Shown here piece after piece: positions 1 to 64,000 of a stretch of 64,000 bases of DNA. Within the stretch, counting starts at the first letter, position 1. Each line of letters opens with the position of its first letter. The stretch lies in NCBI GenBank assembly GCA_027063065.1, contig JAMOSO010000001.1, positions 1-64,000 on the forward strand, written 5' to 3'. The notes below the pieces were generated by a model that worked only from the letters and a program-made list of their open reading frames with translations, was not told the origin of the DNA and searched no databases. The stretch is from Planctomycetota bacterium (GTDB lineage Bacteria; Planctomycetota; JAMOSO01). A program made the position numbers and the translations under genes.

Positions 1-1
1 A

Positions 2-619
2 TCATGGACCGTAAACCCTAACAGCATTAGTTAGCTTATTTATTTCCAAACCTCTATACACATCTGTGGCTGCTTCTGCACCTTCAGCCATAATTTTAAT
101 ACTTCCCCACATATTACCTGCTGGATTTGATGATTTAGACATAGTTCCATTTGGATAATAAGTTAATAAATATCCGTAGTAATTTCCTGTTGATTCTAAT
201 ATAGAATTAACATTTGGATCTAAACTTGCTTTATCTGAATCAACACTATTTGTATAACAATAATTTGCATTCACTAAATTTTCATCTATACACATCAAAA
301 TCGTAGTTGGCAAATCAGAAGAATCTGCATATTTATGAGGATCACCACTACTTGATAAATCACTGCCTATATACATCTGCATAGCAGTATAATCCCCGTC
401 ATCACCTTTATAATTGTATATATAAAGAGATGCCGCCATTTGATGTTCTACAGCATACGACCGCGTAGCAATCATAGCAGATCGCAATTGACGATTGCCT
501 GCCCTCAACAACTGCGCTGAAGATTGGTTAAGTAATGTAGGCAAAGTCATAGCAGAAATAATTGCAATTACCGCTATGACCGTTAATAATTCAATTAAAG
601 TAAAAGGCTTTTTTGTCAT
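2..619 (-). CDS. Prepilin-like protein (pseudopilin)
   Basis: A 205-residue protein with a class III (type IV prepilin) signal: a short basic MTKKP leader, then FTLIELL with the conserved Glu five residues after the cleavage site, and a hydrophobic helix to about residue 30. Such proteins are cleaved and N-methylated by a prepilin peptidase and assemble into pseudopili of type II secretion or pilus systems. The rest of the chain (tyrosine-rich, about residues 35-205) matches no family I recognise; the position after two GspG-like genes would suit a minor pseudopilin (GspH/I type). Its ATG overlaps the stop of the upstream gene by 4 bases (ATGA), so it is translationally coupled. The stop codon lies at the very edge of the window. 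The prepilin class is certain, the exact role is not. Confidence 0.8.
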   Translation of the reverse strand: MTKKPFTLIELLTVIAVIAIISAMTLPTLLNQSSAQLLRAGNRQLRSAMIATRSYAVEHQMAASLYIYNYKGDDGDYTAMQMYIGSDLSSSGDPHKYADSSDLPTTILMCIDENLVNANYCYTNSVDSDKASLDPNVNSILESTGNYYGYLLTYYPNGTMSKSSNPAGNMWGSIKIMAEGAEAATDVYRGLEINKLTNAVRVYGP

Positions 620-1083
620 TTTAACTCTAATGTAATATCATCATCACCATTCTCTTTGTTATCTGGACCATAACAAGTAATGGTAACTGTACTGCCCGAT
701 CCACTTAAATGATAATAAGTTGTATCTGCCTTTTTTTTATGAGGATCACCCCATGCATCGGGAATAACCTTATCTGCTTCTGCAGAATCAGCAGTTTTAG
801 AACCATCCCAATACTTAACATTACCTGTCCATAATTTTGCTAAATCTGTGTCTGAAACATCATCGTATGTAGAATCATCATTAGCATTAGGGTAAATTCT
901 AAAATCATTTTTATATGCCTTTAACGCCATTTTAATTGCTTGCATTTGAGATTCTGCCACTTTCTTTTTTACAGAAGTTTTAGATTCTCCCAATGCCGAA
1001 AGCAACATAGATGCTAAAATTGCAATAATTGATATTACTACTAACATCTCTATTAACGTAAAACTTGATTTTTTATTATTCAT
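616..1083 (-). CDS. GspG-like pseudopilin
   Basis: A 155-residue prepilin-like protein with leader MNNKKSS then FTLIEMLVVISIIAILASML, the methylation/cleavage motif and transmembrane/packing helix. The C-terminal part has a YGPDNKENGDDDI segment resembling the calcium-binding aspartate loop of GspG major pseudopilins (usual form GPDG..GTDDDI). A helical stretch with regularly placed Lys residues (about 33-58) follows the hydrophobic helix as in that family. It is the second gene of a three-pseudopilin operon read on the minus strand, 12 bases after the preceding gene and overlapping the next by 4 bases. Assembly probably occurs at the inner membrane with an ATPase/platform encoded elsewhere. 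I infer type II secretion-like function; a pilus role is also possible. Confidence 0.78.
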   Translation of the reverse strand: MNNKKSSFTLIEMLVVISIIAILASMLLSALGESKTSVKKKVAESQMQAIKMALKAYKNDFRIYPNANDDSTYDDVSDTDLAKLWTGNVKYWDGSKTADSAEADKVIPDAWGDPHKKKADTTYYHLSGSGSTVTITCYGPDNKENGDDDITLELK

Positions 1084-1095
1084 GTCTATCCTAAA

Positions 1096-1599
1096 TCACC
1101 AATTAATTATATTATCTGCATTCTCATCAGAATCATTTAAATCTTTTAACACACCATCATAAACACCATCCGTACTAAGTCCATCTGGACCTACAGAGGC
1201 TAACTTATAACCTTTACCATCTGACGAATCATAACACCACACCATTTGCCATGGATCCATAAAAGCTTTAGTAGAGTCATTACCTATACGTCTACTATCT
1301 TCTATGTTTAAGTAATCTTGACTTAAATATGCCCCAGACGCACTATAAAAGGTAGAAGCGTCTGTTTCTACTGTAGTTTCATCGGTTAAATCACTAAATG
1401 TAAAAACAGGAAACTGCCTTATATCCATTTTGTAAGATTCGCAAGCAATATCTAAAAGTTTAATATCGTTCTTAGCTGCTTCAATTTCTTGTTTACCTTG
1501 AACAGTAAATAAAGCTGGCATTAATATGCCTGCTAAAATTGAAATAATACTTATTACAACAAGCAACTCTAATAGTGTAAACAATCGTAATTTATACAT
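1096..1599 (-). CDS. GspG-like pseudopilin, first gene of operon
   Basis: A 167-residue pseudopilin with leader MYKLRL, then FTLLELLVVISIISILAGIL. The C-terminus carries LASVGPDGLSTDGVYD and ends in IINW, close to the GspG signature (SAGPDG..DDI.NW) that binds calcium in major pseudopilins. An internal DPWQ motif (about residue 115) also matches the GspG family (DPWG). The start is supported by GAAAGGAAAC just upstream of ATG. It is the promoter-proximal gene of the three-gene minus-strand operon and is divergent from the ankyrin protein gene at 1729. Two TGTAAAGT repeats 11 bp apart lie upstream (1655-1673). Confidence 0.82.
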   Translation of the reverse strand: MYKLRLFTLLELLVVISIISILAGILMPALFTVQGKQEIEAAKNDIKLLDIACESYKMDIRQFPVFTFSDLTDETTVETDASTFYSASGAYLSQDYLNIEDSRRIGNDSTKAFMDPWQMVWCYDSSDGKGYKLASVGPDGLSTDGVYDGVLKDLNDSDENADNIINW

Positions 1600-1654
1600 A
1601 GTTTCCTTTCGATATTAAATATAATAATATTAATCTTAATAGCTAATTTTTTTG

Positions 1655-1673
1655 TGTAAAGTTTATGTAAAGT
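1655..1673. promoter_or_regulatory. TGTAAAGT direct repeats between divergent genes
   Basis: TGTAAAGT occurs at 1655-1662 and again at 1666-1673, a spacing of 11 bp, about one helical turn. The pair lies in the 129-bp divergent region between the pseudopilin operon and the ankyrin protein gene. Same-face direct repeats of this type are typical binding sites for dimeric activators such as OmpR-type response regulators; the function here is inferred. Confidence 0.35.
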
Positions 1674-1728
1674 GTAATATTATCTTTTATGTTACCATAT
1701 TATTACCATTTTAAATATACGAGAAACA

Positions 1729-2901
1729 ATGACTTTAAACGAAGACAAACTACCTTTAAATATTGAACTAAATACAAATAAAGCTGAAGAATGCACAGAA
1801 ACAAAATCCAAAATCACTGATATGTCACAGCCAATAGACTGGACATTTTTTACATCGCCAGCAATAATTGTATCTAGTATTATATCACTGGTTGCTATTT
1901 TCTCACCATGGTTTTTTATGCTAATGGCATTAATAGTAATTGGTATATTATTGATTGCCGTATACGGCTTAACAGAAAACAAACCACATCTCAGACAAAA
2001 ATTTTTAATCAACTTTCAAAATCAACTTAGTGAAATAACCAAAAACATTTATTACAGTACAATGGCTATAACTACATTATGCACTGTATTATTTGCTTTA
2101 TTTGATAGTGCTTTAAAATTTTTATTTGCTTTTCTATCTGTTATTATAATCAGCTTGCCTTCATTACTGCCTGCAGTAGCATCAAAAGCAATGTATAGCA
2201 TTAAAAAATATAATACAAAAACAACTTCACAAGAGAAACCAGATCAAACTGACGTACACAAAAATACAGCTGAAATCCAAGCAAAAAACACTCAAACAGA
2301 ACCGTTAAGCCTAGCAGATACAAATTTTTCTAGCGAGTCTAAATCCACCCCATTAAGTGAAATATGGGAACAAAATAATAATGAAAATAAAAATGGTATA
2401 AATAAATTTGCCATATTAACTATCTTAAGCTGTATAGCATTTGCAACATGGTATAGTTGGAATAATTACCTCGATGAAACAACTAAAAAGAAAGCCATTA
2501 AATTTAGCAAGACCATAAGTGAACAATCAAACCAATTAACTAATCAGATAATTAATAAAATAAATATAACGGAGCACAAAAAAACCAACTTAAAAAAGAA
2601 ACCTCCAAGTAAAGCAGAATTAATAAAATTACTTAGATTAGCAATTAGACAAAACAATATCACAAAAATTAAAAATTTAATGATGCAAGATATCGATATT
2701 AATTTTGTAAACAATAAAACCGACATATCCATTTTACATTATGCCGCCATGCTCAACAATGCACCAGTAGTAAGCTTGTTAATCAGCCAAGGCGCAAATG
2801 CCAATTTAAAATGTAATGGTCAATTAGCATCAGACGTAACTACAGATAAATTAATTAAGCATATATTAATTACAGCTCAAAACAAACAGCGCAATGATTA
2901 A
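1729..2901 (+). CDS. Membrane protein with C-terminal ankyrin repeats
   Basis: A 390-residue protein of unrecognised family. It has hydrophobic segments at about residues 43-85 (two helices), 115-150 (two helices) and 225-247, separated by a Gln/Lys/Thr-rich hydrophilic stretch (about 155-220). The C-terminal part (about 295-385) contains two to three ankyrin-like repeats, seen in the motif DISILHYAAMLNNAPVVSLL followed by ISQGANAN. Ankyrin repeats mediate protein-protein contact; membrane anchoring with a terminal ankyrin module suggests a scaffold. Its end overlaps the convergent small gene at 2898 by 4 bases. Codon use is A-rich like its neighbours. Function unknown. Confidence 0.7.
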   Translation: MTLNEDKLPLNIELNTNKAEECTETKSKITDMSQPIDWTFFTSPAIIVSSIISLVAIFSPWFFMLMALIVIGILLIAVYGLTENKPHLRQKFLINFQNQLSEITKNIYYSTMAITTLCTVLFALFDSALKFLFAFLSVIIISLPSLLPAVASKAMYSIKKYNTKTTSQEKPDQTDVHKNTAEIQAKNTQTEPLSLADTNFSSESKSTPLSEIWEQNNNENKNGINKFAILTILSCIAFATWYSWNNYLDETTKKKAIKFSKTISEQSNQLTNQIINKINITEHKKTNLKKKPPSKAELIKLLRLAIRQNNITKIKNLMMQDIDINFVNNKTDISILHYAAMLNNAPVVSLLISQGANANLKCNGQLASDVTTDKLIKHILITAQNKQRND

Positions 2902-3131
2902 TTTTTAGTTAGTTTATCTTTAATATCATCAAGATCATTGATAATAGTGTTATAGGCTTTGCCCTGTTTATAAGACATAAAAATTAACTTAACAGATACT
3001 AAAAACACACCTGCTTCCAAAAGTAAATCGTGGGTAAAGCCTTTAGTAAATAATGCTATAGCAAACAAAACAAAAGTAATCAAAATAATCAATATTGTAC
3101 TCACATCAAAATGATGATGTATTTTATGCAT
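2898..3131 (-). CDS. Small two-helix membrane protein
   Basis: A 77-residue protein with a His-rich N-terminus (MHKIHHHFD), two hydrophobic helices (about residues 11-29 and 36-52) and a charged C-terminal helix. Its ATG shares one base with the TAA of the upstream rlmI-like gene (TAATG), which indicates translational coupling and supports a real gene. It converges with the ankyrin protein gene and overlaps it by 4 bases at the stops. No family recognised. Confidence 0.55.
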   Translation of the reverse strand: MHKIHHHFDVSTILIILITFVLFAIALFTKGFTHDLLLEAGVFLVSVKLIFMSYKQGKAYNTIINDLDDIKDKLTKN

Positions 3132-4375
3132 TATATAACCTCTATAAAATAAGCTTGTAAATAATCGCTTTGGCTTAACTGCAATGATGCCATATGATCA
3201 CTAGCAGGTCCGGCAATCTCTAATATACGCAACTTACGTCTTGTATGATGTTCTGCCTGACAAAGCATATCAATAAATAACTCTTTAGTAAATACATGAG
3301 AACAACTACACGTTACTAACAAACCACCAGAGACCAAACAATGTATCGCTCTTAAATTTAACTCTCGATATGCTTTCATAGCATTGCCGATAGACTGTTT
3401 ATTAGGAGCTAATGCAGGCGGATCTAAAACAATCATATCAACCTTTTGAGAATTTTTATGCTTATCACGTAAAAAATCAAAGGCGTCTGATTTCACTGTA
3501 TTTAGATTAATATCACAATGATTTAATTGTGCATTTAATTTTACCTTCTCTAGGGCGGTTACTGAAGAATCTACAGCAGACACCTGTAAACCTGCCTTAG
3601 CTAAATGAATGCCAAATCCACCCTCAAAACAACAAATGTCCCACACATTAACACAATTTAATCGCTTAGCCCACGCAACTGCACGTAGATGATTTTCTTT
3701 TTGATCTAAATAAGCGCCTGTTTTTTGGTTACCATAAGGATTAAAGCTCCAATTTAAACCATTCCATTGCAAATTGGTTTGATACTCTTTTGATGTAAAC
3801 TCTAATACTGCCAAACCTTCTTTTTTGCGTATAGCACCATCACGTCGCTCTATGACATTAGCAGTGCGCCCTGTAATATCAAAAAAAGATTTTTGAATAC
3901 TAGATTTAATACTTGGCCAAAATACCTCTATAGGTGCCGATTGAATTTGCGCCACTATATAATTATCAAAAACATCTAAAACCAATCCCCCAAAACCATC
4001 ATTATCACCAAAAATCCAACGCAAGGATTTTTCATCACCCAATGCACGCTGTTTAGTTTTAAAAATACTGATTAACTCTTGTTCTAAATATTTAAGAAAA
4101 TACTGATTAAAATCATCTAAATTAATGATTATATCCCGCTGTTGATTTTCATCCATTGTTGGCCAATATCGCAAGGCTGGCCCCATTCTACGCAAACGGA
4201 TATCACTATGTGGTGAATACCAAAACCAATGCTCGCCTAATGGCACAATAGCGGGTTGCTTGGGTAAAATAGCTTTATAAGACGGTTTTAATTGTCCAGA
4301 TAAAATCCAAGGATTGCCACTGCGGATAGCATCCACACCAGAGCGGGTTAAAAACGTATTTAATTTAATTGTCAT
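3131..4375 (-). CDS. rlmI: RlmI-like 23S rRNA (cytosine-C5) methyltransferase
   Basis: A 414-residue class I SAM-dependent methyltransferase of the RlmI/RlmK family, which places m5C at position 1962 (E. coli numbering) of 23S rRNA. The N-terminus (about 1-80) resembles the PUA-like RNA-binding domain, including SGNPWI. The middle has NPYGNQKTGAYLDQKENH (FFLDQR-like motif), then the SAM-binding segment VWDICCFEGGFGIHLAKAG, where the usual LNLFSYTG is replaced by a Cys-rich variant. The catalytic-loop motif VDMIVLDPPAL and the TCSCSH motif near the C-terminus, whose Cys serves as nucleophile in the family, are present. Nine bases separate it from nth upstream. Family assignment is firm; exact target site is inferred. 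Confidence 0.82.
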   Translation of the reverse strand: MTIKLNTFLTRSGVDAIRSGNPWILSGQLKPSYKAILPKQPAIVPLGEHWFWYSPHSDIRLRRMGPALRYWPTMDENQQRDIIINLDDFNQYFLKYLEQELISIFKTKQRALGDEKSLRWIFGDNDGFGGLVLDVFDNYIVAQIQSAPIEVFWPSIKSSIQKSFFDITGRTANVIERRDGAIRKKEGLAVLEFTSKEYQTNLQWNGLNWSFNPYGNQKTGAYLDQKENHLRAVAWAKRLNCVNVWDICCFEGGFGIHLAKAGLQVSAVDSSVTALEKVKLNAQLNHCDINLNTVKSDAFDFLRDKHKNSQKVDMIVLDPPALAPNKQSIGNAMKAYRELNLRAIHCLVSGGLLVTCSCSHVFTKELFIDMLCQAEHHTRRKLRILEIAGPASDHMASLQLSQSDYLQAYFIEVI

Positions 4376-4384
4376 ATTTTCCTA

Positions 4385-5029
4385 TTAATTGCAATATTGT
4401 GTCATATGTTTACGCCCTATAACAGAACAGATAGGACACTGACTAATATTATGCCCTCTTGCGGGGCAATATTCACGGCCAAAATAGATCATTTGCAAAT
4501 GTAGTTTATTCCACAGTTCTTTGGGAAAAACCCTTTTTAAATCTGCTTCGGTCTTTGTAACAGATTTGCCCGTGCTTAAACACCAACGATACGCCAATCT
4601 TTGGATATGCGTATCTACAGGAAAGGCAGGATGATTAAAAATCTGACTCATCACCACAGATGCGGTTTTATGCCCTACCCCTGGCAACGATTCTAAACCT
4701 TCAAAAGTATTAGGAACTTCACCATTATATTGATTTATAATAATTTTAGATAAATTAACAATAGCTTTTGATTTTTGCGGTGCTAACCCACATGGATTAA
4801 TAATTGATTTAACGCTATTAATACTAACCTTTGCCATTGCCTGTGGTGTAGCAGCTAATGCAAACAACTTAGGCAAAACCGTATTAACTCGTTTATCTGT
4901 ACATTGTGCAGATAATAACACAGCCACTACACAAGTAAATGGATTATAAAAATCTAACGGAATAGCTGGGTTAGGATATAATTTATTTAATTTGTCTAAA
5001 ACAAAGTTAGCTTTTTGTAACTTATTCAT
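4385..5029 (-). CDS. nth: Endonuclease III (DNA glycosylase/AP lyase)
   Basis: A 214-residue base-excision repair enzyme that removes oxidised pyrimidines and cleaves at the abasic site. The helix-hairpin-helix ESLPGVGHKTASVV contains the catalytic Lys, followed by the catalytic Asp in FPVDTHIQR. AQCTDKRVN near the N-terminus matches the family (AQ.TD..VN). Four cysteines at the C-terminus are placed for a 4Fe-4S cluster but with spacing C-x9-C-x2-C-x11-C instead of the usual C-x6-C-x2-C-x5-C. It lies just downstream of tRNA-fMet and its terminator and upstream of the rlmI-like gene. Confidence 0.93.
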   Translation of the reverse strand: MNKLQKANFVLDKLNKLYPNPAIPLDFYNPFTCVVAVLLSAQCTDKRVNTVLPKLFALAATPQAMAKVSINSVKSIINPCGLAPQKSKAIVNLSKIIINQYNGEVPNTFEGLESLPGVGHKTASVVMSQIFNHPAFPVDTHIQRLAYRWCLSTGKSVTKTEADLKRVFPKELWNKLHLQMIYFGREYCPARGHNISQCPICSVIGRKHMTQYCN

Positions 5030-5060
5030 AATAGTATTAAACTTTCAAATATCTTCTAAT

Positions 5061-5094
5061 AAAAAAAGGGATTGCAAATTATTTGCAATCCCTT
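5061..5094 (-). terminator. Rho-independent terminator after tRNA-fMet
   Basis: Inverted repeat AAGGGATTGCAAAT (5066-5079) and ATTTGCAATCCCTT (5081-5094) forms a long stem; read on the minus strand it is followed by a run of seven T. It lies 8 bases past the tRNA CCA end and about 30 bases before the nth start. Confidence 0.88.
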
Positions 5095-5102
5095 GATTAT
5101 TT

Positions 5103-5179
5103 TGGTGGCGGGGGCAGGATTCGAACCTGCGACCTTCGGGTTATGAGCCCGACGAGATACCGGACTTCTCCACCCCGCG
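5103..5179 (-). tRNA. Initiator tRNA-fMet (anticodon CAU)
   Basis: A 77-base tRNA including an encoded CCA end. The anticodon loop CTCATAA reads CAU for Met. Initiator hallmarks are visible: three consecutive G-C pairs in the anticodon stem (CGGG/CCCG), an unpaired C1 x C72 position at the top of the acceptor stem (CGCGGGG against CCCCGCC), and an A11:U24 D-stem pair. The T arm has GGTTCGAATCC. It is preceded by a near-consensus promoter and followed by a terminator, so it forms its own transcription unit. Confidence 0.95.
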
Positions 5180-5198
5180 TCATGGTGAAGTGACGATA

Positions 5199-5226
5199 AT
5201 TTTACGGATTCACCTATAAAAGTCAA
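5199..5226 (-). promoter_or_regulatory. Sigma-70 promoter of tRNA-fMet
   Basis: On the minus strand TTGACT (-35, 5221-5226) is followed after 16 bases by TAAAAT (-10, 5199-5204), about 20 bases before the tRNA 5' end. Both hexamers match consensus in five of six positions. Confidence 0.75.
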
Positions 5227-5239
5227 CTATTTATTTAAA

Positions 5240-5887
5240 TTAAAATAACATTCTAAAACCAGCAGTAATTGAAGTATTACCTATCTCAATATCACCTGTA
5301 GAAACAGTGCCGTTAGATTCTTTAATTTCTGCATCTGGTTTATTCCATATTCTTGAAACTTCCATATTTACCACAAAATCATTAGATACAAAATAATCCA
5401 CACCTAAACCACCCTGAAACATAAAAGAATCATCCATTTCAAAGACAGTATTAGAACTGCGAGATACCGCACCTGTCCAATTATTAAAGCTATAACCTGC
5501 GCCAGCTAACACATAAGGATAAAACTTTTCATTGGCAGTAAAAATCATAGCACCTAATTTAGCATTTAATAAAAGCATATTAGAAGTAATCTTAGAACCC
5601 GTTAATGGTGTATCGCCAAATTCATCGTCATTAGAAAGATCGTATTGGGTATAACGATACTGAGTCTCAATAGAAAGATTTTCGTTAATCATTTTACCTA
5701 AACGCGCGCCAAAAATAGTAGAATCTTTATTGTCCAATTTGTCTTTGACAGGAAAAGCATAACCAATATCACCCTGTACATACCAACGTTTAAAAACTTC
5801 TCCGTCAATACTCAAATCCTGAGCAAATACTGTACTAGCATAAGTTAATACTGCCACAGTGCAAATAAACGAAACGACTTTCTTCAT
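5240..5887 (-). CDS. Outer-membrane beta-barrel protein
   Basis: A 215-residue protein with a signal peptide (MKKVVSFICTVAVLTYASTVFA, cleavage before Gln-23). The mature part alternates hydrophobic and polar residues in strands typical of an eight-stranded barrel (for example WYVQGDIGYAFPV, LSIETQYRYTQYDL, FYPYVLAGAGYSF) and ends in TAGFRMLF with a terminal Phe, the BAM recognition signal. It resembles the OmpA-barrel/Omp25-like porin superfamily. It is a single gene between the M16 peptidase and tRNA-fMet. Role in the envelope cannot be specified. Confidence 0.82.
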   Translation of the reverse strand: MKKVVSFICTVAVLTYASTVFAQDLSIDGEVFKRWYVQGDIGYAFPVKDKLDNKDSTIFGARLGKMINENLSIETQYRYTQYDLSNDDEFGDTPLTGSKITSNMLLLNAKLGAMIFTANEKFYPYVLAGAGYSFNNWTGAVSRSSNTVFEMDDSFMFQGGLGVDYFVSNDFVVNMEVSRIWNKPDAEIKESNGTVSTGDIEIGNTSITAGFRMLF

Positions 5888-5958
5888 AACTTCAACCTTT
5901 CAAAAAATATAAAAATTTAGTATAACCTTAAATAATATTTACTAGATACTCTTAAAGT

Positions 5959-8832
5959 CTAATGATGAGATGGGTATTTAGCTGGTGCAAATTTAACATT
6001 CTGCTTAAAAACAAATGGATTTTTAATATTAGACTTTAACGTATTAGATATTTTATGCTGTTTAGCAAATAGCATTAAATCCAAACGAGATTGACTAGGA
6101 TTTAACACTTGTTTTTGCAATAGGCTTAGCACATCTAACTTAGTAATTTTACGCAAAGCCTTAATTGTATCTAAATCTCGTTGAAAATAACCTTGGCGAT
6201 TAAATGTTAAACCGTAAATATTCACACCTTTTTCTACAATTGATTTAGGTGATTTTTCTAAACTATGAATAATACCAGACTTTAACTGCTGCAACTGATT
6301 ATCTGGCATAAGACTAATTATATTACTTAAATTAGACAAAAAGCCATCTACTGCTTTTGCCAAATAATCAGGAGCATATTCTGCCGATTGTAAAATCAAA
6401 AACAAATAATAGTTATTTTCATCTTCTGGAGTAGCCGAAAACACAATATAGCCCAACTGCTGTTTGGTTCGCATTTGTGTATAAAAAGGCTGTTTAATTA
6501 TTGCCCCTATTAACAAAGCGGTGGCACGCAATTTAGCCGTACCATTGCCCAAAAAATAAGAACGCCACAAACAAGAGTTATTACCCGGTAATTGATGCAC
6601 AAAATTTAATTTTTGTGTGATGCTATTGGCGTCTATAACTGCCGAGCGCCTACACTGAGCATAATCAATTGGTTGCCAATTAGCACCTAACAAATTACGC
6701 CTTGCCATTTGCGCCCACGATCTAGCCTCATCACTGGTTAGATTTCCATAAATAAAACATCTTAAAAAACCCTTATCAAACAGATGCTTTGTAAAGTTTT
6801 TTAAATCAGATAAACTAATATTTTCTATTTCTTGAGCTAATTCATCTGGTAAAAAATAATATTTTTTTCTAAATGCACGGCTATATTCTCGTCCTATTTT
6901 CCATGCGCTAGAAAGCTTAAAGCTATTTCCCGCACGCTTAATGCGTTCTTTAATAGCATTAAAAGTTTGATTATTAACGGTTATATGAGTCATATTTTGC
7001 AACAATATTTTTTGCAACTTTGGCAAAGAATCTGTAAAGCCCTCTAACCTAAGTGTAATAGCATTTTGATGTGTAGAAATAGAATACTTTAAATCGACTT
7101 CATGGGCTGGATAACTAATTTCATTTACTTGTTCTTCCATAATTAAAGCATATAATTTTTGCAAAGCTGCCTCGCGCTTAGTTGGTATAATATCTTTTGG
7201 TAGCCTAAAAGAAAACACACTCAAGGCCTTAGGACGTTGAAACGTTACATCCTGAGCATACCATGTTGCCCAACCTTTTGACTCTTCAATCTTCACTGGA
7301 CGCTGTTTTAACACTGTAGTTTTATTGGGTATAAAAGGATTAGGCAAAGGCATTGTTAAAGACTTAAGTAATTTAGGTTTTAATAATGAATTATAAAATT
7401 CATCATCTAGTTCCTCATAACTATATTCAGTACCATAAATAGGTTCAATTTTATCTGTTAATACATCTCTTGATACTATAGTAACCAAAGTCAATTGCGG
7501 TATTAAATATGATAAAATATAATTAATTTTATCTTTATCAAAATTGCGATAAATATAATCAATATTCTCAGCATCTTTTAATGGATACCTTAAAATATTT
7601 GCCGACAGCATAGACGCCCTATCGCCACCCTCACCTTTATCATCATAAGTATAACTTAATTCAGCTAAACGCTTATGTTCTTCAAACAAATTTGCAGAAA
7701 CACCTCTTTGACGCAACATAGCAATATAACTAAACAATGCTTTAGTTACAGACTGATAATTTTTTAAACCTAATTTGGTCAACTCTATATGCACTTGAAA
7801 CTGTGCATAATCGGATATTTCGCCATACGCTCCAGAAGACAAACCAGTAGCATAGCCTTTTTGCTTTAAATAAGACAACAAAGAACCTGCGCCTTCATAA
7901 CCCAAGCAAGCACTAATTAACTCTACAGTTTTAGTTGGGTACAACTCATCAATCCCCGGCAATGCAAATGTATATGTAATACTGCGACCGTCTTTAATGG
8001 GCTTAACTTTTAAAATACGCAAATAAGGTTGTTTTTCAAAAAAGTCTTTAGAGCAATGCCATTTTTTTAAATGTTTATTTTTAATTAATGCAAAATATTT
8101 TTCTGCCTGTTCTTGCATAGTATCTAAACTAAATGGGCTTAACATCACCAAAGCCATAGTATTAGCCGAATAATATTTATTATAAAAAGATTTTAAAATT
8201 GCTGGGGTTACATCTTTTAATGTAGTTAAATTGCCAGTGCCGAACTTAGTTGCAGGATGATTTTTACTAAAATACAAACGCTGAACTTGGTTAATTCTCC
8301 AATAATCATTTTGAATATTTTTTTGTTGTTCCGAATTAACCGCATGCATTTCACGCTGGGTATATTTACTATCAAATAGTGGTGCTATAAAAAATTGTGA
8401 AAACCTATCTAAAGCCCCCTCATAAGCATTAGGTCGTACTTCAAAATAAAAATTGGTATGGTCCTTAGCTGTATAAGCGTTGGAATATCCACCATTATCT
8501 TTTAAATAACTACCATACGCAGACACCTCTGGATATTTTTTTGTACCCAAAAATAACATATGTTCTAAAAAATGAGCAAGACCTAAATGCTTTACTGGAT
8601 CTGCCAAAGAACCTATCCCAACTGCCAACGCCGCTGCTGCGGAATTAAAATTAGCATCAGAAATTAAAATGACTCGCAAACCATTTTTTAAAATCAAATG
8701 CCTACTTTGGCTTTTGTCGTGTGCGTTTTTGACAAGTTGTACAGACCCTGCAAAAACCTGACACGATAATGACAAAGCACATATACAAACACACAAAACC
8801 AATAACCTTTTAATGTTATAATTAGATTTCAT
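5959..8832 (-). CDS. M16 family (pitrilysin/insulinase-like) metallopeptidase
   Basis: About 957 residues from the chosen ATG. An earlier in-frame start at 8907 would lie inside rsmG and place a basic tail before the signal peptide, so I reject it. The signal peptide MKSNYNIKRLLVLCVCICALS... is followed by the M16 domain with the inverted zinc motif H87-F-L-E-H91 and the downstream Glu in AVNSEQQKN. The length matches single-chain pitrilysin/insulysin enzymes with four related half-domains, of which only the first carries zinc ligands. Late segments MRTKQQLGYIVFS and GNGTA also fit that family. Predicted periplasmic peptide degradation. It is the last gene of a long minus-strand operon, five bases after rsmG. 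Confidence 0.9.
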   Translation of the reverse strand: MKSNYNIKRLLVLCVCICALSLSCQVFAGSVQLVKNAHDKSQSRHLILKNGLRVILISDANFNSAAAALAVGIGSLADPVKHLGLAHFLEHMLFLGTKKYPEVSAYGSYLKDNGGYSNAYTAKDHTNFYFEVRPNAYEGALDRFSQFFIAPLFDSKYTQREMHAVNSEQQKNIQNDYWRINQVQRLYFSKNHPATKFGTGNLTTLKDVTPAILKSFYNKYYSANTMALVMLSPFSLDTMQEQAEKYFALIKNKHLKKWHCSKDFFEKQPYLRILKVKPIKDGRSITYTFALPGIDELYPTKTVELISACLGYEGAGSLLSYLKQKGYATGLSSGAYGEISDYAQFQVHIELTKLGLKNYQSVTKALFSYIAMLRQRGVSANLFEEHKRLAELSYTYDDKGEGGDRASMLSANILRYPLKDAENIDYIYRNFDKDKINYILSYLIPQLTLVTIVSRDVLTDKIEPIYGTEYSYEELDDEFYNSLLKPKLLKSLTMPLPNPFIPNKTTVLKQRPVKIEESKGWATWYAQDVTFQRPKALSVFSFRLPKDIIPTKREAALQKLYALIMEEQVNEISYPAHEVDLKYSISTHQNAITLRLEGFTDSLPKLQKILLQNMTHITVNNQTFNAIKERIKRAGNSFKLSSAWKIGREYSRAFRKKYYFLPDELAQEIENISLSDLKNFTKHLFDKGFLRCFIYGNLTSDEARSWAQMARRNLLGANWQPIDYAQCRRSAVIDANSITQKLNFVHQLPGNNSCLWRSYFLGNGTAKLRATALLIGAIIKQPFYTQMRTKQQLGYIVFSATPEDENNYYLFLILQSAEYAPDYLAKAVDGFLSNLSNIISLMPDNQLQQLKSGIIHSLEKSPKSIVEKGVNIYGLTFNRQGYFQRDLDTIKALRKITKLDVLSLLQKQVLNPSQSRLDLMLFAKQHKISNTLKSNIKNPFVFKQNVKFAPAKYPSHH

Positions 8833-8837
8833 AATAT

Positions 8838-9581
8838 CTACTTTTTTTGAAATGTTACTATAATACGTTTTTCTGTTCCGTCTAAATCCACTTCTTCTGT
8901 GGCGCAATGTTCAAATTTTAATTTTTTACACCGTTTTAACGCTTCCTTATGCTCGTCGCCGTCATAAGCAGGGCCTTTATAAACCATCAGATAACCATGT
9001 TTACACAAAATAGGATTTACTTCATCTAATAACTTCCCCGTTTGCCCAACAGCTCTTGCCACTACTAAAGATGCACGACATGCCAAATGTGGGGCTGCGT
9101 TTGCTACTTCCCGACCACGAAAATGCAAAGCCTCCGCCTCAATACACGGGGTTAATTTGACTGCACGCTTTAAATACTCAACCTTTTTTTTACGACTATC
9201 AACTAAAGACCACCTTAAATACGGATACCAACTCATCAAAGCCAAACCTGGATAACCACTACCTGCACCTAAATCGACACACCTGTCACCCTCTTCTAAG
9301 CTTGCCAATAAAGGATGGCCAACTATCATCAAAGAGTCTAACAAATGTAGACGTAAATATTCTTGCACTGTTACCAGACGCGTTAAATTAAGCCAACGAT
9401 TGACACCAACTAAATGACTATATAAATTATTTATCAATGTATATGCATTATCCATCAAAGGTATTTCTAATTCATTACAACGATTAGTAAACTCAAGCCA
9501 TAAGTCTTTAGGAATTGTTAATTGAGGTTGATCTGCTGGCTCATAAGAACCCATACCATTTTCTTGAGTTAAATCTGACAT
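8838..9581 (-). CDS. rsmG: 16S rRNA (guanine-527-N7) methyltransferase
   Basis: A 247-residue RsmG (GidB) enzyme that makes m7G527 in 16S rRNA. Motifs: VGVNRWLNLTR near residue 70, LHLLDSL, the SAM site DRCVDLGAGSGYPGLAL, VDSRKKKVEYL, and VVARAVGQTGKLLDEV. I chose the ATG at 9581 because AGGT lies eight bases upstream; the longer reading from 9605 would overlap the preceding gene. rsmG usually sits beside mnmG and parAB near oriC, but here the neighbours are a GGDEF regulator and an M16 peptidase. Confidence 0.95.
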   Translation of the reverse strand: MSDLTQENGMGSYEPADQPQLTIPKDLWLEFTNRCNELEIPLMDNAYTLINNLYSHLVGVNRWLNLTRLVTVQEYLRLHLLDSLMIVGHPLLASLEEGDRCVDLGAGSGYPGLALMSWYPYLRWSLVDSRKKKVEYLKRAVKLTPCIEAEALHFRGREVANAAPHLACRASLVVARAVGQTGKLLDEVNPILCKHGYLMVYKGPAYDGDEHKEALKRCKKLKFEHCATEEVDLDGTEKRIIVTFQKK

Positions 9582-9589
9582 ATTTTTAC

Positions 9590-10477
9590 CTAATTTGTAG
9601 CGCAAACAACTTTATTACGCCCTGTTTCTTTTGCTTTATACAGAGCCGCATCTAAACGCTCTAAAAAATCATTGATTGTTTCTTTTTGCAAGTATTGTGC
9701 CACTCCACAACTAATCGTGATAGGCAAAGTATTGCCGTCACATTCAAACGGTTGCGACCTAGTAATTTCTAATAAGCGATTACCCACTTCTGTTGCGCCT
9801 TTTAAAGTTGTCTCTGGTAATAATGCTATAAATTCTTCACCGCCTAAACGATATAGCATATCGCTATTTCTAAATAAAGATGACATACGTTTACACATCT
9901 CTTTTATAACACAATCACCTATCACATGACCGTAGATATCATTGACATTTTTAAATTTATCTATATCAATCATCACCATAGATAGATTATTTCCATAACG
10001 TTGGCATCGATGTAACTCTCTTTCAAAGTCTTCATCAAAACGACCTCGGTTATAAAAGCCGGTTAAAGCATCACGGTTGCTTTTTTCTTTTAATTTTAAT
10101 TTGATTTCATATTCTGATATTAGGCGTTTAGATCGCATTAATAATTCTTGCAGTTTATAAGGCTTTGATAAGTAATCATGTACACCGTCTCTAAAAGCTT
10201 CTGTTAAATCGTGTTCATCGTTACGAGCCGTCAACATCAAAAATGGAATATCTGCAAAACGCTCATCTGCTGTTTTTTTGCGAAGTAACTCAATCCCTGT
10301 CATATTGGGCATCATCCAGTCTGATATAATTAGCTCTACCTTATTATTTTGTAAAATATCCCATGCGATTTGCCCATCCGCAGCACCCATCACTGAATAG
10401 CCTAATTTTTTTAAGCTATGAACTAATATAGTTCTTAAAGACTCTTCGTCTTCCGCTATCAATATTAAACTACTCAT
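9590..10477 (-). CDS. Response regulator with diguanylate cyclase output (REC-GGDEF)
   Basis: A 295-residue PleD-like protein. REC domain (1-120): acidic patch E9-D10-E11, phosphoacceptor D53 in ISDWMMP, Thr in MLTAR, Lys in LSKPYK. GGDEF domain (about 130-295): active site GGEEF at 212-216, which is catalytically competent, preceded by an intact RxxD inhibitory site (R203-D206) five residues upstream, so c-di-GMP feedback is expected. Phosphorylation by an unknown kinase would promote dimerisation and c-di-GMP synthesis, which typically shifts cells between flagellar motility and attachment; both flagellar and pilin genes are in this window. Nine bases after the rhomboid gene's neighbour boundary, within a minus-strand operon leading into rsmG. 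Confidence 0.92.
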   Translation of the reverse strand: MSSLILIAEDEESLRTILVHSLKKLGYSVMGAADGQIAWDILQNNKVELIISDWMMPNMTGIELLRKKTADERFADIPFLMLTARNDEHDLTEAFRDGVHDYLSKPYKLQELLMRSKRLISEYEIKLKLKEKSNRDALTGFYNRGRFDEDFERELHRCQRYGNNLSMVMIDIDKFKNVNDIYGHVIGDCVIKEMCKRMSSLFRNSDMLYRLGGEEFIALLPETTLKGATEVGNRLLEITRSQPFECDGNTLPITISCGVAQYLQKETINDFLERLDAALYKAKETGRNKVVCATN

Positions 10478-10486
10478 ACACAGCCC

Positions 10487-11041
10487 CTAATCAACTTTAT
10501 TTAAAAATCCAAAAACAACACCTAAGATACCACCCGCTATATGCGCCATATGAGAGATGTTATCGTTTTCATTACCTACCACCATAAACTCTTTACCTAA
10601 GTAGGCTATCACTACAAATATCATTGTCAAAGGTAATTTACCAGCTTTACGATTAGTAAACGAGCTTAAGGTAATAAACATAAACACTATTCCGCTTGCA
10701 CCTAACAATAAACCTGTAAATAAAAACGCATGTAATAAGCCTGTAACTAAAGCCGTTACTAACATCATAATTATTAAACGCCAAAAACCGTATTTTTCTT
10801 CTAACAATGGGCCAATTAACATCAACAATAATATATTGCCACTTAAATGCTGTAAATCATAATGCCCCAACACATGCGAAAACAACCTAAAATAGCTCCA
10901 AAAATCTTGAAAATCCATTCTATCCGCAACAGTAAACTTTAAAGATACCACCTCACCAAAAATACCTGCACCAAGTATAAAAACTATCAAAGACGCTATA
11001 GAAAAAGTCAATACAACTGGAGAATTATAACTTAATCTCAT
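10487..11041 (-). CDS. Rhomboid-family intramembrane serine protease
   Basis: A 184-residue, six-helix membrane protease. Family motifs: GHYDLQHLSGNILLL (His-rich second-helix region) followed by GPLLEEKYG, the nucleophile Ser116 in LLGASG, and catalytic His167 in HMAHIAGG. Rhomboids cut transmembrane segments of client proteins within the bilayer. The start at 11041 is preferred over 11104 because its ATG overlaps the upstream stop as ATGA. It lies between a MORN-type lipoprotein and the GGDEF regulator. No substrate can be inferred. Confidence 0.88.
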   Translation of the reverse strand: MRLSYNSPVVLTFSIASLIVFILGAGIFGEVVSLKFTVADRMDFQDFWSYFRLFSHVLGHYDLQHLSGNILLLMLIGPLLEEKYGFWRLIIMMLVTALVTGLLHAFLFTGLLLGASGIVFMFITLSSFTNRKAGKLPLTMIFVVIAYLGKEFMVVGNENDNISHMAHIAGGILGVVFGFLNKVD

Positions 11042-11802
11042 TTGCTCATCTCTTCTATACTTAACACTTTGCCTTTGGGCAATAATTCTCCAGAAGCAGT
11101 CCAAGCTCTATAAGCATTTTTTTCTTTAGAATGATCTATTTCTTCCATAACTTGACCTGTTTTATAAAAACTGCGACTAATGCCAATTAATTTATCATCT
11201 TTATATTCTTGTTTGGATGCCAACTGCCCTGTTTGATAATACATTTTAAAAATACCATTTCGCTTATTATTTTTATAATATATTTCAGATTCTAACCTAG
11301 CTTTTTTATCATACCAAGTACTAGCTACACCTTCTTTTTTACCTTTTTTATATGAAGTTTGGGCTTTTATATTTCCAGATGGATAATATTCTTGATGTAT
11401 TCCATCAAGCTTACCTTTAATCCAATTTCTTTTGTCTGCTATTTTGCCGTCACTAAAATACTGAATACCCTCACCATGAGAGCGACCGTCTTTATAGTGA
11501 TAACGGGCAAATATTTCACCCGTACGCAAATACACAACTGTTTCACCATTTAATTTACCATCGACCCAATTTTCAATACATAACAATGGGCCTTGTTTAA
11601 AATCTTTGGGAGATTTTGGCTTACCTTCAAAAACATTAAAATAATATTTAGCTACACCATTTTTTTTGCCGTCACGATATGTATATACAGCCTGTACATA
11701 CTCACCACCACGTTTTAAAATACGACTTTGACGTCCTGTTTTATCCCCACAAGACACTAAAACTAAAACCAAAATAAAAAGACATAATTTATACGGTTTC
11801 AT
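11038..11802 (-). CDS. Lipoprotein with MORN/YwqK-type repeats
   Basis: A 254-residue protein with signal peptide MKPYKLCLFILVLVLVSC ending in lipobox LVSC. The body has about seven repeats of roughly 22-24 residues built on G-K-x-x-G-x-x-x-x-Y: GKKNGVAKYY, GKLNGETVVY, GRSHGEGIQYF, GKLDGIHQEYY, GKKEGVASTWY, NKRNGIFKMYY, DKLIGISRSFY. These match the MORN-like repeat of the YwqK family, whose function is poorly known. I chose ATG 11802, with AGAGG nine bases upstream, over 11856. It overlaps the preceding small gene by 14 bases and the rhomboid gene by 4. Confidence 0.8.
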   Translation of the reverse strand: MKPYKLCLFILVLVLVSCGDKTGRQSRILKRGGEYVQAVYTYRDGKKNGVAKYYFNVFEGKPKSPKDFKQGPLLCIENWVDGKLNGETVVYLRTGEIFARYHYKDGRSHGEGIQYFSDGKIADKRNWIKGKLDGIHQEYYPSGNIKAQTSYKKGKKEGVASTWYDKKARLESEIYYKNNKRNGIFKMYYQTGQLASKQEYKDDKLIGISRSFYKTGQVMEEIDHSKEKNAYRAWTASGELLPKGKVLSIEEMSK

Positions 11803-12091
11803 TTGCGATAACCTCTGCCGCTTGTAGCATTTCTTGCAATTCTTGGTGCGCCGCATAAATACGCAGACTTTCTGCCAAATTAACTAATTTTTGACCAAGC
11901 TGTTTTTTGTCATCATTACACGGTGGATTGGCAACGTCTAAACTAGATATAGACAATTCTAAATGGGCATCTGTATCTCTTTTGCGTAGTTGACTTAAAA
12001 AAAACTGTCGCTCTTGATCAGTTAAAAAGCGAAATAACTGTTCTTTACCATTTTTGGCAATCTTAACTAAATAAATATACTTATGAGCCAT
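11789..12091 (-). CDS. Conserved-looking small protein, unknown function
   Basis: A 100-residue hydrophilic protein without signal or membrane segment, predicted to be mostly helical, with a short N-terminal strand (YIYLVKIAKNGKEQLFRFL). I recognise no family. It starts one base after the manA stop and overlaps the lipoprotein gene by 14 bases, so it is a coupled operon member. Cytoplasmic location is likely. Confidence 0.6.
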   Translation of the reverse strand: MAHKYIYLVKIAKNGKEQLFRFLTDQERQFFLSQLRKRDTDAHLELSISSLDVANPPCNDDKKQLGQKLVNLAESLRIYAAHQELQEMLQAAEVIANETV

Positions 12092-12092
12092 A

Positions 12093-13085
12093 TCATACTG
12101 GGGCAGAAAGCAATACCTCTAAAGAACCATGCAGGCTATATTTATTTAAACTGGCAGGAATTAATAAAGTCATACCTTTTTGTAAATCAATATTATTATC
12201 GCACCATCTCAATTGACCTTCACCTGCTACTATCATTAAGACTTGTACCTCGTCATCAGTGCTTAACTCTACACTAGCTTTATTAGGCGTAGTCAAAGAT
12301 AATTTATCAACCCAAAACTTATCACACTTGTTTAATCTAAACCGCTCAGCACCATCACAAGGCATTGCCAATGGGACTTCGATACGATTGTTACTTTTAG
12401 ATAAATCCGCCACTGCTAATGTTTTATCTATGTGTAATTCTCGTGTTTTACCGTCTAATCCCTTGCGATTGTAATCATATACACGATATGTAGTATCAGA
12501 ATTTTGTTGTATCTCAGCTATTACTGTACCACTACAAATAGCGTGAATAGTACCAGCTGGTAAAAATAAAAAATCCCCTGTTTTGACAGGAAACTCATCC
12601 AACACATCCATAACTTTACCATCAACTATGGCTTGTTTAAATTGCTCTTTAGTTAAATCTTGATTAACACCTTTAATAATAGTGGCATTATCTTTAGCGT
12701 ACAAAACATACCAACACTCTGTTTTACCTAATTCATTTACCTCTAATTCACCAGCTTGTTGATCATTGGGGTGTACTTGCACAGATAAATTTTCACGGGC
12801 ATCTAAAAATTTAACCAATAAAGGAAATTTATCAGCATATTTTGCCGCCAATTTTTGACCCATTAATTCAACTTTATAGTCAGTAAAAATTTTATGTAAA
12901 CTGTTACCCGCCAATTTGCCATTGGCAATAATACTGCTGTCTAAGCCGTGGTCGCTTACTTCCCAAGACTCACCGATAGTTTCGCCAATGGCAATATTTT
13001 TACCTAATAATGAACCCATGGCATCACCGCCCCAGATTTTTTCTTTAAGTGTTTCTTTAAATATTAAAGGATATAATGCGCTCAT
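12093..13085 (-). CDS. manA: Mannose-6-phosphate isomerase (class I)
   Basis: A 330-residue cupin-fold zinc enzyme interconverting fructose-6-phosphate and mannose-6-phosphate. Motifs: YPLIFKETLKEKIWGG at the N-terminus, GESWEVSDH, the zinc-binding LSVQVHPND, ECWYVLYA, and FLFLPAGTIHAI followed by IAEIQQNSDTTYRVYDYNR. This is the short form found in firmicutes and many other bacteria. It feeds GDP-mannose-type sugars to surface polysaccharides such as those made at 48-57 kb. The gene follows rpmH and its terminator and is the first of the operon that runs to the M16 peptidase. Confidence 0.93.
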   Translation of the reverse strand: MSALYPLIFKETLKEKIWGGDAMGSLLGKNIAIGETIGESWEVSDHGLDSSIIANGKLAGNSLHKIFTDYKVELMGQKLAAKYADKFPLLVKFLDARENLSVQVHPNDQQAGELEVNELGKTECWYVLYAKDNATIIKGVNQDLTKEQFKQAIVDGKVMDVLDEFPVKTGDFLFLPAGTIHAICSGTVIAEIQQNSDTTYRVYDYNRKGLDGKTRELHIDKTLAVADLSKSNNRIEVPLAMPCDGAERFRLNKCDKFWVDKLSLTTPNKASVELSTDDEVQVLMIVAGEGQLRWCDNNIDLQKGMTLLIPASLNKYSLHGSLEVLLSAPV

Positions 13086-13137
13086 GTTTTACTCGTATAA
13101 AATATAATAATAATATATAATAATATTAGTATAAATA

Positions 13138-13169
13138 AAAAAAGAGAAGGCAAGCCTTCTCTTTTTTTA
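13138..13169 (-). terminator. Rho-independent terminator after rpmH
   Basis: Perfect inverted repeat AGAGAAGG / CCTTCTCT with loop CAAG, flanked by A-run and T-run, so it could act on both strands. It lies about 20 bases after the rpmH stop and about 55 bases before the manA start. Confidence 0.88.
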
Positions 13170-13185
13170 TTTAATCTTGTAATGT

Positions 13186-13344
13186 CTACTTTCCGCGTTC
13201 TTGATCGCTAACGCTTAAACGTTTGCAACCTTTAGCACGACGACGATTTATAATCTTACGACCACTTTTAGTAGCCATACGATGACGAAATCCGTGTCTG
13301 CGTAGTCGACGGCGAGTTTTTACTTTTCCACCTACTCCAGCCAT
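13186..13344 (-). CDS. rpmH: 50S ribosomal protein L34
   Basis: A 52-residue, very basic protein. [16 protein letters not shown] followed by [13 protein letters not shown] matches the L34 core. The usual N-terminal MKRT(F/Y)QPS is absent and replaced by [16 protein letters not shown], and the C-terminus extends to SDQERGK. GGAG six to seven bases upstream supports the ATG. It has its own near-consensus promoter and terminator. The rnpA gene that normally follows rpmH is not here; manA is. Confidence 0.92.
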
Positions 13345-13384
13345 ATTTATCTCCTAGTACAGTTATTCTTATAAAGAGCGAGAA

Positions 13385-13412
13385 ATCATACAGGTTTAAA
13401 CCATAATGTCAA
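13385..13412 (-). promoter_or_regulatory. Sigma-70 promoter of rpmH
   Basis: On the minus strand TTGACA (13407-13412) and TATGAT (13385-13390) with a 16-base spacer, about 40 bases before the rpmH start. One of the strongest promoter matches in the window. Confidence 0.8.
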
Positions 13413-13413
13413 T

Positions 13414-14127
13414 TTATTCTGGCGCACCTATTGAAAAAAGCATTTCCAAATCTGTCGGAGCACCCTCTAAACCAAGGTGCTTAGCCAATTTAGTATTATA
13501 CATATCTGCAAATTCTGCTTTTTTTGATAATTTATCTGAAAATTTAGTATATTTAGTATCACTATCATCACTGCCCGGCTGTTTTACACGTCCACCTTGC
13601 ACGCGTACACTAGGGCTGGTAGGACGCCTAGGCACACCCTCTGAATAATGTCTAGCCGGATGCTTTTTTACCCATTTAAAAAAATTTTTATGTGCTTTTT
13701 TTTCTGTCTTAGGCAATTTATCACCCTGTTCTGCTGCCCAAGCTTCATATTCATTAGCTATCAATTGCTCTTCTAAGTATTTTTTATAATCACTACGACT
13801 TGCATCTGGATGTTCAGCTTTCCAAGCTTTTTCAGCCTCTTTTTTTGCTAATTTTTGCTCTGCTAACCAAGTTTTATAAGCTTTACTAGCTGTATTATAT
13901 GCAGACAACGCCTCTTTATATTGATCTTTAAGATTTTTATTAATCGCTTTGATAATTTTAGGTGCTTCACTAGGCTTATTAAAAATAATAGATCCATAGG
14001 CTATAAAACCATGGCAATCTTTAATCAATAACATTTGCTCATAGGTTTTGTCTTCGTCCTTTTTAGCCTGCAAATCACTCATACCTAAAAACAACAAAAA
14101 ACACATAAGCAAGCGTATATACTTCAT
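13414..14127 (-). CDS. Secreted Lys-rich protein, unknown function
   Basis: A 237-residue protein with signal peptide MKYIRLLMCFLLFLGMSDLQA and a charged, helical mature part. Residues about 75-160 hold a loose duplication: W-L-A-E-Q ... KAWKAEHPDASRSDY and W-A-A-E-Q ... KWVKKHPARHY. A proline/arginine-rich linker follows (PRRPTSPSVRVQGGR). I recognise no family. It is a single gene whose stop abuts the rpmH promoter; the + strand kinase gene diverges from it. The periplasm is the likely location. Confidence 0.6.
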   Translation of the reverse strand: MKYIRLLMCFLLFLGMSDLQAKKDEDKTYEQMLLIKDCHGFIAYGSIIFNKPSEAPKIIKAINKNLKDQYKEALSAYNTASKAYKTWLAEQKLAKKEAEKAWKAEHPDASRSDYKKYLEEQLIANEYEAWAAEQGDKLPKTEKKAHKNFFKWVKKHPARHYSEGVPRRPTSPSVRVQGGRVKQPGSDDSDTKYTKFSDKLSKKAEFADMYNTKLAKHLGLEGAPTDLEMLFSIGAPE

Positions 14128-14227
14128 TTAATAATCCTTTATAATTAAACTATTAATAAACAAGTTTAAGGATACACCTTATTTTGGCAAGTTTATTGAA
14201 GATTTAACAATCTATCAGACATATTTT

Positions 14228-14255
14228 TTGACAAATTATACCAATACTCTATAAC
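14228..14255 (+). promoter_or_regulatory. Promoter of kinase gene, probably leaderless
   Basis: TTGACA (14228-14233), 16-base spacer, TATAAC (14250-14255). The ATG is at 14264, only 8 bases past the -10, and no Shine-Dalgarno sequence precedes it, so the transcript probably begins at or one to two bases before the start codon. Confidence 0.7.
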
Positions 14256-14263
14256 TTTTATAT

Positions 14264-15373
14264 ATGCAAACATCTACTATACAAAATATTGCCACTCCCA
14301 TAGAAACGTGGGTAAACCCTAACCACACCATTCAACAGGGATGCAGTGCCATACAAAATCAAAAATCTCATGTAATTTTACTGGGCAAGCCCAATGCTCC
14401 TATGGGGATTGTATCCGCTGGAGATGTAGTAAATGCAATAGCAAACAACATTGATATTGCCAACACTCCATTAAGTGAAATTGCCACCACAAACATTGCT
14501 ACCATAAACGAAAATTCTAGTTTAACAGAATGTTTAAAAATGTTTCAAGAAACACACGTACGCTGCATTTTTGTAACGCACAACAATAATATTACGTCTA
14601 TTATTTCTAAAAATATTATTTTATCTAAACATTCTGAAATTTTAGATTTAGCCATTGCCGAAGCAACCGCCAAGTTACAAGAAACTGCCGATAACCGCGA
14701 TGAATTACTAGGCACAGCCGCCCATGATATTCGCAATCCATTAGGGGTCATCTTAGCGTGGTGCGAGTTATTTGAAGACATTTTTGACGATCAAATCAGC
14801 CTTGAAATAAGCGAAGGCCTAGAAACTATTAAAAAACAAGCTACACATATTTTAGAAATTTTAAACCAATTCTTAGATGTGTCCAAAATAGAATCTGGCA
14901 AAGTACACTTACATATTACAGAATTTGATCCCGCCGAAATCATTTTAAGTGCGTATAAATCTAATTTAATTAGAGCGCAAAAAAAGATGATCCCCTTAGA
15001 AAATGACGCACCGTTAACTATGCCATTAATTAAAGGTGATAGAGACAGAATCCAGTCAACCATTTATAAACTAATTCAAAATGCTATTAAATATTCCAAA
15101 GCTGGAGAACTTATACGCATTAAAGCTTATAACGAAGAAGATAAGTTAAAAATAGAAATTATAGACAGCGGTCAAGGCATTCCACTAGAAGAGCAAGAGC
15201 GTATTTTTACCGCATTTGCCAAAACATCAACACGCCCAACTGCCGGAGAAACAAGCACTGGTTTAGGGTTAGCAATTGCCAAAAAAATTATTGAAATACA
15301 TCAAGGCAAATTAAAATTAACAAGTGAGCCTGGCAAAGGCAGTATTTTCACCATTGAATTACCTAATTCATAA
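14264..15373 (+). CDS. CBS-domain sensor histidine kinase
   Basis: A 369-residue soluble kinase. Residues 1-125 resemble a tandem CBS pair (for example MGIVSAGDVVNAI, then ECLKMFQETHVRCIFVT), which binds adenosyl ligands in other proteins. A coiled linker leads to the HisKA H-box with His154 in AAHDIRNPLG. The HATPase_c domain follows with an N-box (LIQNAIKYS), G1 box (IDSGQGIP) and G2 box (STGLGLAIAKKI). There is no membrane segment, so it senses a cytoplasmic signal, perhaps adenylate charge or SAM (inference). Ten bases upstream of its likely partner receiver gene and in line with hisC-trpB-comEC. Confidence 0.88.
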   Translation: MQTSTIQNIATPIETWVNPNHTIQQGCSAIQNQKSHVILLGKPNAPMGIVSAGDVVNAIANNIDIANTPLSEIATTNIATINENSSLTECLKMFQETHVRCIFVTHNNNITSIISKNIILSKHSEILDLAIAEATAKLQETADNRDELLGTAAHDIRNPLGVILAWCELFEDIFDDQISLEISEGLETIKKQATHILEILNQFLDVSKIESGKVHLHITEFDPAEIILSAYKSNLIRAQKKMIPLENDAPLTMPLIKGDRDRIQSTIYKLIQNAIKYSKAGELIRIKAYNEEDKLKIEIIDSGQGIPLEEQERIFTAFAKTSTRPTAGETSTGLGLAIAKKIIEIHQGKLKLTSEPGKGSIFTIELPNS

Positions 15374-15382
15374 GAGATTATC

Positions 15383-15751
15383 ATGCAAACTATTTATTTA
15401 CTTGAAGACAATCCCATTATTAGCAAAGTCATAGATAAACACTTTGGCAAAGCTGGATATAACTGCACTGTATTCAACCGTGGCGACTTATTAAAAAATA
15501 CGTTAGCCACTAATACCCCAGATGTAATGATATGCGACATTATGGTGCCTGGATTAACGGGCTTAGATATAGCCAGATATTGCAAAAGCACCAAACACTT
15601 GGCTAAAGTTCCAATAGTAATTTTAACAGCGATGACCGATCAAAAATACCGCCACGAAGCCAAGGAAATTGGTGTAGATATGTATATGACAAAAGACAAT
15701 TTAGTATTAGCAAAACTTGTAGAAGATATAAGCCAATTAATAGCCAAATGA
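15383..15751 (+). CDS. Single-domain response regulator
   Basis: A 122-residue receiver domain only: acidic pair E8-D9, phosphoacceptor D52 in ICDIMVPG, Thr in ILTAMTD, Lys in MTKDN. With no output domain it must act by protein contact or in a phosphorelay with the CBS kinase encoded just upstream; the REC-GGDEF protein is another possible relay partner (inference). Its stop overlaps the hisC start as ATGA. Confidence 0.9.
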   Translation: MQTIYLLEDNPIISKVIDKHFGKAGYNCTVFNRGDLLKNTLATNTPDVMICDIMVPGLTGLDIARYCKSTKHLAKVPIVILTAMTDQKYRHEAKEIGVDMYMTKDNLVLAKLVEDISQLIAK

Positions 15752-16791
15752 TTAGAGAAACCATAAAAAAATTAGCTGGATATACACCTGGCGAACAACC
15801 TAATCCTGCAACGCATACCATTAAATTAAATACCAACGAAAACCCATACCCGCCCACTCCAGCAGTTAGCAATATTTTAAAAAATATACATCCAGATATT
15901 TTAAAAATATACCCACCTGCCGATGCTATAAGCGTGCGTGAAGCTACAGCTAAACTATTAAATATAAACCCTGAAGAAGTAATTGTTGGCAACGGTAGCG
16001 ATGACATTTTAACAATGGTACACCGATTAAGTTTAGAACAAGGGACAAACTCTTGTGCTATGGCTCCTACATATACTCTGTATAGAACACTGGCCAAATT
16101 ACAAGGGGCAGAACTTAATGAGCTAGATTTTGCACCTGATTATAAAATCAGTCAGGAGTTTTTACAAAACAATGCGCCTTTAAAATTATTACCAAACCCC
16201 AACGCGCCTACAGGAACTTTAATTAACAAAGAGGATATTAAAAAACTATGTGAACTTAGCCAAGGTATTGTAGTCATTGATGAAGCATATATCGACTTTG
16301 CTCCAGACAATGCCAGTGCTGTGGATTTAATTAATCAATATTCAAATTTATTAATTTGTCGCACCTTATCCAAATCATACTCATTAGCTGGGTTGCGTTT
16401 AGGCTTGGGTATTGCCAATGCAGAATTAATATCTCAAATGCATAAAATTAGAGATAGTTATAATGTAGATATTATATCGCAATTAATAGCAACAGAAGCT
16501 TTAAACGATAGCGCTTGGATGAAAACAAATGCTAAAAAAATTATAAAAACACGTATGTTTTTAGATGAAGAACTCACTAAAAGAAATTGGCAAACAATTA
16601 AATCGCACACAAATTTTATCTTCTGCCAACCACCCAAAAACATATCGGCCAACCTTGTATATAAGCACTTAAAAAGTCAAAATATTTTGGTTAGGCATTT
16701 TAAAGATAATAATATCAAAAATTTTATCCGTATTTCTATCGGCAGCGATGATGAATGTCGCAGTTTACTTACCGCCATAGATAGTCTATAA
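15748..16791 (+). CDS. hisC: Histidinol-phosphate aminotransferase
   Basis: A 347-residue fold-type I PLP enzyme of histidine biosynthesis. Markers: [11 protein letters not shown] at the N-terminus, [20 protein letters not shown] with the PLP-contacting Asp, and [15 protein letters not shown] with the Schiff-base Lys. HisC enzymes can also aminate phenylpyruvate-type acids. It overlaps the receiver gene by 4 bases and is followed 16 bases later by trpB, an unusual mix of regulatory and amino-acid genes. Confidence 0.92.
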
Positions 16792-16807
16792 ATCTGGAGT
16801 TGTAACC

Positions 16808-17992
16808 ATGAATAACAAAGCCTACTTTGGTGATTTTGGTGGACAATTTGTCCCTGAAACCCTAATGACTGCACTTACTGAATTAGAAAATTCTTTTAAT
16901 GACGCTTGGAAAGATGCAAACTTTAAAAAAGAATTTAATACCATATTACAAGAATATGCCTCTCGCCCTTCGTTATTATATAAAGCAGAAAAATTAAGCA
17001 AAAACTGGGGAGCCGAGGTATACTTAAAACGCGAAGACCTAAATCATACTGGAGCTCATAAAATCAACAATACCCTAGGGCAAATTTTACTTGCCAAACG
17101 AATGGGCAAGAAAAAAATCATAGCCGAAACAGGGGCTGGACAACACGGCGTAGCCACAGCAACAGTATGTGCTTTATTTAATATGCAATGCACTATCTAT
17201 ATGGGTAAAGAAGACACAGAAAGACAGGCTTTAAATGTGTTTCGTATGGAATTAATGGGCGCTAAAGTTGTACCTGTTACCAGTGGTTCTATGACATTAA
17301 AAGATGCCTGTAGCGAAGCTTTACGCGCATGGGTTGCCAACGTCAAAGACACTTACTATATATTAGGCTCTGTTACTGGACCTCACCCATATCCAAAAAT
17401 GGTACGTGAATTTCAAACAGTAATAGGCAAAGAAACCAAAAAACAAATTAAAAAAGTCGAAGGGCGTTTGCCAGATGCTATTATAGCCTGTGTAGGTGGT
17501 GGCTCAAATGCGATGGGAATATTTCATCCTTTTATTAAAGATACAAATGTAGAACTTATCGGAGTAGAAGCCGCTGGTTTTGGTATTAAAACTGGCAAAC
17601 ATGCCGCCAGTTTAAAACACGGTAAAAAAGGTGTATTTCAAGGAGCTTTAGCCTATGTTTTACAAGACGCAAATGGTCAAATCACTCCTGCGCATTCTAT
17701 TTCTGCAGGCTTAGATTATCCTGGCAGTGGACCTGAACACAGTTTTTTAGCACATAACAAACGGGCGCGTTACGAGTCTATCCGCGATGACGAAGCTGTT
17801 GCTGCTTTTTGTGAAGTAAGTAAACTAGAGGGGATTATTCCTGCCCTTGAAAGTTCTCATGCTTTGGCATACGCTAAAAAATATTGTCGTAAAAACAAAG
17901 GCAAATTAATAGTTGTTAATTTATCTGGACGTGGCGACAAAGATGTTGAACAAATAAAAACATATTTAGAAAATCAAAATCATAAAAAATAA
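16808..17992 (+). CDS. trpB: Tryptophan synthase beta chain
   Basis: A 394-residue PLP enzyme joining indole and serine. Motifs: [26 protein letters not shown] with the Schiff-base Lys, AETGAGQHG, the phosphate-binding [10 protein letters not shown], and LSGRGDKD. This is the TrpB1 type that pairs with TrpA, but no trpA lies in the window. GGAG precedes the ATG at good spacing. The gene has better G content on the + strand than its neighbours because of conserved Gly-rich motifs. Confidence 0.96.
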
Positions 17993-18002
17993 TGACTTTA
18001 TG

Positions 18003-18056
18003 ATAACTATTTTAGACAAAAATAATGTTTAATATTATCTTGTCTAAAATAGTTAT
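18003..18056 (+). repeat. Perfect 16-bp inverted repeat enclosing the comEC start
   Basis: ATAACTATTTTAGACA (18003-18018) pairs perfectly with TGTCTAAAATAGTTAT (18041-18056), loop 22 bases. The loop contains the comEC ATG (18025). The repeat starts 10 bases after the trpB stop and is followed by a T-rich stretch, so it may terminate or attenuate trpB transcription, or hide the comEC start. No Shine-Dalgarno sequence is seen before the ATG. Confidence 0.65.
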
Positions 18057-20142
18057 TTATATTAAAAATATTAACTTTATATACCAAACCCCATTATTGG
18101 TACCGTTAATTTTATTAGCTAGTTTAATTTTTTTTAAAGATGCCACCAAAGACATACAATATATAGACTCACAATACGAACATCTTATATCTAACAAAGC
18201 TACTGTTGCATCTACCGAATCAATACATCCTAAACAATTTTATAATAAAAAAACTTACAAGCATCAAGTTGTTATAACCAATCAACATAAACTAAATTAT
18301 AATTTAATTTGGTATAGTCATTCACCAACACCATTAACCTTGCCCGGATATATATTACATTATTCTGGACAATATATCCCGCTATATCCCAATGCCAATA
18401 ATTTTGGGTTTAATTATCGTCAATATTTATTACGCCGTAATATTAATGCCATTGTTAAAACTAAAATAAAAAATATCCAAATACTAAAAAGAGAACCTAA
18501 TATATTAGGCACTCTTGAACATATAAGGTATAAATTTCAAAACTTATTGTTTCATAAAATGCCCATCAAAGAAGCATCTGTCATCAATGCTTTGCTAACG
18601 GGCAATCGCAATTTTATTGACGAACAAACCAAAAACATTTTTATCAATACTGGCACAGCGCATTTATTGGCAATTAGCGGATTGCACTTGGCCCTAATAG
18701 CCAGCTTACTCTATTGGTTATTAGGTTGGATATTACCATACTATAAACATCGCATACCAATTGTAATATGCGTGATTATCGTATTGATGGCATTTAGCGG
18801 CTCGCATCCGCCTGTTGTTAGAGCTGGCCTAATGGTTATATTAGTTGCCCTAGCATTTTTAGTTAAACGGCCTGTACAATTTTTTAATATTTTATGCGCC
18901 TCATTAATTATAACTTTATTAATTTGGCCTTATCAATTATTTAACACTGGACTGTACTTAAGCTATGGTGCTGTCATGGGGATTGTATTAAGTATAAATT
19001 ATTATAACCCTTCATCATTTTTTGGGCGTTTAATGGTGGTCTCAACCAGTGCTTGGCTTTGGACAATGCCTATAATTTTATTTACATTTAATAGCTTTCA
19101 AATTTTTAGTCCCATTTGCAATTTAGTCATCGTGCCAATTTTTAGTGTTTTTTTAACTATTGAAATTGTATTAATTATCATTGCCCTATGCACAGGATTT
19201 ACTTGGGCTTGGTATTTAATTGCCAAAGTCTGCACCTTATTTTTATTATTAGTGCATAACATTAATCATATATTGCCACCATCTATCTTTTTACCACCAC
19301 CAAATGCTATATTGGTAGTTAGTTTTTTATTGGGGATTTTATTATTTTTACAGCATTATAAAAAAGGCATAATAATTAGTCTGATAAGTGTCTTAATTTA
19401 CTTACCTTGGGGCTTGGGGTTTTTAAGCTCTTCAGCAAATCAAATTATATTTTTAAATGTCGGCGTAGGCGATAGCACACTATTAACCAGCAATAAAAAA
19501 ATTGCTGTTATCGATTGTGGAGGGTTTAAAAATGCTACGCAAAATGCATTATTACATCGTGGCTTTACAGAAATAGAATATTTATTTTTAACCCATAGTG
19601 ATATGGATCATATAAAAAATATAAAACAATTAATGCAAAATTTTAAAATAAAAACATTAGTATTACCTAGAGCTATTTTAAAAACATCTTTAATCAAATA
19701 TATTATTAAAAAATCACCAAAAACTATTTATGTATCTGAAAATGATTTATTAAATTTTGAAAAATTTAAAATACGCATTTTAAATCCACCATATAAAATA
19801 AAGCATAAAATTACTAATAATAACGAAAACAATTATTCTATCGCCATGTTAATTAGTCATAAAAATAAACCTTTAATATTTTTAGGTGGTGATATTGAAA
19901 CTAAAAGCAAAAAACGTTTATTAAATAAATACGCTTTATTATTACATAAAATTAAAATATTTAAAGCTCCTCATCACGGACGCAATTCAATACGTGATAA
20001 GTTTTTTATTCGCAAAATCAAACCAAAAAATATTATTATTAATGGAATCACCAATAAAAAAATGAATACATATTTAATAATGTTTAACCATAATAATATT
20101 ATTAATACACGTTTTACTGGTGAAACTGATATAAACTTATAA
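18025..20142 (+). CDS. comEC: ComEC/Rec2-type DNA uptake channel
   Basis: A 705-residue inner-membrane protein expected to carry single-stranded DNA into the cytoplasm during transformation. Order: N-terminal helix and a short periplasmic DUF4131-like domain (to about 165), the competence domain with FINTGTAHLLAISGLHLALIAS and many helices (about 170-470), then a metallo-beta-lactamase-like domain (about 480-705) with LNVGVGDS, THSDMDH and FKAPHHGRNS. ComEC nuclease-domain metal motifs are largely kept (HSDMDH). Together with comM and pilin genes nearby this suggests natural competence. Its stop directly abuts the convergent alr stop. The start is uncertain because it lies in a hairpin loop without a ribosome site. 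Confidence 0.9.
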   Translation: MFNIILSKIVIYIKNINFIYQTPLLVPLILLASLIFFKDATKDIQYIDSQYEHLISNKATVASTESIHPKQFYNKKTYKHQVVITNQHKLNYNLIWYSHSPTPLTLPGYILHYSGQYIPLYPNANNFGFNYRQYLLRRNINAIVKTKIKNIQILKREPNILGTLEHIRYKFQNLLFHKMPIKEASVINALLTGNRNFIDEQTKNIFINTGTAHLLAISGLHLALIASLLYWLLGWILPYYKHRIPIVICVIIVLMAFSGSHPPVVRAGLMVILVALAFLVKRPVQFFNILCASLIITLLIWPYQLFNTGLYLSYGAVMGIVLSINYYNPSSFFGRLMVVSTSAWLWTMPIILFTFNSFQIFSPICNLVIVPIFSVFLTIEIVLIIIALCTGFTWAWYLIAKVCTLFLLLVHNINHILPPSIFLPPPNAILVVSFLLGILLFLQHYKKGIIISLISVLIYLPWGLGFLSSSANQIIFLNVGVGDSTLLTSNKKIAVIDCGGFKNATQNALLHRGFTEIEYLFLTHSDMDHIKNIKQLMQNFKIKTLVLPRAILKTSLIKYIIKKSPKTIYVSENDLLNFEKFKIRILNPPYKIKHKITNNNENNYSIAMLISHKNKPLIFLGGDIETKSKKRLLNKYALLLHKIKIFKAPHHGRNSIRDKFFIRKIKPKNIIINGITNKKMNTYLIMFNHNNIINTRFTGETDINL

Positions 20143-21264
20143 TTAATATTTATAAATTCTATCCACACGATTGCCTAGGGAACAAATAATTTCATATTCG
20201 TGGGTTTGTTTTAAACACGCCCAGTCACTGACTGTAATCTCATCGCCCAAACATATTACCTCATCTGAGACTTTGGCGTGAGGCACATTGCTTAAATCAA
20301 TTATAGTATAATCCATAGTAACTCGCCCCAATACCTTACAGGCCTTTCCATGCACCATAACATAACCCTTTTGCGATAAAGCCAATGGCAAACCATCAGC
20401 ATACCCTAAAGATATTGTACCTAATCTTGTTGACTTAGTTAATGTATCACTACAGCCATAACTAATACTTGTGCCTGCTGGCAAAGTTTTAATTGCAATT
20501 AAACGTGATTTTAAAGTAATAACAGATTGTATATTAACTCGTTGACGACCTTGCATATCATATACACCATATAAATTAATACCTGTACGCACTAAATTAA
20601 AAGGAGCTTCAATGGATTGAGATATATTATTAATACCATCGCTATTGGCGATATGAAAATTTAAAGTAGTGCCTAATTGTTTTTTTAACCAGCCATGAAT
20701 GGCACTTAAGTTTCTAATTTGTTTTTTAGAAAATTCTAAATCCTCATTGGCATTTGGAAAATGCGAATAAACACCCTCTATTTTTAAATGAGGCAATTTT
20801 AAAATTTCTTCCAACTCAATATATGCACGTTGCCACCACAATCCCAATCGCCCCATACCTGTATCAATTAAAATCTCGCACTGTGCAGAAATACCTAACT
20901 TTAAAGCAACATCAGAAATTGCCCTTGCCGTTTCTAATGAAGATAATGGTAAAATGATATGCTTTTTAATTGCAAGTTCAATTTCATACGGAGTTACATC
21001 TCCTAATACTTGAACCCGTTTTGCATTAATTTTATATAAAGCTAACGCCTCGTTCACATTTGCCACACCAAAAGTATCTGCGCCAACCATTTGTAAAGCT
21101 TTACAAATTGGCTTCATACCCAAACCATACGCATTAGCTTTTAAAACTGGCATCACCTGTTTAGAACCTACAAAATCCTTAATAGCTTGATAATTAGATT
21201 GAATTTTTTTTAAATCAATTTCAAGCCAAGCTCTATATGATTTATCAATAATTATTTTAGACAT
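20143..21264 (-). CDS. alr: Alanine racemase
   Basis: A 373-residue fold-type III PLP enzyme making D-alanine for peptidoglycan. Motifs: RAWLEIDLKKIQSN, VLKANAYGLG with the PLP Lys, CEILIDTGMGRLG, HIANSDG, VRTGINLYG, and GRVTMDYTIID with the partner loop near the C-terminus. The start at 21264 (MSKIIIDKSYRAW) is chosen; the longer reading to 21336 enters the divergent promoter and adds a non-family tail. Convergent and abutting comEC. Confidence 0.94.
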   Translation of the reverse strand: MSKIIIDKSYRAWLEIDLKKIQSNYQAIKDFVGSKQVMPVLKANAYGLGMKPICKALQMVGADTFGVANVNEALALYKINAKRVQVLGDVTPYEIELAIKKHIILPLSSLETARAISDVALKLGISAQCEILIDTGMGRLGLWWQRAYIELEEILKLPHLKIEGVYSHFPNANEDLEFSKKQIRNLSAIHGWLKKQLGTTLNFHIANSDGINNISQSIEAPFNLVRTGINLYGVYDMQGRQRVNIQSVITLKSRLIAIKTLPAGTSISYGCSDTLTKSTRLGTISLGYADGLPLALSQKGYVMVHGKACKVLGRVTMDYTIIDLSNVPHAKVSDEVICLGDEITVSDWACLKQTHEYEIICSLGNRVDRIYKY

Positions 21265-21346
21265 TCTAACAGTATGCGTTTTGATACTTGATATTGCAAT
21301 AGCTTTAAGCCTATCTATAATACCAATTTTACCCAAAAGAGAAAAT

Positions 21347-22615
21347 ATGCCTGAGACAATTAATATTGATGCTTTAAAAGCTGACGAAGCGAGCCTTCGC
21401 GCCCGTTACCAAAAATTTAAAAATATGGGTCTAAGGTTAGATATGACCCGTGGTAAACCAGCCCCTGAACAATTAGACTTAGCTAATGATATGATTAATA
21501 TTTTAAGTGCTAAAGACTATAAAGATATTAATGGCGTAGACTGTCGCAATTACGGTGGATTAGATGGCCTTGCAGAAGCCAAAAAATTATTTGCCGATTT
21601 TTTAGAAGTCAACACAGATGAGATTATCATAGGTGGTAATGCCAGCTTAAATATTATGCATGATATTATAGTGCGCGCAATTACCCACGGCACTTGTGAT
21701 TCTGATACACCTTGGGGTAAATTAAATAAAATTAAATTTTTATGTCCTGCGCCAGGATATGATAGACATTTTGCTATTTGCGAACATTTTGGTATAGAAA
21801 TGATTACTATTGGCTTAGAAGACAATGGCGATCCTAAAATGGATGAAGTCCAAAAATTAGTTGCCAATGACGACAGTATAAAAGGTATGTGGTTTGTGCC
21901 TAAATATGGCAACCCCACTGGCTTATCTGTTAGTGATGCCACCGTAGATAAATTAGCATCTATGCCAACGGCAGCTAAAGATTTTAGAATTATGTGGGAT
22001 AATGCCTATACAGTACACCATCTAAATGACAACCACGATAAAATCAAAAATTTATTAGAAGCTTGTAAAGCTAATGGCAATGACAATCGTGCTTTTATCA
22101 TAGGCTCTACTTCTAAAGTTAGTTTTGCTGGAGCAGGTGTTTCTATGGTTGGTTGTTCGCAAGCAAATATCGCTTGGTTAAAATCACATCTATCCATACA
22201 AACCATTGGTCCTGACAAATTAAATCAACTGCGTCATATTAAATTCTTTAAAAATATGGATGGTATAAAAGCGCATATGCAAAAACATGCGGCAATTATT
22301 AAACCCAAATTTGAAAAAGTTTTAGAAATATTAGAAAACGAACTAGGCAAAAAAAACATTGCCAAATGGTCTAATCCAAATGGTGGTTATTTTATTAATT
22401 TTGATGTACCAAATAATTGTGCTAAAAAAGTAGTGGCAATGGCAAGTGAGGCAGGCGTTAAACTAACTGGGGCTGGGGCAACTTTTCCATATAAAAAAGA
22501 CCCAAATGATTGCAACATCCGTATAGCACCAACATTACCGTCTATTACAGAAATTGCACAAGCAATGGAAATTGTGGCAATTTGTGTTCAAATTGCCGCT
22601 ATAGAAAACTTATAA
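21347..22615 (+). CDS. Aspartate aminotransferase-like enzyme (PF12897/AspT type)
   Basis: A 422-residue fold-type I aminotransferase. Start MPETINIDAL at 21347 follows AAGAGA; the longer frame to 21281 lies in the alr promoter region. Features: MTRGKPAPEQLDLA, NYGGLDGL, GGNASLNIMHD, PAPGYDRHFAICEHFG, PKYGNPTG, WDNAYTVHHL and the Schiff-base Lys in STSKVSFAGAG. This set fits the subgroup of aspartate aminotransferases related to Corynebacterium AspT rather than classical AspC. Probably makes aspartate from oxaloacetate with glutamate. Single gene, ended by a hairpin shared with the HAD gene. Confidence 0.85.
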   Translation: MPETINIDALKADEASLRARYQKFKNMGLRLDMTRGKPAPEQLDLANDMINILSAKDYKDINGVDCRNYGGLDGLAEAKKLFADFLEVNTDEIIIGGNASLNIMHDIIVRAITHGTCDSDTPWGKLNKIKFLCPAPGYDRHFAICEHFGIEMITIGLEDNGDPKMDEVQKLVANDDSIKGMWFVPKYGNPTGLSVSDATVDKLASMPTAAKDFRIMWDNAYTVHHLNDNHDKIKNLLEACKANGNDNRAFIIGSTSKVSFAGAGVSMVGCSQANIAWLKSHLSIQTIGPDKLNQLRHIKFFKNMDGIKAHMQKHAAIIKPKFEKVLEILENELGKKNIAKWSNPNGGYFINFDVPNNCAKKVVAMASEAGVKLTGAGATFPYKKDPNDCNIRIAPTLPSITEIAQAMEIVAICVQIAAIENL

Positions 22616-22622
22616 AAACTAC

Positions 22623-22661
22623 ACAATAGCCATAGCCTTAGGTTATGGCTATTGTTTTATT
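22623..22661 (+). terminator. Terminator shared by convergent aminotransferase and HAD genes
   Basis: ACAATAGCCATA (22623-22634) and TATGGCTATTGT (22644-22655) form a 12-bp stem followed by TTTATTT. The HAD stop codon (22638-22640) sits in the loop, so the last HAD codons are part of the hairpin. Confidence 0.75.
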
Positions 22662-23288
22662 TAAAAAATCTACCAATGCTTCTTGAGTATTAAAAATATG
22701 GTGTGGGTTTGCTGATTTTAAATGATTAAAAGGTTGATATCCCCATGTTACACCTATGGCTTGAACATCAGCCTGTAAGGCATGTTTAATATCACTGGTA
22801 GCATCACCTATCATAAAAATGCTATTAGCGTTAATTGACATATCTTTTTGTAATTTTTTTAATTTATCTGCTTTATTGCCAGCTGTTTCTTCACCTAAAA
22901 CTTGAGTAAAATATTTATTAATGCCTTTACGATTTAAAGTAGGTTTTACAACTGATTCATGATTGGCCGTAATAATAACTAATGTAGCTATTTTGCTTAA
23001 CCTTTTTAATGTTTGTTCAATACCCGCAAATAAATCCACCTTATCTGTTGTGTTGTCCAAATAAGCCATAGTTTTATATACAAAATCTTTGTGTAAATGT
23101 TTTGGCATTTTAATTTGATGGGCTAAGGCTTCAAAACTCATTGTCGGTAAATATTGTAAATCTGTTACACAAGGCAATTTAGAGTATTTTATCTGCTCAC
23201 ACGCATAACAGGCAGCTTTAATATTATGCTCGGCAGAATCTAACAAGACTCCATCGTAATCAAAGGCAACAACTGCTTGTCCAATCAT
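22638..23288 (-). CDS. HAD-superfamily phosphatase (phosphoglycolate phosphatase-like)
   Basis: A 216-residue HAD hydrolase. Motif I is FDYDGVLLDS, motif II VIITANHES, motif III Lys in AGNKADKLKK, and motif IV IGDATSDIKHA. A helical cap (about 25-90) lies between motifs I and II, as in subclass IA enzymes such as Gph or PpaX. Substrate unknown. It begins about 20 bases after the gap terminator, so it may depend on read-through from gap. Confidence 0.82.
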   Translation of the reverse strand: MIGQAVVAFDYDGVLLDSAEHNIKAACYACEQIKYSKLPCVTDLQYLPTMSFEALAHQIKMPKHLHKDFVYKTMAYLDNTTDKVDLFAGIEQTLKRLSKIATLVIITANHESVVKPTLNRKGINKYFTQVLGEETAGNKADKLKKLQKDMSINANSIFMIGDATSDIKHALQADVQAIGVTWGYQPFNHLKSANPHHIFNTQEALVDFLNKTIAIT

Positions 23289-23308
23289 ATATTCTCACAT
23301 TTATAGAT

Positions 23309-23340
23309 AAAAAAAGCTCTGTGCATATTACACAGAGCCT
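23309..23340 (-). terminator. Rho-independent terminator after gap
   Basis: GCTCTGTG / CACAGAGC stem (23316-23323 and 23331-23338) with a seven-base loop and a T-run on the minus strand, about 35 bases after the gap stop. Confidence 0.85.
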
Positions 23341-23376
23341 TTGTATTTTAAAACATATAAAAATATGCGTTAATTA

Positions 23377-24381
<1,005 letters not shown>

Positions 24382-24429
24382 TTATTTTAAACAGAAAACA
24401 TAAAAAATACTTAATTTTTTGAACTCAAT

Positions 24430-24457
24430 ACTTTATAAATACCATTAAAAATGTCAA
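24430..24457 (-). promoter_or_regulatory. Promoter of gap
   Basis: Minus strand: TTGACA (24452-24457), 16-base spacer, TAAAGT (24430-24435), about 57 bases before the start codon, in the divergent gap/bioA region. Confidence 0.6.
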
Positions 24458-24503
24458 GATATTTCACCTGAATGTTTTATTTCAAACTAATTTAAAGGCC
24501 AAT

Positions 24504-25781
24504 ATGAGCACAAACACACCCAAAAACACACAAATATGGCTACCTTTTACTCAAATGAGTGAAATAACCAAAAATCCCCCTATCGAAATAAAAAAAGCTA
24601 AGGGCGCTTGGCTATACGACAATAATAACAACAAATATTTAGACGCAGTTGCATCTTGGTGGGTATCCGCGCTGGGGCATAACAATCCCAAAATTGCTAA
24701 AGCCATAGGCGAACAAGCCAAAAAATTAGATCAAGTTATTTTTGCAAATTGCACCCATACAGGCGCACAAGAAGTAGCCAAAAAAGTATTAAATTTGTTG
24801 CCAAATAAATTACAAAAAGTCTTTTTTAGCGACAATGGCTCCACTGCTGTAGAAGTGAGCTTAAAACTAGCTTTACAATATCATCATCAAACTGGCAACC
24901 CACAAAAAACTAAAATTATGTCATTAAATGATGCCTACCACGGAGACACCATAGGAGCTATGAGCGTAAGTGGCACCGAGCATTTTTTTGCACCCTACAA
25001 ACCAATGTTATTTAAATCGCCAAAAATTAAAAATTGGAATAAACTAGAACAAACAATCATTAAACACGCACACAAAACTGCTGCTATTATTGTTGAACCG
25101 CTAATTCAAGCGGCAGGCGGTATGAAAATTTATCACATAAAACACCTGCAACAATTAGCAAAATTATGCAAAAAACACAATGTTTTAGTCATATATGATG
25201 AAATAGCCACTGGCTTTGGCAGAACAGGCACAATGTTTGCCATGGATCAAATTGGCACCTCCAATTTATACGCTCCAGATATGGTATGCCTATCCAAAGG
25301 CTTAACAGGCGGAACAGTAGCCATGTCGATTACCGCTTGTAGCAATAAAATTTATAAAGCTTTTTTGGGGCCATACTCTGCTAATAAAACGTTTTTTCAT
25401 GGTCATTCGTATACCGCTAATCCAATAGCCTGTGCGGCTAGTATTGCCACATTAGACATATTTGCCAACCAAAATATAATAAAAAATATGCAAAAAAATA
25501 TGCAATACTTTAATGATTGCGCACAAAAATTTGCCAAAAATTTACCTTTAAAAAACTTTCGTGCCTTAGGCTGGGTAGCCGCTTGGGACATAGATGATGT
25601 ACGTAAATCACAAAAACAAAGATTAAGTCCTATAATCACAAAAACCGCACTCAAATACGGATTGCTAATTAGGCCATTAGGTAATGTGCTTTATTTTTGG
25701 CCACCAATTACATTAACTAAAACCGAAATTGATTTTATGTTTAACACCACAAAAAAAGTGTTAAACGAAATAATGATTTAA
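24504..25781 (+). CDS. bioA: Adenosylmethionine-8-amino-7-oxononanoate aminotransferase
   Basis: A 425-residue fold-type I aminotransferase of biotin synthesis, making 7,8-diaminopelargonate with SAM as amino donor. N-terminal WLPFTQM, then DAVASWWVSALGHNNP (the BioA-typical SWW), YHGDTIGAMSVSG, VIYDEIATGFGRTG and the PLP Lys in CLSKGLTGG. FHGHSYTANPIACAA also fits BioA (HG.T..GNP). No other biotin genes are close. Divergent from gap. Confidence 0.9.
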   Translation: MSTNTPKNTQIWLPFTQMSEITKNPPIEIKKAKGAWLYDNNNNKYLDAVASWWVSALGHNNPKIAKAIGEQAKKLDQVIFANCTHTGAQEVAKKVLNLLPNKLQKVFFSDNGSTAVEVSLKLALQYHHQTGNPQKTKIMSLNDAYHGDTIGAMSVSGTEHFFAPYKPMLFKSPKIKNWNKLEQTIIKHAHKTAAIIVEPLIQAAGGMKIYHIKHLQQLAKLCKKHNVLVIYDEIATGFGRTGTMFAMDQIGTSNLYAPDMVCLSKGLTGGTVAMSITACSNKIYKAFLGPYSANKTFFHGHSYTANPIACAASIATLDIFANQNIIKNMQKNMQYFNDCAQKFAKNLPLKNFRALGWVAAWDIDDVRKSQKQRLSPIITKTALKYGLLIRPLGNVLYFWPPITLTKTEIDFMFNTTKKVLNEIMI

Positions 25782-25857
25782 TATGCAATAAAGCCTGTTA
25801 GTAATAATAAAAAACTTTATACTGCCATTTTTATTAAAATTTAACAAAGAGAGAATT

Positions 25858-26151
25858 ATGGAAACTGTTGATGATATCACAATGAATTACGAAGAAGACG
25901 GTCTTTTAAAAGTTAAAGAACTTAAAAAAGAAGTCTTAACCAAAGGTGCATGGGCAACTGTAATGTTTACATTTCAAGAGTGGAGCAATAAAGACGAAGA
26001 TTACGGCCCTGTTAAAGCTACTATTCGCCGTTATCAAAAACGAGATGGCAGTTATAGACAAAAATCTAAATTTAATATCACTAATGGCAAACAAGCTCGC
26101 CAAATTATCAAAACATTAGATAGCTGGTTTCCTGAAGAAGAAACTAACTAA
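25858..26151 (+). CDS. Small basic/acidic protein, possibly PC4-like
   Basis: A 97-residue soluble protein. GPVKATIRRYQKRDGSYRQK followed by SKFNITNGKQARQII suggests a four-stranded sheet plus helix. The layout recalls PC4/YdbC-type single-strand DNA-binding proteins, but this is only a resemblance in pattern. The ATG has GAGAGAATT upstream. Convergent with the methyltransferase gene, overlapping by 4 bases. No firm family. Confidence 0.6.
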   Translation: METVDDITMNYEEDGLLKVKELKKEVLTKGAWATVMFTFQEWSNKDEDYGPVKATIRRYQKRDGSYRQKSKFNITNGKQARQIIKTLDSWFPEEETN

Positions 26152-26798
26152 AACCACCAAACCCGCTTACGATATTGATTGTAAGCGGGAAAATTTTTTA
26201 TTAACTTCAACTCTTCCCTGCTAGCACGGTAAGATTGGCATAAAACAAACGTCAAAAATATAAACATATTAAAAAAACTAAAACGATATAAACCTATACC
26301 TAAAGCACCAAAAAACGAACCAATATACATGGGATGACGCATAAACCTATAAATGCCTTTTGTTACTAACTCACGTGCCTCAGTCATAATAGAAAAACTG
26401 CGTCTAAGATAAAAAACACCGACTATTTGGATTGACAAGCCAATAATCAATAACAAAACACACAAACTTTGTAACTGTGGCTGGGTTACAGGTGCTGGCT
26501 TAAAGCTATACGGGCTCAATGCAAAAGGCAACATTGCAGTACCTAATGGGTAAATAGTCTGCCAAAAACCAACAGCCCTATCTACAGCTTTTAACCTAGT
26601 AATATAAGCAATAATAAATAGCAAAAATTGAGTGTTTTCTAAATACCATAATAAAGGCATAGAATAACTGTGCAAATAACCGAAACGGTAATAAATCCAA
26701 TAAGTAAAAAATAAGCCACCTATTATGCGCCCTATCAAATCCCACCGACTAAGCCAGTTAAATGGTATGGCCAATATATTAAATAACTTATCTAACAT
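26148..26798 (-). CDS. Isoprenylcysteine/phospholipid methyltransferase-like membrane protein
   Basis: A 216-residue protein with about five transmembrane helices. The C-terminal signature RELVTKGIYRFMRHPMYIGSF and RASREELKLIKNFPAYNQYRKRV matches the ICMT/PEMT family (RHP.Y, E..L....G..Y..Y...V), membrane enzymes that methylate lipids or small thiols using SAM. Bacterial members mostly have unknown substrates. It follows fabH at 45 bases on the same strand. Confidence 0.75.
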   Translation of the reverse strand: MLDKLFNILAIPFNWLSRWDLIGRIIGGLFFTYWIYYRFGYLHSYSMPLLWYLENTQFLLFIIAYITRLKAVDRAVGFWQTIYPLGTAMLPFALSPYSFKPAPVTQPQLQSLCVLLLIIGLSIQIVGVFYLRRSFSIMTEARELVTKGIYRFMRHPMYIGSFFGALGIGLYRFSFFNMFIFLTFVLCQSYRASREELKLIKNFPAYNQYRKRVWWF

Positions 26799-26843
26799 TT
26801 TAAACGTTTAAAAGTTAAATATACCTAACCAACCTATAGTCTA

Positions 26844-27842
26844 CTAATTTTTAATATAACGCAATACACCACCTGCAGTAGTAAAGCCTGCACCAAAAGT
26901 AGTCATAACAATATTATCCCCATGCTTTATGCGATTAGTATCAAATGCCTCACGCAGAGCAATACCCACCGAAGCACTAGAGGTATTTCCATATTTTTCT
27001 AAATTAATAAATACCTTATCACTACTTAACTTTAATTTTTTACCTACAGACTTAATAATGCGTATATTAGCTTGGTGCGGTATCAAAAGCGAAATATCAT
27101 CTAAGCCTAGACCACTTTCTTCTAAAACAGCTTTAGATATACCTGACATAGAATTGACCGCATGCTTATACACCGCTTGTCCATCCATAGTTATATATTG
27201 TAAACGTTTATCAATTACATCTTGCGATGCTGGATTTCTGGACCCACAGCCAGGTATTTTTAATAAGTCTGCACAATTGCCATCAGAACTTAATTTAAGC
27301 CCCACCACATCAAAACCATCTTTATCAGTATCCATCTCTAATACAAATGTAGCGGCACCATCACCAAATAAAATGCAAGTATTTCTATCTGTAAAGTCAG
27401 AAAATTTAGTTAAAGTATCCACACCTACAACCAAGGCTTTACGATATGCACCTGCTCTTAACATATTATTGGCAACCTCTAAGGCATACATCATACCACT
27501 GCAAGCAGCAGAAACATCCAAACATACAGCAGTGGTAGGCACACCTAATTTAGCTTGCAAAATACATCCTGTAGAAGGAAACAACATATCTGGACTTGTA
27601 GTGCCAACCACAATTAAATCAATATCATCGGCACACAACCCTGCATCATTTAATGCATTTGTCGCGCTAATCAAAGCTAAATCACTTGATGCTTGCTCTT
27701 GGCTTGATATATGCCTTTCCTGTATACCCGTTCGGGATACAATCCACTCGTCATTTGTATCAACCATTTGTTCTAAATCTTGATTAGTAAGCACCTTATC
27801 CGGTACATAACAACCAAATCCCGTTATTCTTGCAATTTTCAC
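26844..27842 (-). CDS. fabH: Beta-ketoacyl-ACP synthase III
   Basis: A 332-residue condensing enzyme that starts fatty acid synthesis from acyl-CoA and malonyl-ACP. Catalytic Cys114 in DVSAACSGMMYAL, His in LIPHQANIRII, Asn in YGNTSSASVG. DEWIVSRTGIQERH and FGDGAATFVLE also match. It stands apart from other fab genes. Confidence 0.95.
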   Translation of the reverse strand: MKIARITGFGCYVPDKVLTNQDLEQMVDTNDEWIVSRTGIQERHISSQEQASSDLALISATNALNDAGLCADDIDLIVVGTTSPDMLFPSTGCILQAKLGVPTTAVCLDVSAACSGMMYALEVANNMLRAGAYRKALVVGVDTLTKFSDFTDRNTCILFGDGAATFVLEMDTDKDGFDVVGLKLSSDGNCADLLKIPGCGSRNPASQDVIDKRLQYITMDGQAVYKHAVNSMSGISKAVLEESGLGLDDISLLIPHQANIRIIKSVGKKLKLSSDKVFINLEKYGNTSSASVGIALREAFDTNRIKHGDNIVMTTFGAGFTTAGGVLRYIKN

Positions 27843-27953
27843 AGTATCTCCAGAAGCTATATTTATAACATAAAAACTATTTATAATATCACTATATCGC
27901 TAATATTTCAATTATCCTAAAAAATATTCATCACACTTCACTTAAAATCAAAT

Positions 27954-29579
27954 TTACAAAATAGGCACCCAATAACATTGGATATTATTAGGCATAAATT
28001 GCAATAGTTTATTTAATGCTTCTGCATTGGATATTTTAACAGCATATAAATTTGCCGATATAAATTTATCTTGCATCATTATTGGTGATTGAATAAACAC
28101 ATTTGCCATATTCCATACAGATCCAATTTGATGATGAACCTTCTCGACAGAATTAGATATCAAAATATCATTTATAAAAAACAATAAAGGAAAAGACACC
28201 TCCTCAGCACATCTAAAACGCATTAAAGACAAACTAATAAAATTATAATTATCTATAAAATTAGATGTCACTGGCACAGACTTATCCACCGTAAAAACAA
28301 TCTCATTGCCTGTACTAAATTGAAATAATGATATCGAGGCTACACTACCATGTGCATTCACTAAAGTAATAGGCAACGATTTTTTAAAATTAACCATCAA
28401 TGCTTTTGTATTATTTATTATCAAATCATTATGACCATAAAAATTAGCACATTTACCATCGTGAACAGGTATTAAATGATAGCTTAATTGCTTTTGGTTT
28501 TTTTGATTAATTATATTAATAATTTTCTTATAGTCCGCTTGTAATGCCCACTTATGCTCTAATACAGAAACATTAATAAATTGATACAGCAAAATAACTA
28601 AAGATAAAGCCTCAAACACATATTTTATCTTCCCATCTAAATTAAAAATAAAAATATATAATAAATACACAGTAATTGGCACAATATATATGTATACTCT
28701 TGCGGGTCCAAAATGCGACATAAGTGCCACAACTATAGCAACCCATAATACTCCCACAAAATAAAATGCAACAAATCTTGTTTTAACACTTATCGCACTC
28801 ATTAAGACCAAAACAACTATAGGTAAACCTATAACAGATTTAAGTATTAATATTCCATTAGTTATCAATAAAGAAAAATCCGTTACAACACTTTGTTGCT
28901 GAGCTAAAAATAAAATATGTCGATAGAAATACACTACCACTAAAATTATAAAACACGGCAAAATAACATCTAACCATTTACCTTGTTTTTGTTTAACTTC
29001 CGCTACATATATATAGCCCAAAATTGGCACAATAAACAAAAATGCAACCAATAAGGTTAACTGTGATAGTAAGGTTAATAAGCACAACACCACTGTTCTT
29101 TTATTACAGGCTTGATATGTTAATAATAGTAAAAACAAACAGACCTCTAAAACAACATAAGAATAAGGCCTAGCCATATGAGAATAATGCACTAATATTG
29201 GTGATGTAATACAAAATAAAGCCACACATATAGAATAAACATTATGCTTTGTTCTGCGCCAAAAGGCATAATACATAACCAAAGGGGTAACACAACCAGC
29301 TAAAAAATTAGGAAATCTATACCAAAACTCTTGATGGACACCTTGCATAAACCACAAACGATTAAACGCATGAGTTAAAGGTGGATAATTAGAAAAAATA
29401 TCCGAAAATAATATTCCAAAAAAAGATGAATCTGGATAGTCTTGCAATGGCCAGATTTCATCATACTCTAAGCCTCTAAACATTCCAGAAATACGCACCA
29501 TAAATGATATGCACAATAACAATAAATATATAACAAATGTATGCTTTGTGAACAGTGTTTGAAGTTTAGCTAACATCAA
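27954..29579 (-). CDS. GT39/ArnT-like membrane glycosyltransferase
   Basis: A 541-residue protein with about ten to eleven transmembrane helices in the first 350 residues and a soluble C-terminal domain. The first periplasmic loop has RGLEYDEIWPL (acidic pair as in the catalytic DE motif of GT-C enzymes), followed by YPPLTHAFNRLW and MARPYSYVV, typical of GT39/PMT-like transferases that use lipid-phosphate sugars. Its ATG overlaps the stop of the O-antigen-ligase-like gene by 4 bases, so both are made together. A role in glycosylating the adjacent pilins or a lipid is inferred. Confidence 0.75.
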   Translation of the reverse strand: MMLAKLQTLFTKHTFVIYLLLLCISFMVRISGMFRGLEYDEIWPLQDYPDSSFFGILFSDIFSNYPPLTHAFNRLWFMQGVHQEFWYRFPNFLAGCVTPLVMYYAFWRRTKHNVYSICVALFCITSPILVHYSHMARPYSYVVLEVCLFLLLLTYQACNKRTVVLCLLTLLSQLTLLVAFLFIVPILGYIYVAEVKQKQGKWLDVILPCFIILVVVYFYRHILFLAQQQSVVTDFSLLITNGILILKSVIGLPIVVLVLMSAISVKTRFVAFYFVGVLWVAIVVALMSHFGPARVYIYIVPITVYLLYIFIFNLDGKIKYVFEALSLVILLYQFINVSVLEHKWALQADYKKIINIINQKNQKQLSYHLIPVHDGKCANFYGHNDLIINNTKALMVNFKKSLPITLVNAHGSVASISLFQFSTGNEIVFTVDKSVPVTSNFIDNYNFISLSLMRFRCAEEVSFPLLFFINDILISNSVEKVHHQIGSVWNMANVFIQSPIMMQDKFISANLYAVKISNAEALNKLLQFMPNNIQCYWVPIL

Positions 29580-31738
29580 TATTTTAGTATAAGATTGGCT
29601 AATGCCTGTTGTTTTTTTGTTAATATCGATTTGTAACGTTTATTTAGTTGAGCGATATGCGCATGGGCCTCTTGATGATTACCCAAAAACAAACTGGCTT
29701 GGGCGATGCCCAAAATTACATCAGGACGTGTATCACCTTTTTTTAAAAATTGTTTATATAAATTATAAGCATATTGCCATCTATGTAAGCGTAAACTTGT
29801 TTTAGCTAAAAAGTATTTTAAAGGCTCGTTAAATTTTTCTAACTCTGTTTGATATATTTTATCTAACAATTGGTTTGCTTTGTTATTATTTTTAGTAAAC
29901 AATGCCACTTTTAACAACCCTACCCAACCTTGCGAACTGTACGGGTATAATTCTGCGTGTTTTACATAAGCTTTTATAGCCTTATTAACATATCCGTACT
30001 TTAAATTAGTATCAGCTATTAACATATCAGTAGCTTTTGGCTTATCAGCACATTTAAGCAAATTGATAATCAAATCTTGCGGATAAGTACGTGCCACCAT
30101 AATTTTAATAAATAATTGTTGTGATTTAGTAAAGTGCAATAGAAGCTTGTTTATATCATCAGATTGCGCTACTAGACTAGCTATTGAATCTCTGTAAAAA
30201 TAATCGTGATAATCTCGAAACATTTCTGTTAACAATGGCACCAGCCTTGCAGATAAATTTTGCGTATTTAAACCCATTTGTGGAACAATTTTTGAAATAT
30301 TAACATAATGAGGTGAAATTTGCTCTAATTCATTTGCTATACTTAAAGCTTGGCTTTCTTGATGAAGCTGTCGATAAAGCCCAAATAAACGCCACCGTAA
30401 AAAAGATTCTTTGTGTAAAGAATTTAATTTATTTTTAGATAACTCTAACGATTTAACTGCCTGTTGTAATTTACCTAAGGAAGCCAAATTTTGCCCTTGA
30501 TAATAATGATAATGTGCTACTCCAGAGCGAATAACCAAATATATACATAAACAAATCACAGGTATTAAAATTAATTGCTTTAATTTAACATACCTAATAT
30601 TAACAACAAAATTACCACCTACTATACTTAATAAAATGGCATAATTAGTCCAAAAAACTATAGGAAAAAACTCATAACGCATAGCCCCACTTAAGCCTAT
30701 AGAAAATACCCACGCCAAATGTATTAAACAAATAGGAATAGCCGTTTTTACAGGATGCCGATAAAACAAAAATAATGGCAATAAAATAATTGCTAAAAAA
30801 ACACTTAGACCAACTATGCCTAAAGAGCCTAACAACTGGGCGTATTCATTATGAGCTGTATTTAAAATTAAACCAAAACCAGGTAATAAATACCAATCTG
30901 CTGGGGCAAAACTATTAAATAAGCCAATATAACTACCAGCACCATGACCTAATAAAGGTGCGTTTTTACATAAACTTAAAGCTGTTTGGATAGTAGTATA
31001 CCTAACTGCCTGAGACACGCGTAAATAATTTAAAACACTCTCATTTAAAGATAACAAAACAGCAAAAACAATTAGCAATAATAAAATAATATAAAAAATG
31101 TTTTTTTTATGCCTAGTTATATATGCTAATGCAAAAATAATACTAGAAAGCACAAACGCTAACGATGAGGATTGACTACGACATTTAGCAAATGCAAAAG
31201 ATAAAACTAAAAGTGCAACCACATAAAGCACATATTGAATTTTAGAAGTATTGATATTTTTTATATTATATAATTGAAAGACAACACAGATTATCGGCGC
31301 AATTAAATAAGCCCCAAAAATATTAGGATTACCCAATGGCCACATTAAACGGTTTAAATTATGATAATATAAAAAGCCTAACCCCATTAACGCCGTCAAT
31401 ACACCACCTAAAATAATAGCGTAAATGATATGCTTAATATTGATAGCAGAAAATTTTAATACACTAACTATTGCTATCCATAAACCAATAAATAGCAAAT
31501 CGACAGACCTATGCCAAGATGCCAAAGCAATCTCGCTGTAAAATACAGAATAAATGTTTAGTAAAGCAAATATAAAAAAACCAATACTTAGAGCATTTAT
31601 TTTACGACTATGCAACAAAGAGCCGGTAGCTACAATCACTAAACATTGAAACACCAATTGCTTTACATATATATAACTATATAAATCAACAAGTATAAAC
31701 GATGGAATTAACGCAAAAATAAAAAGAATATTGGGCAT
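29576..31738 (-). CDS. O-antigen ligase/Wzy_C-type membrane protein with TPR domain
   Basis: A 720-residue protein. The first 400 residues have about twelve helices with a large periplasmic loop containing LLGHGAGSYIGLF followed by AHNEYAQLLGSLGIVGL, the Wzy_C signature (GxGxG...H(N)xY). The last 320 residues are helical repeats resembling TPRs (for example WRLFGLYRQLHQESQALSIA, WVGLLKVALFTKNNNKANQLL). This layout is seen in PglL/PilO-like O-oligosaccharyltransferases as well as O-antigen ligases. The neighbouring pilin genes favour pilin glycosylation (inference). Its start lies only 13 bases after the pilin terminator, so transcription must come from read-through or from within the pilin gene. 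Confidence 0.8.
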   Translation of the reverse strand: MPNILFIFALIPSFILVDLYSYIYVKQLVFQCLVIVATGSLLHSRKINALSIGFFIFALLNIYSVFYSEIALASWHRSVDLLFIGLWIAIVSVLKFSAINIKHIIYAIILGGVLTALMGLGFLYYHNLNRLMWPLGNPNIFGAYLIAPIICVVFQLYNIKNINTSKIQYVLYVVALLVLSFAFAKCRSQSSSLAFVLSSIIFALAYITRHKKNIFYIILLLLIVFAVLLSLNESVLNYLRVSQAVRYTTIQTALSLCKNAPLLGHGAGSYIGLFNSFAPADWYLLPGFGLILNTAHNEYAQLLGSLGIVGLSVFLAIILLPLFLFYRHPVKTAIPICLIHLAWVFSIGLSGAMRYEFFPIVFWTNYAILLSIVGGNFVVNIRYVKLKQLILIPVICLCIYLVIRSGVAHYHYYQGQNLASLGKLQQAVKSLELSKNKLNSLHKESFLRWRLFGLYRQLHQESQALSIANELEQISPHYVNISKIVPQMGLNTQNLSARLVPLLTEMFRDYHDYFYRDSIASLVAQSDDINKLLLHFTKSQQLFIKIMVARTYPQDLIINLLKCADKPKATDMLIADTNLKYGYVNKAIKAYVKHAELYPYSSQGWVGLLKVALFTKNNNKANQLLDKIYQTELEKFNEPLKYFLAKTSLRLHRWQYAYNLYKQFLKKGDTRPDVILGIAQASLFLGNHQEAHAHIAQLNKRYKSILTKKQQALANLILKY

Positions 31739-31751
31739 TTATAAATTGTAA

Positions 31752-31787
31752 CCAAAAAAAAACGGCGAGCAACAAAGGCTCGCCGTT
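31752..31787 (-). terminator. Rho-independent terminator after first pilin gene
   Basis: AACGGCGAGC (31761-31770) / GCTCGCCGTT (31778-31787), ten-pair GC-rich stem with seven-base loop and long T-run on the minus strand. Confidence 0.9.
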
Positions 31788-31810
31788 TTAATAATATTTA
31801 AATTTAAATA

Positions 31811-32434
31811 TTAATTAGTTTCACCTGGAGAGAAAAATTTATCCGCTCCAATCATTGTAGCATCTGTAGGTGCCGCACTAGATGCAGCAGAAGTATCTAT
31901 ATCTTCTTTAATATCAGTAACTTTTTTAACTGAAGCATCTGTTTTTAAGACATGAAAATATTCATTACCTTCACCCCAAAATGATGGATAATCAGAAATA
32001 TGAACTGTAGTTTTAATATTTACAGAAGCAGCTAAAGTTAAAGTATTTAATGCATAATTAGAATTGATGACTTTTGTAGGAGCTGTGACACTGTCTAACT
32101 CAGGAACTTTTAAAGCACCACGTTGAGGCGATTCAAAAGTTTTTACAGATAAGTTTTGATCATTCATTAAACATGCAAATGCTTGACCTACGCCATTGTC
32201 GCTAGCATCAACATTAGCTTTAGCCGCTTCTAAACCAGGAAACACATCTTTGTTATCCATAGTGTACATAGCCATTGAACTTGCCATTGCTTTAAGATTT
32301 GACATAGATTTAACAGCATTGGCTTTTTCTTTTGCCTTGCCAAGTGATGGCAATAACATTGAAGCCAAGATTGCGATAATCGAAATTACAACTAGCAATT
32401 CGATAAGGGTGAAGCCTTTTAGTAGTTTTTTCAT
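31811..32434 (-). CDS. Pilin-like protein, probable major pilin
   Basis: A 207-residue prepilin: leader MKKLLKG, FTLIELLVVISIIAILASMLLP, then SLGKAKEKANAVKSMSNLKAM. A conserved C-terminal segment YFHVLKTDASVKKV is shared with the next gene upstream, showing recent duplication. A very good ribosome site (AGGAGG, six bases before ATG), near-consensus promoter and strong terminator suggest it is abundantly made, unlike the pseudopilins at 0-1.6 kb. The leader and helix fit the large prepilin family common in Lentisphaerae and Planctomycetes. Confidence 0.85.
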   Translation of the reverse strand: MKKLLKGFTLIELLVVISIIAILASMLLPSLGKAKEKANAVKSMSNLKAMASSMAMYTMDNKDVFPGLEAAKANVDASDNGVGQAFACLMNDQNLSVKTFESPQRGALKVPELDSVTAPTKVINSNYALNTLTLAASVNIKTTVHISDYPSFWGEGNEYFHVLKTDASVKKVTDIKEDIDTSAASSAAPTDATMIGADKFFSPGETN

Positions 32435-32469
32435 ACTACCTCCTAAAAAAAAGAAAAAAGTGTAAATAA

Positions 32470-32498
32470 AACATATACCACATATCTGATATTGTCAA
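32470..32498 (-). promoter_or_regulatory. Promoter of first pilin gene
   Basis: Minus strand TTGACA (32493-32498), 17-base spacer, TATGTT (32470-32475), about 36 bases before the start. The spacer begins with ATATC-A-GATAT, a small palindrome that could bind a regulator. Confidence 0.6.
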
Positions 32499-32535
32499 TA
32501 CATAATTTAAAATATAGTATGCTCTATCGTACAAG

Positions 32536-33153
32536 TTAAGGCTGTGTTCCTTCTGTGGCAAATAATCCCGTGCCTATCAATAACGAATCTGACACCTTAT
32601 TAGTGCTTACACCTACGCCAATTTCATCCATATTTACAATTTTTTTTACAGAAGCATCGCTATATAAAGCATGAAAATAAGATGAGCCTGCTTCCCAAAA
32701 ACTAGGCCTGTCCATTATATGAATGGTAGTCGACAAATTTATCCCCTTAGATAATGTATTTGTATTAAATACATAACTAATATTAGTAATAGAAGTAATT
32801 GGATCATTACCAACAACTACGGGACGTTTTAAGCGTGCCTTTTGAGGACACTCTAATACATCATTGCTTAAATCTTGATCATTTAATAAAACCCTAAATG
32901 CATCATCCACATCTGAAGATGCTGTAGTATTAGCCTTAGCTGTAGTTAAACCAGGATAAATGTCATTATGATCCATTAAATACATAGATACTGCACTATC
33001 TAAAGCCTTTAAATTGGACATTGATTTGGATGCATTAGCCTTTTCTTTAGCTTTAGTCAAAGAAGGCAATAACATAGACGCCAAAATGGCAATGATAGAA
33101 ATCACCACCAACAACTCTATCAAAGTAAATTTTTTAATTAACAAACGTTTCAT
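32536..33153 (-). CDS. Pilin-like protein, paralogue of adjacent pilin
   Basis: A 205-residue prepilin with leader MKRLLIKK and FTLIELLVVISIIAILASMLLP. It is alignable along its length with the protein at 31811-32434: both have KAKEKANA.KSMSNLKA, a DN/DH-D-(V/I)-(F/Y)-PGL segment, LLNDQ/LMNDQ and (Y)FHxLxxDASVKK(I/V). The start at 33153 is chosen over 33183, which would add a non-leader decapeptide. It has its own promoter and lies 100 bases before the second pilin gene. Ribosome site weaker than that of its neighbour, so perhaps a less abundant pilin. Confidence 0.82.
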   Translation of the reverse strand: MKRLLIKKFTLIELLVVISIIAILASMLLPSLTKAKEKANASKSMSNLKALDSAVSMYLMDHNDIYPGLTTAKANTTASSDVDDAFRVLLNDQDLSNDVLECPQKARLKRPVVVGNDPITSITNISYVFNTNTLSKGINLSTTIHIMDRPSFWEAGSSYFHALYSDASVKKIVNMDEIGVGVSTNKVSDSLLIGTGLFATEGTQP

Positions 33154-33182
33154 ACCAACCACTAGTTTTAAAATCGGGCACA

Positions 33183-33210
33183 ACTATAATAAAAAATATT
33201 TCACATTCAA
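33183..33210 (-). promoter_or_regulatory. Promoter of second pilin gene
   Basis: Minus strand TTGAAT (33205-33210), 16-base spacer, TATAGT (33183-33188), about 30 bases before the start at 33153. Confidence 0.5.
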
Positions 33211-33306
33211 TTAAAAGTATAAATAAAAGTATTTAAATAGCAGTTGACAAATTTATATTCCACCTTAAATTAATACTGCTTTTAAAATCACTATTTGGAG
33301 AGGTCT

Positions 33307-34851
33307 ATGTTTGCAACTTTATGCGCTATTACATTACATGGGGTAGATGCTATCGAGGTGGCTGTTGAGCTTGACGCGAGCAATGGGATGCCTTCATTTC
33401 AAATTGGCGGATTAGGTGATTCTGCAATCAAAGAAAGCAAACAAAGGGTGATTTCTGCTATTAAAAATTCTGGATATAAAATACCACCCAGACGCATTAC
33501 AGTAAATTTAGCACCAGCAGATTTAAAAAAAGAAGGCACTTGCTATGATTTGGCCATTGCTATTGGATTATTAATAGCGACTAATCAGATTGAAATATTA
33601 ATAAAAGGCAAATTTTTGATATTAGGCGAATTGTCATTAGACGGTAAATTACGTCCAGTATCTGGTATTTTACCCGCAGCTATTATGGCTAAAAAACAAC
33701 AATATGATGGATTAATTCTGCCTAAAGAAAATCAATCTGAAGCAAGCGTTGTAGAAGATATCAAAATAATTGGAGTCAATAATTTGCTAGAAGCAATTAA
33801 ATTTTTATCTAATGAATTTATACCCAACACAACAGAAATACATAATATTATACCAAACAACGAAAACTACCCTGTAGATTTTAGTGATATTAAAGGACAA
33901 GAAGGTGTTAAACGTGCATTAACAATTGCAGCAGCTGGAGGGCATAATTTAATTTGTATAGGCCCTCCTGGATCAGGCAAAACAATGTCTGCTAGAGCCA
34001 TACCATCTATTTTGCCAAGCTTAAGTAAACCAGAAATGCTAGAAACCAGTAAAATTTATTCTGTGGCTGGATTACTACCCACTAATTATCCATTAATACA
34101 TACTAGGCCATTTAGAGCCCCACATCACTCAATATCAGAAGCCGGCCTAGTCGGTGGCGGTAGCAATCCTATGCCAGGAGAAGTAAGTTTGTCACATAAT
34201 GGCGTATTATTTTTAGATGAACTAACCGAATTTAATCTGCGTACATTAGAATCATTACGCCAACCGCTAGAAGATAAAAAAATTACCATATCAAGAGCTA
34301 AACGGACTGTAACATTTCCATCAAATACTATGCTATTAGCCGCCATGAATCCATGTCCTTGTGGTTTTTACGGTTCTAATTCCAATAGCTGTACCTGTAC
34401 AAGCAATCAAATACAAAAATATCTGAGTAAAGTATCAGGGCCTTTGCTTGATCGTATTGATATGCACATAGAAGCCCCTCCTGTAAACAAAACTGATTTA
34501 TTAAGCAATACTAAATCAGAAACATCGGCATCAATAAAAATTAAAGTAGAAAATGCCAGAAATGTGCAATTAAAACGATTTCAGAACCAATCTAATATGC
34601 AAATACATAGTTGTTATTCTAATTCGGATATGAATCCTCGTCAAATTAAACAATTTTGCTTATTAAATACACAAAATACTAAATTAATGGAAAAAATGTT
34701 TGATAATTTAAACTTTTCGGCGCGTTCATACAATAAAGTCTTAAAAATAGCACGTACTATAGCCGATTTAGACGATTCAAAAAATATAGAACAAAATCAT
34801 TTATTAGAAGCCATTCAATATAGAACTCTAGACAGAAAATATTGGGGTTAA
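33307..34851 (+). CDS. comM: ComM/YifB-type AAA+ ATPase (Mg-chelatase-like)
   Basis: A 514-residue protein. N-terminal Lon-like fold domain (about 1-170: GVDAIEVAVELDASNGMPSF, IPPRRITVNLAPADLKKEG), Walker A GPPGSGKTMSARAIPSI, Walker B GVLFLDELTEF, sensor AAMNPCPCGFYG, and the CxC-type zinc-like cluster CPCG...CTCT typical of the family. ComM is a helicase that promotes branch migration during integration of transformed DNA. The start is ATG 33307 with GGAGAGG upstream rather than the TTG at 33295. It fits with comEC and pilins as a competence set and is next to the putative origin. Confidence 0.9.
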   Translation: MFATLCAITLHGVDAIEVAVELDASNGMPSFQIGGLGDSAIKESKQRVISAIKNSGYKIPPRRITVNLAPADLKKEGTCYDLAIAIGLLIATNQIEILIKGKFLILGELSLDGKLRPVSGILPAAIMAKKQQYDGLILPKENQSEASVVEDIKIIGVNNLLEAIKFLSNEFIPNTTEIHNIIPNNENYPVDFSDIKGQEGVKRALTIAAAGGHNLICIGPPGSGKTMSARAIPSILPSLSKPEMLETSKIYSVAGLLPTNYPLIHTRPFRAPHHSISEAGLVGGGSNPMPGEVSLSHNGVLFLDELTEFNLRTLESLRQPLEDKKITISRAKRTVTFPSNTMLLAAMNPCPCGFYGSNSNSCTCTSNQIQKYLSKVSGPLLDRIDMHIEAPPVNKTDLLSNTKSETSASIKIKVENARNVQLKRFQNQSNMQIHSCYSNSDMNPRQIKQFCLLNTQNTKLMEKMFDNLNFSARSYNKVLKIARTIADLDDSKNIEQNHLLEAIQYRTLDRKYWG

Positions 34852-35239
34852 CAATATTCAATCTAAAAAGTCTTTAATTAGTACGAAATAATCCCATTAT
34901 AGCCTAAAAAAATAAATTTATAGTTATACACCGCCTATCAATCCAAATTATCGGCAAAAATACTTGACCTAAGCGATTTATCTGATTTAATCATCAGACG
35001 AGATTGATTGACTGCCAAAATTGTATTGTAAAAAAACCGATTTAAACGATGGGTTTTACCGATGATTAAGATTTAATTACAAGATGTTTATGATTGAGTT
35101 TTACTTTGTAATAATACTTAAATTCAATAATGGCAATAGTTTATCAAAAATCAATGAAATATATCAGCGTTCCTGTTATAGTAATAGTATTAGTAGTTAA
35201 AAGAGGTAATAGTAACTATTCTTTTTTTATAAAATAAAT
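34852..35239. other. Candidate replication origin region upstream of initiator gene
   Basis: A 388-bp AT-rich gene-free stretch. Contents: TCTGAT/ATCAGA inverted repeat (34981-34998); GATTTA at 34975, 34984, 35039 and 35071; ACCGAT at 35036-35041 and 35058-35063 (22 bp apart) with a related AACGAT at 35045-35050; AAAACC/GGTTTT inverted repeat around 35033-35056; GTAATAGTA at 35181-35189 and 35206-35214 (25 bp apart); and AATAGT-A-ACTATT at 35208-35220. I saw no TTATNCACA DnaA box. The base-composition switch of the window falls around here. Short iteron-like repeats next to a RepA-type gene are typical of plasmid origins. Function is inferred. Confidence 0.5.
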
Positions 35240-37078
35240 ATGAATAAAAAACAATTAACATTTATGGATAATATTAATACTAATGGCCGTAAAGAGCCAT
35301 TAACTATTATTAAAGCTAATAATTTAGAAAATAGCACTATAACTTTTGATGAAATTTTACTAGGTCAAACTTCGATTGTAGCTCCGGAAGGCGCTGTACT
35401 TGAAAGACGTGTCAATCCTGATACATCACAAGAATATTTAGTTAAACGATTTAACCATGTAGTTGGAACACATAATGGTGATTTAAGATCAGTTGAAATA
35501 GAAATAGAAACACTACCCAGTCAGGGCTTAACAGACTATTTTGATGATAAAGTATTATTAACTCTACATTCTTTAGCTTTAGAAAAAGACTCTTATGAGT
35601 ATTACACAAATATTTCAGAAATTTGCGCCGCTAGAGATTGGCCTTTAAATGGTGAATATATTGCTAAAGTACGCAAAAGCTTAGAAAAACTAGAAGGTAC
35701 TTCTATTGCCAGTGATCAATTTGTTGATCCTGATACTAACGAATCAATTAAACAAAGAATAAATTTATTATCTCGTTATGTGCGTTTTAAAGACGAACAG
35801 CGTTCAACATCAATCAAAAAAGACGGTATTTTATATGATGATGAAATTAAATTTAAAAAAGATTTTTTAATTGAGATAAATCAATTTTTTTTTAAGAGTT
35901 TGCAAAAACAAAAAATAAAACTTGATATTAAGGTTTTAAATTCATTTAGAAATAAAACAGTTGAAAAATTATATCGCTTTTTAAATACAATGTTTCAATT
36001 AAAATCAGAAATTGAAATAAATCTAACAGATTTATGTGAAACTTTAGGCATTACTGTGCCTAAGTATATTTCTAATATAAAACGTAATATTTATGTACGT
36101 TATATCAAAGAAATAGAAAAAAATAATATAATCAAACCTTTTGATATTAAAACTAATTATTATAAACATAATAAAATTTGGCGTGTGAAATTTGAACGTG
36201 GTGAATTTTACGAGTCTCTTGAAGATAGATGGGCAATGAAACCAGCTTTATTTAATATTTTTAATTATTTGCACGCCGAATTAAAATTTAAAAAACATGA
36301 AGCTCATACTTTGATGGGTAAATATGCCAATGAGCTTATTCAAGAAAATATCAATTATTTGCGTTTATCATTAGAAATTACTCCAAATGTGATTAGATAT
36401 CCAAAAGCTTGGATGAAAAAATCATTAGAAAACAATTGGGATCATAGTTTAAATTTACAAATCTTAAGAGAGTTAAAACACAGTAAAACACCATTAACAC
36501 AATATCAGCAATCTTGGGAAAAACGTGATTTTAATGAAGAAGAAAAACAAGCATTTGAACGTTGTACTATTAAATTTAAAATACCAGAAAACATAGTTAT
36601 TCCTTGGATTAAAACCCATGCTAATTTTGATTATATCAAACAATTAGATAAGGTTTTTGATTTATTAAAACCTGAAGAACAAAAATATGATTATTTAGCT
36701 ACTATGATTAGACATCGAGACTCCAGAGTTTGGCGTATAACAATACCTGGCAGTGAGCAAGAACAAGTTGCCAATCGTATACAAAAACAGAAATATCAAT
36801 CTTTGTTTGCTAATGAAATTGTAATTGAACCAGATGACATAGAAACATCAGATAATATCACACCTGTCGCCCCTCCTATGCCCAATATATTAAATTTAAT
36901 GGACGCCTTAAAACAACATTTAGGAGAAGAATATAATAAATTGTTTAATGAAACATATATGGCTGCGGAACCTGTTTTAGTTTTAGGTGGCATTGATAGC
37001 CCAGAGGCAATTAGAGATGCAATTTTAATTCAGATGCAGAAAACATATTTGCCAAATTTTATTACGCAAAATGATTAA
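35240..37078 (+). CDS. RepA/RPA-type replication initiator protein
   Basis: A 612-residue protein resembling the replication initiator protein A family of plasmids. About residues 45-175 form a first winged-helix region: an N-terminal sheet segment, TDYFDDKVLLTLHSLALEKD, and YIAKVRKSLEKLEGTSI, the usual helix before the small-gene repeats. About 180-325 form a second winged helix (VEKLYRFLNTMFQLKSEIEI, DLCETLGI). A C-terminal region has HEAHTLMGKYANELIQ and RYPKAWMKKSLENNW, matching the family's NPaGwLvkAi-like end. The rest (about 420-612) is not recognised. No ribosome site is seen; TATAAA ends six bases before the ATG, so the message may be leaderless. It overlaps the next gene by 8 bases. 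Confidence 0.62.
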   Translation: MNKKQLTFMDNINTNGRKEPLTIIKANNLENSTITFDEILLGQTSIVAPEGAVLERRVNPDTSQEYLVKRFNHVVGTHNGDLRSVEIEIETLPSQGLTDYFDDKVLLTLHSLALEKDSYEYYTNISEICAARDWPLNGEYIAKVRKSLEKLEGTSIASDQFVDPDTNESIKQRINLLSRYVRFKDEQRSTSIKKDGILYDDEIKFKKDFLIEINQFFFKSLQKQKIKLDIKVLNSFRNKTVEKLYRFLNTMFQLKSEIEINLTDLCETLGITVPKYISNIKRNIYVRYIKEIEKNNIIKPFDIKTNYYKHNKIWRVKFERGEFYESLEDRWAMKPALFNIFNYLHAELKFKKHEAHTLMGKYANELIQENINYLRLSLEITPNVIRYPKAWMKKSLENNWDHSLNLQILRELKHSKTPLTQYQQSWEKRDFNEEEKQAFERCTIKFKIPENIVIPWIKTHANFDYIKQLDKVFDLLKPEEQKYDYLATMIRHRDSRVWRITIPGSEQEQVANRIQKQKYQSLFANEIVIEPDDIETSDNITPVAPPMPNILNLMDALKQHLGEEYNKLFNETYMAAEPVLVLGGIDSPEAIRDAILIQMQKTYLPNFITQND

Positions 37079-38198
37079 ACGGGTTGGTATTTTTAGCTCA
37101 ACAAGAGCTGATTATAGTTATTTGAAACCTGTTGCCAAAGCTTTGCAACAATTAAAAATAAAAGTGGTTTTTTTTATTACTGGATTACATTTACGTCAAG
37201 ATCGAGGCAATAGTATTAAATATATCCAATCAGATGGTTTTGTTTTTTATACTATTACCAATCAGTTGCATACTGATGAGGCAATTAATCAAGCTGGTAT
37301 AAATGGCGATATATTAAAACAATTGCCGATGTTATTGTCAGAAAAGAAAATACAATTTCTTTTATTATTAGGTGATAGAAGCGAAATATTAACCGCGGCT
37401 TTATCGGCTATGCACATTAATGTTGCCATTGGACATATCCATGGTGGTGATTTGTCTTATGGAGGCGGTATTGATGATAGTATTCGTCATGCCGTTACAA
37501 AGTTAGCTCATGTGCATTTTCCTGCTAGTAACGATAGTGCTAGACGTTTATTGAGGTTGCAAGAAGCACCATGGAGGATTATAAAAGCAGGTGAAACAAG
37601 TTTAGAAAATATTAAGCAATCTGATAATACATTTTTACAACGGTTTAATTTACCTCAACCCTATGCCGTATTATTGCAACACGGCGAGGCATTACAGGCT
37701 GATAAGTCTGTAGAGCAGTTTAAAAGTGTATATACTGCCCTGTGTAGTTTTGATTTACATAAGGTTGTGATTTTGCCTAATGATGATCCTGGTGCAAAAA
37801 AAATGATTGCATTTATAAAAAGTCAATCCAAGACATCTGCAACAACCGTTTTTAACACCCTTGCCACCGCCGATTTTTTTGATTTACTTAAAAATAGTAA
37901 ATTTTTAATTGGCAATAGTTCTTCGGCTATAATTGAAGCACCCTATTTGGGCGTGCCAGCCATTAATTTAGGTATTCGCCAACAAGGGCGTAAAACTTAT
38001 GTGTCTACATTACACGGTGATTTTAACACAGCAAATATAGTTGAGCTTATTGCCGAGGTTTTGACAAATAGGCACAAGCTTAAAACTCGTGCTGTTGCCA
38101 AACGTTTATCTAATCGACCATTGGCAAGTAAAATTATTGCTCAACATATTAAAAGTTTACGATTAGATAAATCGTTTTTTCAAAAAGTTATGTCTTAA
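37071..38198 (+). CDS. NeuC-like UDP-N-acetylglucosamine 2-epimerase (hydrolysing)
   Basis: A 375-residue GT-B-fold enzyme. GIFSSTRADYSYL, LGDRSEILTAAL, IGHIHGGDLSYG and IDDSIRHAVTKLAHVHF match NeuC/NnaA enzymes, which convert UDP-GlcNAc (or diacetyl analogue) to ManNAc-type sugar and UDP for nonulosonic acid (sialic, legionaminic, pseudaminic) synthesis. IGNSSSAIIEAPYLGVPAINLG is the conserved UDP site. No neuA/neuB is adjacent. Nonulosonates decorate flagellins and polysaccharides, both made in this window. Its start is inside the initiator gene (8-base overlap), an odd coupling of functions. Confidence 0.82.
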   Translation: MIKRVGIFSSTRADYSYLKPVAKALQQLKIKVVFFITGLHLRQDRGNSIKYIQSDGFVFYTITNQLHTDEAINQAGINGDILKQLPMLLSEKKIQFLLLLGDRSEILTAALSAMHINVAIGHIHGGDLSYGGGIDDSIRHAVTKLAHVHFPASNDSARRLLRLQEAPWRIIKAGETSLENIKQSDNTFLQRFNLPQPYAVLLQHGEALQADKSVEQFKSVYTALCSFDLHKVVILPNDDPGAKKMIAFIKSQSKTSATTVFNTLATADFFDLLKNSKFLIGNSSSAIIEAPYLGVPAINLGIRQQGRKTYVSTLHGDFNTANIVELIAEVLTNRHKLKTRAVAKRLSNRPLASKIIAQHIKSLRLDKSFFQKVMS

Positions 38199-38874
38199 TT
38201 AAATAATCTAAAATTTGATTCATTATTATATTTAATTGCTGATAATCTTTGGCGTTAGCATTTAAGATTTGTGCTTTGCTTTGGATATATGGGTTGTCAA
38301 TTAATTCATTAGCACAGTGTTGGCATATATCACTAGCTGAAGTTGGTGTCGTCTCTAAGTGAAATTGTAAGGCAATAATTGATGATGAAATTTGAAATGC
38401 CTGATTTTTGCAGATATGACTACTAGCTAATAGAGTGGCGTTTGTAGGTAAATCAAATGTTTCGCCATGCCAATGAAATGCTTGAAAATTTTCAGGAAAT
38501 TGAAAAGCAGTTGTTTTGTGTGGGTGGGCAGTTACAGGAAACCAACCAATTTCTTTGTATTGACCTTGATATACATTTGCTTTCATCACGTTAGCTATTA
38601 ATTGAGCTCCTAAACAAACCCCTAAAATAATTTTATTTTTTTTAATAGCGTTCAATATAAATTGTTTTTCTTCTTTGAGCCATGGATAATCGGTTTCGTC
38701 ATAAATACTCATGGGTCCACCCATAATTATTAAAAAGTCAACATCGTCTAAATTTGGCAATTTTTGATTGTTATAAAGATGGGTATAGCTAATGCTATGC
38801 CCGTCTTTATTTAAATAATTTTCAATACTGCCAAGTCCCTCAAAGGCTATATGTTTTAAGCAATGTACACGCAT
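38188..38874 (-). CDS. Class I glutamine amidotransferase-like protein
   Basis: A 228-residue stand-alone amidotransferase domain with nucleophile Cys in ILGVCLGAQLIA, and His/Glu partners in ALQFHLETTP. LIIMGGPMSIYDE and AFHWHGETFDLP are typical of GMP synthase-like amidotransferases of uncharacterised substrate (YfeJ group). It converges with and overlaps the NeuC-like gene by 11 bases and follows the SPFH gene by one base. Confidence 0.85.
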   Translation of the reverse strand: MRVHCLKHIAFEGLGSIENYLNKDGHSISYTHLYNNQKLPNLDDVDFLIIMGGPMSIYDETDYPWLKEEKQFILNAIKKNKIILGVCLGAQLIANVMKANVYQGQYKEIGWFPVTAHPHKTTAFQFPENFQAFHWHGETFDLPTNATLLASSHICKNQAFQISSSIIALQFHLETTPTSASDICQHCANELIDNPYIQSKAQILNANAKDYQQLNIIMNQILDYLIKT

Positions 38875-38875
38875 A

Positions 38876-39805
38876 TTATTTATTATTCATATTCCAAAGG
38901 ATGTTTTGCCCCTGTCCCATCATGGTTTTGGGCAGTTGACCGTTCCATCTTTGTGCACGGATATAATCTACCAATGTTTTTGATTGTTGTAGTGCTTGGG
39001 CTTTTTTGCGCATTGCTTCGGCTTCGGCAGCGCCTTTTAGTTTGATTGCTTCGGCTTCGGCAATGGCTTCTATTTTGATGGAATAAGCTTTGCCGTCTGC
39101 AGTTGCCATGGTTGCTTCGCGTTTGGCGTTAGCTGTATTTACAGCACGTTGTGCTTCTAGTTTTTGACGTTCTAGGCGATGCATTTCAGCTGCGGCAAGG
39201 TTTTTTTCAGTTTGTTTGGTTTCGATAGATTGAATATATTTTTGTGGCAGTCCTAAATCCTCAAGTTGGGCAGAATCAAGTTTGACGGGATAATCTGCCA
39301 TTGCCTGTTGTAGCTCTTCCTCTATTTGTGTAATTACTTTGTTTCTGTTTTGTATGATTTCTTCTGCTTTATAATGAGCCAAAGCATCTTTGGCAGCAGA
39401 GCGTAATTTAGGGTCTAAAATTCTAGTTTCAAATTGATCTAATCCTCCATAGCTTTTAAATAATTCAAATGCTAAATCTCGTTGAACAGTCCAGTTAATA
39501 GACACTTTGGCTGTGATAGGCATTTGTTCGTGAGTGGATGCGCTTAGTTTTTCTAAATTTTTACGTGTTCTAATTTCTAAAATCACTACAGAGTCAACTA
39601 AAGGGATTTTCATATGTAGCCCGGGGTTTACTTGTTTGGTTGCTTCTCCAAATCTTTTGACAATACCCACATGCCCTTCTTGCACAGTGAATAAACTTTG
39701 GAAGATTAAAATTGCCAGTATGATAATTATTAAAAAGCTAATAGACGCGCCTTTGCCTTTATGGGCTATCACTTGAAAATCAGGCATATTATTTTGAACA
39801 GTCAT
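38876..39805 (-). CDS. SPFH/prohibitin-family membrane protein
   Basis: A 309-residue protein with one N-terminal transmembrane helix (about residues 23-42), then the SPFH domain (VQEGHVGIVKRFGEATKQVNPGLHMKIPLVDSV) and a long coiled coil rich in Ala/Glu/Lys. This layout fits HflC/prohibitin-type proteins that form cages or microdomains around membrane proteases. Start 39805 has AAGGAG upstream; the longer frame from 39886 is not supported. Translated into the amidotransferase gene with a one-base gap. Confidence 0.88.
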   Translation of the reverse strand: MTVQNNMPDFQVIAHKGKGASISFLIIIILAILIFQSLFTVQEGHVGIVKRFGEATKQVNPGLHMKIPLVDSVVILEIRTRKNLEKLSASTHEQMPITAKVSINWTVQRDLAFELFKSYGGLDQFETRILDPKLRSAAKDALAHYKAEEIIQNRNKVITQIEEELQQAMADYPVKLDSAQLEDLGLPQKYIQSIETKQTEKNLAAAEMHRLERQKLEAQRAVNTANAKREATMATADGKAYSIKIEAIAEAEAIKLKGAAEAEAMRKKAQALQQSKTLVDYIRAQRWNGQLPKTMMGQGQNILWNMNNK

Positions 39806-40042
39806 TTGTTTCTCCTTAAAAAAATTTTGTCTTAGATTACAGCTTTGCAAGCTTAATGCAAGGTGCATTCGGTACGGGTAAAGCAAGCCCTGTTTGATAT
39901 GACGTAAGTTTGCTCTTGAGGTTAGTTGGGTATTTTAATCGATACAAATAGTAGTTGGATGTAAACTTGAAACTTTAAAAAACAGTATAAGATAGAGTAT
40001 GGCTGTTGTTTAAAGTTATTTGGTTTTGCAATTAAGGTTATA

Positions 40043-40058
40043 GTCCAACGCGTTGGAC
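40043..40058. repeat. Palindrome GTCCAACGCGTTGGAC, copy 1
   Basis: A perfect 16-bp palindrome, repeated exactly at 40081-40096. The two copies flank the parS core. Possibly an operator for parA or a second ParB-type site. Confidence 0.85.
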
Positions 40059-40063
40059 AGTGG

Positions 40064-40077
40064 GTTTCACGTGAAAC
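40064..40077. promoter_or_regulatory. parS centromere core GTTTCACGTGAAAC
   Basis: A perfect 14-bp match to the core of the bacterial chromosomal parS consensus TGTTTCACGTGAAACA; the flanking bases are G and T instead of T and A. ParB binds such sites and slides on CTP-driven clamps; ParA then separates the origins. It sits 61 bases before parA. Confidence 0.9.
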
Positions 40078-40080
40078 TTT

Positions 40081-40096
40081 GTCCAACGCGTTGGAC
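40081..40096. repeat. Palindrome GTCCAACGCGTTGGAC, copy 2
   Basis: Second exact copy of the 16-bp palindrome, immediately upstream of the parA promoter (-35 at 40103). Its centre is 18 bp from the parS centre; copy 1's centre is 20 bp on the other side. Confidence 0.85.
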
Positions 40097-40102
40097 TAAA
40101 GT

Positions 40103-40131
40103 TTGCATGTTGCCGAGCTTGAGCTTATAAT
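40103..40131 (+). promoter_or_regulatory. parA promoter, leaderless
   Basis: TTGCAT (40103-40108), 17-base spacer, consensus TATAAT (40126-40131). The parA ATG starts at 40139, eight bases after the -10, the expected transcription start. No ribosome site precedes it. Confidence 0.6.
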
Positions 40132-40138
40132 CTTAAAT

Positions 40139-40957
40139 ATGTATTCTAAAAAAATAACGTTTATTAATCAAAAAGGTGGTGTAGGTAAAACTACATTATG
40201 TGTTAATGTTGCCGCTGATTTAGCTATGCGTAATTATAAGGTTTTATTGGTTGATACTGATCCGCAAGCTAATGCTACTACTGTTGTGCATGAAGCTCCA
40301 GAAGGGGCGCCAACTATTGCAGATGTGATGTTGGGTGATGTGAGTGCTGCCGATGCGGTGGTAACTGCACGCAAAAACTTAGATTTATTACCTTCTGGTG
40401 AAAATATGTGGAATTATTCATTTCAGGTAGTGCAACAAAATTTAGGTGATTTGCTAGGCCGTTTTCGTGAGGTTATTGATTCGGTTGATAAAGATTATGA
40501 TTTTATTATTTTTGATACAAATCCATATCCTGCTACTTTATGTATATTGGCTTTGGCTTTTTCTCAGCATAGTATTACGCCAATGTTTCCAGAGCCTTTT
40601 GCATGGGATGGGTATTCGACTTTATCGGGTTTAATTAATGATATTCGCAAGGATTTTAATCCAGACATACAACCTTTGGGTATCGTGGTAAATAACTTTA
40701 ATGGATCAAAAAATATACATAAGGAAGTTTGCATGGCATTGTTTGAATCTGTTCCAGATGAAGTTTTTAAATCGGTCATTAGAACAAATAGTAACTTATG
40801 TAAGATGGGAAATGAATTAAAAACTATTTTCGAAATAGAGTCTCCCAGCGGTAAAGGAAATAAGGATTTTTCGGCTTTGACGGATGAAATGTTAGATAAA
40901 CTGTGTATGCCGATACGTAAAATGGATGATGATATAATTAAAGCCCTGCAAAATTAG
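40139..40957 (+). CDS. parA: ParA chromosome/plasmid partition ATPase
   Basis: A 272-residue deviant-Walker ATPase. [14 protein letters not shown] is the Walker A with signature Lys; [13 protein letters not shown] and [10 protein letters not shown] follow. Length is typical of chromosomal (type Ib/Soj-like) ParA without an N-terminal HTH. FDTNPYP replaces the usual DTPP. The ATG at 40139 is chosen over the TTG at 40103, which overlaps the -35. Pairs with parB downstream and parS upstream. Confidence 0.93.
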
Positions 40958-40965
40958 GAGGTTTA

Positions 40966-41844
40966 GTGGCTGATTTTTCTGAAATAACCAAACAATTTAA
41001 AGAGAGTCAATCAGGCAAAAACAAACCAGCTCAGGGGCGTATTGCCGCTAAAGTGGCAAAGTTTAAACAGGATAAAATTGCTTCTGAATTTAAATTGGTT
41101 GAACTTAGTTCTATTGCACCCGATCCTAATCAGCCTAGGCGTATTAAGGATACCAAGAGTCGTGATTTAAAGTCCTTAGCTAAAACAATTAAAGAAAAAG
41201 GTGTTTTAGAACCTTTGCTTGTGCGTGAAACAGCAACAGGGTTTTTGTTAGTAGCTGGTGAAAGGCGTTATTGGGCTAGCCATATAGCTAAATTACGTGC
41301 TGTGCCTGTTAGGGTTGTGCATCTTAATAGCCAAGAAATAGCCGAGGTACAATTAATTGAAAATATTCAGCGTAAGGATTTAAATCCATTAGAGCGTGCG
41401 AGAGGGTTAAAAAATATTGCCGATTCTGGAGGTAGCACAAAAGATATTTATAAACGAGTAGCAATTTCTCGCTCTTTATATTATGCGTTACTTTCTTTAT
41501 TAAATTTACCAGAAGAAATACAGGATAAAATAGATCAAAGCTATGCTAACGAAAATGAGGGTATACCCCTTAGAGAATTAATTGAATTGGCAAAGATTAA
41601 AGACATTAATAAATTAAAATCAGCTTTTGAAGATTTAGATAGTGGCACTAGTTTAATAGAAGAACGACAAAAAAATAATCCTAAAGCATCAACTATTGCT
41701 AAAAATAAAGTTAAAGATTTTCAAAGAGTCTCTAATAAACAAGGGGTTGAAATATTATTGCGTATTCCAGCAGAGATGAAACCAAATGAGCTAGATTTAG
41801 AAGATATTGATGCGTTGTGGCAAGAGGTGTTAAATAAATTATGA
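40966..41844 (+). CDS. parB: ParB partition protein
   Basis: A 292-residue ParB. GTG start with AGGAGG five bases upstream, overlapping the parA stop. N-terminal CTPase domain: LSSIAPDPNQPRR, LVAGERRYWASH and ENIQRKDLNPLERA. The HTH follows (KDIYKRVAISRSLYYALLSL). The GERR motif continues as YWASH rather than the common WRAA. A C-terminal dimer domain is short. parA and parB form one operon with the yej genes following directly. Confidence 0.93.
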   Translation: MADFSEITKQFKESQSGKNKPAQGRIAAKVAKFKQDKIASEFKLVELSSIAPDPNQPRRIKDTKSRDLKSLAKTIKEKGVLEPLLVRETATGFLLVAGERRYWASHIAKLRAVPVRVVHLNSQEIAEVQLIENIQRKDLNPLERARGLKNIADSGGSTKDIYKRVAISRSLYYALLSLLNLPEEIQDKIDQSYANENEGIPLRELIELAKIKDINKLKSAFEDLDSGTSLIEERQKNNPKASTIAKNKVKDFQRVSNKQGVEILLRIPAEMKPNELDLEDIDALWQEVLNKL

Positions 41845-43628
41845 TTATAAAATGGTGTAAAAATATTAAATCTTTAATTGTTTTGTTGCTAATAAGTAAC
41901 GTGGCACTGGCACAAGATTTTCCTAGTAAAAACTGGCATGAATCAGTTGATGAACTTGCGTCAACAAATGCAATAAAGGGGGGGGCTTTATCGATATTTG
42001 CAGGTCAAAGTCCAAAAAGTTTTAATTATTATTTAGATACTAATTCATTGACGGCACAAATTTTTGGTTTTATGTTTGAAACTCTCTTAGGTGCTAACTC
42101 TGTTACTATGCACGATGAACCAAATATTGCATCTAAATGGCAAATAAGCCCTGATAAGCTTACTTTTAAGTTTTGGATTGACCCCGCCGCAAAGTGGAGT
42201 GATGGACAACCCATTACTGCTAGTGATGTATTATTTACTTATGATACTATCTTAAATCCAAAAAATATGACAGGCCCACATAAGGTTGGCTTGGAAAGGT
42301 TTAAAAGGCCAGTAATTATCAATGATAGTCAGATTGTCTTTACAGCAAAAACTATTCATTGGTCAAACTTATCAGTATTAGGTGGTTTACAAATTTTGCC
42401 CAAGCATATATTGGCAAATAAGGATTTTAATAAAATTAATTTTGAGTTTCCCGTAGTGTCTGGCCCTTATAAATTGGGCACACATAATGAAACCATTAGT
42501 TTAACGATGGAACGTAATCAACAGTGGTGGGCTCAAAACAAAATGAGTAATCGTTATAAATATAATTTTGATAAATTGATATTTAAATTTTATGCTGATC
42601 GCAATAATGCTTTTGAAGCTTTTAAGAAGGGTGATATCGACTTATTTGCTGTATATACAGCAAAGCGTTGGGTTAAAGATGCTGTCGGCAAGAGTTTTGA
42701 TAAAAATTGGATTATAAAACAACGCATATATAATTTTAAACCAGTTGGGTTTCAGGGCTTTGCAATGAATATGCGTAGAGAACCGTTTAATAATTTAAAG
42801 CTTAGAAAGGCTTTGTCTTTGTTGTTAAATCGTGAAAAGATGAATACACAATTGATGTATTCGCAATATTTTATGTTAAATTCTTATTATCCTGATATTT
42901 ATGATTTGAAACATAAAAATTCCAACAAAAAAATCGTCTTTAATAAAAGTTTGGCGAGAAAATTATTAAAAGAAGCTGGTTGGGTGGTTAATCCAGCGAC
43001 TGGATTACAAGAAAAGGACAAAAAGCCTTTAGTGATTAAGTTTTTAACTAGAGACGCCAGTGCCAATCGTTTTTTAGCGATTTATCGGGAGGACTTAGCC
43101 GATGTTGGTATCCAATTAAAAATTATTCAAAAGGATTGGGCTTCATGGGCTAAAGATATGGATTCATATAATTTTGATATGACTTGGGCTGCTTGGGGGG
43201 CGGGTATTCGTAAAAATCCCGAGGCAATGTGGCATTCTAAAGAAATTAATCGTCCGTCTGGCATTAATATTACTGGGTTTAAAAATACGCAAGTAGATAC
43301 GTTAATTAATAAACAAATGGGTATTTTTGATATGGATAAGCGTCATGAAATTTGTCGTCAAATAGATAAAATAGTATATTCGCAATATCCTTATGCGTTA
43401 CTTTGGATGAATAGTTATACGCGGTTATTGTATTGGAACAAATTTGGCACTCCTAAAACTGTTTTAAGTAAATATGGCGGTGAATCATCAGCGTATGTTT
43501 ATTGGTGGTTTGATGAAGATAATTTATTAGATTTAAAAGATGCTCAAGCAGATGATGAGGCTTTACCAGATATGCCTTTGGATGTGGTGTTTCCAATGTG
43601 CGCTAAAGATACGCTTAGCAATCGTTAG
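41841..43628 (+). CDS. yejA: Peptide ABC transporter substrate-binding protein (YejA-like)
   Basis: A 595-residue family 5 solute-binding protein. Signal peptide (about 1-24, ending ALA-QDF). Markers: SFNYYLDTNSLTAQIFGFMFETL, WSDGQPITASDVLFTYDTI, GFAMNMRREPFNNLKLRKALSLLLNREKMN and WAAWGAGIRKNPEAMW. In E. coli YejA belongs to an oligopeptide/microcin C uptake system. Its ATG overlaps the parB stop (ATGA), an unusual coupling of partition and transport genes. Confidence 0.85.
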   Translation: MIIKWCKNIKSLIVLLLISNVALAQDFPSKNWHESVDELASTNAIKGGALSIFAGQSPKSFNYYLDTNSLTAQIFGFMFETLLGANSVTMHDEPNIASKWQISPDKLTFKFWIDPAAKWSDGQPITASDVLFTYDTILNPKNMTGPHKVGLERFKRPVIINDSQIVFTAKTIHWSNLSVLGGLQILPKHILANKDFNKINFEFPVVSGPYKLGTHNETISLTMERNQQWWAQNKMSNRYKYNFDKLIFKFYADRNNAFEAFKKGDIDLFAVYTAKRWVKDAVGKSFDKNWIIKQRIYNFKPVGFQGFAMNMRREPFNNLKLRKALSLLLNREKMNTQLMYSQYFMLNSYYPDIYDLKHKNSNKKIVFNKSLARKLLKEAGWVVNPATGLQEKDKKPLVIKFLTRDASANRFLAIYREDLADVGIQLKIIQKDWASWAKDMDSYNFDMTWAAWGAGIRKNPEAMWHSKEINRPSGINITGFKNTQVDTLINKQMGIFDMDKRHEICRQIDKIVYSQYPYALLWMNSYTRLLYWNKFGTPKTVLSKYGGESSAYVYWWFDEDNLLDLKDAQADDEALPDMPLDVVFPMCAKDTLSNR

Positions 43629-43655
43629 CCAGTAAGAATATTAATTGTTTAATTA

Positions 43656-44684
43656 ATGAATAGATTAGATTATTTATTGCGTAGAATATTTTTAATTATT
43701 CCTACATTTTTAGGTATAACTTTTTTATGTTTTAGTATTTGCAGATTTGTACCAGGTGGGCCTGTTGAGCAGGCTTTGGCAAATATGCGAGGTGGCAATA
43801 ATCCAAATAATGTTACAATGCAAACTCAAATATCACAAGCGCAAATACAGCAGTTGCGCAAGCATTATGGGTTTGATAAGCCATTATTAATTGCATATAA
43901 AGATTGGTTATCTGATGGGATTGGTATGAATACGCCAAGTTTTAAATTTCCAAATAAAACGGCTTGGCAGTTAATATCTAGTCGTTTTAATATCTCATTA
44001 ATTTTTGGCATAACTGGATTTATTTTAACATATTTAATTTGTATTCCATTGGGCATTATAAAAGCTTTAAAAAATGGCGGACGCTTTGATATGTTTTCTA
44101 GTTTAATTATATTTGTGGGTTATTCTATACCTAGTTTTGCATTTGGTATGTTGTTAAAAATGTTGTTTTGTGGAACTTCAGATAAGTTTTTTGATTTTTT
44201 TCCTGTGGCTGGGTTTACTTCAAGTAACTTTGAACAATTAAGTTGGTATGGTCAATTAGTAGATATTTCTATGCATATGGCGTTGCCAGTATTGTGTTAT
44301 GTGATTGGCAATTTTGCAGTATTAACCATTTTAATGAAAAATTCTTTATTGGAAGAAATCAGTAAAGAATATATCCGTACGGTTTTAGCAAAAGGGGCTA
44401 CATTAAACCGTGCGATTTGGTTTCACGCCTTGCGTAATGCTTTAATACCTTTAGCTACAGGTTTAGGATCTATTTTGACGTTGATGTTTTCGGGGGCAGT
44501 TTTAATTGAACAAGTATTTGAAATACCCGGAATGGGGCGCTTGTCTTTAGATGCTATAGTTAGCCGTGATTACCCTGTTTTTATGGGTATTTTAGCTTTA
44601 ACTTCTATTTTAGGATTGCTTGGCCGAGTTCTTTCAGATGTGTTATATATGATTATTGACCCGCGAATAGATTTAGGTAAATAA
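43656..44684 (+). CDS. yejB: Peptide ABC transporter permease (YejB-like)
   Basis: A 342-residue permease with six helices. LLRRIFLIIPTFLGITFLCFSI at the N-terminus, FVPGGPVEQ, then the BPD_transp_1 EAA-like loop YIRTVLAKGATLNRAIWFHALRNALIPL. IEQVFEIPGMG and a SRDYPVFMG segment are typical of DppB/YejB. Second gene after the binding protein. Ends one base before the start of the next permease. Confidence 0.9.
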   Translation: MNRLDYLLRRIFLIIPTFLGITFLCFSICRFVPGGPVEQALANMRGGNNPNNVTMQTQISQAQIQQLRKHYGFDKPLLIAYKDWLSDGIGMNTPSFKFPNKTAWQLISSRFNISLIFGITGFILTYLICIPLGIIKALKNGGRFDMFSSLIIFVGYSIPSFAFGMLLKMLFCGTSDKFFDFFPVAGFTSSNFEQLSWYGQLVDISMHMALPVLCYVIGNFAVLTILMKNSLLEEISKEYIRTVLAKGATLNRAIWFHALRNALIPLATGLGSILTLMFSGAVLIEQVFEIPGMGRLSLDAIVSRDYPVFMGILALTSILGLLGRVLSDVLYMIIDPRIDLGK

Positions 44685-46270
44685 TGATATCTGAATATGC
44701 TATCTTATGGCAAAGATTTAAAAAAATTAAACGCGCATATTGGTCGTTATTATTTTTGTCAATTGCGTATTTATTGTCATTGGGTGCCGAAATATTTTGT
44801 AGCAATATCCCCTTAACAATGCGATTTGATAATCAGCGTATTTACCCTGTGTTATCACATTATTTTGAATCGTTTTATTATACAGAAGATTATTTTTTAC
44901 ATAATAATCGTCAGACGCGACCTAATTATAAATATATTATTAATTCTCAAGAGTTTAGATCTAATCCTAATAATAGTGTATTAATGCCGTTAATACCTTA
45001 TGACCCATTAGAAAGTATGAGTGTAGATGCATTAAAAGATATGCAAAATGTAGAAGTACGTTTAGTGCCAACATCGACTAATGCCTCTGTTGATATTAAT
45101 GGTGCTGGCATTGTTAAACGCTCTAAAGGTTTGCAGTCTATTTTAAGTATCGATGATAGTTTTGTGGTTGGAAAAAAAATTACTGATTTTTTTGATTTCA
45201 ATGCAGATTTAAAAAATGCAATTGATAATCGTTTTAAAAATAAAAATAGTAATTTATTTTCTTCTGTAATTCACAAACAAGGTATAACAATTGTAATTAC
45301 CTTACGCAAGTATAGAGCACATTTAAATGCTCCATCTAAATTGCGCTTAAAATTGAAACTAAAACAAGTTAATGCTAAAGAAGTTAAAATGCTGTTTAAT
45401 GCTAATAAAGAATTAATTAATGCAAAAGGCAAATGGCAACAAATAGAAGCTAAATTTAAAAAGCAGATATTACATGCGGTTGAAATGAGTAAAACCAATA
45501 ATATTAATCCGTTTATAGTTAATATTAATCATACACGTTTTAGAGTGTATGTAAGACAATTAGGCATTGTTTTTCCTATGGCGCCTAATAAATATCATTG
45601 GTTGGGTTTGGATGATACTGGTCGAGATGTTTTTGCCAGAGTGTTGTATGGGTTTAGAACTTCTATGACTTTTGCAATTATTTTAGTTATATTTTCTATG
45701 GGTCTGGGGGTTGTAATTGGTGCGATTCAAGGCTATTTTGGTGGAATAATTGATATAGTAGCCCAGCGTTTAACTGAAATTTGGGAGTCATTGCCTTTTT
45801 TGTATGTGATGATTTTTATGGGTGCAGTATATGGGCAAAGTTTTATTTTGTTACTATTTTGTTATGCTATTTTTAATTGGATAGGCATTTCATATTATAT
45901 GCGAGCAGAATTTTTGCGTTTACGTAGTCTACCATTTGTGGAATCTGCAAAAACTTTAGGTTTGCCAACTTGGCGCATAATATTTTTACATATTTTACCA
46001 AATGCTCTGGTGCCTATTGTTACTTTTTTTCCGTTTTCATTGGTTTCAGCTATTGGTTCATTGACAGCGTTGGACTATTTAGGTTTTGGTCTACCTGTGC
46101 CAACGCCAAGTTGGGGTGAACTATTTAAACAGGCACAAAATGATCCAAGTGCATGGTGGTTAATTTTGTATCCATTTTTAGCGTTATTTGTTGTTATTCT
46201 CTTGGGTGTTTTTATTGGCGAAGGCGCTAGAGCTGCTTTTGATCCTAAGCGTGAAAGTAAAGTACAATGA
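44684..46270 (+). CDS. yejE: Peptide ABC transporter permease (YejE-like), enlarged
   Basis: A 528-residue permease; E. coli YejE is about 340. TM1 is at about residues 20-38, then a periplasmic segment (about 40-300) that is roughly 180 residues longer than usual, rich in Lys/Asn, with TRFRVYVRQLGIVFPMAPNKYHWLGLDDTGRDVFARVLYG where the family resumes. The C-terminal half has five helices and the motif SLPFVESAKTLGLPTWRIIFLHILPNALVPI. IPLTMRFDNQRIYPVLSHYF after TM1 matches YejE. It overlaps both neighbours by 1 and 4 bases. Confidence 0.85.
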   Translation: MISEYAILWQRFKKIKRAYWSLLFLSIAYLLSLGAEIFCSNIPLTMRFDNQRIYPVLSHYFESFYYTEDYFLHNNRQTRPNYKYIINSQEFRSNPNNSVLMPLIPYDPLESMSVDALKDMQNVEVRLVPTSTNASVDINGAGIVKRSKGLQSILSIDDSFVVGKKITDFFDFNADLKNAIDNRFKNKNSNLFSSVIHKQGITIVITLRKYRAHLNAPSKLRLKLKLKQVNAKEVKMLFNANKELINAKGKWQQIEAKFKKQILHAVEMSKTNNINPFIVNINHTRFRVYVRQLGIVFPMAPNKYHWLGLDDTGRDVFARVLYGFRTSMTFAIILVIFSMGLGVVIGAIQGYFGGIIDIVAQRLTEIWESLPFLYVMIFMGAVYGQSFILLLFCYAIFNWIGISYYMRAEFLRLRSLPFVESAKTLGLPTWRIIFLHILPNALVPIVTFFPFSLVSAIGSLTALDYLGFGLPVPTPSWGELFKQAQNDPSAWWLILYPFLALFVVILLGVFIGEGARAAFDPKRESKVQ

Positions 46271-47877
46271 CAAAAAAATTGCTTTCTATACATAATTTAA
46301 CAATTTCATTTCCTTCGTCTAAAGGCAGGGTAGAAGTGGTGAAGGGGTTAAATTTAAATATTAATAAGGGTCAGATAGTTGGCTTGGCTGGCGAGTCAGG
46401 ATCTGGCAAAAGTGTAACAGCTATGTCAATATTACGCTTAAATCCATCTCCACCAGCTAAGGTAGAAAGCGGCAGTATAAAATTTTTAGGTAGTGATTTG
46501 TTAACTATGCCCTTAGGTGATTTGCAAAAATTGCGCGGTCAGGATATTTCAGTTATTTTTCAAGAACCAATGACGGCTTTATCACCTTTGCATAGCATAG
46601 GCAGTCAATTGGTAGAAACTTTACAATTACATCAAAATATTAATAAATCAAAAGCATTAAAAATTGCAATGCATTGGTTGCAAAAGGTAGAGATTCCAGA
46701 TGTAGCAAATAAAATTAAAGCATATCCTTTTGAATTGTCGGGAGGTCAACGTCAGAGGGTTATGATTGCAATGGCTTTAATGTTAGCTCCAAAGTTAATT
46801 ATTGCCGATGAACCAACCACCGCTTTAGATGTAACGATACAAAAACAGATTTTTAAATTAATGTTAGATTTAAAAAATGCAGACACAGCCATGTTATTTA
46901 TCACACATGATATGGGGGTAATATGGCAAATGTGCGATAGGGTTGCGGTGATGCAAAATGGTTATGTAGTTGAAGAGGGGGCGGTAAAGCAATTACTTAC
47001 GCATCCAAAGCACGCATATACACAACAGCTAATCAAATCTGTACCTCGATTAAATACAAACGATAAACATATTAGCCAATCGCCAAAAGAGGTTTTATTG
47101 CAAGTGCAAGATTTGCATACTTGGTATCCTATCAAACAAGGTATCTTTGCCAAAACAGTTGATTATGTAAAAGCAGTAAATGGAGTAAGTTTTGATATTA
47201 GGCAGGGTGAAACTTTAGCGTTAGTAGGTGAGTCGGGCTGTGGCAAAACTACTTTAGGCAGAACTTTAATGGGTTTAGAGGTGGCTAAAGCAGGTGCCAT
47301 AAATTTTGCCGAAGTTGATTTATTAAAACACAATTTAAAACATACACGTCAAATGCGTCAATCAATGCAGATGGTTTTTCAAGATCCATATTCTGCGTTA
47401 AACCCTAAAATGAGAATTTGTGATATTATTACAGAAGCGCTTGTGGTGCATAATATAATCACAGCAAATCAGCGATGGGTGCGAGCCACAGAGTTGCTTG
47501 ATGAAGTGGGCTTATCTTCTAAAATTTTAAATCGTTATCCGCATGAATTTTCAGGAGGCCAACGTCAGCGTATATGTATTGCACGGGCGTTAGGTTTAAA
47601 GCCTAAATTAATAATTTTGGATGAATCCTTATCAGCTTTGGATGTATCTATACAAGCTAAGGTTATCGAGTTATTACAAGAACTCAAACAACGACATAGG
47701 TTATCGTATTTATTTATTTCTCATGATTTAAGTGTAGTATCGCAAATTTCAGATCGCATAGCAGTAATGCAAAAAGGCAAAATTGTTGAAATAGGATTGC
47801 CATCACAAATTATTGCTAACCCGCAAAATAGTTATACCCAAACATTAATATCTGCTATTCCAGTTTTAGGTAGTTAA
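46267..47877 (+). CDS. yejF: Peptide ABC transporter dual ATPase (YejF-like)
   Basis: A 536-residue protein with two complete ATPase domains, as in YejF. First: Walker A GESGSGKSVTAM, signature LSGGQRQRVMIAMAL, Walker B LIIADEPTTALD. Second: GESGCGKTTLGR, FSGGQRQRICIARAL, LIILDESLSALD. Each has an oligopeptide/dipeptide C-terminal extension (HPKHAYTQQLI; NPQNSYTQTLI). Last gene of the yej operon; followed by a strong hairpin at 48094. Confidence 0.92.
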   Translation: MTKKLLSIHNLTISFPSSKGRVEVVKGLNLNINKGQIVGLAGESGSGKSVTAMSILRLNPSPPAKVESGSIKFLGSDLLTMPLGDLQKLRGQDISVIFQEPMTALSPLHSIGSQLVETLQLHQNINKSKALKIAMHWLQKVEIPDVANKIKAYPFELSGGQRQRVMIAMALMLAPKLIIADEPTTALDVTIQKQIFKLMLDLKNADTAMLFITHDMGVIWQMCDRVAVMQNGYVVEEGAVKQLLTHPKHAYTQQLIKSVPRLNTNDKHISQSPKEVLLQVQDLHTWYPIKQGIFAKTVDYVKAVNGVSFDIRQGETLALVGESGCGKTTLGRTLMGLEVAKAGAINFAEVDLLKHNLKHTRQMRQSMQMVFQDPYSALNPKMRICDIITEALVVHNIITANQRWVRATELLDEVGLSSKILNRYPHEFSGGQRQRICIARALGLKPKLIILDESLSALDVSIQAKVIELLQELKQRHRLSYLFISHDLSVVSQISDRIAVMQKGKIVEIGLPSQIIANPQNSYTQTLISAIPVLGS

Positions 47878-47952
47878 ATGATTTTAAAACAATTGCGTAT
47901 GTTAGGCTTAGTGGCCTGTAGTTTTGTGTTTATAATAGTAAGTGGTGCATAA
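47878..47952 (+). CDS. Possible 24-residue membrane peptide
   Basis: ATG directly after the yejF TAA encodes MILKQLRMLGLVACSFVFII plus VSGA, a signal-like helix with a Cys. It is too short for a mature protein and could be a remnant of a small lipoprotein gene or chance. No ribosome site beyond yejF's end. Confidence 0.2.
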   Translation: MILKQLRMLGLVACSFVFIIVSGA

Positions 47953-48311
47953 CTGTATGCTGTTACAATATGATTGGTAAAGCCAAAAAAATATACAAAG
48001 TGTGGAGAGATAATTGGTAACAATAATTGTTGCAAGTCACAGACTATGCATAAAATGAAGAATAAGTAATAAAAATCTATAATCTATTATGTCAAAAGCT
48101 ATATTTGTTATTTGCATAACAGATATAGCTTTTATTATGTACGGATAATATGTATTGGGTTTAATGGGTGATAATAGATTTAAGTATATTTGCCTGTATT
48201 ATTGTTTATTATATATTATTCAGCTATTTAATTTGTTTTGATTAGATAGTTTTAGATCATATTTTCAAAAATGATGGATTAAGTAATGCTTAATAGTGGC
48301 AAGGAATAGCA
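47953..48311. other. Gene-free stretch between yej operon and polysaccharide cluster
   Basis: 359 bp without a convincing gene. It holds the terminator hairpin at 48094-48133 and, after that, AT-rich DNA that presumably includes the promoter for the 48312 glycosyltransferase; no strong promoter match was found. Confidence 0.5.
48094..48133 (+). terminator. Terminator hairpin of parAB-yej operon
   Basis: AAAAGCTATATTTGTTAT (48094-48111) pairs with ATAACAGATATAGCTTTT (48116-48133), an 18-pair stem with one G-U pair and a four-base loop, ending in TTTT. Confidence 0.8.
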
Positions 48312-49148
48312 ATGAAAATCTCAATAATTTGTCCTGTGCTTAATGGGGAAAAATATATTCAACAAATGTTTGATGGATTTCAAAATCAAGATAGATTTGC
48401 ATATGAGCTAATTATAATGGATGGCGGTTCTACTGATAATACAGTAAATATTATAAAGCAAAATTTACATTTAGTTGATATCTGGCAGTCTCAAAAGGAT
48501 GGAGGTCAAGCTATAGCTTTAAATAATGGCTTTCAATTAGCTACTGGTGATATATATACTTGGTTAAATGCAGACGAATCTTATGTGCCAAATATTTTAT
48601 CAGATATTATTAGTATATTTGAGGAACAAGATTTGGATTTTGTTTATGGGGATAGATTAGTTATAGATGAAAACACAAAAACAGAATATATACGCAAGTG
48701 GCCACCTTTGCATCCGTTTGCTCAAATAGTATATAGAGGTATACCTATGCCATCAGAGGCGTCTTTTTGGTGTAAAGAATTACATTTTAAAACAGGGCAA
48801 TTAAATATTATAGATTATAATCATTTATGTATGGATGATGATTGGTTTTTGAGAATGGCTGGATTTATTAAAAAATGGAAAAAAATAAACCATCCAATTG
48901 CTAAATTTGTAGAGCATAACGATAGAAAAACATTAGTGGCAGAGACAAGTGAGGATTTTACAAAAATGGTTTCTCAATTGCGAAGACGTGGCATAGAAGA
49001 ATATAACATATCAAAGTTGCAGTGGTTTTTAGGAGCATTTATTGCGGCTTGTAAATCACGCTATTATGAAAGGCGTTTAGACCTTCCTAATTTAGATGTT
49101 TTCTGGCGTTTTTATCAAACTTGTTTTAATGTCAAACACAAAGCCTAA
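48312..49148 (+). CDS. Glycosyltransferase family 2
   Basis: A 278-residue GT-A enzyme. ISIICPVLNGEKYIQQMF then LIIMDGGSTDNT (the nucleotide-sugar Asp motif), WLNADESYVP (DxD-like) and MDDDWFLRMAG. Membrane segments are absent. First gene of the polysaccharide cluster, with AGGA upstream of the ATG. Sugar specificity unknown. The following glycosyltransferase starts inside its end (20-base overlap). Confidence 0.85.
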   Translation: MKISIICPVLNGEKYIQQMFDGFQNQDRFAYELIIMDGGSTDNTVNIIKQNLHLVDIWQSQKDGGQAIALNNGFQLATGDIYTWLNADESYVPNILSDIISIFEEQDLDFVYGDRLVIDENTKTEYIRKWPPLHPFAQIVYRGIPMPSEASFWCKELHFKTGQLNIIDYNHLCMDDDWFLRMAGFIKKWKKINHPIAKFVEHNDRKTLVAETSEDFTKMVSQLRRRGIEEYNISKLQWFLGAFIAACKSRYYERRLDLPNLDVFWRFYQTCFNVKHKA

Positions 49149-50274
49149 AAAATTAACGGTTGTCATTCCTACAATGAATATGGGTGGATGTGAAAAAAAT
49201 CTATCACTTTTGTTGCCAGAATTATCTCATAAATTTGATTGCACTTTGATTTGTCACGAACATAAGCAGTCTTATTCAATCCCCAAAAATATTAAATATG
49301 TTTGTTTGAATATAGTTAGAAAAAATTATTTTTTAAATAATATTATTAGAAATATATGCTTAATAAAGCAATTACGCAACTGTATTAAATTAAGCGATCC
49401 ATCTGTGATTTTATCTTTTTTGGATTTAAATAATGTGCTTGTGTTTGTGGCTACTCGGTTTTTGTCCGTTCCATTAATTTGCGCTGAACATACAATTAAT
49501 CATAACTTTTTTTTCAAAAATAAAAATTTAATTGGTAAAGCGTGGTTATTAAAAAGTTTGTTACATTTTACATATAATAAAGTTGACGCTTTAATTGTTA
49601 TTTCTCAAACAATGGCAAAGTATCTGAAAACAGATTTAAATATAATAACAAAGACTAAAATTATTTATAATGGTTTTGATTTGCCAGATATTGCCGATGT
49701 AAAAAGACCATTAGAATATAAAGGTATAAAGGGTAAAATTTTGGTTTCTGTCGGCAGGCTTGATGATAATAAAAATCAAATCTATCAACTGAAGTTAATG
49801 CAAATATTAAATAAACAAATTTCAGATATACATTTATTTATTTTAGGTGATGGTGAAAATTTTGCTTTATTAAGTAAAAAAATTGTTGAATTAAATTTAG
49901 TTGATAATGTTCATTTGTTGGGATGGCAAGTAAATATATATCCTTATATTAAATATGCAGATGCGCTGGTGCACACTTCTTTTTTTGAGTCATTTGGAAA
50001 TGTAATAGTAGAAGCTTTGGCTTTTGAAACGCCAGTGGTTTGTTCTTTTGTGGATGATGTGCAGATGGAAATTACCAATTCTAAACTGTTGTGCTTAATC
50101 AAAAATATAAATACTGATAATATGGTAAGTGAAATTAAATTGGCTTTAAGTATTAAAGAAAATCAAAATAACATAGTTGAATTAAAAAAAGTTGCAAATG
50201 AAGTACGTCAAAAGTTTTCAAGTAAAGTTATGATTAAGTCTTACTGTTCCGTAGTTAATAGTGATCAAATATAA
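49129..50274 (+). CDS. Glycosyltransferase family 4 (GT-B)
   Basis: A 381-residue GT-B enzyme starting at MSNTKPKKLTVVIPTMNMGG (ATG 49129 preferred to 49096). CAEHTINHNF and IIYNGFDLPDI in the acceptor half, then VSVGRLDDNKNQIYQLKLM, LFILGDGENFALL and HTSFFESFGNVIVEALAFETPVV with the donor-binding Glu. Typical of capsule or O-antigen repeat-unit assembly at the cytoplasmic membrane. Converges with the FkbM gene. Confidence 0.85.
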   Translation: MSNTKPKKLTVVIPTMNMGGCEKNLSLLLPELSHKFDCTLICHEHKQSYSIPKNIKYVCLNIVRKNYFLNNIIRNICLIKQLRNCIKLSDPSVILSFLDLNNVLVFVATRFLSVPLICAEHTINHNFFFKNKNLIGKAWLLKSLLHFTYNKVDALIVISQTMAKYLKTDLNIITKTKIIYNGFDLPDIADVKRPLEYKGIKGKILVSVGRLDDNKNQIYQLKLMQILNKQISDIHLFILGDGENFALLSKKIVELNLVDNVHLLGWQVNIYPYIKYADALVHTSFFESFGNVIVEALAFETPVVCSFVDDVQMEITNSKLLCLIKNINTDNMVSEIKLALSIKENQNNIVELKKVANEVRQKFSSKVMIKSYCSVVNSDQI

Positions 50275-50281
50275 CATATAT

Positions 50282-50974
50282 TTATGTTAAAATAAAACTA
50301 TATTCTTCTTTAGAAGGGGAAATATAAAATAATTTATAACCCATTGCTTTTATTGCTTTGATAGCTTTTTTGGTTTTTTTCACACCAATATTTGGGAATC
50401 TATGATGAAATTCTATTAGTAATTGTTTTGGGCGGATATTTGTTGATTTTATATCATCTATTACAGAATATTCAGCGCCCTCTATATCCATTTTAAGAAT
50501 ATCAATATGTTGATGATTAAGCGTCTGTAAAATGGTTTTTAATGTTTTTACTGGAACTTGAATAGCTTGTTCTTTAGTATCTTCTTTGTTTAGCATAGTA
50601 TGAGATATATAATTTGGATTACTTGGCGGGTAAAAAACTGCTGCGCCGTTGAAGTCAGCAATTCCATAATTATGCATAATAAATTGTTTAGGTAATGTTT
50701 GTTCATAGATCCATTGAATTGATTTTGGCGTAGGATCAAAGGCGTATATTGTCAAACTGAATTTATGAATTAAAGTTAGGTCAAAAGAAATATCTGTTCC
50801 TATGCCAAAAGAATAAACAATCGATTTTTTGTGTAGATATGTTTCTATAATCTCCCATCCTCCATATTCAGAACCAAACCTGTTATGTGTACATTGATAG
50901 TTAGGTTTGATAAATAAATGTTGCCCCGTAAGTATATCGGCCAGTTTTTTGAATTGTCTATAAATAATGTGCAT
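50282..50974 (-). CDS. FkbM-family methyltransferase
   Basis: A 230-residue SAM-dependent enzyme with a somewhat altered motif I (VYSFGIGTDISFDL), then IYAFDPTPKSIQWI and the FkbM signature DILKMDIEGAEYSVIDDI. FkbM methylases in polysaccharide clusters O-methylate sugars. It is the end of the minus-strand part of the cluster, 16 bases after a glycosyltransferase. Confidence 0.85.
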   Translation of the reverse strand: MHIIYRQFKKLADILTGQHLFIKPNYQCTHNRFGSEYGGWEIIETYLHKKSIVYSFGIGTDISFDLTLIHKFSLTIYAFDPTPKSIQWIYEQTLPKQFIMHNYGIADFNGAAVFYPPSNPNYISHTMLNKEDTKEQAIQVPVKTLKTILQTLNHQHIDILKMDIEGAEYSVIDDIKSTNIRPKQLLIEFHHRFPNIGVKKTKKAIKAIKAMGYKLFYISPSKEEYSFILT

Positions 50975-50990
50975 GGTTAATTTCTCAAGA

Positions 50991-52247
50991 TTAATTGATA
51001 GTGGTTGGTTTATGTAATATTGTTTTATACAGTTCTATGTATTCTCTAGCTACGATATGACTATCAAAATGTTTTTTGATTTGCTGTCTGGCACATAAGC
51101 ATAATGCATTATAATTTGTATTGTTTAAGATCCATTTAATACCATATGCGAGATCGTCGGAGTCAAATGCTTTAGCTAAATATCCATTTTGTTTATGTAT
51201 GATTAGATCACTATTGCCACCAATATTAAAAGCTACAACAGGTGTTGCGCATGCAAGGCTTTCCATAATGGTGTTAGATAGATTTTCTTGTAAAGATGGT
51301 ACAATCATGACGTCTACAGCATTGTATAAAATCATCAGAGACTTATCGTCATATATATTGCCAAGATAATTTATTTTGCAATCTGTTTTTTGTGTAGGCG
51401 ATATCGGTTTACTGGCTCCAAATACGATAAATTCAGCATTGGAATCTGAGATCTTTTCTAGAGCACGGTTTAGTTTGTTAAATCCTTTTCTTGGATCGCT
51501 TGTTGCATTTACAGCGCCAAATAAGATTAATTTTTTATTAGTAGGTAAGCTCCATATTTGTCTGGCTACATTTTTATTAATCCTTTTAAATGTTTTAGTA
51601 TTAATGGGATTAGGTAAATTGAGATGAGTCTTGTCTTTTAATAAAGAGCTTTTACTTATGCAATTATCTAACCACTTGCTTAAACCTATAAGTGTTATAT
51701 GGTTAATTAAATTAAAATATTTTTTCTTTTTTAAGAAATTAATATAACTTAGGTCTTTTCTTTTATTACTTTGGAGAATAGGACATGTATGGCATGTTTT
51801 TAAATATAGATTACACATATTTGTATAATGGCACCCGCCTGTGAAGGCCCACATATCGTGTAATGACCAGACTATTGGCACATTAATTTTATGCAGATCG
51901 GTAATGGATAGCATAGATTGATTAAACCAATGTAGATGCACTATATCTGCGGCACTTTTGTTAATTTTTTTAATTACATATATATTTGATAACCACTCAG
52001 AGCTGAATAATGTATATGTTTTTTTATAGCGACTGAGTAAAAATTGTTCTATACGAATCAAAAGAAAACTAATTATTTTATTAAAAGGTGTATTATAGAT
52101 AGATTCAATGGTTTTGTCATTTTCAGATTTATACTTTACCAACATCTGGCTATTAATGTTAGAGTCTAATAAAGCTTTATGTAAACGTAATGCTGCACGT
52201 GCAGCACCGCCGTAATTATCATGAGTATTAACGATTAAAATTTTCAT
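50991..52247 (-). CDS. Glycosyltransferase family 4
   Basis: A 418-residue GT-B enzyme with N-terminal NTHDNYGGAARAALRLHKAL, a motif seen in a wcaC/wcfI-like subgroup, VWSLHDMWAFTGGCHYT and CHTCPIL (a Cys cluster typical of this subgroup), then LFGAVNATSDPRKGF and VPSLQENLSNTIMESLACATPVVAF. Overlaps the preceding gene's stop by 4 bases. Confidence 0.87.
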   Translation of the reverse strand: MKILIVNTHDNYGGAARAALRLHKALLDSNINSQMLVKYKSENDKTIESIYNTPFNKIISFLLIRIEQFLLSRYKKTYTLFSSEWLSNIYVIKKINKSAADIVHLHWFNQSMLSITDLHKINVPIVWSLHDMWAFTGGCHYTNMCNLYLKTCHTCPILQSNKRKDLSYINFLKKKKYFNLINHITLIGLSKWLDNCISKSSLLKDKTHLNLPNPINTKTFKRINKNVARQIWSLPTNKKLILFGAVNATSDPRKGFNKLNRALEKISDSNAEFIVFGASKPISPTQKTDCKINYLGNIYDDKSLMILYNAVDVMIVPSLQENLSNTIMESLACATPVVAFNIGGNSDLIIHKQNGYLAKAFDSDDLAYGIKWILNNTNYNALCLCARQQIKKHFDSHIVAREYIELYKTILHKPTTIN

Positions 52248-53191
52248 TTTATTATATTTTTTTTATACACTATTCTACTAATTTTATTGATGATTCTAGG
52301 AAGTATATTTGTCATGCGCTTTTGTTGGTTAAGATGCCATTTTTTTATTATATTGACTATTTGAGTGTCTTCTACCATTAGATCAATAAATTTTGGATTT
52401 GGGTTGTTATTTAGAATTAAATTATCCGTATAATTACTGTCTTGGCAATGAGTTCCACTACCATCATGTCCGATATTACTAAGGTAGCTAATGGTAGGAT
52501 TTAGGCATAAACCATTTTGTTTAAATATAGTGGCGTACCAAAATATAGCCCAAGTATTAAGTATATGGTTTCGATTATCTAATACTTGATTCCAATGATT
52601 AGAGATTCCATCTAAATTAAATTTATGAATATCTTTTTTTGAAAAGTTATTTATTAACTTATCAGGTATTTTTTCAAAGTAACGCCATCTATCACGCCAT
52701 GTTGCCCATCCACAGCAATTCATCATTCTCCATAAAAACACATCTTGATTATAATTTTTTTGTATTAAATTCGTAGGGTACACCCATGCACTTATATGCC
52801 ATATTTGTTTTTTATCTATATAAAAATCTAATGCTTTATTCATAAAGTCTAAAAAATAAGGGCTGGTTACTAAATCGTCCTCTAAAACTATCGCGTTACC
52901 ATATTTGTTTATTATATCTGTGACACCATTTATGATATTATTTGCTAACCCCCAATTTTTATTTCGTTCAATTATGGTAATGGTTTTAAATCCATTTATG
53001 GTTTTAAGATAATTTCTTACAAGATTAACATTTGTGCGAGACTTATCATTTTTAGCCCCATCACTATAAATAAAAACCTCACTATTTTCGGCTAGATGAT
53101 TTTTTTGCAAGGCTTGTATTGTTTGTTGTATGTGTTTAGGTCGGTTATATGTAAATATAATTACAGGAGCTAGTTTGTTAATATTTATCAT
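52244..53191 (-). CDS. Glycosyltransferase family 2-like protein
   Basis: A 315-residue GT-A protein: APVIIFTYNRPKHIQQTI, VFIYSDGAKND, IVLEDDLVTSPYFLDFMNKAL (the metal-binding acidic motif). WRMMNCCGWATWRDRWRYF resembles family members found with methyltransferase and sulfotransferase genes. It overlaps the deacetylase gene by 14 bases and the next glycosyltransferase by 4. Substrate unknown. Confidence 0.78.
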   Translation of the reverse strand: MININKLAPVIIFTYNRPKHIQQTIQALQKNHLAENSEVFIYSDGAKNDKSRTNVNLVRNYLKTINGFKTITIIERNKNWGLANNIINGVTDIINKYGNAIVLEDDLVTSPYFLDFMNKALDFYIDKKQIWHISAWVYPTNLIQKNYNQDVFLWRMMNCCGWATWRDRWRYFEKIPDKLINNFSKKDIHKFNLDGISNHWNQVLDNRNHILNTWAIFWYATIFKQNGLCLNPTISYLSNIGHDGSGTHCQDSNYTDNLILNNNPNPKFIDLMVEDTQIVNIIKKWHLNQQKRMTNILPRIINKISRIVYKKNIIK

Positions 53192-53921
53192 ATATTATAC
53201 CTTTTATTAAATGTAATAAAGTTCTGGTCATATATTTAAGTCTATTTTTAAAGTTGAATATTTGACAATGGTTATTTAAATCGTCAGCATAAATTCTGTA
53301 AATAGTATTTGCATTATATAAATTATAAATATTACCTATTGTAACATCATATTTATAATATTTATTTACCATTGTTTTTATGTAATGATTATGATTGCCA
53401 TAAGGATATGTGAAAATATCGCATTTAATTTTTAATTTGTTTTCTATGATTTTTTGCGATTCTCTTAATTCAAATTTTATGTTGTTATTATTGAGTGTTA
53501 TTAAATTTGTATGATTCACACTATGAGAGGCTATTTTAACGTATTTACTATCACTCATTTCTTTTAATTCTGTCCATGTACAAAAAGGGGTGAATTGCAG
53601 AGCATGTTTATTATACATTATGTCATCATGTGTGATGCTTAATCTTTTTTGATATTTTACTTCTGTTTGATCAACTATGTATTTTGTAGGTACGGATAAG
53701 ATAGCTTTTAAATTATATTTTTTTAATAATGGAAATACATAATAATAGAAATCAAAAAAGGCATCATCAAAAACAAGCATAATGCAGTTATTATATTTTG
53801 TTTCATTACAAAACACGGGTTGAAAATTTTGTGCAATATATTCAAAATGCTTTTCTATTAATTCTAAATTATTAGAATATTTTTTATTATTTATGTGATG
53901 GTACATTAAAGCTAAAAACAT
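53178..53921 (-). CDS. Polysaccharide deacetylase (NodB-like)
   Basis: A 247-residue carbohydrate esterase family 4-like protein. The catalytic TFDDG motif appears as MLVFDDAFFDFYYYV (the two Asp kept), the metal His pair as IASHSVNHTNL, and the third motif as IFTYPYGNHN. No signal peptide, so it may act on lipid-linked or nucleotide-linked intermediates in the cytoplasm, or be exported otherwise. Overlaps the following glycosyltransferase. Confidence 0.82.
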   Translation of the reverse strand: MFLALMYHHINNKKYSNNLELIEKHFEYIAQNFQPVFCNETKYNNCIMLVFDDAFFDFYYYVFPLLKKYNLKAILSVPTKYIVDQTEVKYQKRLSITHDDIMYNKHALQFTPFCTWTELKEMSDSKYVKIASHSVNHTNLITLNNNNIKFELRESQKIIENKLKIKCDIFTYPYGNHNHYIKTMVNKYYKYDVTIGNIYNLYNANTIYRIYADDLNNHCQIFNFKNRLKYMTRTLLHLIKGIIYDKY

Positions 53922-53929
53922 AGTGTACT

Positions 53930-54682
53930 TTATATATGCTCAATAACAAAAATATCAAGACTTATTTGTTTTAAAAAAGATTTTTTACTCTTTTCTTTAA
54001 AAGGATATTTACATTTTAAAAAATAATTTTTAATATCTAAATAGTTAGATGCCCATGTAGCATCTGCATCTCCGCCTATACTGATTTTTGGTTTTAAAGG
54101 TGTGAATTTCCAAATGGTTGTATTATTGAATAATAATTTTAAGAAGGTCAGAATAGAGCTTATTAAAAATCTATACATTAAGGTGCAATAGTTGCCCGTA
54201 TTAAATGGTGTTAAGTGTAAGTGGTTATTTTTTAATTTAGATTTGATATAGTAGATATAAGTTCTCGGATTTAAATAATTAGGTGTTCGAATATATAGGA
54301 TGCCATTTTGGTTTGTTAAGTTCCACAATATATTTAGAAAGTCATGTACATGGTTAACGTGTTCTAGTACATGATTTGATATTACTAAATCAAATTTTTT
54401 GTCAGTTAAATTTATGTCATCTATTATAAAAATATTTTTAATCCCCGCTTTTTGTCCTGCCTTAACACTATTGCTATCAATATCTATACCCATTACATTG
54501 GGATATCCATTTTTATTAAGAACAGAGACTAAATTGCCTGTGCCACAACCATAGTCTAATATAGAAATATTTTTGTTTTTTATTTGATTGTTCAGAAACG
54601 TAATGATGGGTTCAAAATATTTAATATCATGGTTAAGTAATTGCTTAATATAGGCATCGTTAGAATATTTATATTCACTCAT
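53930..54682 (-). CDS. Class I SAM-dependent methyltransferase
   Basis: A 250-residue enzyme with motif I ILDYGCGTGNLVSVL, VMGIDIDSNSVKAGQ, FDLVISNHVLEHV and GILYIRTPNY. It fits the Methyltransf_23 type often found in O-antigen and capsule clusters. It overlaps the flippase gene by 8 bases. Confidence 0.83.
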   Translation of the reverse strand: MSEYKYSNDAYIKQLLNHDIKYFEPIITFLNNQIKNKNISILDYGCGTGNLVSVLNKNGYPNVMGIDIDSNSVKAGQKAGIKNIFIIDDINLTDKKFDLVISNHVLEHVNHVHDFLNILWNLTNQNGILYIRTPNYLNPRTYIYYIKSKLKNNHLHLTPFNTGNYCTLMYRFLISSILTFLKLLFNNTTIWKFTPLKPKISIGGDADATWASNYLDIKNYFLKCKYPFKEKSKKSFLKQISLDIFVIEHI

Positions 54683-56000
54683 TATTTTTACACTTTATAA
54701 AAAGAGTATATAAAAACAAGCATTGTGTTAAGTCAAAAAAACTTTTTCTAGTTGGTTTCCATAAAGATAAACTTAAGTATGCGGCTACAAAATATGCAAT
54801 TAACGTTGCCCATGCTGCTCCTGTAATACCCATCTTTTGAATTAAGATATAATTTAAAATGATATTGAGAAGCATACCTATTGAAGTATTAATTGTGGTA
54901 AATTGTTGTAAATTTTCGTTTAATAATCGCTTGCTATTTATTACTCCAATAAATACAAATATCGTTGCCCATGTATGTATTTTTAAAACACTAGTAGCTT
55001 GATTAAATTTATTGTCATAAAGAAAGCTGATTAAAGTGTCGCCAAAAACAGTCATAATAAGTGAAATGAAAATAGCTATATATATCATTAAGTTATAAAG
55101 GTACTGCAGTCTTTCACGGTATAGTTTATTATTTATTTTTTGAGAGTTTATAATGGCTGGAAATAGCGAGGAGCCTATTATCATGGGAATAAAATACCAG
55201 CATTCGCTTAATCTAACAGCAACAGCATAATTGCCGACAGCATTATTGCCTAATAATTCTTTTATCATAATTTGATCTATTTTCATATATATTGAAATGA
55301 CTACTCCACTTATGATTAAGGGCCAACTATCTTTTAATAAATTTAACGCTAAGCATGTCTTAAAGCGCCATTTTATGATAGATTGTTTATGTGTTAAATA
55401 TAAAGATATAAAACCTATGGATAATAAAAAATTTTCAAAGACAATAATCCAAGCAAAGCATGTAAGAGTCGCGTGGTTCAGTATAAAATATATTTTTAAT
55501 ATAGCAGATATACAAGCCGTGCATATATTTAATAATGCAATATTTTTGCTTTTTACTATAGCTTGAAAATATAAATCTATGACATTAAAACTTTGAAAAA
55601 TAATAGAACTTGCAATAATAAATATTAATTGATTGGTATATAAATTATTTGAAGTAAAATGTATGCCTATTAATAAAAATAAAAATGTTATTACAAATCC
55701 ATAGATTTTTAAAATAAAAATAGTCCCTAAAATCTGATCTTTGTTAAGAGGATTTTTAACTATTTCTCTTACAGCAATTCCATCTAATCCTAATGTCGCA
55801 ATAGTGCTAAAAAGCCCTATAAAGCTTAAGGCATAAGAAAAAAGTCCAAATTTATTTGGACCTAAATATCTAGCAACCCAGACTCCGATAAATAAACTTA
55901 ATATCATCTTGAAGATTCTTTCGACAAATAACCAAGACGTATTATGAAAATATTGAAGAAATCCTTTTGTAAATATCGTCTTATTTATAGAGTGTAACAT
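54675..56000 (-). CDS. Oligosaccharide flippase (Wzx/MATE-like)
   Basis: A 441-residue protein with twelve to fourteen helices, of the polysaccharide transporter family. N-terminal FHNTSWLFVERIFKMILSL and WVARYLGPNKFGLFSYALSFIGLF are the usual signature, with DGIAVREIVKN next. It would move undecaprenyl-linked repeat units to the periplasm. Upstream is a 334-bp gap, so its promoter is likely there. Confidence 0.9.
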   Translation of the reverse strand: MLHSINKTIFTKGFLQYFHNTSWLFVERIFKMILSLFIGVWVARYLGPNKFGLFSYALSFIGLFSTIATLGLDGIAVREIVKNPLNKDQILGTIFILKIYGFVITFLFLLIGIHFTSNNLYTNQLIFIIASSIIFQSFNVIDLYFQAIVKSKNIALLNICTACISAILKIYFILNHATLTCFAWIIVFENFLLSIGFISLYLTHKQSIIKWRFKTCLALNLLKDSWPLIISGVVISIYMKIDQIMIKELLGNNAVGNYAVAVRLSECWYFIPMIIGSSLFPAIINSQKINNKLYRERLQYLYNLMIYIAIFISLIMTVFGDTLISFLYDNKFNQATSVLKIHTWATIFVFIGVINSKRLLNENLQQFTTINTSIGMLLNIILNYILIQKMGITGAAWATLIAYFVAAYLSLSLWKPTRKSFFDLTQCLFLYTLFIKCKNNE

Positions 56001-56334
56001 ATTAATGTTAGATTAAATTTACTACTGTTGTTTTATGACGCTTAGACATACATAAAAAATAAGGATACTTTGTTTGTTTAAGTTTTATGTTAAATGGTGT
56101 CATATAATTTTTTCTTATATTTTAGTTTATTCACTAGTTTTTTTAATATGGTATGAGCTTCTTTTACATAACACTTTATTTTTGTTGTCGCCATACAGTT
56201 GTTAAATAAGTGTATTATTTTAACGTGTTTGAAATGTTTTAATTGATAATAAGTATGCGATTGAACAGTTGTAGTAGTAGACGATTTGTAACTTTGCATA
56301 AGCAAACTATAAAAATTAAATAATAAAAGTAAAG
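56001..56334. other. Gene-free stretch in polysaccharide cluster
   Basis: 334 bp of AT-rich DNA between a glycosyltransferase and the flippase, both minus strand. An open frame of 102 codons (56090-56398) starts inside the glycosyltransferase and looks random, so I do not call it. No hairpin or RNA recognised. Confidence 0.5.
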
Positions 56335-57351
56335 TTATGTATGTCGGTTTTTTAAATATTGAAATATTTTTTGATATTGTTTTGCACAATCTTGCCATGT
56401 TATTGGTTTTATATTTGTTGCTGTCGGTTTATTAATTATTGTATTTTTGATGTTAGTTTGAATTTGTTCATCGGTTAAATCTTGGTCTGCCCAACAAAAA
56501 GCTGGCAATCCTACCGATAGTGCTTCGCGTATGATATTAGGGTTGCCTTCCCATCTAGATGGTAAAATAAAAATATTTGATTGGCTAAAAAAATGAGGTA
56601 AGTTATTTTGACTAACAGGTTGTATAAAAGTTATTTTGTCTTTTAAGGATAGGTTATCTATTAAAGTTAATACGTTTTTATAGTATTGATACTCTTCTAT
56701 TGCGCCTATTATAGTCCAATGCCAATTGATGTTTGGGGGCAAATCGTTTAAGGATTTAATTAAAATATCAATACCTTTTTGGTGGCAAATTCTGGCAATA
56801 GTCAAACCGCTTATTTGGTTGGCTTGAAATTTTTTAAAAGTTATTTTTTTAAATAATGCCGTGTCGATGCCGTTTTCTATAACACAACATTTTGTTTTGT
56901 TGATATTTAAAATGTTTTCAGCGTAATTTTGCACATTTTTAGATACGCAAATAAAGTGATTTGGAATATGTTTAGTTAGTTTTTCTAATAAATTTATATG
57001 TTTGCGTTTGTCTTCTACGCGTAATGAATTAACTAAATAATATGTATTAGGTAAAAATAAACGGCTTAGGAGGTTAGCATGTATCAACCATGAATTTATT
57101 ATGTCTGGTTGAAATTTTTGTACAATATGTCTAAGGCGATGTATGCGACAAATATCAAATATGGAGTCTATATTTAATGAGTGAGTTTGTATTTGATGTG
57201 ATTGTAATTTTTGGGTTAATGGGGTTTTGTTGCCATATAGAGTTATCATTAAAATTGTTGCACCATCATCGGCTAAATTACAGGCGATGTTGGTTAAAGC
57301 ATGTTCTGCGCCACCGGGGTTTAATTCTGTAATAATAAATAACAACTTCAT
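56335..57351 (-). CDS. Glycosyltransferase family 4
   Basis: A 338-residue GT-B enzyme: LLFIITELNPGGAEHALTNI, VIENGIDTALF, ISGLTIARICHQKGIDILIK and ILPSRWEGNPNIIREALSVGLPAF. The GGAE opening fits transferases of lipid-linked oligosaccharide assembly. First gene of the minus-strand polysaccharide block, 25 bases after the small acidic flagellar-operon gene. Confidence 0.85.
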   Translation of the reverse strand: MKLLFIITELNPGGAEHALTNIACNLADDGATILMITLYGNKTPLTQKLQSHQIQTHSLNIDSIFDICRIHRLRHIVQKFQPDIINSWLIHANLLSRLFLPNTYYLVNSLRVEDKRKHINLLEKLTKHIPNHFICVSKNVQNYAENILNINKTKCCVIENGIDTALFKKITFKKFQANQISGLTIARICHQKGIDILIKSLNDLPPNINWHWTIIGAIEEYQYYKNVLTLIDNLSLKDKITFIQPVSQNNLPHFFSQSNIFILPSRWEGNPNIIREALSVGLPAFCWADQDLTDEQIQTNIKNTIINKPTATNIKPITWQDCAKQYQKIFQYLKNRHT

Positions 57352-57376
57352 AAATAGGTGATAATTGATGATATGT

Positions 57377-57694
57377 TTAGACTGTAAAGTCTATATGCCC
57401 ATTTGCATCAGGATGTCCTAATATATTGTCAGTTTCAATTTCTTCTTCGTCAATTGTTTGGTCGTCTTTTGGATTTGAATTTTGCATATCTTCTGGGTTG
57501 GCATCTCTGTCCATACTTTCTTCGGGCTTGCCAGCTTCTTCAACCTTTTCTTGGTTGATTGCATGCTCTTCTTTCATGTGTTCTGCTACGTGTTCTGCAG
57601 ATAATTCATGACCACGATTTGTGGCGTCTTGCATTTGTCCTGCCAAGGCAGCTTTAGATACGATACCTTGGACGTTTGTTATACTATAGCTCAT
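57377..57694 (-). CDS. Small acidic protein of flagellar operon, unknown
   Basis: A 105-residue protein, acidic and Glu/Asp/Asn-rich in its second half, probably disordered. The N-terminus MSYSITNVQGIVSKAALAGQ precedes AEHVAEHMKEEHAIN. It starts 11 bases before the fliA stop, so it is coupled to fliA. I recognise no family; an accessory flagellar role is suggested by position only. Confidence 0.6.
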   Translation of the reverse strand: MSYSITNVQGIVSKAALAGQMQDATNRGHELSAEHVAEHMKEEHAINQEKVEEAGKPEESMDRDANPEDMQNSNPKDDQTIDEEEIETDNILGHPDANGHIDFTV

Positions 57695-58454
57695 CCGACC
57701 AAGGTTTTAGCTTATGTCTTAATCTGCTAATTAATTGCGAATGTACTTGGCAGATACGTGATTCTGTAACGCCTAAGACCTCGCCAATTTCTTTCATGGT
57801 CAATTCATCATAATAATACATTATTAAAATCATTTGTTCTTGATCAGATAAGTCTTTAATAATTTGTTCGCGTAGTTCTGTTCTGTTTAAATCTAAACTG
57901 GGATCGGTTTTGTCCATATTTTCTGCAACTTCAATGCGAGTCATCTCACCGTCTTTATCTATGGTATATTTACCATCTAAAGATAGTAGTTGCTTAATAT
58001 TGACTTCTCTTTGCAGTTCTTCTAGCTCGTCATCGCTCATACCTAGGTGTTCGGCCAATTCATGGTTTGCTGGTATACGTCCTAGTTGATGTTCTAATTC
58101 TTGGTAGGCTTTTTCTAGGTTAGATGATTTATTTCTTAAATTTCTAGGAACCCAATCCATACGGCGGATAGAGTCAATAATTTCACCGCGAATACGTAAA
58201 CTAGAATATGTTTCAAATTTAATGCCACGTTCTAAATCAAATTTAGTTAAAGCGTCCATTAGACCTATTACACCAATATTATATAAGTCATTAATATCTA
58301 CATAAGATGGCAATTTAGCTTTTAAGCGTTCAGAAGTGAAACGCACAACAGGCAGGTAATGTTCTACTAACATATTGCGTGTTTCATTGTCTAAATCACG
58401 TTTGTAAGCAATCCAAGTTTCTTGTAATGTTTTTTCGTCTAATCTTATGGCCAT
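57684..58454 (-). CDS. fliA: Flagellar sigma factor sigma-28
   Basis: A 256-residue sigma factor. Region 2: LVEHYLPVVRFTSERL, DLYNIGVIGLMDALTKFD, FETYSSLRIRGEIIDSIRRMDWVPRNLR (the last phrase is typical of FliA). Region 3: LEHQLGRIPANHELAEHLGM. Region 4: LTMKEIGEVLGVTESRICQVHSQLISRLR. It should direct late flagellar and chemotaxis genes. Encoded after flhG and a small membrane protein. Confidence 0.95.
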   Translation of the reverse strand: MAIRLDEKTLQETWIAYKRDLDNETRNMLVEHYLPVVRFTSERLKAKLPSYVDINDLYNIGVIGLMDALTKFDLERGIKFETYSSLRIRGEIIDSIRRMDWVPRNLRNKSSNLEKAYQELEHQLGRIPANHELAEHLGMSDDELEELQREVNIKQLLSLDGKYTIDKDGEMTRIEVAENMDKTDPSLDLNRTELREQIIKDLSDQEQMILIMYYYDELTMKEIGEVLGVTESRICQVHSQLISRLRHKLKPWSDEL

Positions 58455-58465
58455 AATTTTTTACT

Positions 58466-58768
58466 CTATGAATTTTCCACTTCGTTTTTAACTTCTTCGT
58501 TAAGGTTTAAACCTGTTTCGCTCTCAAACATATTGCGACTGATTTCAGATTGTTCTTTACGACGATTTTTTGCATCATTAATAGCCTCACGAAATAGATC
58601 TCTCCCAATATTTGAATATATTTTACCAAGAAACAAAAAAATAAGAATAGCAGCAAATGCTCTCATTATCACACTAGTTAATGGTATTGTCTGGTCTACT
58701 ATACCAATAATAGCCATTAAAACAAAGGCGAACATTGCTAAAAGAATAGTTGTATTGCTAGTTCCCAT
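58466..58768 (-). CDS. Small membrane protein between flhG and fliA
   Basis: A 100-residue protein with two hydrophobic segments (about 6-24 and 29-48) and a charged helical C-terminus. Its start overlaps the flhG stop by one base. Not a recognised flagellar protein. Many flagellar operons have a small membrane protein of unknown role at this place. Confidence 0.6.
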   Translation of the reverse strand: MGTSNTTILLAMFAFVLMAIIGIVDQTIPLTSVIMRAFAAILIFLFLGKIYSNIGRDLFREAINDAKNRRKEQSEISRNMFESETGLNLNEEVKNEVENS

Positions 58769-59637
58769 TATTTAACCCCTGTTTTGCGCAAAAAGTGTGA
58801 AAAAAAGCCTTTAATTGATCCTTGTTTTATTTTAGAGCCAGTATTATTTAAATAATAATTAGCTATTTTTTCAATGTTTTTATTTATTTGTGTATTTGGC
58901 TCTAACAGCGCAAAAGGTTGTCGCATTTTAACTGCACGCGAAACAGCAAAGTCATAAAGTAAATTGCCACGATGTGTAAGATTTAGTTTTAAAAAGCGTT
59001 GGCTTACATGGCATAATTTATTAGCTATACGATTGCCTTCTTGCGGACTTTCAACCATGTTAATTACTATTGACATATTGCTATGCGCCTTTGCGCCAAC
59101 AACCATTTTTATTAATGCGTAGGCATCAGCTAAGGCGGTTGGTTCTGGCGTGGTAACTACAATAGTTTCATCGGCGGGTGTGATAAAATTCATTACGTTG
59201 CTACTTACACCCGCTTGTGTATCTATAATAATATAATCAAAAAAACCTTCTATTTTTGTTAATTGAGAGATTAATTGTTTTTTGGATTCTTCGCTCATAT
59301 TAACAATATCATGTAATCCCGAGGCACCGGGAATTATCTTTACCCCTCCAGGACTAGTCATAATTATATCTTTTAAGGTTTTATTGCCAGCTATGACATG
59401 TCCAATGTTAAACGGGCATCGCATACCGCATAAGATATCTATATTTGCTAGACCTAAATCGGCATCTAGCAATAATACTTTTTTTTTGCCTTTAACTAAT
59501 GCCAAACTAAAATTGATTGCAAAATTAGATTTGCCGACACCGCCTTTGCCACTAGCTATGGTGATAATACGAGCACTTTTAGTTTGGCCACCCATCATTT
59601 CTCGTAGACGCGCAGCCTGATCAGGTGCGGGTGTCAT
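58768..59637 (-). CDS. flhG: Flagellar number regulator FlhG (MinD-like ATPase)
   Basis: A 289-residue deviant-Walker ATPase: IASGKGGVGKSNFAINF, LLLDADLGLANIDILCG, YIIIDTQAGVSSNVMNF. The N-terminal DQAARLREMM is the helix that activates the FlhF GTPase. FlhG limits flagellar number and placement. It overlaps flhF by 4 bases. Same family as ParA at 40 kb but clearly the MinD/FleN branch. Confidence 0.93.
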   Translation of the reverse strand: MTPAPDQAARLREMMGGQTKSARIITIASGKGGVGKSNFAINFSLALVKGKKKVLLLDADLGLANIDILCGMRCPFNIGHVIAGNKTLKDIIMTSPGGVKIIPGASGLHDIVNMSEESKKQLISQLTKIEGFFDYIIIDTQAGVSSNVMNFITPADETIVVTTPEPTALADAYALIKMVVGAKAHSNMSIVINMVESPQEGNRIANKLCHVSQRFLKLNLTHRGNLLYDFAVSRAVKMRQPFALLEPNTQINKNIEKIANYYLNNTGSKIKQGSIKGFFSHFLRKTGVK

Positions 59638-60971
59638 GCAAGAATCATCCTAGCTAATGTACGGGCTTCGCCTTCTTCAATGTCGTCGGGTACGTTTTGA
59701 CCCGTTGTAAAATAGGATAACTCTGTTTGCACTCTGCCTAAAACATTTAAAACCATACCTAGGTTTACTGCTTCATCTAATTTTGTTAATAAAATACGAT
59801 CTATATGGCAATAGCTAAAAGAATCTATGATGCGTTCCATTGCTTTTTGATTAGTAGTGGTAGATAAAACAAGATGTACCTCATCTGGTTTAGCTAGTTT
59901 TAAAAATTTGGCTAAATCACTCATTTTGTCGTAATCGCGTGGCGAGCGTCCAGCAGTATCAATTAAGATGATATCGCATGCGCTTAACTGTATGATAGCT
60001 TCTTGAATTTCTTCAGCACGATTTACAACAATAATGGGCACATCTAATATTGATGCATAATTATGTAATTGATCTACTGCAGAAATACGAAATGTATCTA
60101 ATGTAATTAGGCCGACTTTGGCTTTTTGTTTTAATTGTAAATTGGCAGCAATTTTAGCTATGCTAGTTGTTTTGCCCACTCCCGTAGGACCAACCATTGC
60201 TATGACTTTAGTTTGTCCTTTTTTTAGGGTGATGGGACTGCCTACATTAATTAATTTGGCAATATTATTTAATAGTTTTTCACGTAATAAATCTTTGTCG
60301 TGTAAATAATCTTTGCCAACTTCGCGTACTAATCGTTTTACTAGGCCATGGGCTAAGTCTTCGACCACTTCTTGTTCGATTAATTTGACATAAAATTCAG
60401 ATAATTCATCAGGTATGTCTGCAAATCGATCTTTTCTTTGCATCGCTATTAATTCTTTAAGCATTTTTTTCATTTCGATAACATCATCTTGTACGATGTT
60501 GTTTTCTGTTGGCTTAGATTTAACAGTGGGCGATTTGTGTTTAATAGGCGTAGTTTTAGATGTTCTATCGATAATATCTTCTAGCTTAGATTGTGGAGCC
60601 TGTGCTAACTGATTATTAATTTTGTTGCGCATTTGCAATTTTTCTAATTGTTGTAAGTTTGGTTTACCACTTAAATAATCACTTTTGGCAGAGTTGTCTT
60701 TATTAATGCGTGCTTGTTCTAGAGTTTGACGTGCATATTCTGTCAATAATTTTTGACGTGCTTTAAAAGTAGGGTCAGGACGTGATTCTAAAGGTTTGCT
60801 ACGTCCCCTTAGTCTTTTTGGTGGTTCTGTAGTAACAGTTACCTCTATCTTAGAACCCATTAATTTATTTAAGGTACGAGTATGTAATAGGGTAATGTCA
60901 TTGCCCATTTCACGCTTGGCCTTTGCCAATGCTTCATTGTGTGATTTTCCCTTAAATTTTTTGATCACCAT
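59634..60971 (-). CDS. flhF: Flagellar placement GTPase FlhF
   Basis: A 445-residue SRP-type GTPase. N-terminal basic B domain (MVIKKFKGKSHNEALAKAKREMG), a long variable linker (about 60-170), then NG domains with G1 GPTGVGKTTSIAKIAANL, TLDTFRISAVDQL, IDTAGRSPRD, and LTKLDEAVNLGMVLN. It marks the pole for basal body assembly. Lies between flhA and flhG. Confidence 0.95.
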   Translation of the reverse strand: MVIKKFKGKSHNEALAKAKREMGNDITLLHTRTLNKLMGSKIEVTVTTEPPKRLRGRSKPLESRPDPTFKARQKLLTEYARQTLEQARINKDNSAKSDYLSGKPNLQQLEKLQMRNKINNQLAQAPQSKLEDIIDRTSKTTPIKHKSPTVKSKPTENNIVQDDVIEMKKMLKELIAMQRKDRFADIPDELSEFYVKLIEQEVVEDLAHGLVKRLVREVGKDYLHDKDLLREKLLNNIAKLINVGSPITLKKGQTKVIAMVGPTGVGKTTSIAKIAANLQLKQKAKVGLITLDTFRISAVDQLHNYASILDVPIIVVNRAEEIQEAIIQLSACDIILIDTAGRSPRDYDKMSDLAKFLKLAKPDEVHLVLSTTTNQKAMERIIDSFSYCHIDRILLTKLDEAVNLGMVLNVLGRVQTELSYFTTGQNVPDDIEEGEARTLARMILA

Positions 60972-60983
60972 TTGGTGTTAATC

Positions 60984-63092
60984 CTAATTTAATGTTACCA
61001 TTGCGACTGATTCAACTTCGACTTCACGAACCATTTCATTATACGAAAGAACGACCAAGGATGAAAGAGGTCGTGAGGTCATATGCTTAACTTGTGCACG
61101 AATTGTTGCCGCAACTAGTAAAATAGGGATATGTCCTTCTCCTACTATGACTTCTACCTGGGACGCAATGGCATTATTGATCATTTGTACTTGATCGGAC
61201 GACATTTTTAGATAACTACCATTTTCTGTGCGTTCAATCATATTAAAAATTGTATCTTCTAAAGCTGGGTCTAAAGTTATAACATATAGTTTGCCGTTGT
61301 CTTCACGGTATTTAAAACAAATGTCCCTAGCCAAGGTGTTTCTGACATACTCAGTTAAGACTTCAATATCTTTTGTTTTAGATGCCCAATCACCTAAAGT
61401 TTCTAATATGCCTTCCATATTGCGAATGGAGACTTTTTCTTCTAATAGGTTTTTAAGCACTTGTTGTAGCTCACCCTTAGTTATTACTCCACCATCTTTT
61501 TCTATTACCTCTTCTACTACAGCAGGGGCGTTTTTCTTAACTTCGGTAATTAGTTTACTGACTTCTTCACGTGTTAGCAGTTCAGCACTATAAAGTTTAA
61601 CTATTTCTGTTATATGGGTAGAAATTACAGATGTTGGATCTACTACTGTATATCCAAGCATTTGAGCTTCATCACGGTGTTCACTTGTTACCCAGATAGC
61701 TGGCATTCCAAAAGCGGGCTCTACGGTTTCTATACCATCTACTTTCTTTTCAGCCATACCAGAATCCATTGCCATAAATCTATCGGCGTATATACGTCCG
61801 TTTGCCACTTCTGTGCCACGTATATGCACACGGTATGCATCGGCTTCTAATTCCATATTATCCCGTATGCGTATAGGTGGCACTACAATGCCTAAATCGG
61901 TTGCCATGGTACGTCTAAGGTTAGTAATGCGATCTAATAAATCTCCACCTTGGCTAGTGTCAACCAATGGTATTAGCCCATATCCTACTTCTAAATCCAT
62001 AGGATCGACTCGCAATAAACTTTCGATATTTTCTGGCTCGCTAGATTTTGTGGGAGCAGCAGTATCTTTGGCTTTTTTAATGGATTTTTGTTTAATTTCT
62101 TCAATAACTGTTTTTTGTAATGCCCAGCTTAAACCAATGAGTCCAATACCTAAAATAATTAGCGGTGGCTTGGGTAAAGGAGTTGCAGCCATCAGTAATA
62201 ATACTATACCTGTAATACCAGCGGCTCTAGGTCCTGGATTTGTTACAAATTGATTTACCATAGTTGCGCCCATATTGCCACCATCGTTTGAGCGTGTAAT
62301 TAATAAGCCAGCACCTGTAGAAAGGATTAAAGCAGGTATTTGAGACACTAACCCGTCGCCTATGGTTAGCATAGTATAGACCTTCATCGCTTCAGTCCAA
62401 TCCATACCATTCATTGCAACACCTATTACAAATCCTCCTAATAAGTTGATGCCTGTAATAATCAAGCCAGCAACAGCATCACCTCTGACAAATTTACTAG
62501 CACCATCCATCGACCCATAAAAGTCCATTTCTTGCGTCAATCGTGCGCGCCTACTTTGTGCTTGCGCTTCGTCTATTAATCCTGCATTTAAATCTGCATC
62601 GATAGACATTTGTTTACCAGGCATTGCATCTAAGCTAAAACGTGCCGCTACTTCTGTTATACGTGTGGAGCCTTTGGTAATTACTACAAAGTTTATAATT
62701 ACAAATATCAAAAACATTACAAACCCTACAACGGTGTTGCCACCAGCTACAAAGCTTGAAAACGCATTAATCATACCACCAGCATCAGGAGGGATAGTGC
62801 TAGAGCCTAAAATTAAACGTGTTGTGCTAACATTAAGAGATAGCCTAAAGACAGTGTTCATTAATAACATAGCTGGAAAACCAGAAAACTCTAATGGGTC
62901 TTTGATATATATGACTCCCATCATTACTAATACTGTAAATCCAATACTAACCGATAGAAAAAAATCAATTATTTCTGGTGCTACAGGCACTATCATTAAG
63001 CCAATGGATATGACCATAACCATTGGCACTGCAATATCGGTCCATTTTTTGCTGTTAGTTGTTATGTTTATATATAAATCTTTAACGCTCAT
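60984..63092 (-). CDS. flhA: Flagellar export gate protein FlhA
   Basis: A 702-residue protein of the flagellar type III export gate. About eight N-terminal helices (to about 330) include the FHIPEP signature RFSLDAMPGKQMSIDADLNAGLI. The cytoplasmic part (about 370-702) binds export chaperones and includes LEVGYGLIPLVD and VIDPTSV-like VVDPTSVISTHI. Length normal. One base separates it from flhB. Confidence 0.97.
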   Translation of the reverse strand: MSVKDLYINITTNSKKWTDIAVPMVMVISIGLMIVPVAPEIIDFFLSVSIGFTVLVMMGVIYIKDPLEFSGFPAMLLMNTVFRLSLNVSTTRLILGSSTIPPDAGGMINAFSSFVAGGNTVVGFVMFLIFVIINFVVITKGSTRITEVAARFSLDAMPGKQMSIDADLNAGLIDEAQAQSRRARLTQEMDFYGSMDGASKFVRGDAVAGLIITGINLLGGFVIGVAMNGMDWTEAMKVYTMLTIGDGLVSQIPALILSTGAGLLITRSNDGGNMGATMVNQFVTNPGPRAAGITGIVLLLMAATPLPKPPLIILGIGLIGLSWALQKTVIEEIKQKSIKKAKDTAAPTKSSEPENIESLLRVDPMDLEVGYGLIPLVDTSQGGDLLDRITNLRRTMATDLGIVVPPIRIRDNMELEADAYRVHIRGTEVANGRIYADRFMAMDSGMAEKKVDGIETVEPAFGMPAIWVTSEHRDEAQMLGYTVVDPTSVISTHITEIVKLYSAELLTREEVSKLITEVKKNAPAVVEEVIEKDGGVITKGELQQVLKNLLEEKVSIRNMEGILETLGDWASKTKDIEVLTEYVRNTLARDICFKYREDNGKLYVITLDPALEDTIFNMIERTENGSYLKMSSDQVQMINNAIASQVEVIVGEGHIPILLVAATIRAQVKHMTSRPLSSLVVLSYNEMVREVEVESVAMVTLN

Positions 63093-63093
63093 G

Positions 63094-64000
63094 TTATCCT
63101 GCTACTTTTTTACCTTGTTGAGCCCATACAACAGACAACACCTCTATTACGGCTTTATATAATTCTGGTGGTATTAATTGTCCTACTTCAATATCTCTAA
63201 ATAACTGTCGTGCTAATGGCGGGTTAGATTGTATTGGGATATTGTTCTCAATTGCTATTTTGCGTATTTTTTGAGCGATTACATTTCGGCCTTTTGCAAC
63301 CACAACGGGCGCGATGCTATTGGGCTCATATTTTAAAGCTACTGCATATTCAGTTGGGTTTGTTACTACAACATCAGCTTTGCCAGCATCATTCATCATA
63401 CCGTTCATTAAAGCTTGGCGAGCCATTTGCATTCGTCTGGCTTTAATTTGTGGATCGCCATCCATCTGCTTCATTTCATCTTTGACTTCTTGTTTACTCA
63501 TTTTCATATCTTCAAAATATTGCCAACGCTGGTATAAATAATCTACAAACCCTATGGTTAATAAAATTAATGCAATTCTAATACTTACGGTCATAAATAA
63601 GTCTGAAATTACCACTAGAGTCTGACCTATACCAAAGTCCATAGATTTTAGTAAATCTGGCAAACCAGCTTCTAATGATATAAATCCAACAACAGCTACC
63701 ACTATAACTTTTAGTAGTCCCATTAATAGACGCATGATAGCTTTAGTTTTAAATAGTTCTATACCCCAAGTAAATACATTAAATTTAATGTTGCTTGCCT
63801 TTGGTATTAATTTGTCGAAACTAAATAAAATGCCAAATTGTAGCCAATGTATGATTATGGCGCCCACTACAGTCAATAATAAAAAAGGCCCTAGCATATA
63901 AATCATATACATTAAAGTGTTTAAGCTAATGCTTACAAAATTGCCAACATTTAAACGGGCGTCATCTAACTCACCTAATATTCTACTAGTGTATCCCATT
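63094..64000 (-). CDS. flhB: Flagellar export protein FlhB, C-terminal part (runs off window)
   Basis: 301 residues are visible; the family has about 350-380, so the N-terminus lies beyond the window. Three transmembrane segments, then MSKQEVKDEMKQMDGDPQIKARRMQMARQ, and VVVTNPTEYAVALKYEPN. The autocleavage motif usually reads NPTH; here it is NPTE, confirmed in the DNA (63351-63365). FlhB switches export from rod/hook to filament proteins after cleavage between Asn and Pro. The rest, including APVVVAKGRNVIAQKIRKIA and PPLARQL, is normal. Confidence 0.95.
   Translation of the reverse strand, partial: MGYTSRILGELDDARLNVGNFVSISLNTLMYMIYMLGPFLLLTVVGAIIIHWLQFGILFSFDKLIPKASNIKFNVFTWGIELFKTKAIMRLLMGLLKVIVVAVVGFISLEAGLPDLLKSMDFGIGQTLVVISDLFMTVSIRIALILLTIGFVDYLYQRWQYFEDMKMSKQEVKDEMKQMDGDPQIKARRMQMARQALMNGMMNDAGKADVVVTNPTEYAVALKYEPNSIAPVVVAKGRNVIAQKIRKIAIENNIPIQSNPPLARQLFRDIEVGQLIPPELYKAVIEVLSVVWAQQGKKVAG

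Follow-up and report, generated by a model that had tools for sequence, protein, structure and literature searches.

What does an abrupt change in strand composition mean at a place where the neighbouring gene resembles a plasmid replication initiator? The window analysed here is a stretch of 64,000 nucleotides (C1:1-64000) from a 77,219-bp contig, C1, and hence not a whole chromosome; the draft genome to which it belongs totals 2,130,164 bp in 71 contigs and is 90% complete and 0.2% contaminated. From the window alone, a preliminary description had placed an origin at 33-37 kb, with a plasmid-type initiator and no dnaA, and had raised the possibility that this was the only origin of its chromosome. 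Here we find that the origin-type locus is real, and that it lies in an unusual multi-origin genome.

A strand-composition switch at 35-40 kb

Across the window, cumulative GC skew starts at 0, declines to one clear minimum of -1639 at position 34,995, within the 388-bp gap between comM and the gene for a 612-aa RPA-like protein, and rises afterwards. Cumulative AT skew has its maximum at 37,163. Both values were computed on the window, and the GC minimum bears out the expectation of a skew minimum at 33-37 kb. The five base counts sampled in the preliminary description were likewise exact (16141-16200, C13/G6; 24541-24600, C13/G5; 34081-34140, C16/G5; 43141-43200, G18/C7; 53581-53640, G14/C7), and the 388-bp intergenic region (34852-35239) and the RepA/RPA-like gene of 612 residues are present as it described them. 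Because skew differs between genes of the two strands, the switch was retested using GC skew at 4-fold degenerate codon sites, where G makes up 52% of G+C in leading-strand genes and 24% in lagging genes. By this strand-corrected measure, C1 is in the left state up to 38.2 kb and in the right state beyond it, and a model with a switch improves on one without by 178.9 log-likelihood units (118 after division by 1.5 for overdispersion), so that the proposed origin-type change from C- to G-excess holds after correction.

The best-fit switch point is at 38.19 kb, the 3' end of a UDP-GlcNAc 2-epimerase family gene. Relative to it, the 388-bp gap (35.0 kb) is worse by 2.6 overdispersion-scaled units, which counts against the gap, and the start of parA is worse by 4.0. 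Since these three positions differ by only a few units, the switch is placed only to about 35-40 kb. Within this interval we favour the gap as the origin, a choice and not a proof, because the raw minimum lies there and because the switches on contig C48 and at the C12/C7 join (see below) fall in the gap upstream of the RPA gene.

Skew flips may also be produced by inverted segments, by gene-strand effects or by joins in the assembly, with no origin involved. Raw skew can indeed mislead in this genome: it was dropped as a sole test after a false minimum at 19 kb in C27 proved to be a gene-strand artefact, and an apparent terminus at 11.3 kb on C3 was discarded because it reflects the distinct codon bias of a ribosomal-protein operon. 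The C1 flip, however, persists after strand correction with more than 30 genes on either side, and recurs at the RPA paralogs, which makes an explanation without an origin very improbable. The C-rich codon bias of the C3 operon on its coding strand mimics a skew flip and is, in itself, a caution for skew methods.

Organization of the locus

The features of the interval are listed in Table 1. Three cargo genes separate the RPA-like gene from parS and parAB. The RPA gene is oriented towards parAB, 3 kb away, whereas the layout on C48 is divergent, a difference that counts against our preferred explanation. Directly to the left of comM, at 31811-33183, are two tandem, mutually similar type IV pilin-like genes with a FTLIELLVVISIIAILASMLLPSL start.

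Table 1 Features between 33 and 42 kb of the window.
Feature	Coordinates	Strand	Evidence or remark
comM-like Mg-chelatase/ChlI family AAA+ protein	33295..34851	+	Pfam Mg_chelatase, E 4.5e-92; left neighbour of gap
AT-rich intergenic region, 388 bp, prime origin candidate	34852..35239		raw GC-skew minimum
Predicted RPA/RctB-like replication initiator, 612 aa	35240..37078	+	Pfam RPA, paralogs, model match
UDP-GlcNAc 2-epimerase family gene	37071..38198	+	Pfam Epimerase_2, E 2.8e-53
Class I glutamine amidotransferase (cargo, in initiator-parAB interval)	38188..38874	-	Pfam GATase, E 8.5e-21
SPFH/Band 7 protein (cargo)	38876..39886	-	Pfam Band_7, E 1.7e-36
16-bp palindrome GTCCAACGCGTTGGAC, left of parS	40043..40058
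parS core GTTTCACGTGAAAC	40064..40077		perfect match
16-bp palindrome GTCCAACGCGTTGGAC, second copy, right of parS	40081..40096
parA	40103..40957	+	Pfam AAA_31, E 7.9e-42; start at 40103 or later ATG
parB	40966..41844	+	Pfam ParB_N, E 1.1e-20; TIGR00180 above cut-off

No DnaA box with one mismatch or fewer was found in the gap, and a single box with one mismatch lies at 35263, inside the RPA gene. Nor does the gap contain clear iterons, which again counts against our preferred explanation. Repeats are present at two of the other RPA loci: the 652-bp gap upstream of the RPA gene on C7 has six ATTCTAAA/TTTAGAAT repeats, and on C26 TTAGAACA is repeated three times. Across the origins, no DnaA-box cluster was detected except for three one-mismatch boxes at the parA start on C48.

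The window also contains a ParABS system, with ParA, ParB and parS together at 40.0-41.8 kb and the parS core in a sole copy where chance would give 0. A parABS set adjoins two of the RPA loci, on C1 and C48, and each parS has its own flanking palindromes; the C48 site lies in a 1.6-kb gap, and its palindrome differs from that of C1. The third parAB set, with a canonical parS, is split across C27 and C35 and lies some 50 kb away from a switch near dnaN (see below), bringing the distinct sets in the genome to three. The system resembles chromosomal ParABS in its ParA, ParB and conserved parS core, and differs from it in the three sets per genome and in the palindromes added around the sites on C1, C48 and C12. 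On C12, a parS-like GTTTCACATGAAAC with one mismatch adjoins GTCCAACGTCGTTGGAC; the gap that holds them measures 1.9 kb and is some 5 kb away from the C12/C7 origin.

A putative initiator with similarities to RPA and RctB

The HMM search proposed in the preliminary description did match the 612-residue protein to Pfam RPA (PF10134; E 0.0025, 17.8 bits), but below the cut-off of 27, which its C48 paralog approaches as a protein (26.7 bits) and exceeds in the genome search (28.7 bits). A profile search of PDB sequences with the RPA-like protein gave no match. RctB is the initiator of Vibrio chromosome 2. In two AlphaFold models of low confidence (mean pLDDT 56 and 57), domains 2-3 of RctB were the sole PDB match to reach significance, with E 1.6e-7 and 7.1e-6; both models were built on alignments of the same four sequences and are thus not independent tests. 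VIA-align returned a Z of 9.2 over 162 residues for RctB and of about 6 for RepE54. The Pfam profile that defines RctB initiators (PF11826; PMC8826520) was not matched, as scans to E 1 for the window protein and to E 0.1 for the paralogs yielded only RPA and chance matches. We suggest that the protein may work like RctB, and we do not class it as RctB because model confidence is low and the diagnostic profile is unmatched.

Its N-terminal QLTF resembles a beta-clamp binding motif, of the kind that occurs in initiators such as TrfA. Only four of 1574 ORFs contain a Q[LM][ST]F motif, and three of these four are RPA paralogs.

Among the closest known systems, the RctB/ori2 system of Vibrio chromosome 2, also found on the Plesiomonas shigelloides chromid, offers several parallels: an initiator of about 610-670 aa, a modelled fold similarity to RctB domains 2-3 that spans some 160 residues, a contiguous arrangement of initiator, origin gap and parAB (as on C48, with the RPA gene, 1.6-kb gap, parS and divergent parAB), and a replicon that carries core genes. 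The differences are the low identity (~11-15%), the other phylum, the lack of a Pfam RctB-domain match, the four paralogs per genome and, in the window, genes that are not divergent and are without established iterons. Plasmid initiators of the RPA family (PF10134) match the N-terminal part, with the C48 paralog at the cut-off in the genome search, whereas the window protein scores under the cut-off, is longer, and is encoded on a contig with core genes. The second-best fold match is to RepE/RepE54 of plasmid F and thus to Rep_3-type iteron initiators, with a winged helix and a Z of 5-6 over ~100 residues, but this match is weaker than that of RctB and the proteins are much shorter.

Origin-type switches recur at RPA paralogs

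The skew scan read 1.98 Mb, of which ~75 kb (C50 and C16) were masked, so that ~1.90 of 2.13 Mb were analysed; further origins may lie in the gaps. The window protein has three paralogs in the genome (26-30% identity in a first alignment), and all four RPA genes are at origin-like places, namely two internal switches, one switch at a contig join and one contig-first gene, a coincidence with a roughly estimated chance probability of 5e-6. Both internal left-to-right switches found in the ~1.90 Mb are at RPA genes, on C1 and on C48, where the switch falls in the 1.6-kb gap between the RPA gene and parAB. The starts of C7 and C12 overlap by 184 bp, and once joined they pass from left to right state at the C7 RPA gene. 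C26, a right-state contig, opens with its RPA gene, the opposite side being missing. A fifth left-to-right switch is located at the end of C27, beside dnaN, rpmF, plsX and fabF, with neither an RPA gene nor a DnaA-box cluster, and may be the ancestral DnaA-type oriC.

Four terminus-type switches were detected, on C24, C39, C54 and C41, of which the last three are weak on their own contig and continue in joined contigs. A search for dif sites, by consensus and for a sequence common to the termini, found nothing convincing. Contig ends overlap by 80-480 bp at ~99% identity, and many are joinable though the assembler kept them apart, which suggests strain variation in the sample. The C3-C48 and C13-C48 joins were dropped, as the contig ends involved converge on one sequence.

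The window has no dnaA, in agreement with the preliminary description, but the genome search recovered a full-length gene on C44, whose 470-aa product has DnaA domains I, III and IV and scores above the TIGR00362 cut-off. Its surroundings, running into C3 through a 165-bp overlap, are entirely left-state for a minimum of about 31 kb on one side and 76 kb on the other, and dnaA is thus away from every skew switch found in the ~1.90 Mb analysed. DnaA is also used at some plasmid-type origins, and with a full-length DnaA available the locus on C1 could be a genuine origin started by DnaA, with the RPA gene a nearby relic. The lack of DnaA boxes with up to one mismatch in the gap and the position of dnaA deep within one skew state both argue against this, and it would be unlikely for relics that all four RPA genes should lie at origin-like places; we consider this reading improbable.

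These observations also bear on the suggestion of a sole origin on a chromosome without dnaA. The place and the initiator type were correctly identified, an origin-type switch with an RPA-like gene to which parABS can now be added, and the absence of dnaA from the window gave the suggestion its basis. It is nonetheless contradicted within one genome by dnaA itself, by no fewer than three additional RPA origin loci and by the dnaN-proximal switch, unless the bin is mixed; with contamination at 0.2%, we give it almost no credence.

Probably one replicon among several

Core genes identified with NCBIfam are present on every RPA-type contig: C1 encodes ObgE, L21, GAPDH, TrpB, FabH and HisC; C48 carries rpsB, tsf, frr, eno, ffh, prfA and ligA; C26 carries secA; and C7 carries a B12-dependent ribonucleotide reductase and aat. 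The NCBIfam search also located dnaK on C35. These core genes indicate that the RPA contigs are not simple accessory plasmids. The GC content of C1 is 33.1%, with other sampled contigs mostly at 31-37%, so C1, a contig of a 71-contig draft, combines three features of a candidate chromid: a plasmid-type initiator, core genes and a main-chromosome-like composition.

Taken together, the ~five origin-type places and the retained dnaA suggest either that this small genome is divided among several chromosomes or that a single chromosome has many origins. We think it likely that the 35-40 kb interval is the origin and centromere of one replicon with an RPA/RctB-like initiator, in a multipartite genome of ~five replicons. 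The main rival is a single chromosome with several active origins, into which RPA-type/parABS plasmids fused and in which each still fires, comparable to the fused Agrobacterium chromosomes or to multi-origin cyanobacteria. Core genes on all RPA contigs and their similar GC content would fit such a chromosome, and there are precedents, both in natural dicentric fusions in which the two origins fire and both partition systems are essential (PMC12153318) and in cyanobacterial chromosomes with multiple origins (PMC7198777). Three distinct parAB sets and origin-specific palindromes better fit separately segregated molecules, and fusions need dimer resolution, for which no dif was found, itself a weak argument. 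The negative dif search and the low pLDDT of the models also count against the multipartite reading. Several parAB sets thus suggest several molecules, the known two-origin fusions still leave room for one, and overall we judge a single chromosome to be rather unlikely.

For the multipartite reading, the following scheme can be proposed. The RPA-like protein, with its modelled RctB winged-helix fold, would bind beside its own gene at the 388-bp gap, open the AT-rich DNA and load the replisome, including helicase and clamp, after which two forks would depart in opposite directions. ParA and ParB, acting on the palindrome-flanked parS, would segregate the copies, and the three RPA paralogs would act likewise at the other origins. 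The genome would be divided into separate molecules, with core genes on the RPA-type replicons.

According to a review, chromids described so far have repABC origins in alphaproteobacteria or iteron origins in beta- and gammaproteobacteria (PMC6090056). If true, a small genome from another, deep lineage in which four RctB-like origins occur together with core genes would be a further and extreme case. On balance, we slightly favour a ~2.1-2.3 Mb genome of ~five replicons, four of them driven by RctB-like initiators and carrying rpsB-tsf-frr, rplU-obgE and secA, and one retaining the canonical parABS and an origin close to dnaN; were all of this a single molecule, it would be a natural bacterial chromosome with ~five origins. 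Such a genome would open the questions of how several origins are jointly timed, how core genes leave a DnaA-driven chromosome, and whether DnaA continues to be needed.

Relatives in other genomes

Full-length relatives of the RPA protein were found in none of 391 other genomes of the phylum, with partial matches in 7, and the searches run against plasmids, phages, viral contigs and GTDB contigs returned no relatives. A search with SecA gave a best hit of only 41% identity and was uninformative as to the lineage. Weak RPA relatives in four finished genomes from the phylum (G306, G298, G068 and G104) were rejected as further cases, as they lie off any clear flip. G017, another low-GC genome of the phylum, encodes DnaA as well, along with two RPA-like genes, one of them at G017:C72:271016. 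The other, a 557-aa RPA relative (G017:C34:97650-99323), sits at a left- to right-state flip in 4-fold skew with a 0.9-kb gap upstream, a possible second case of an RPA gene at a skew flip.
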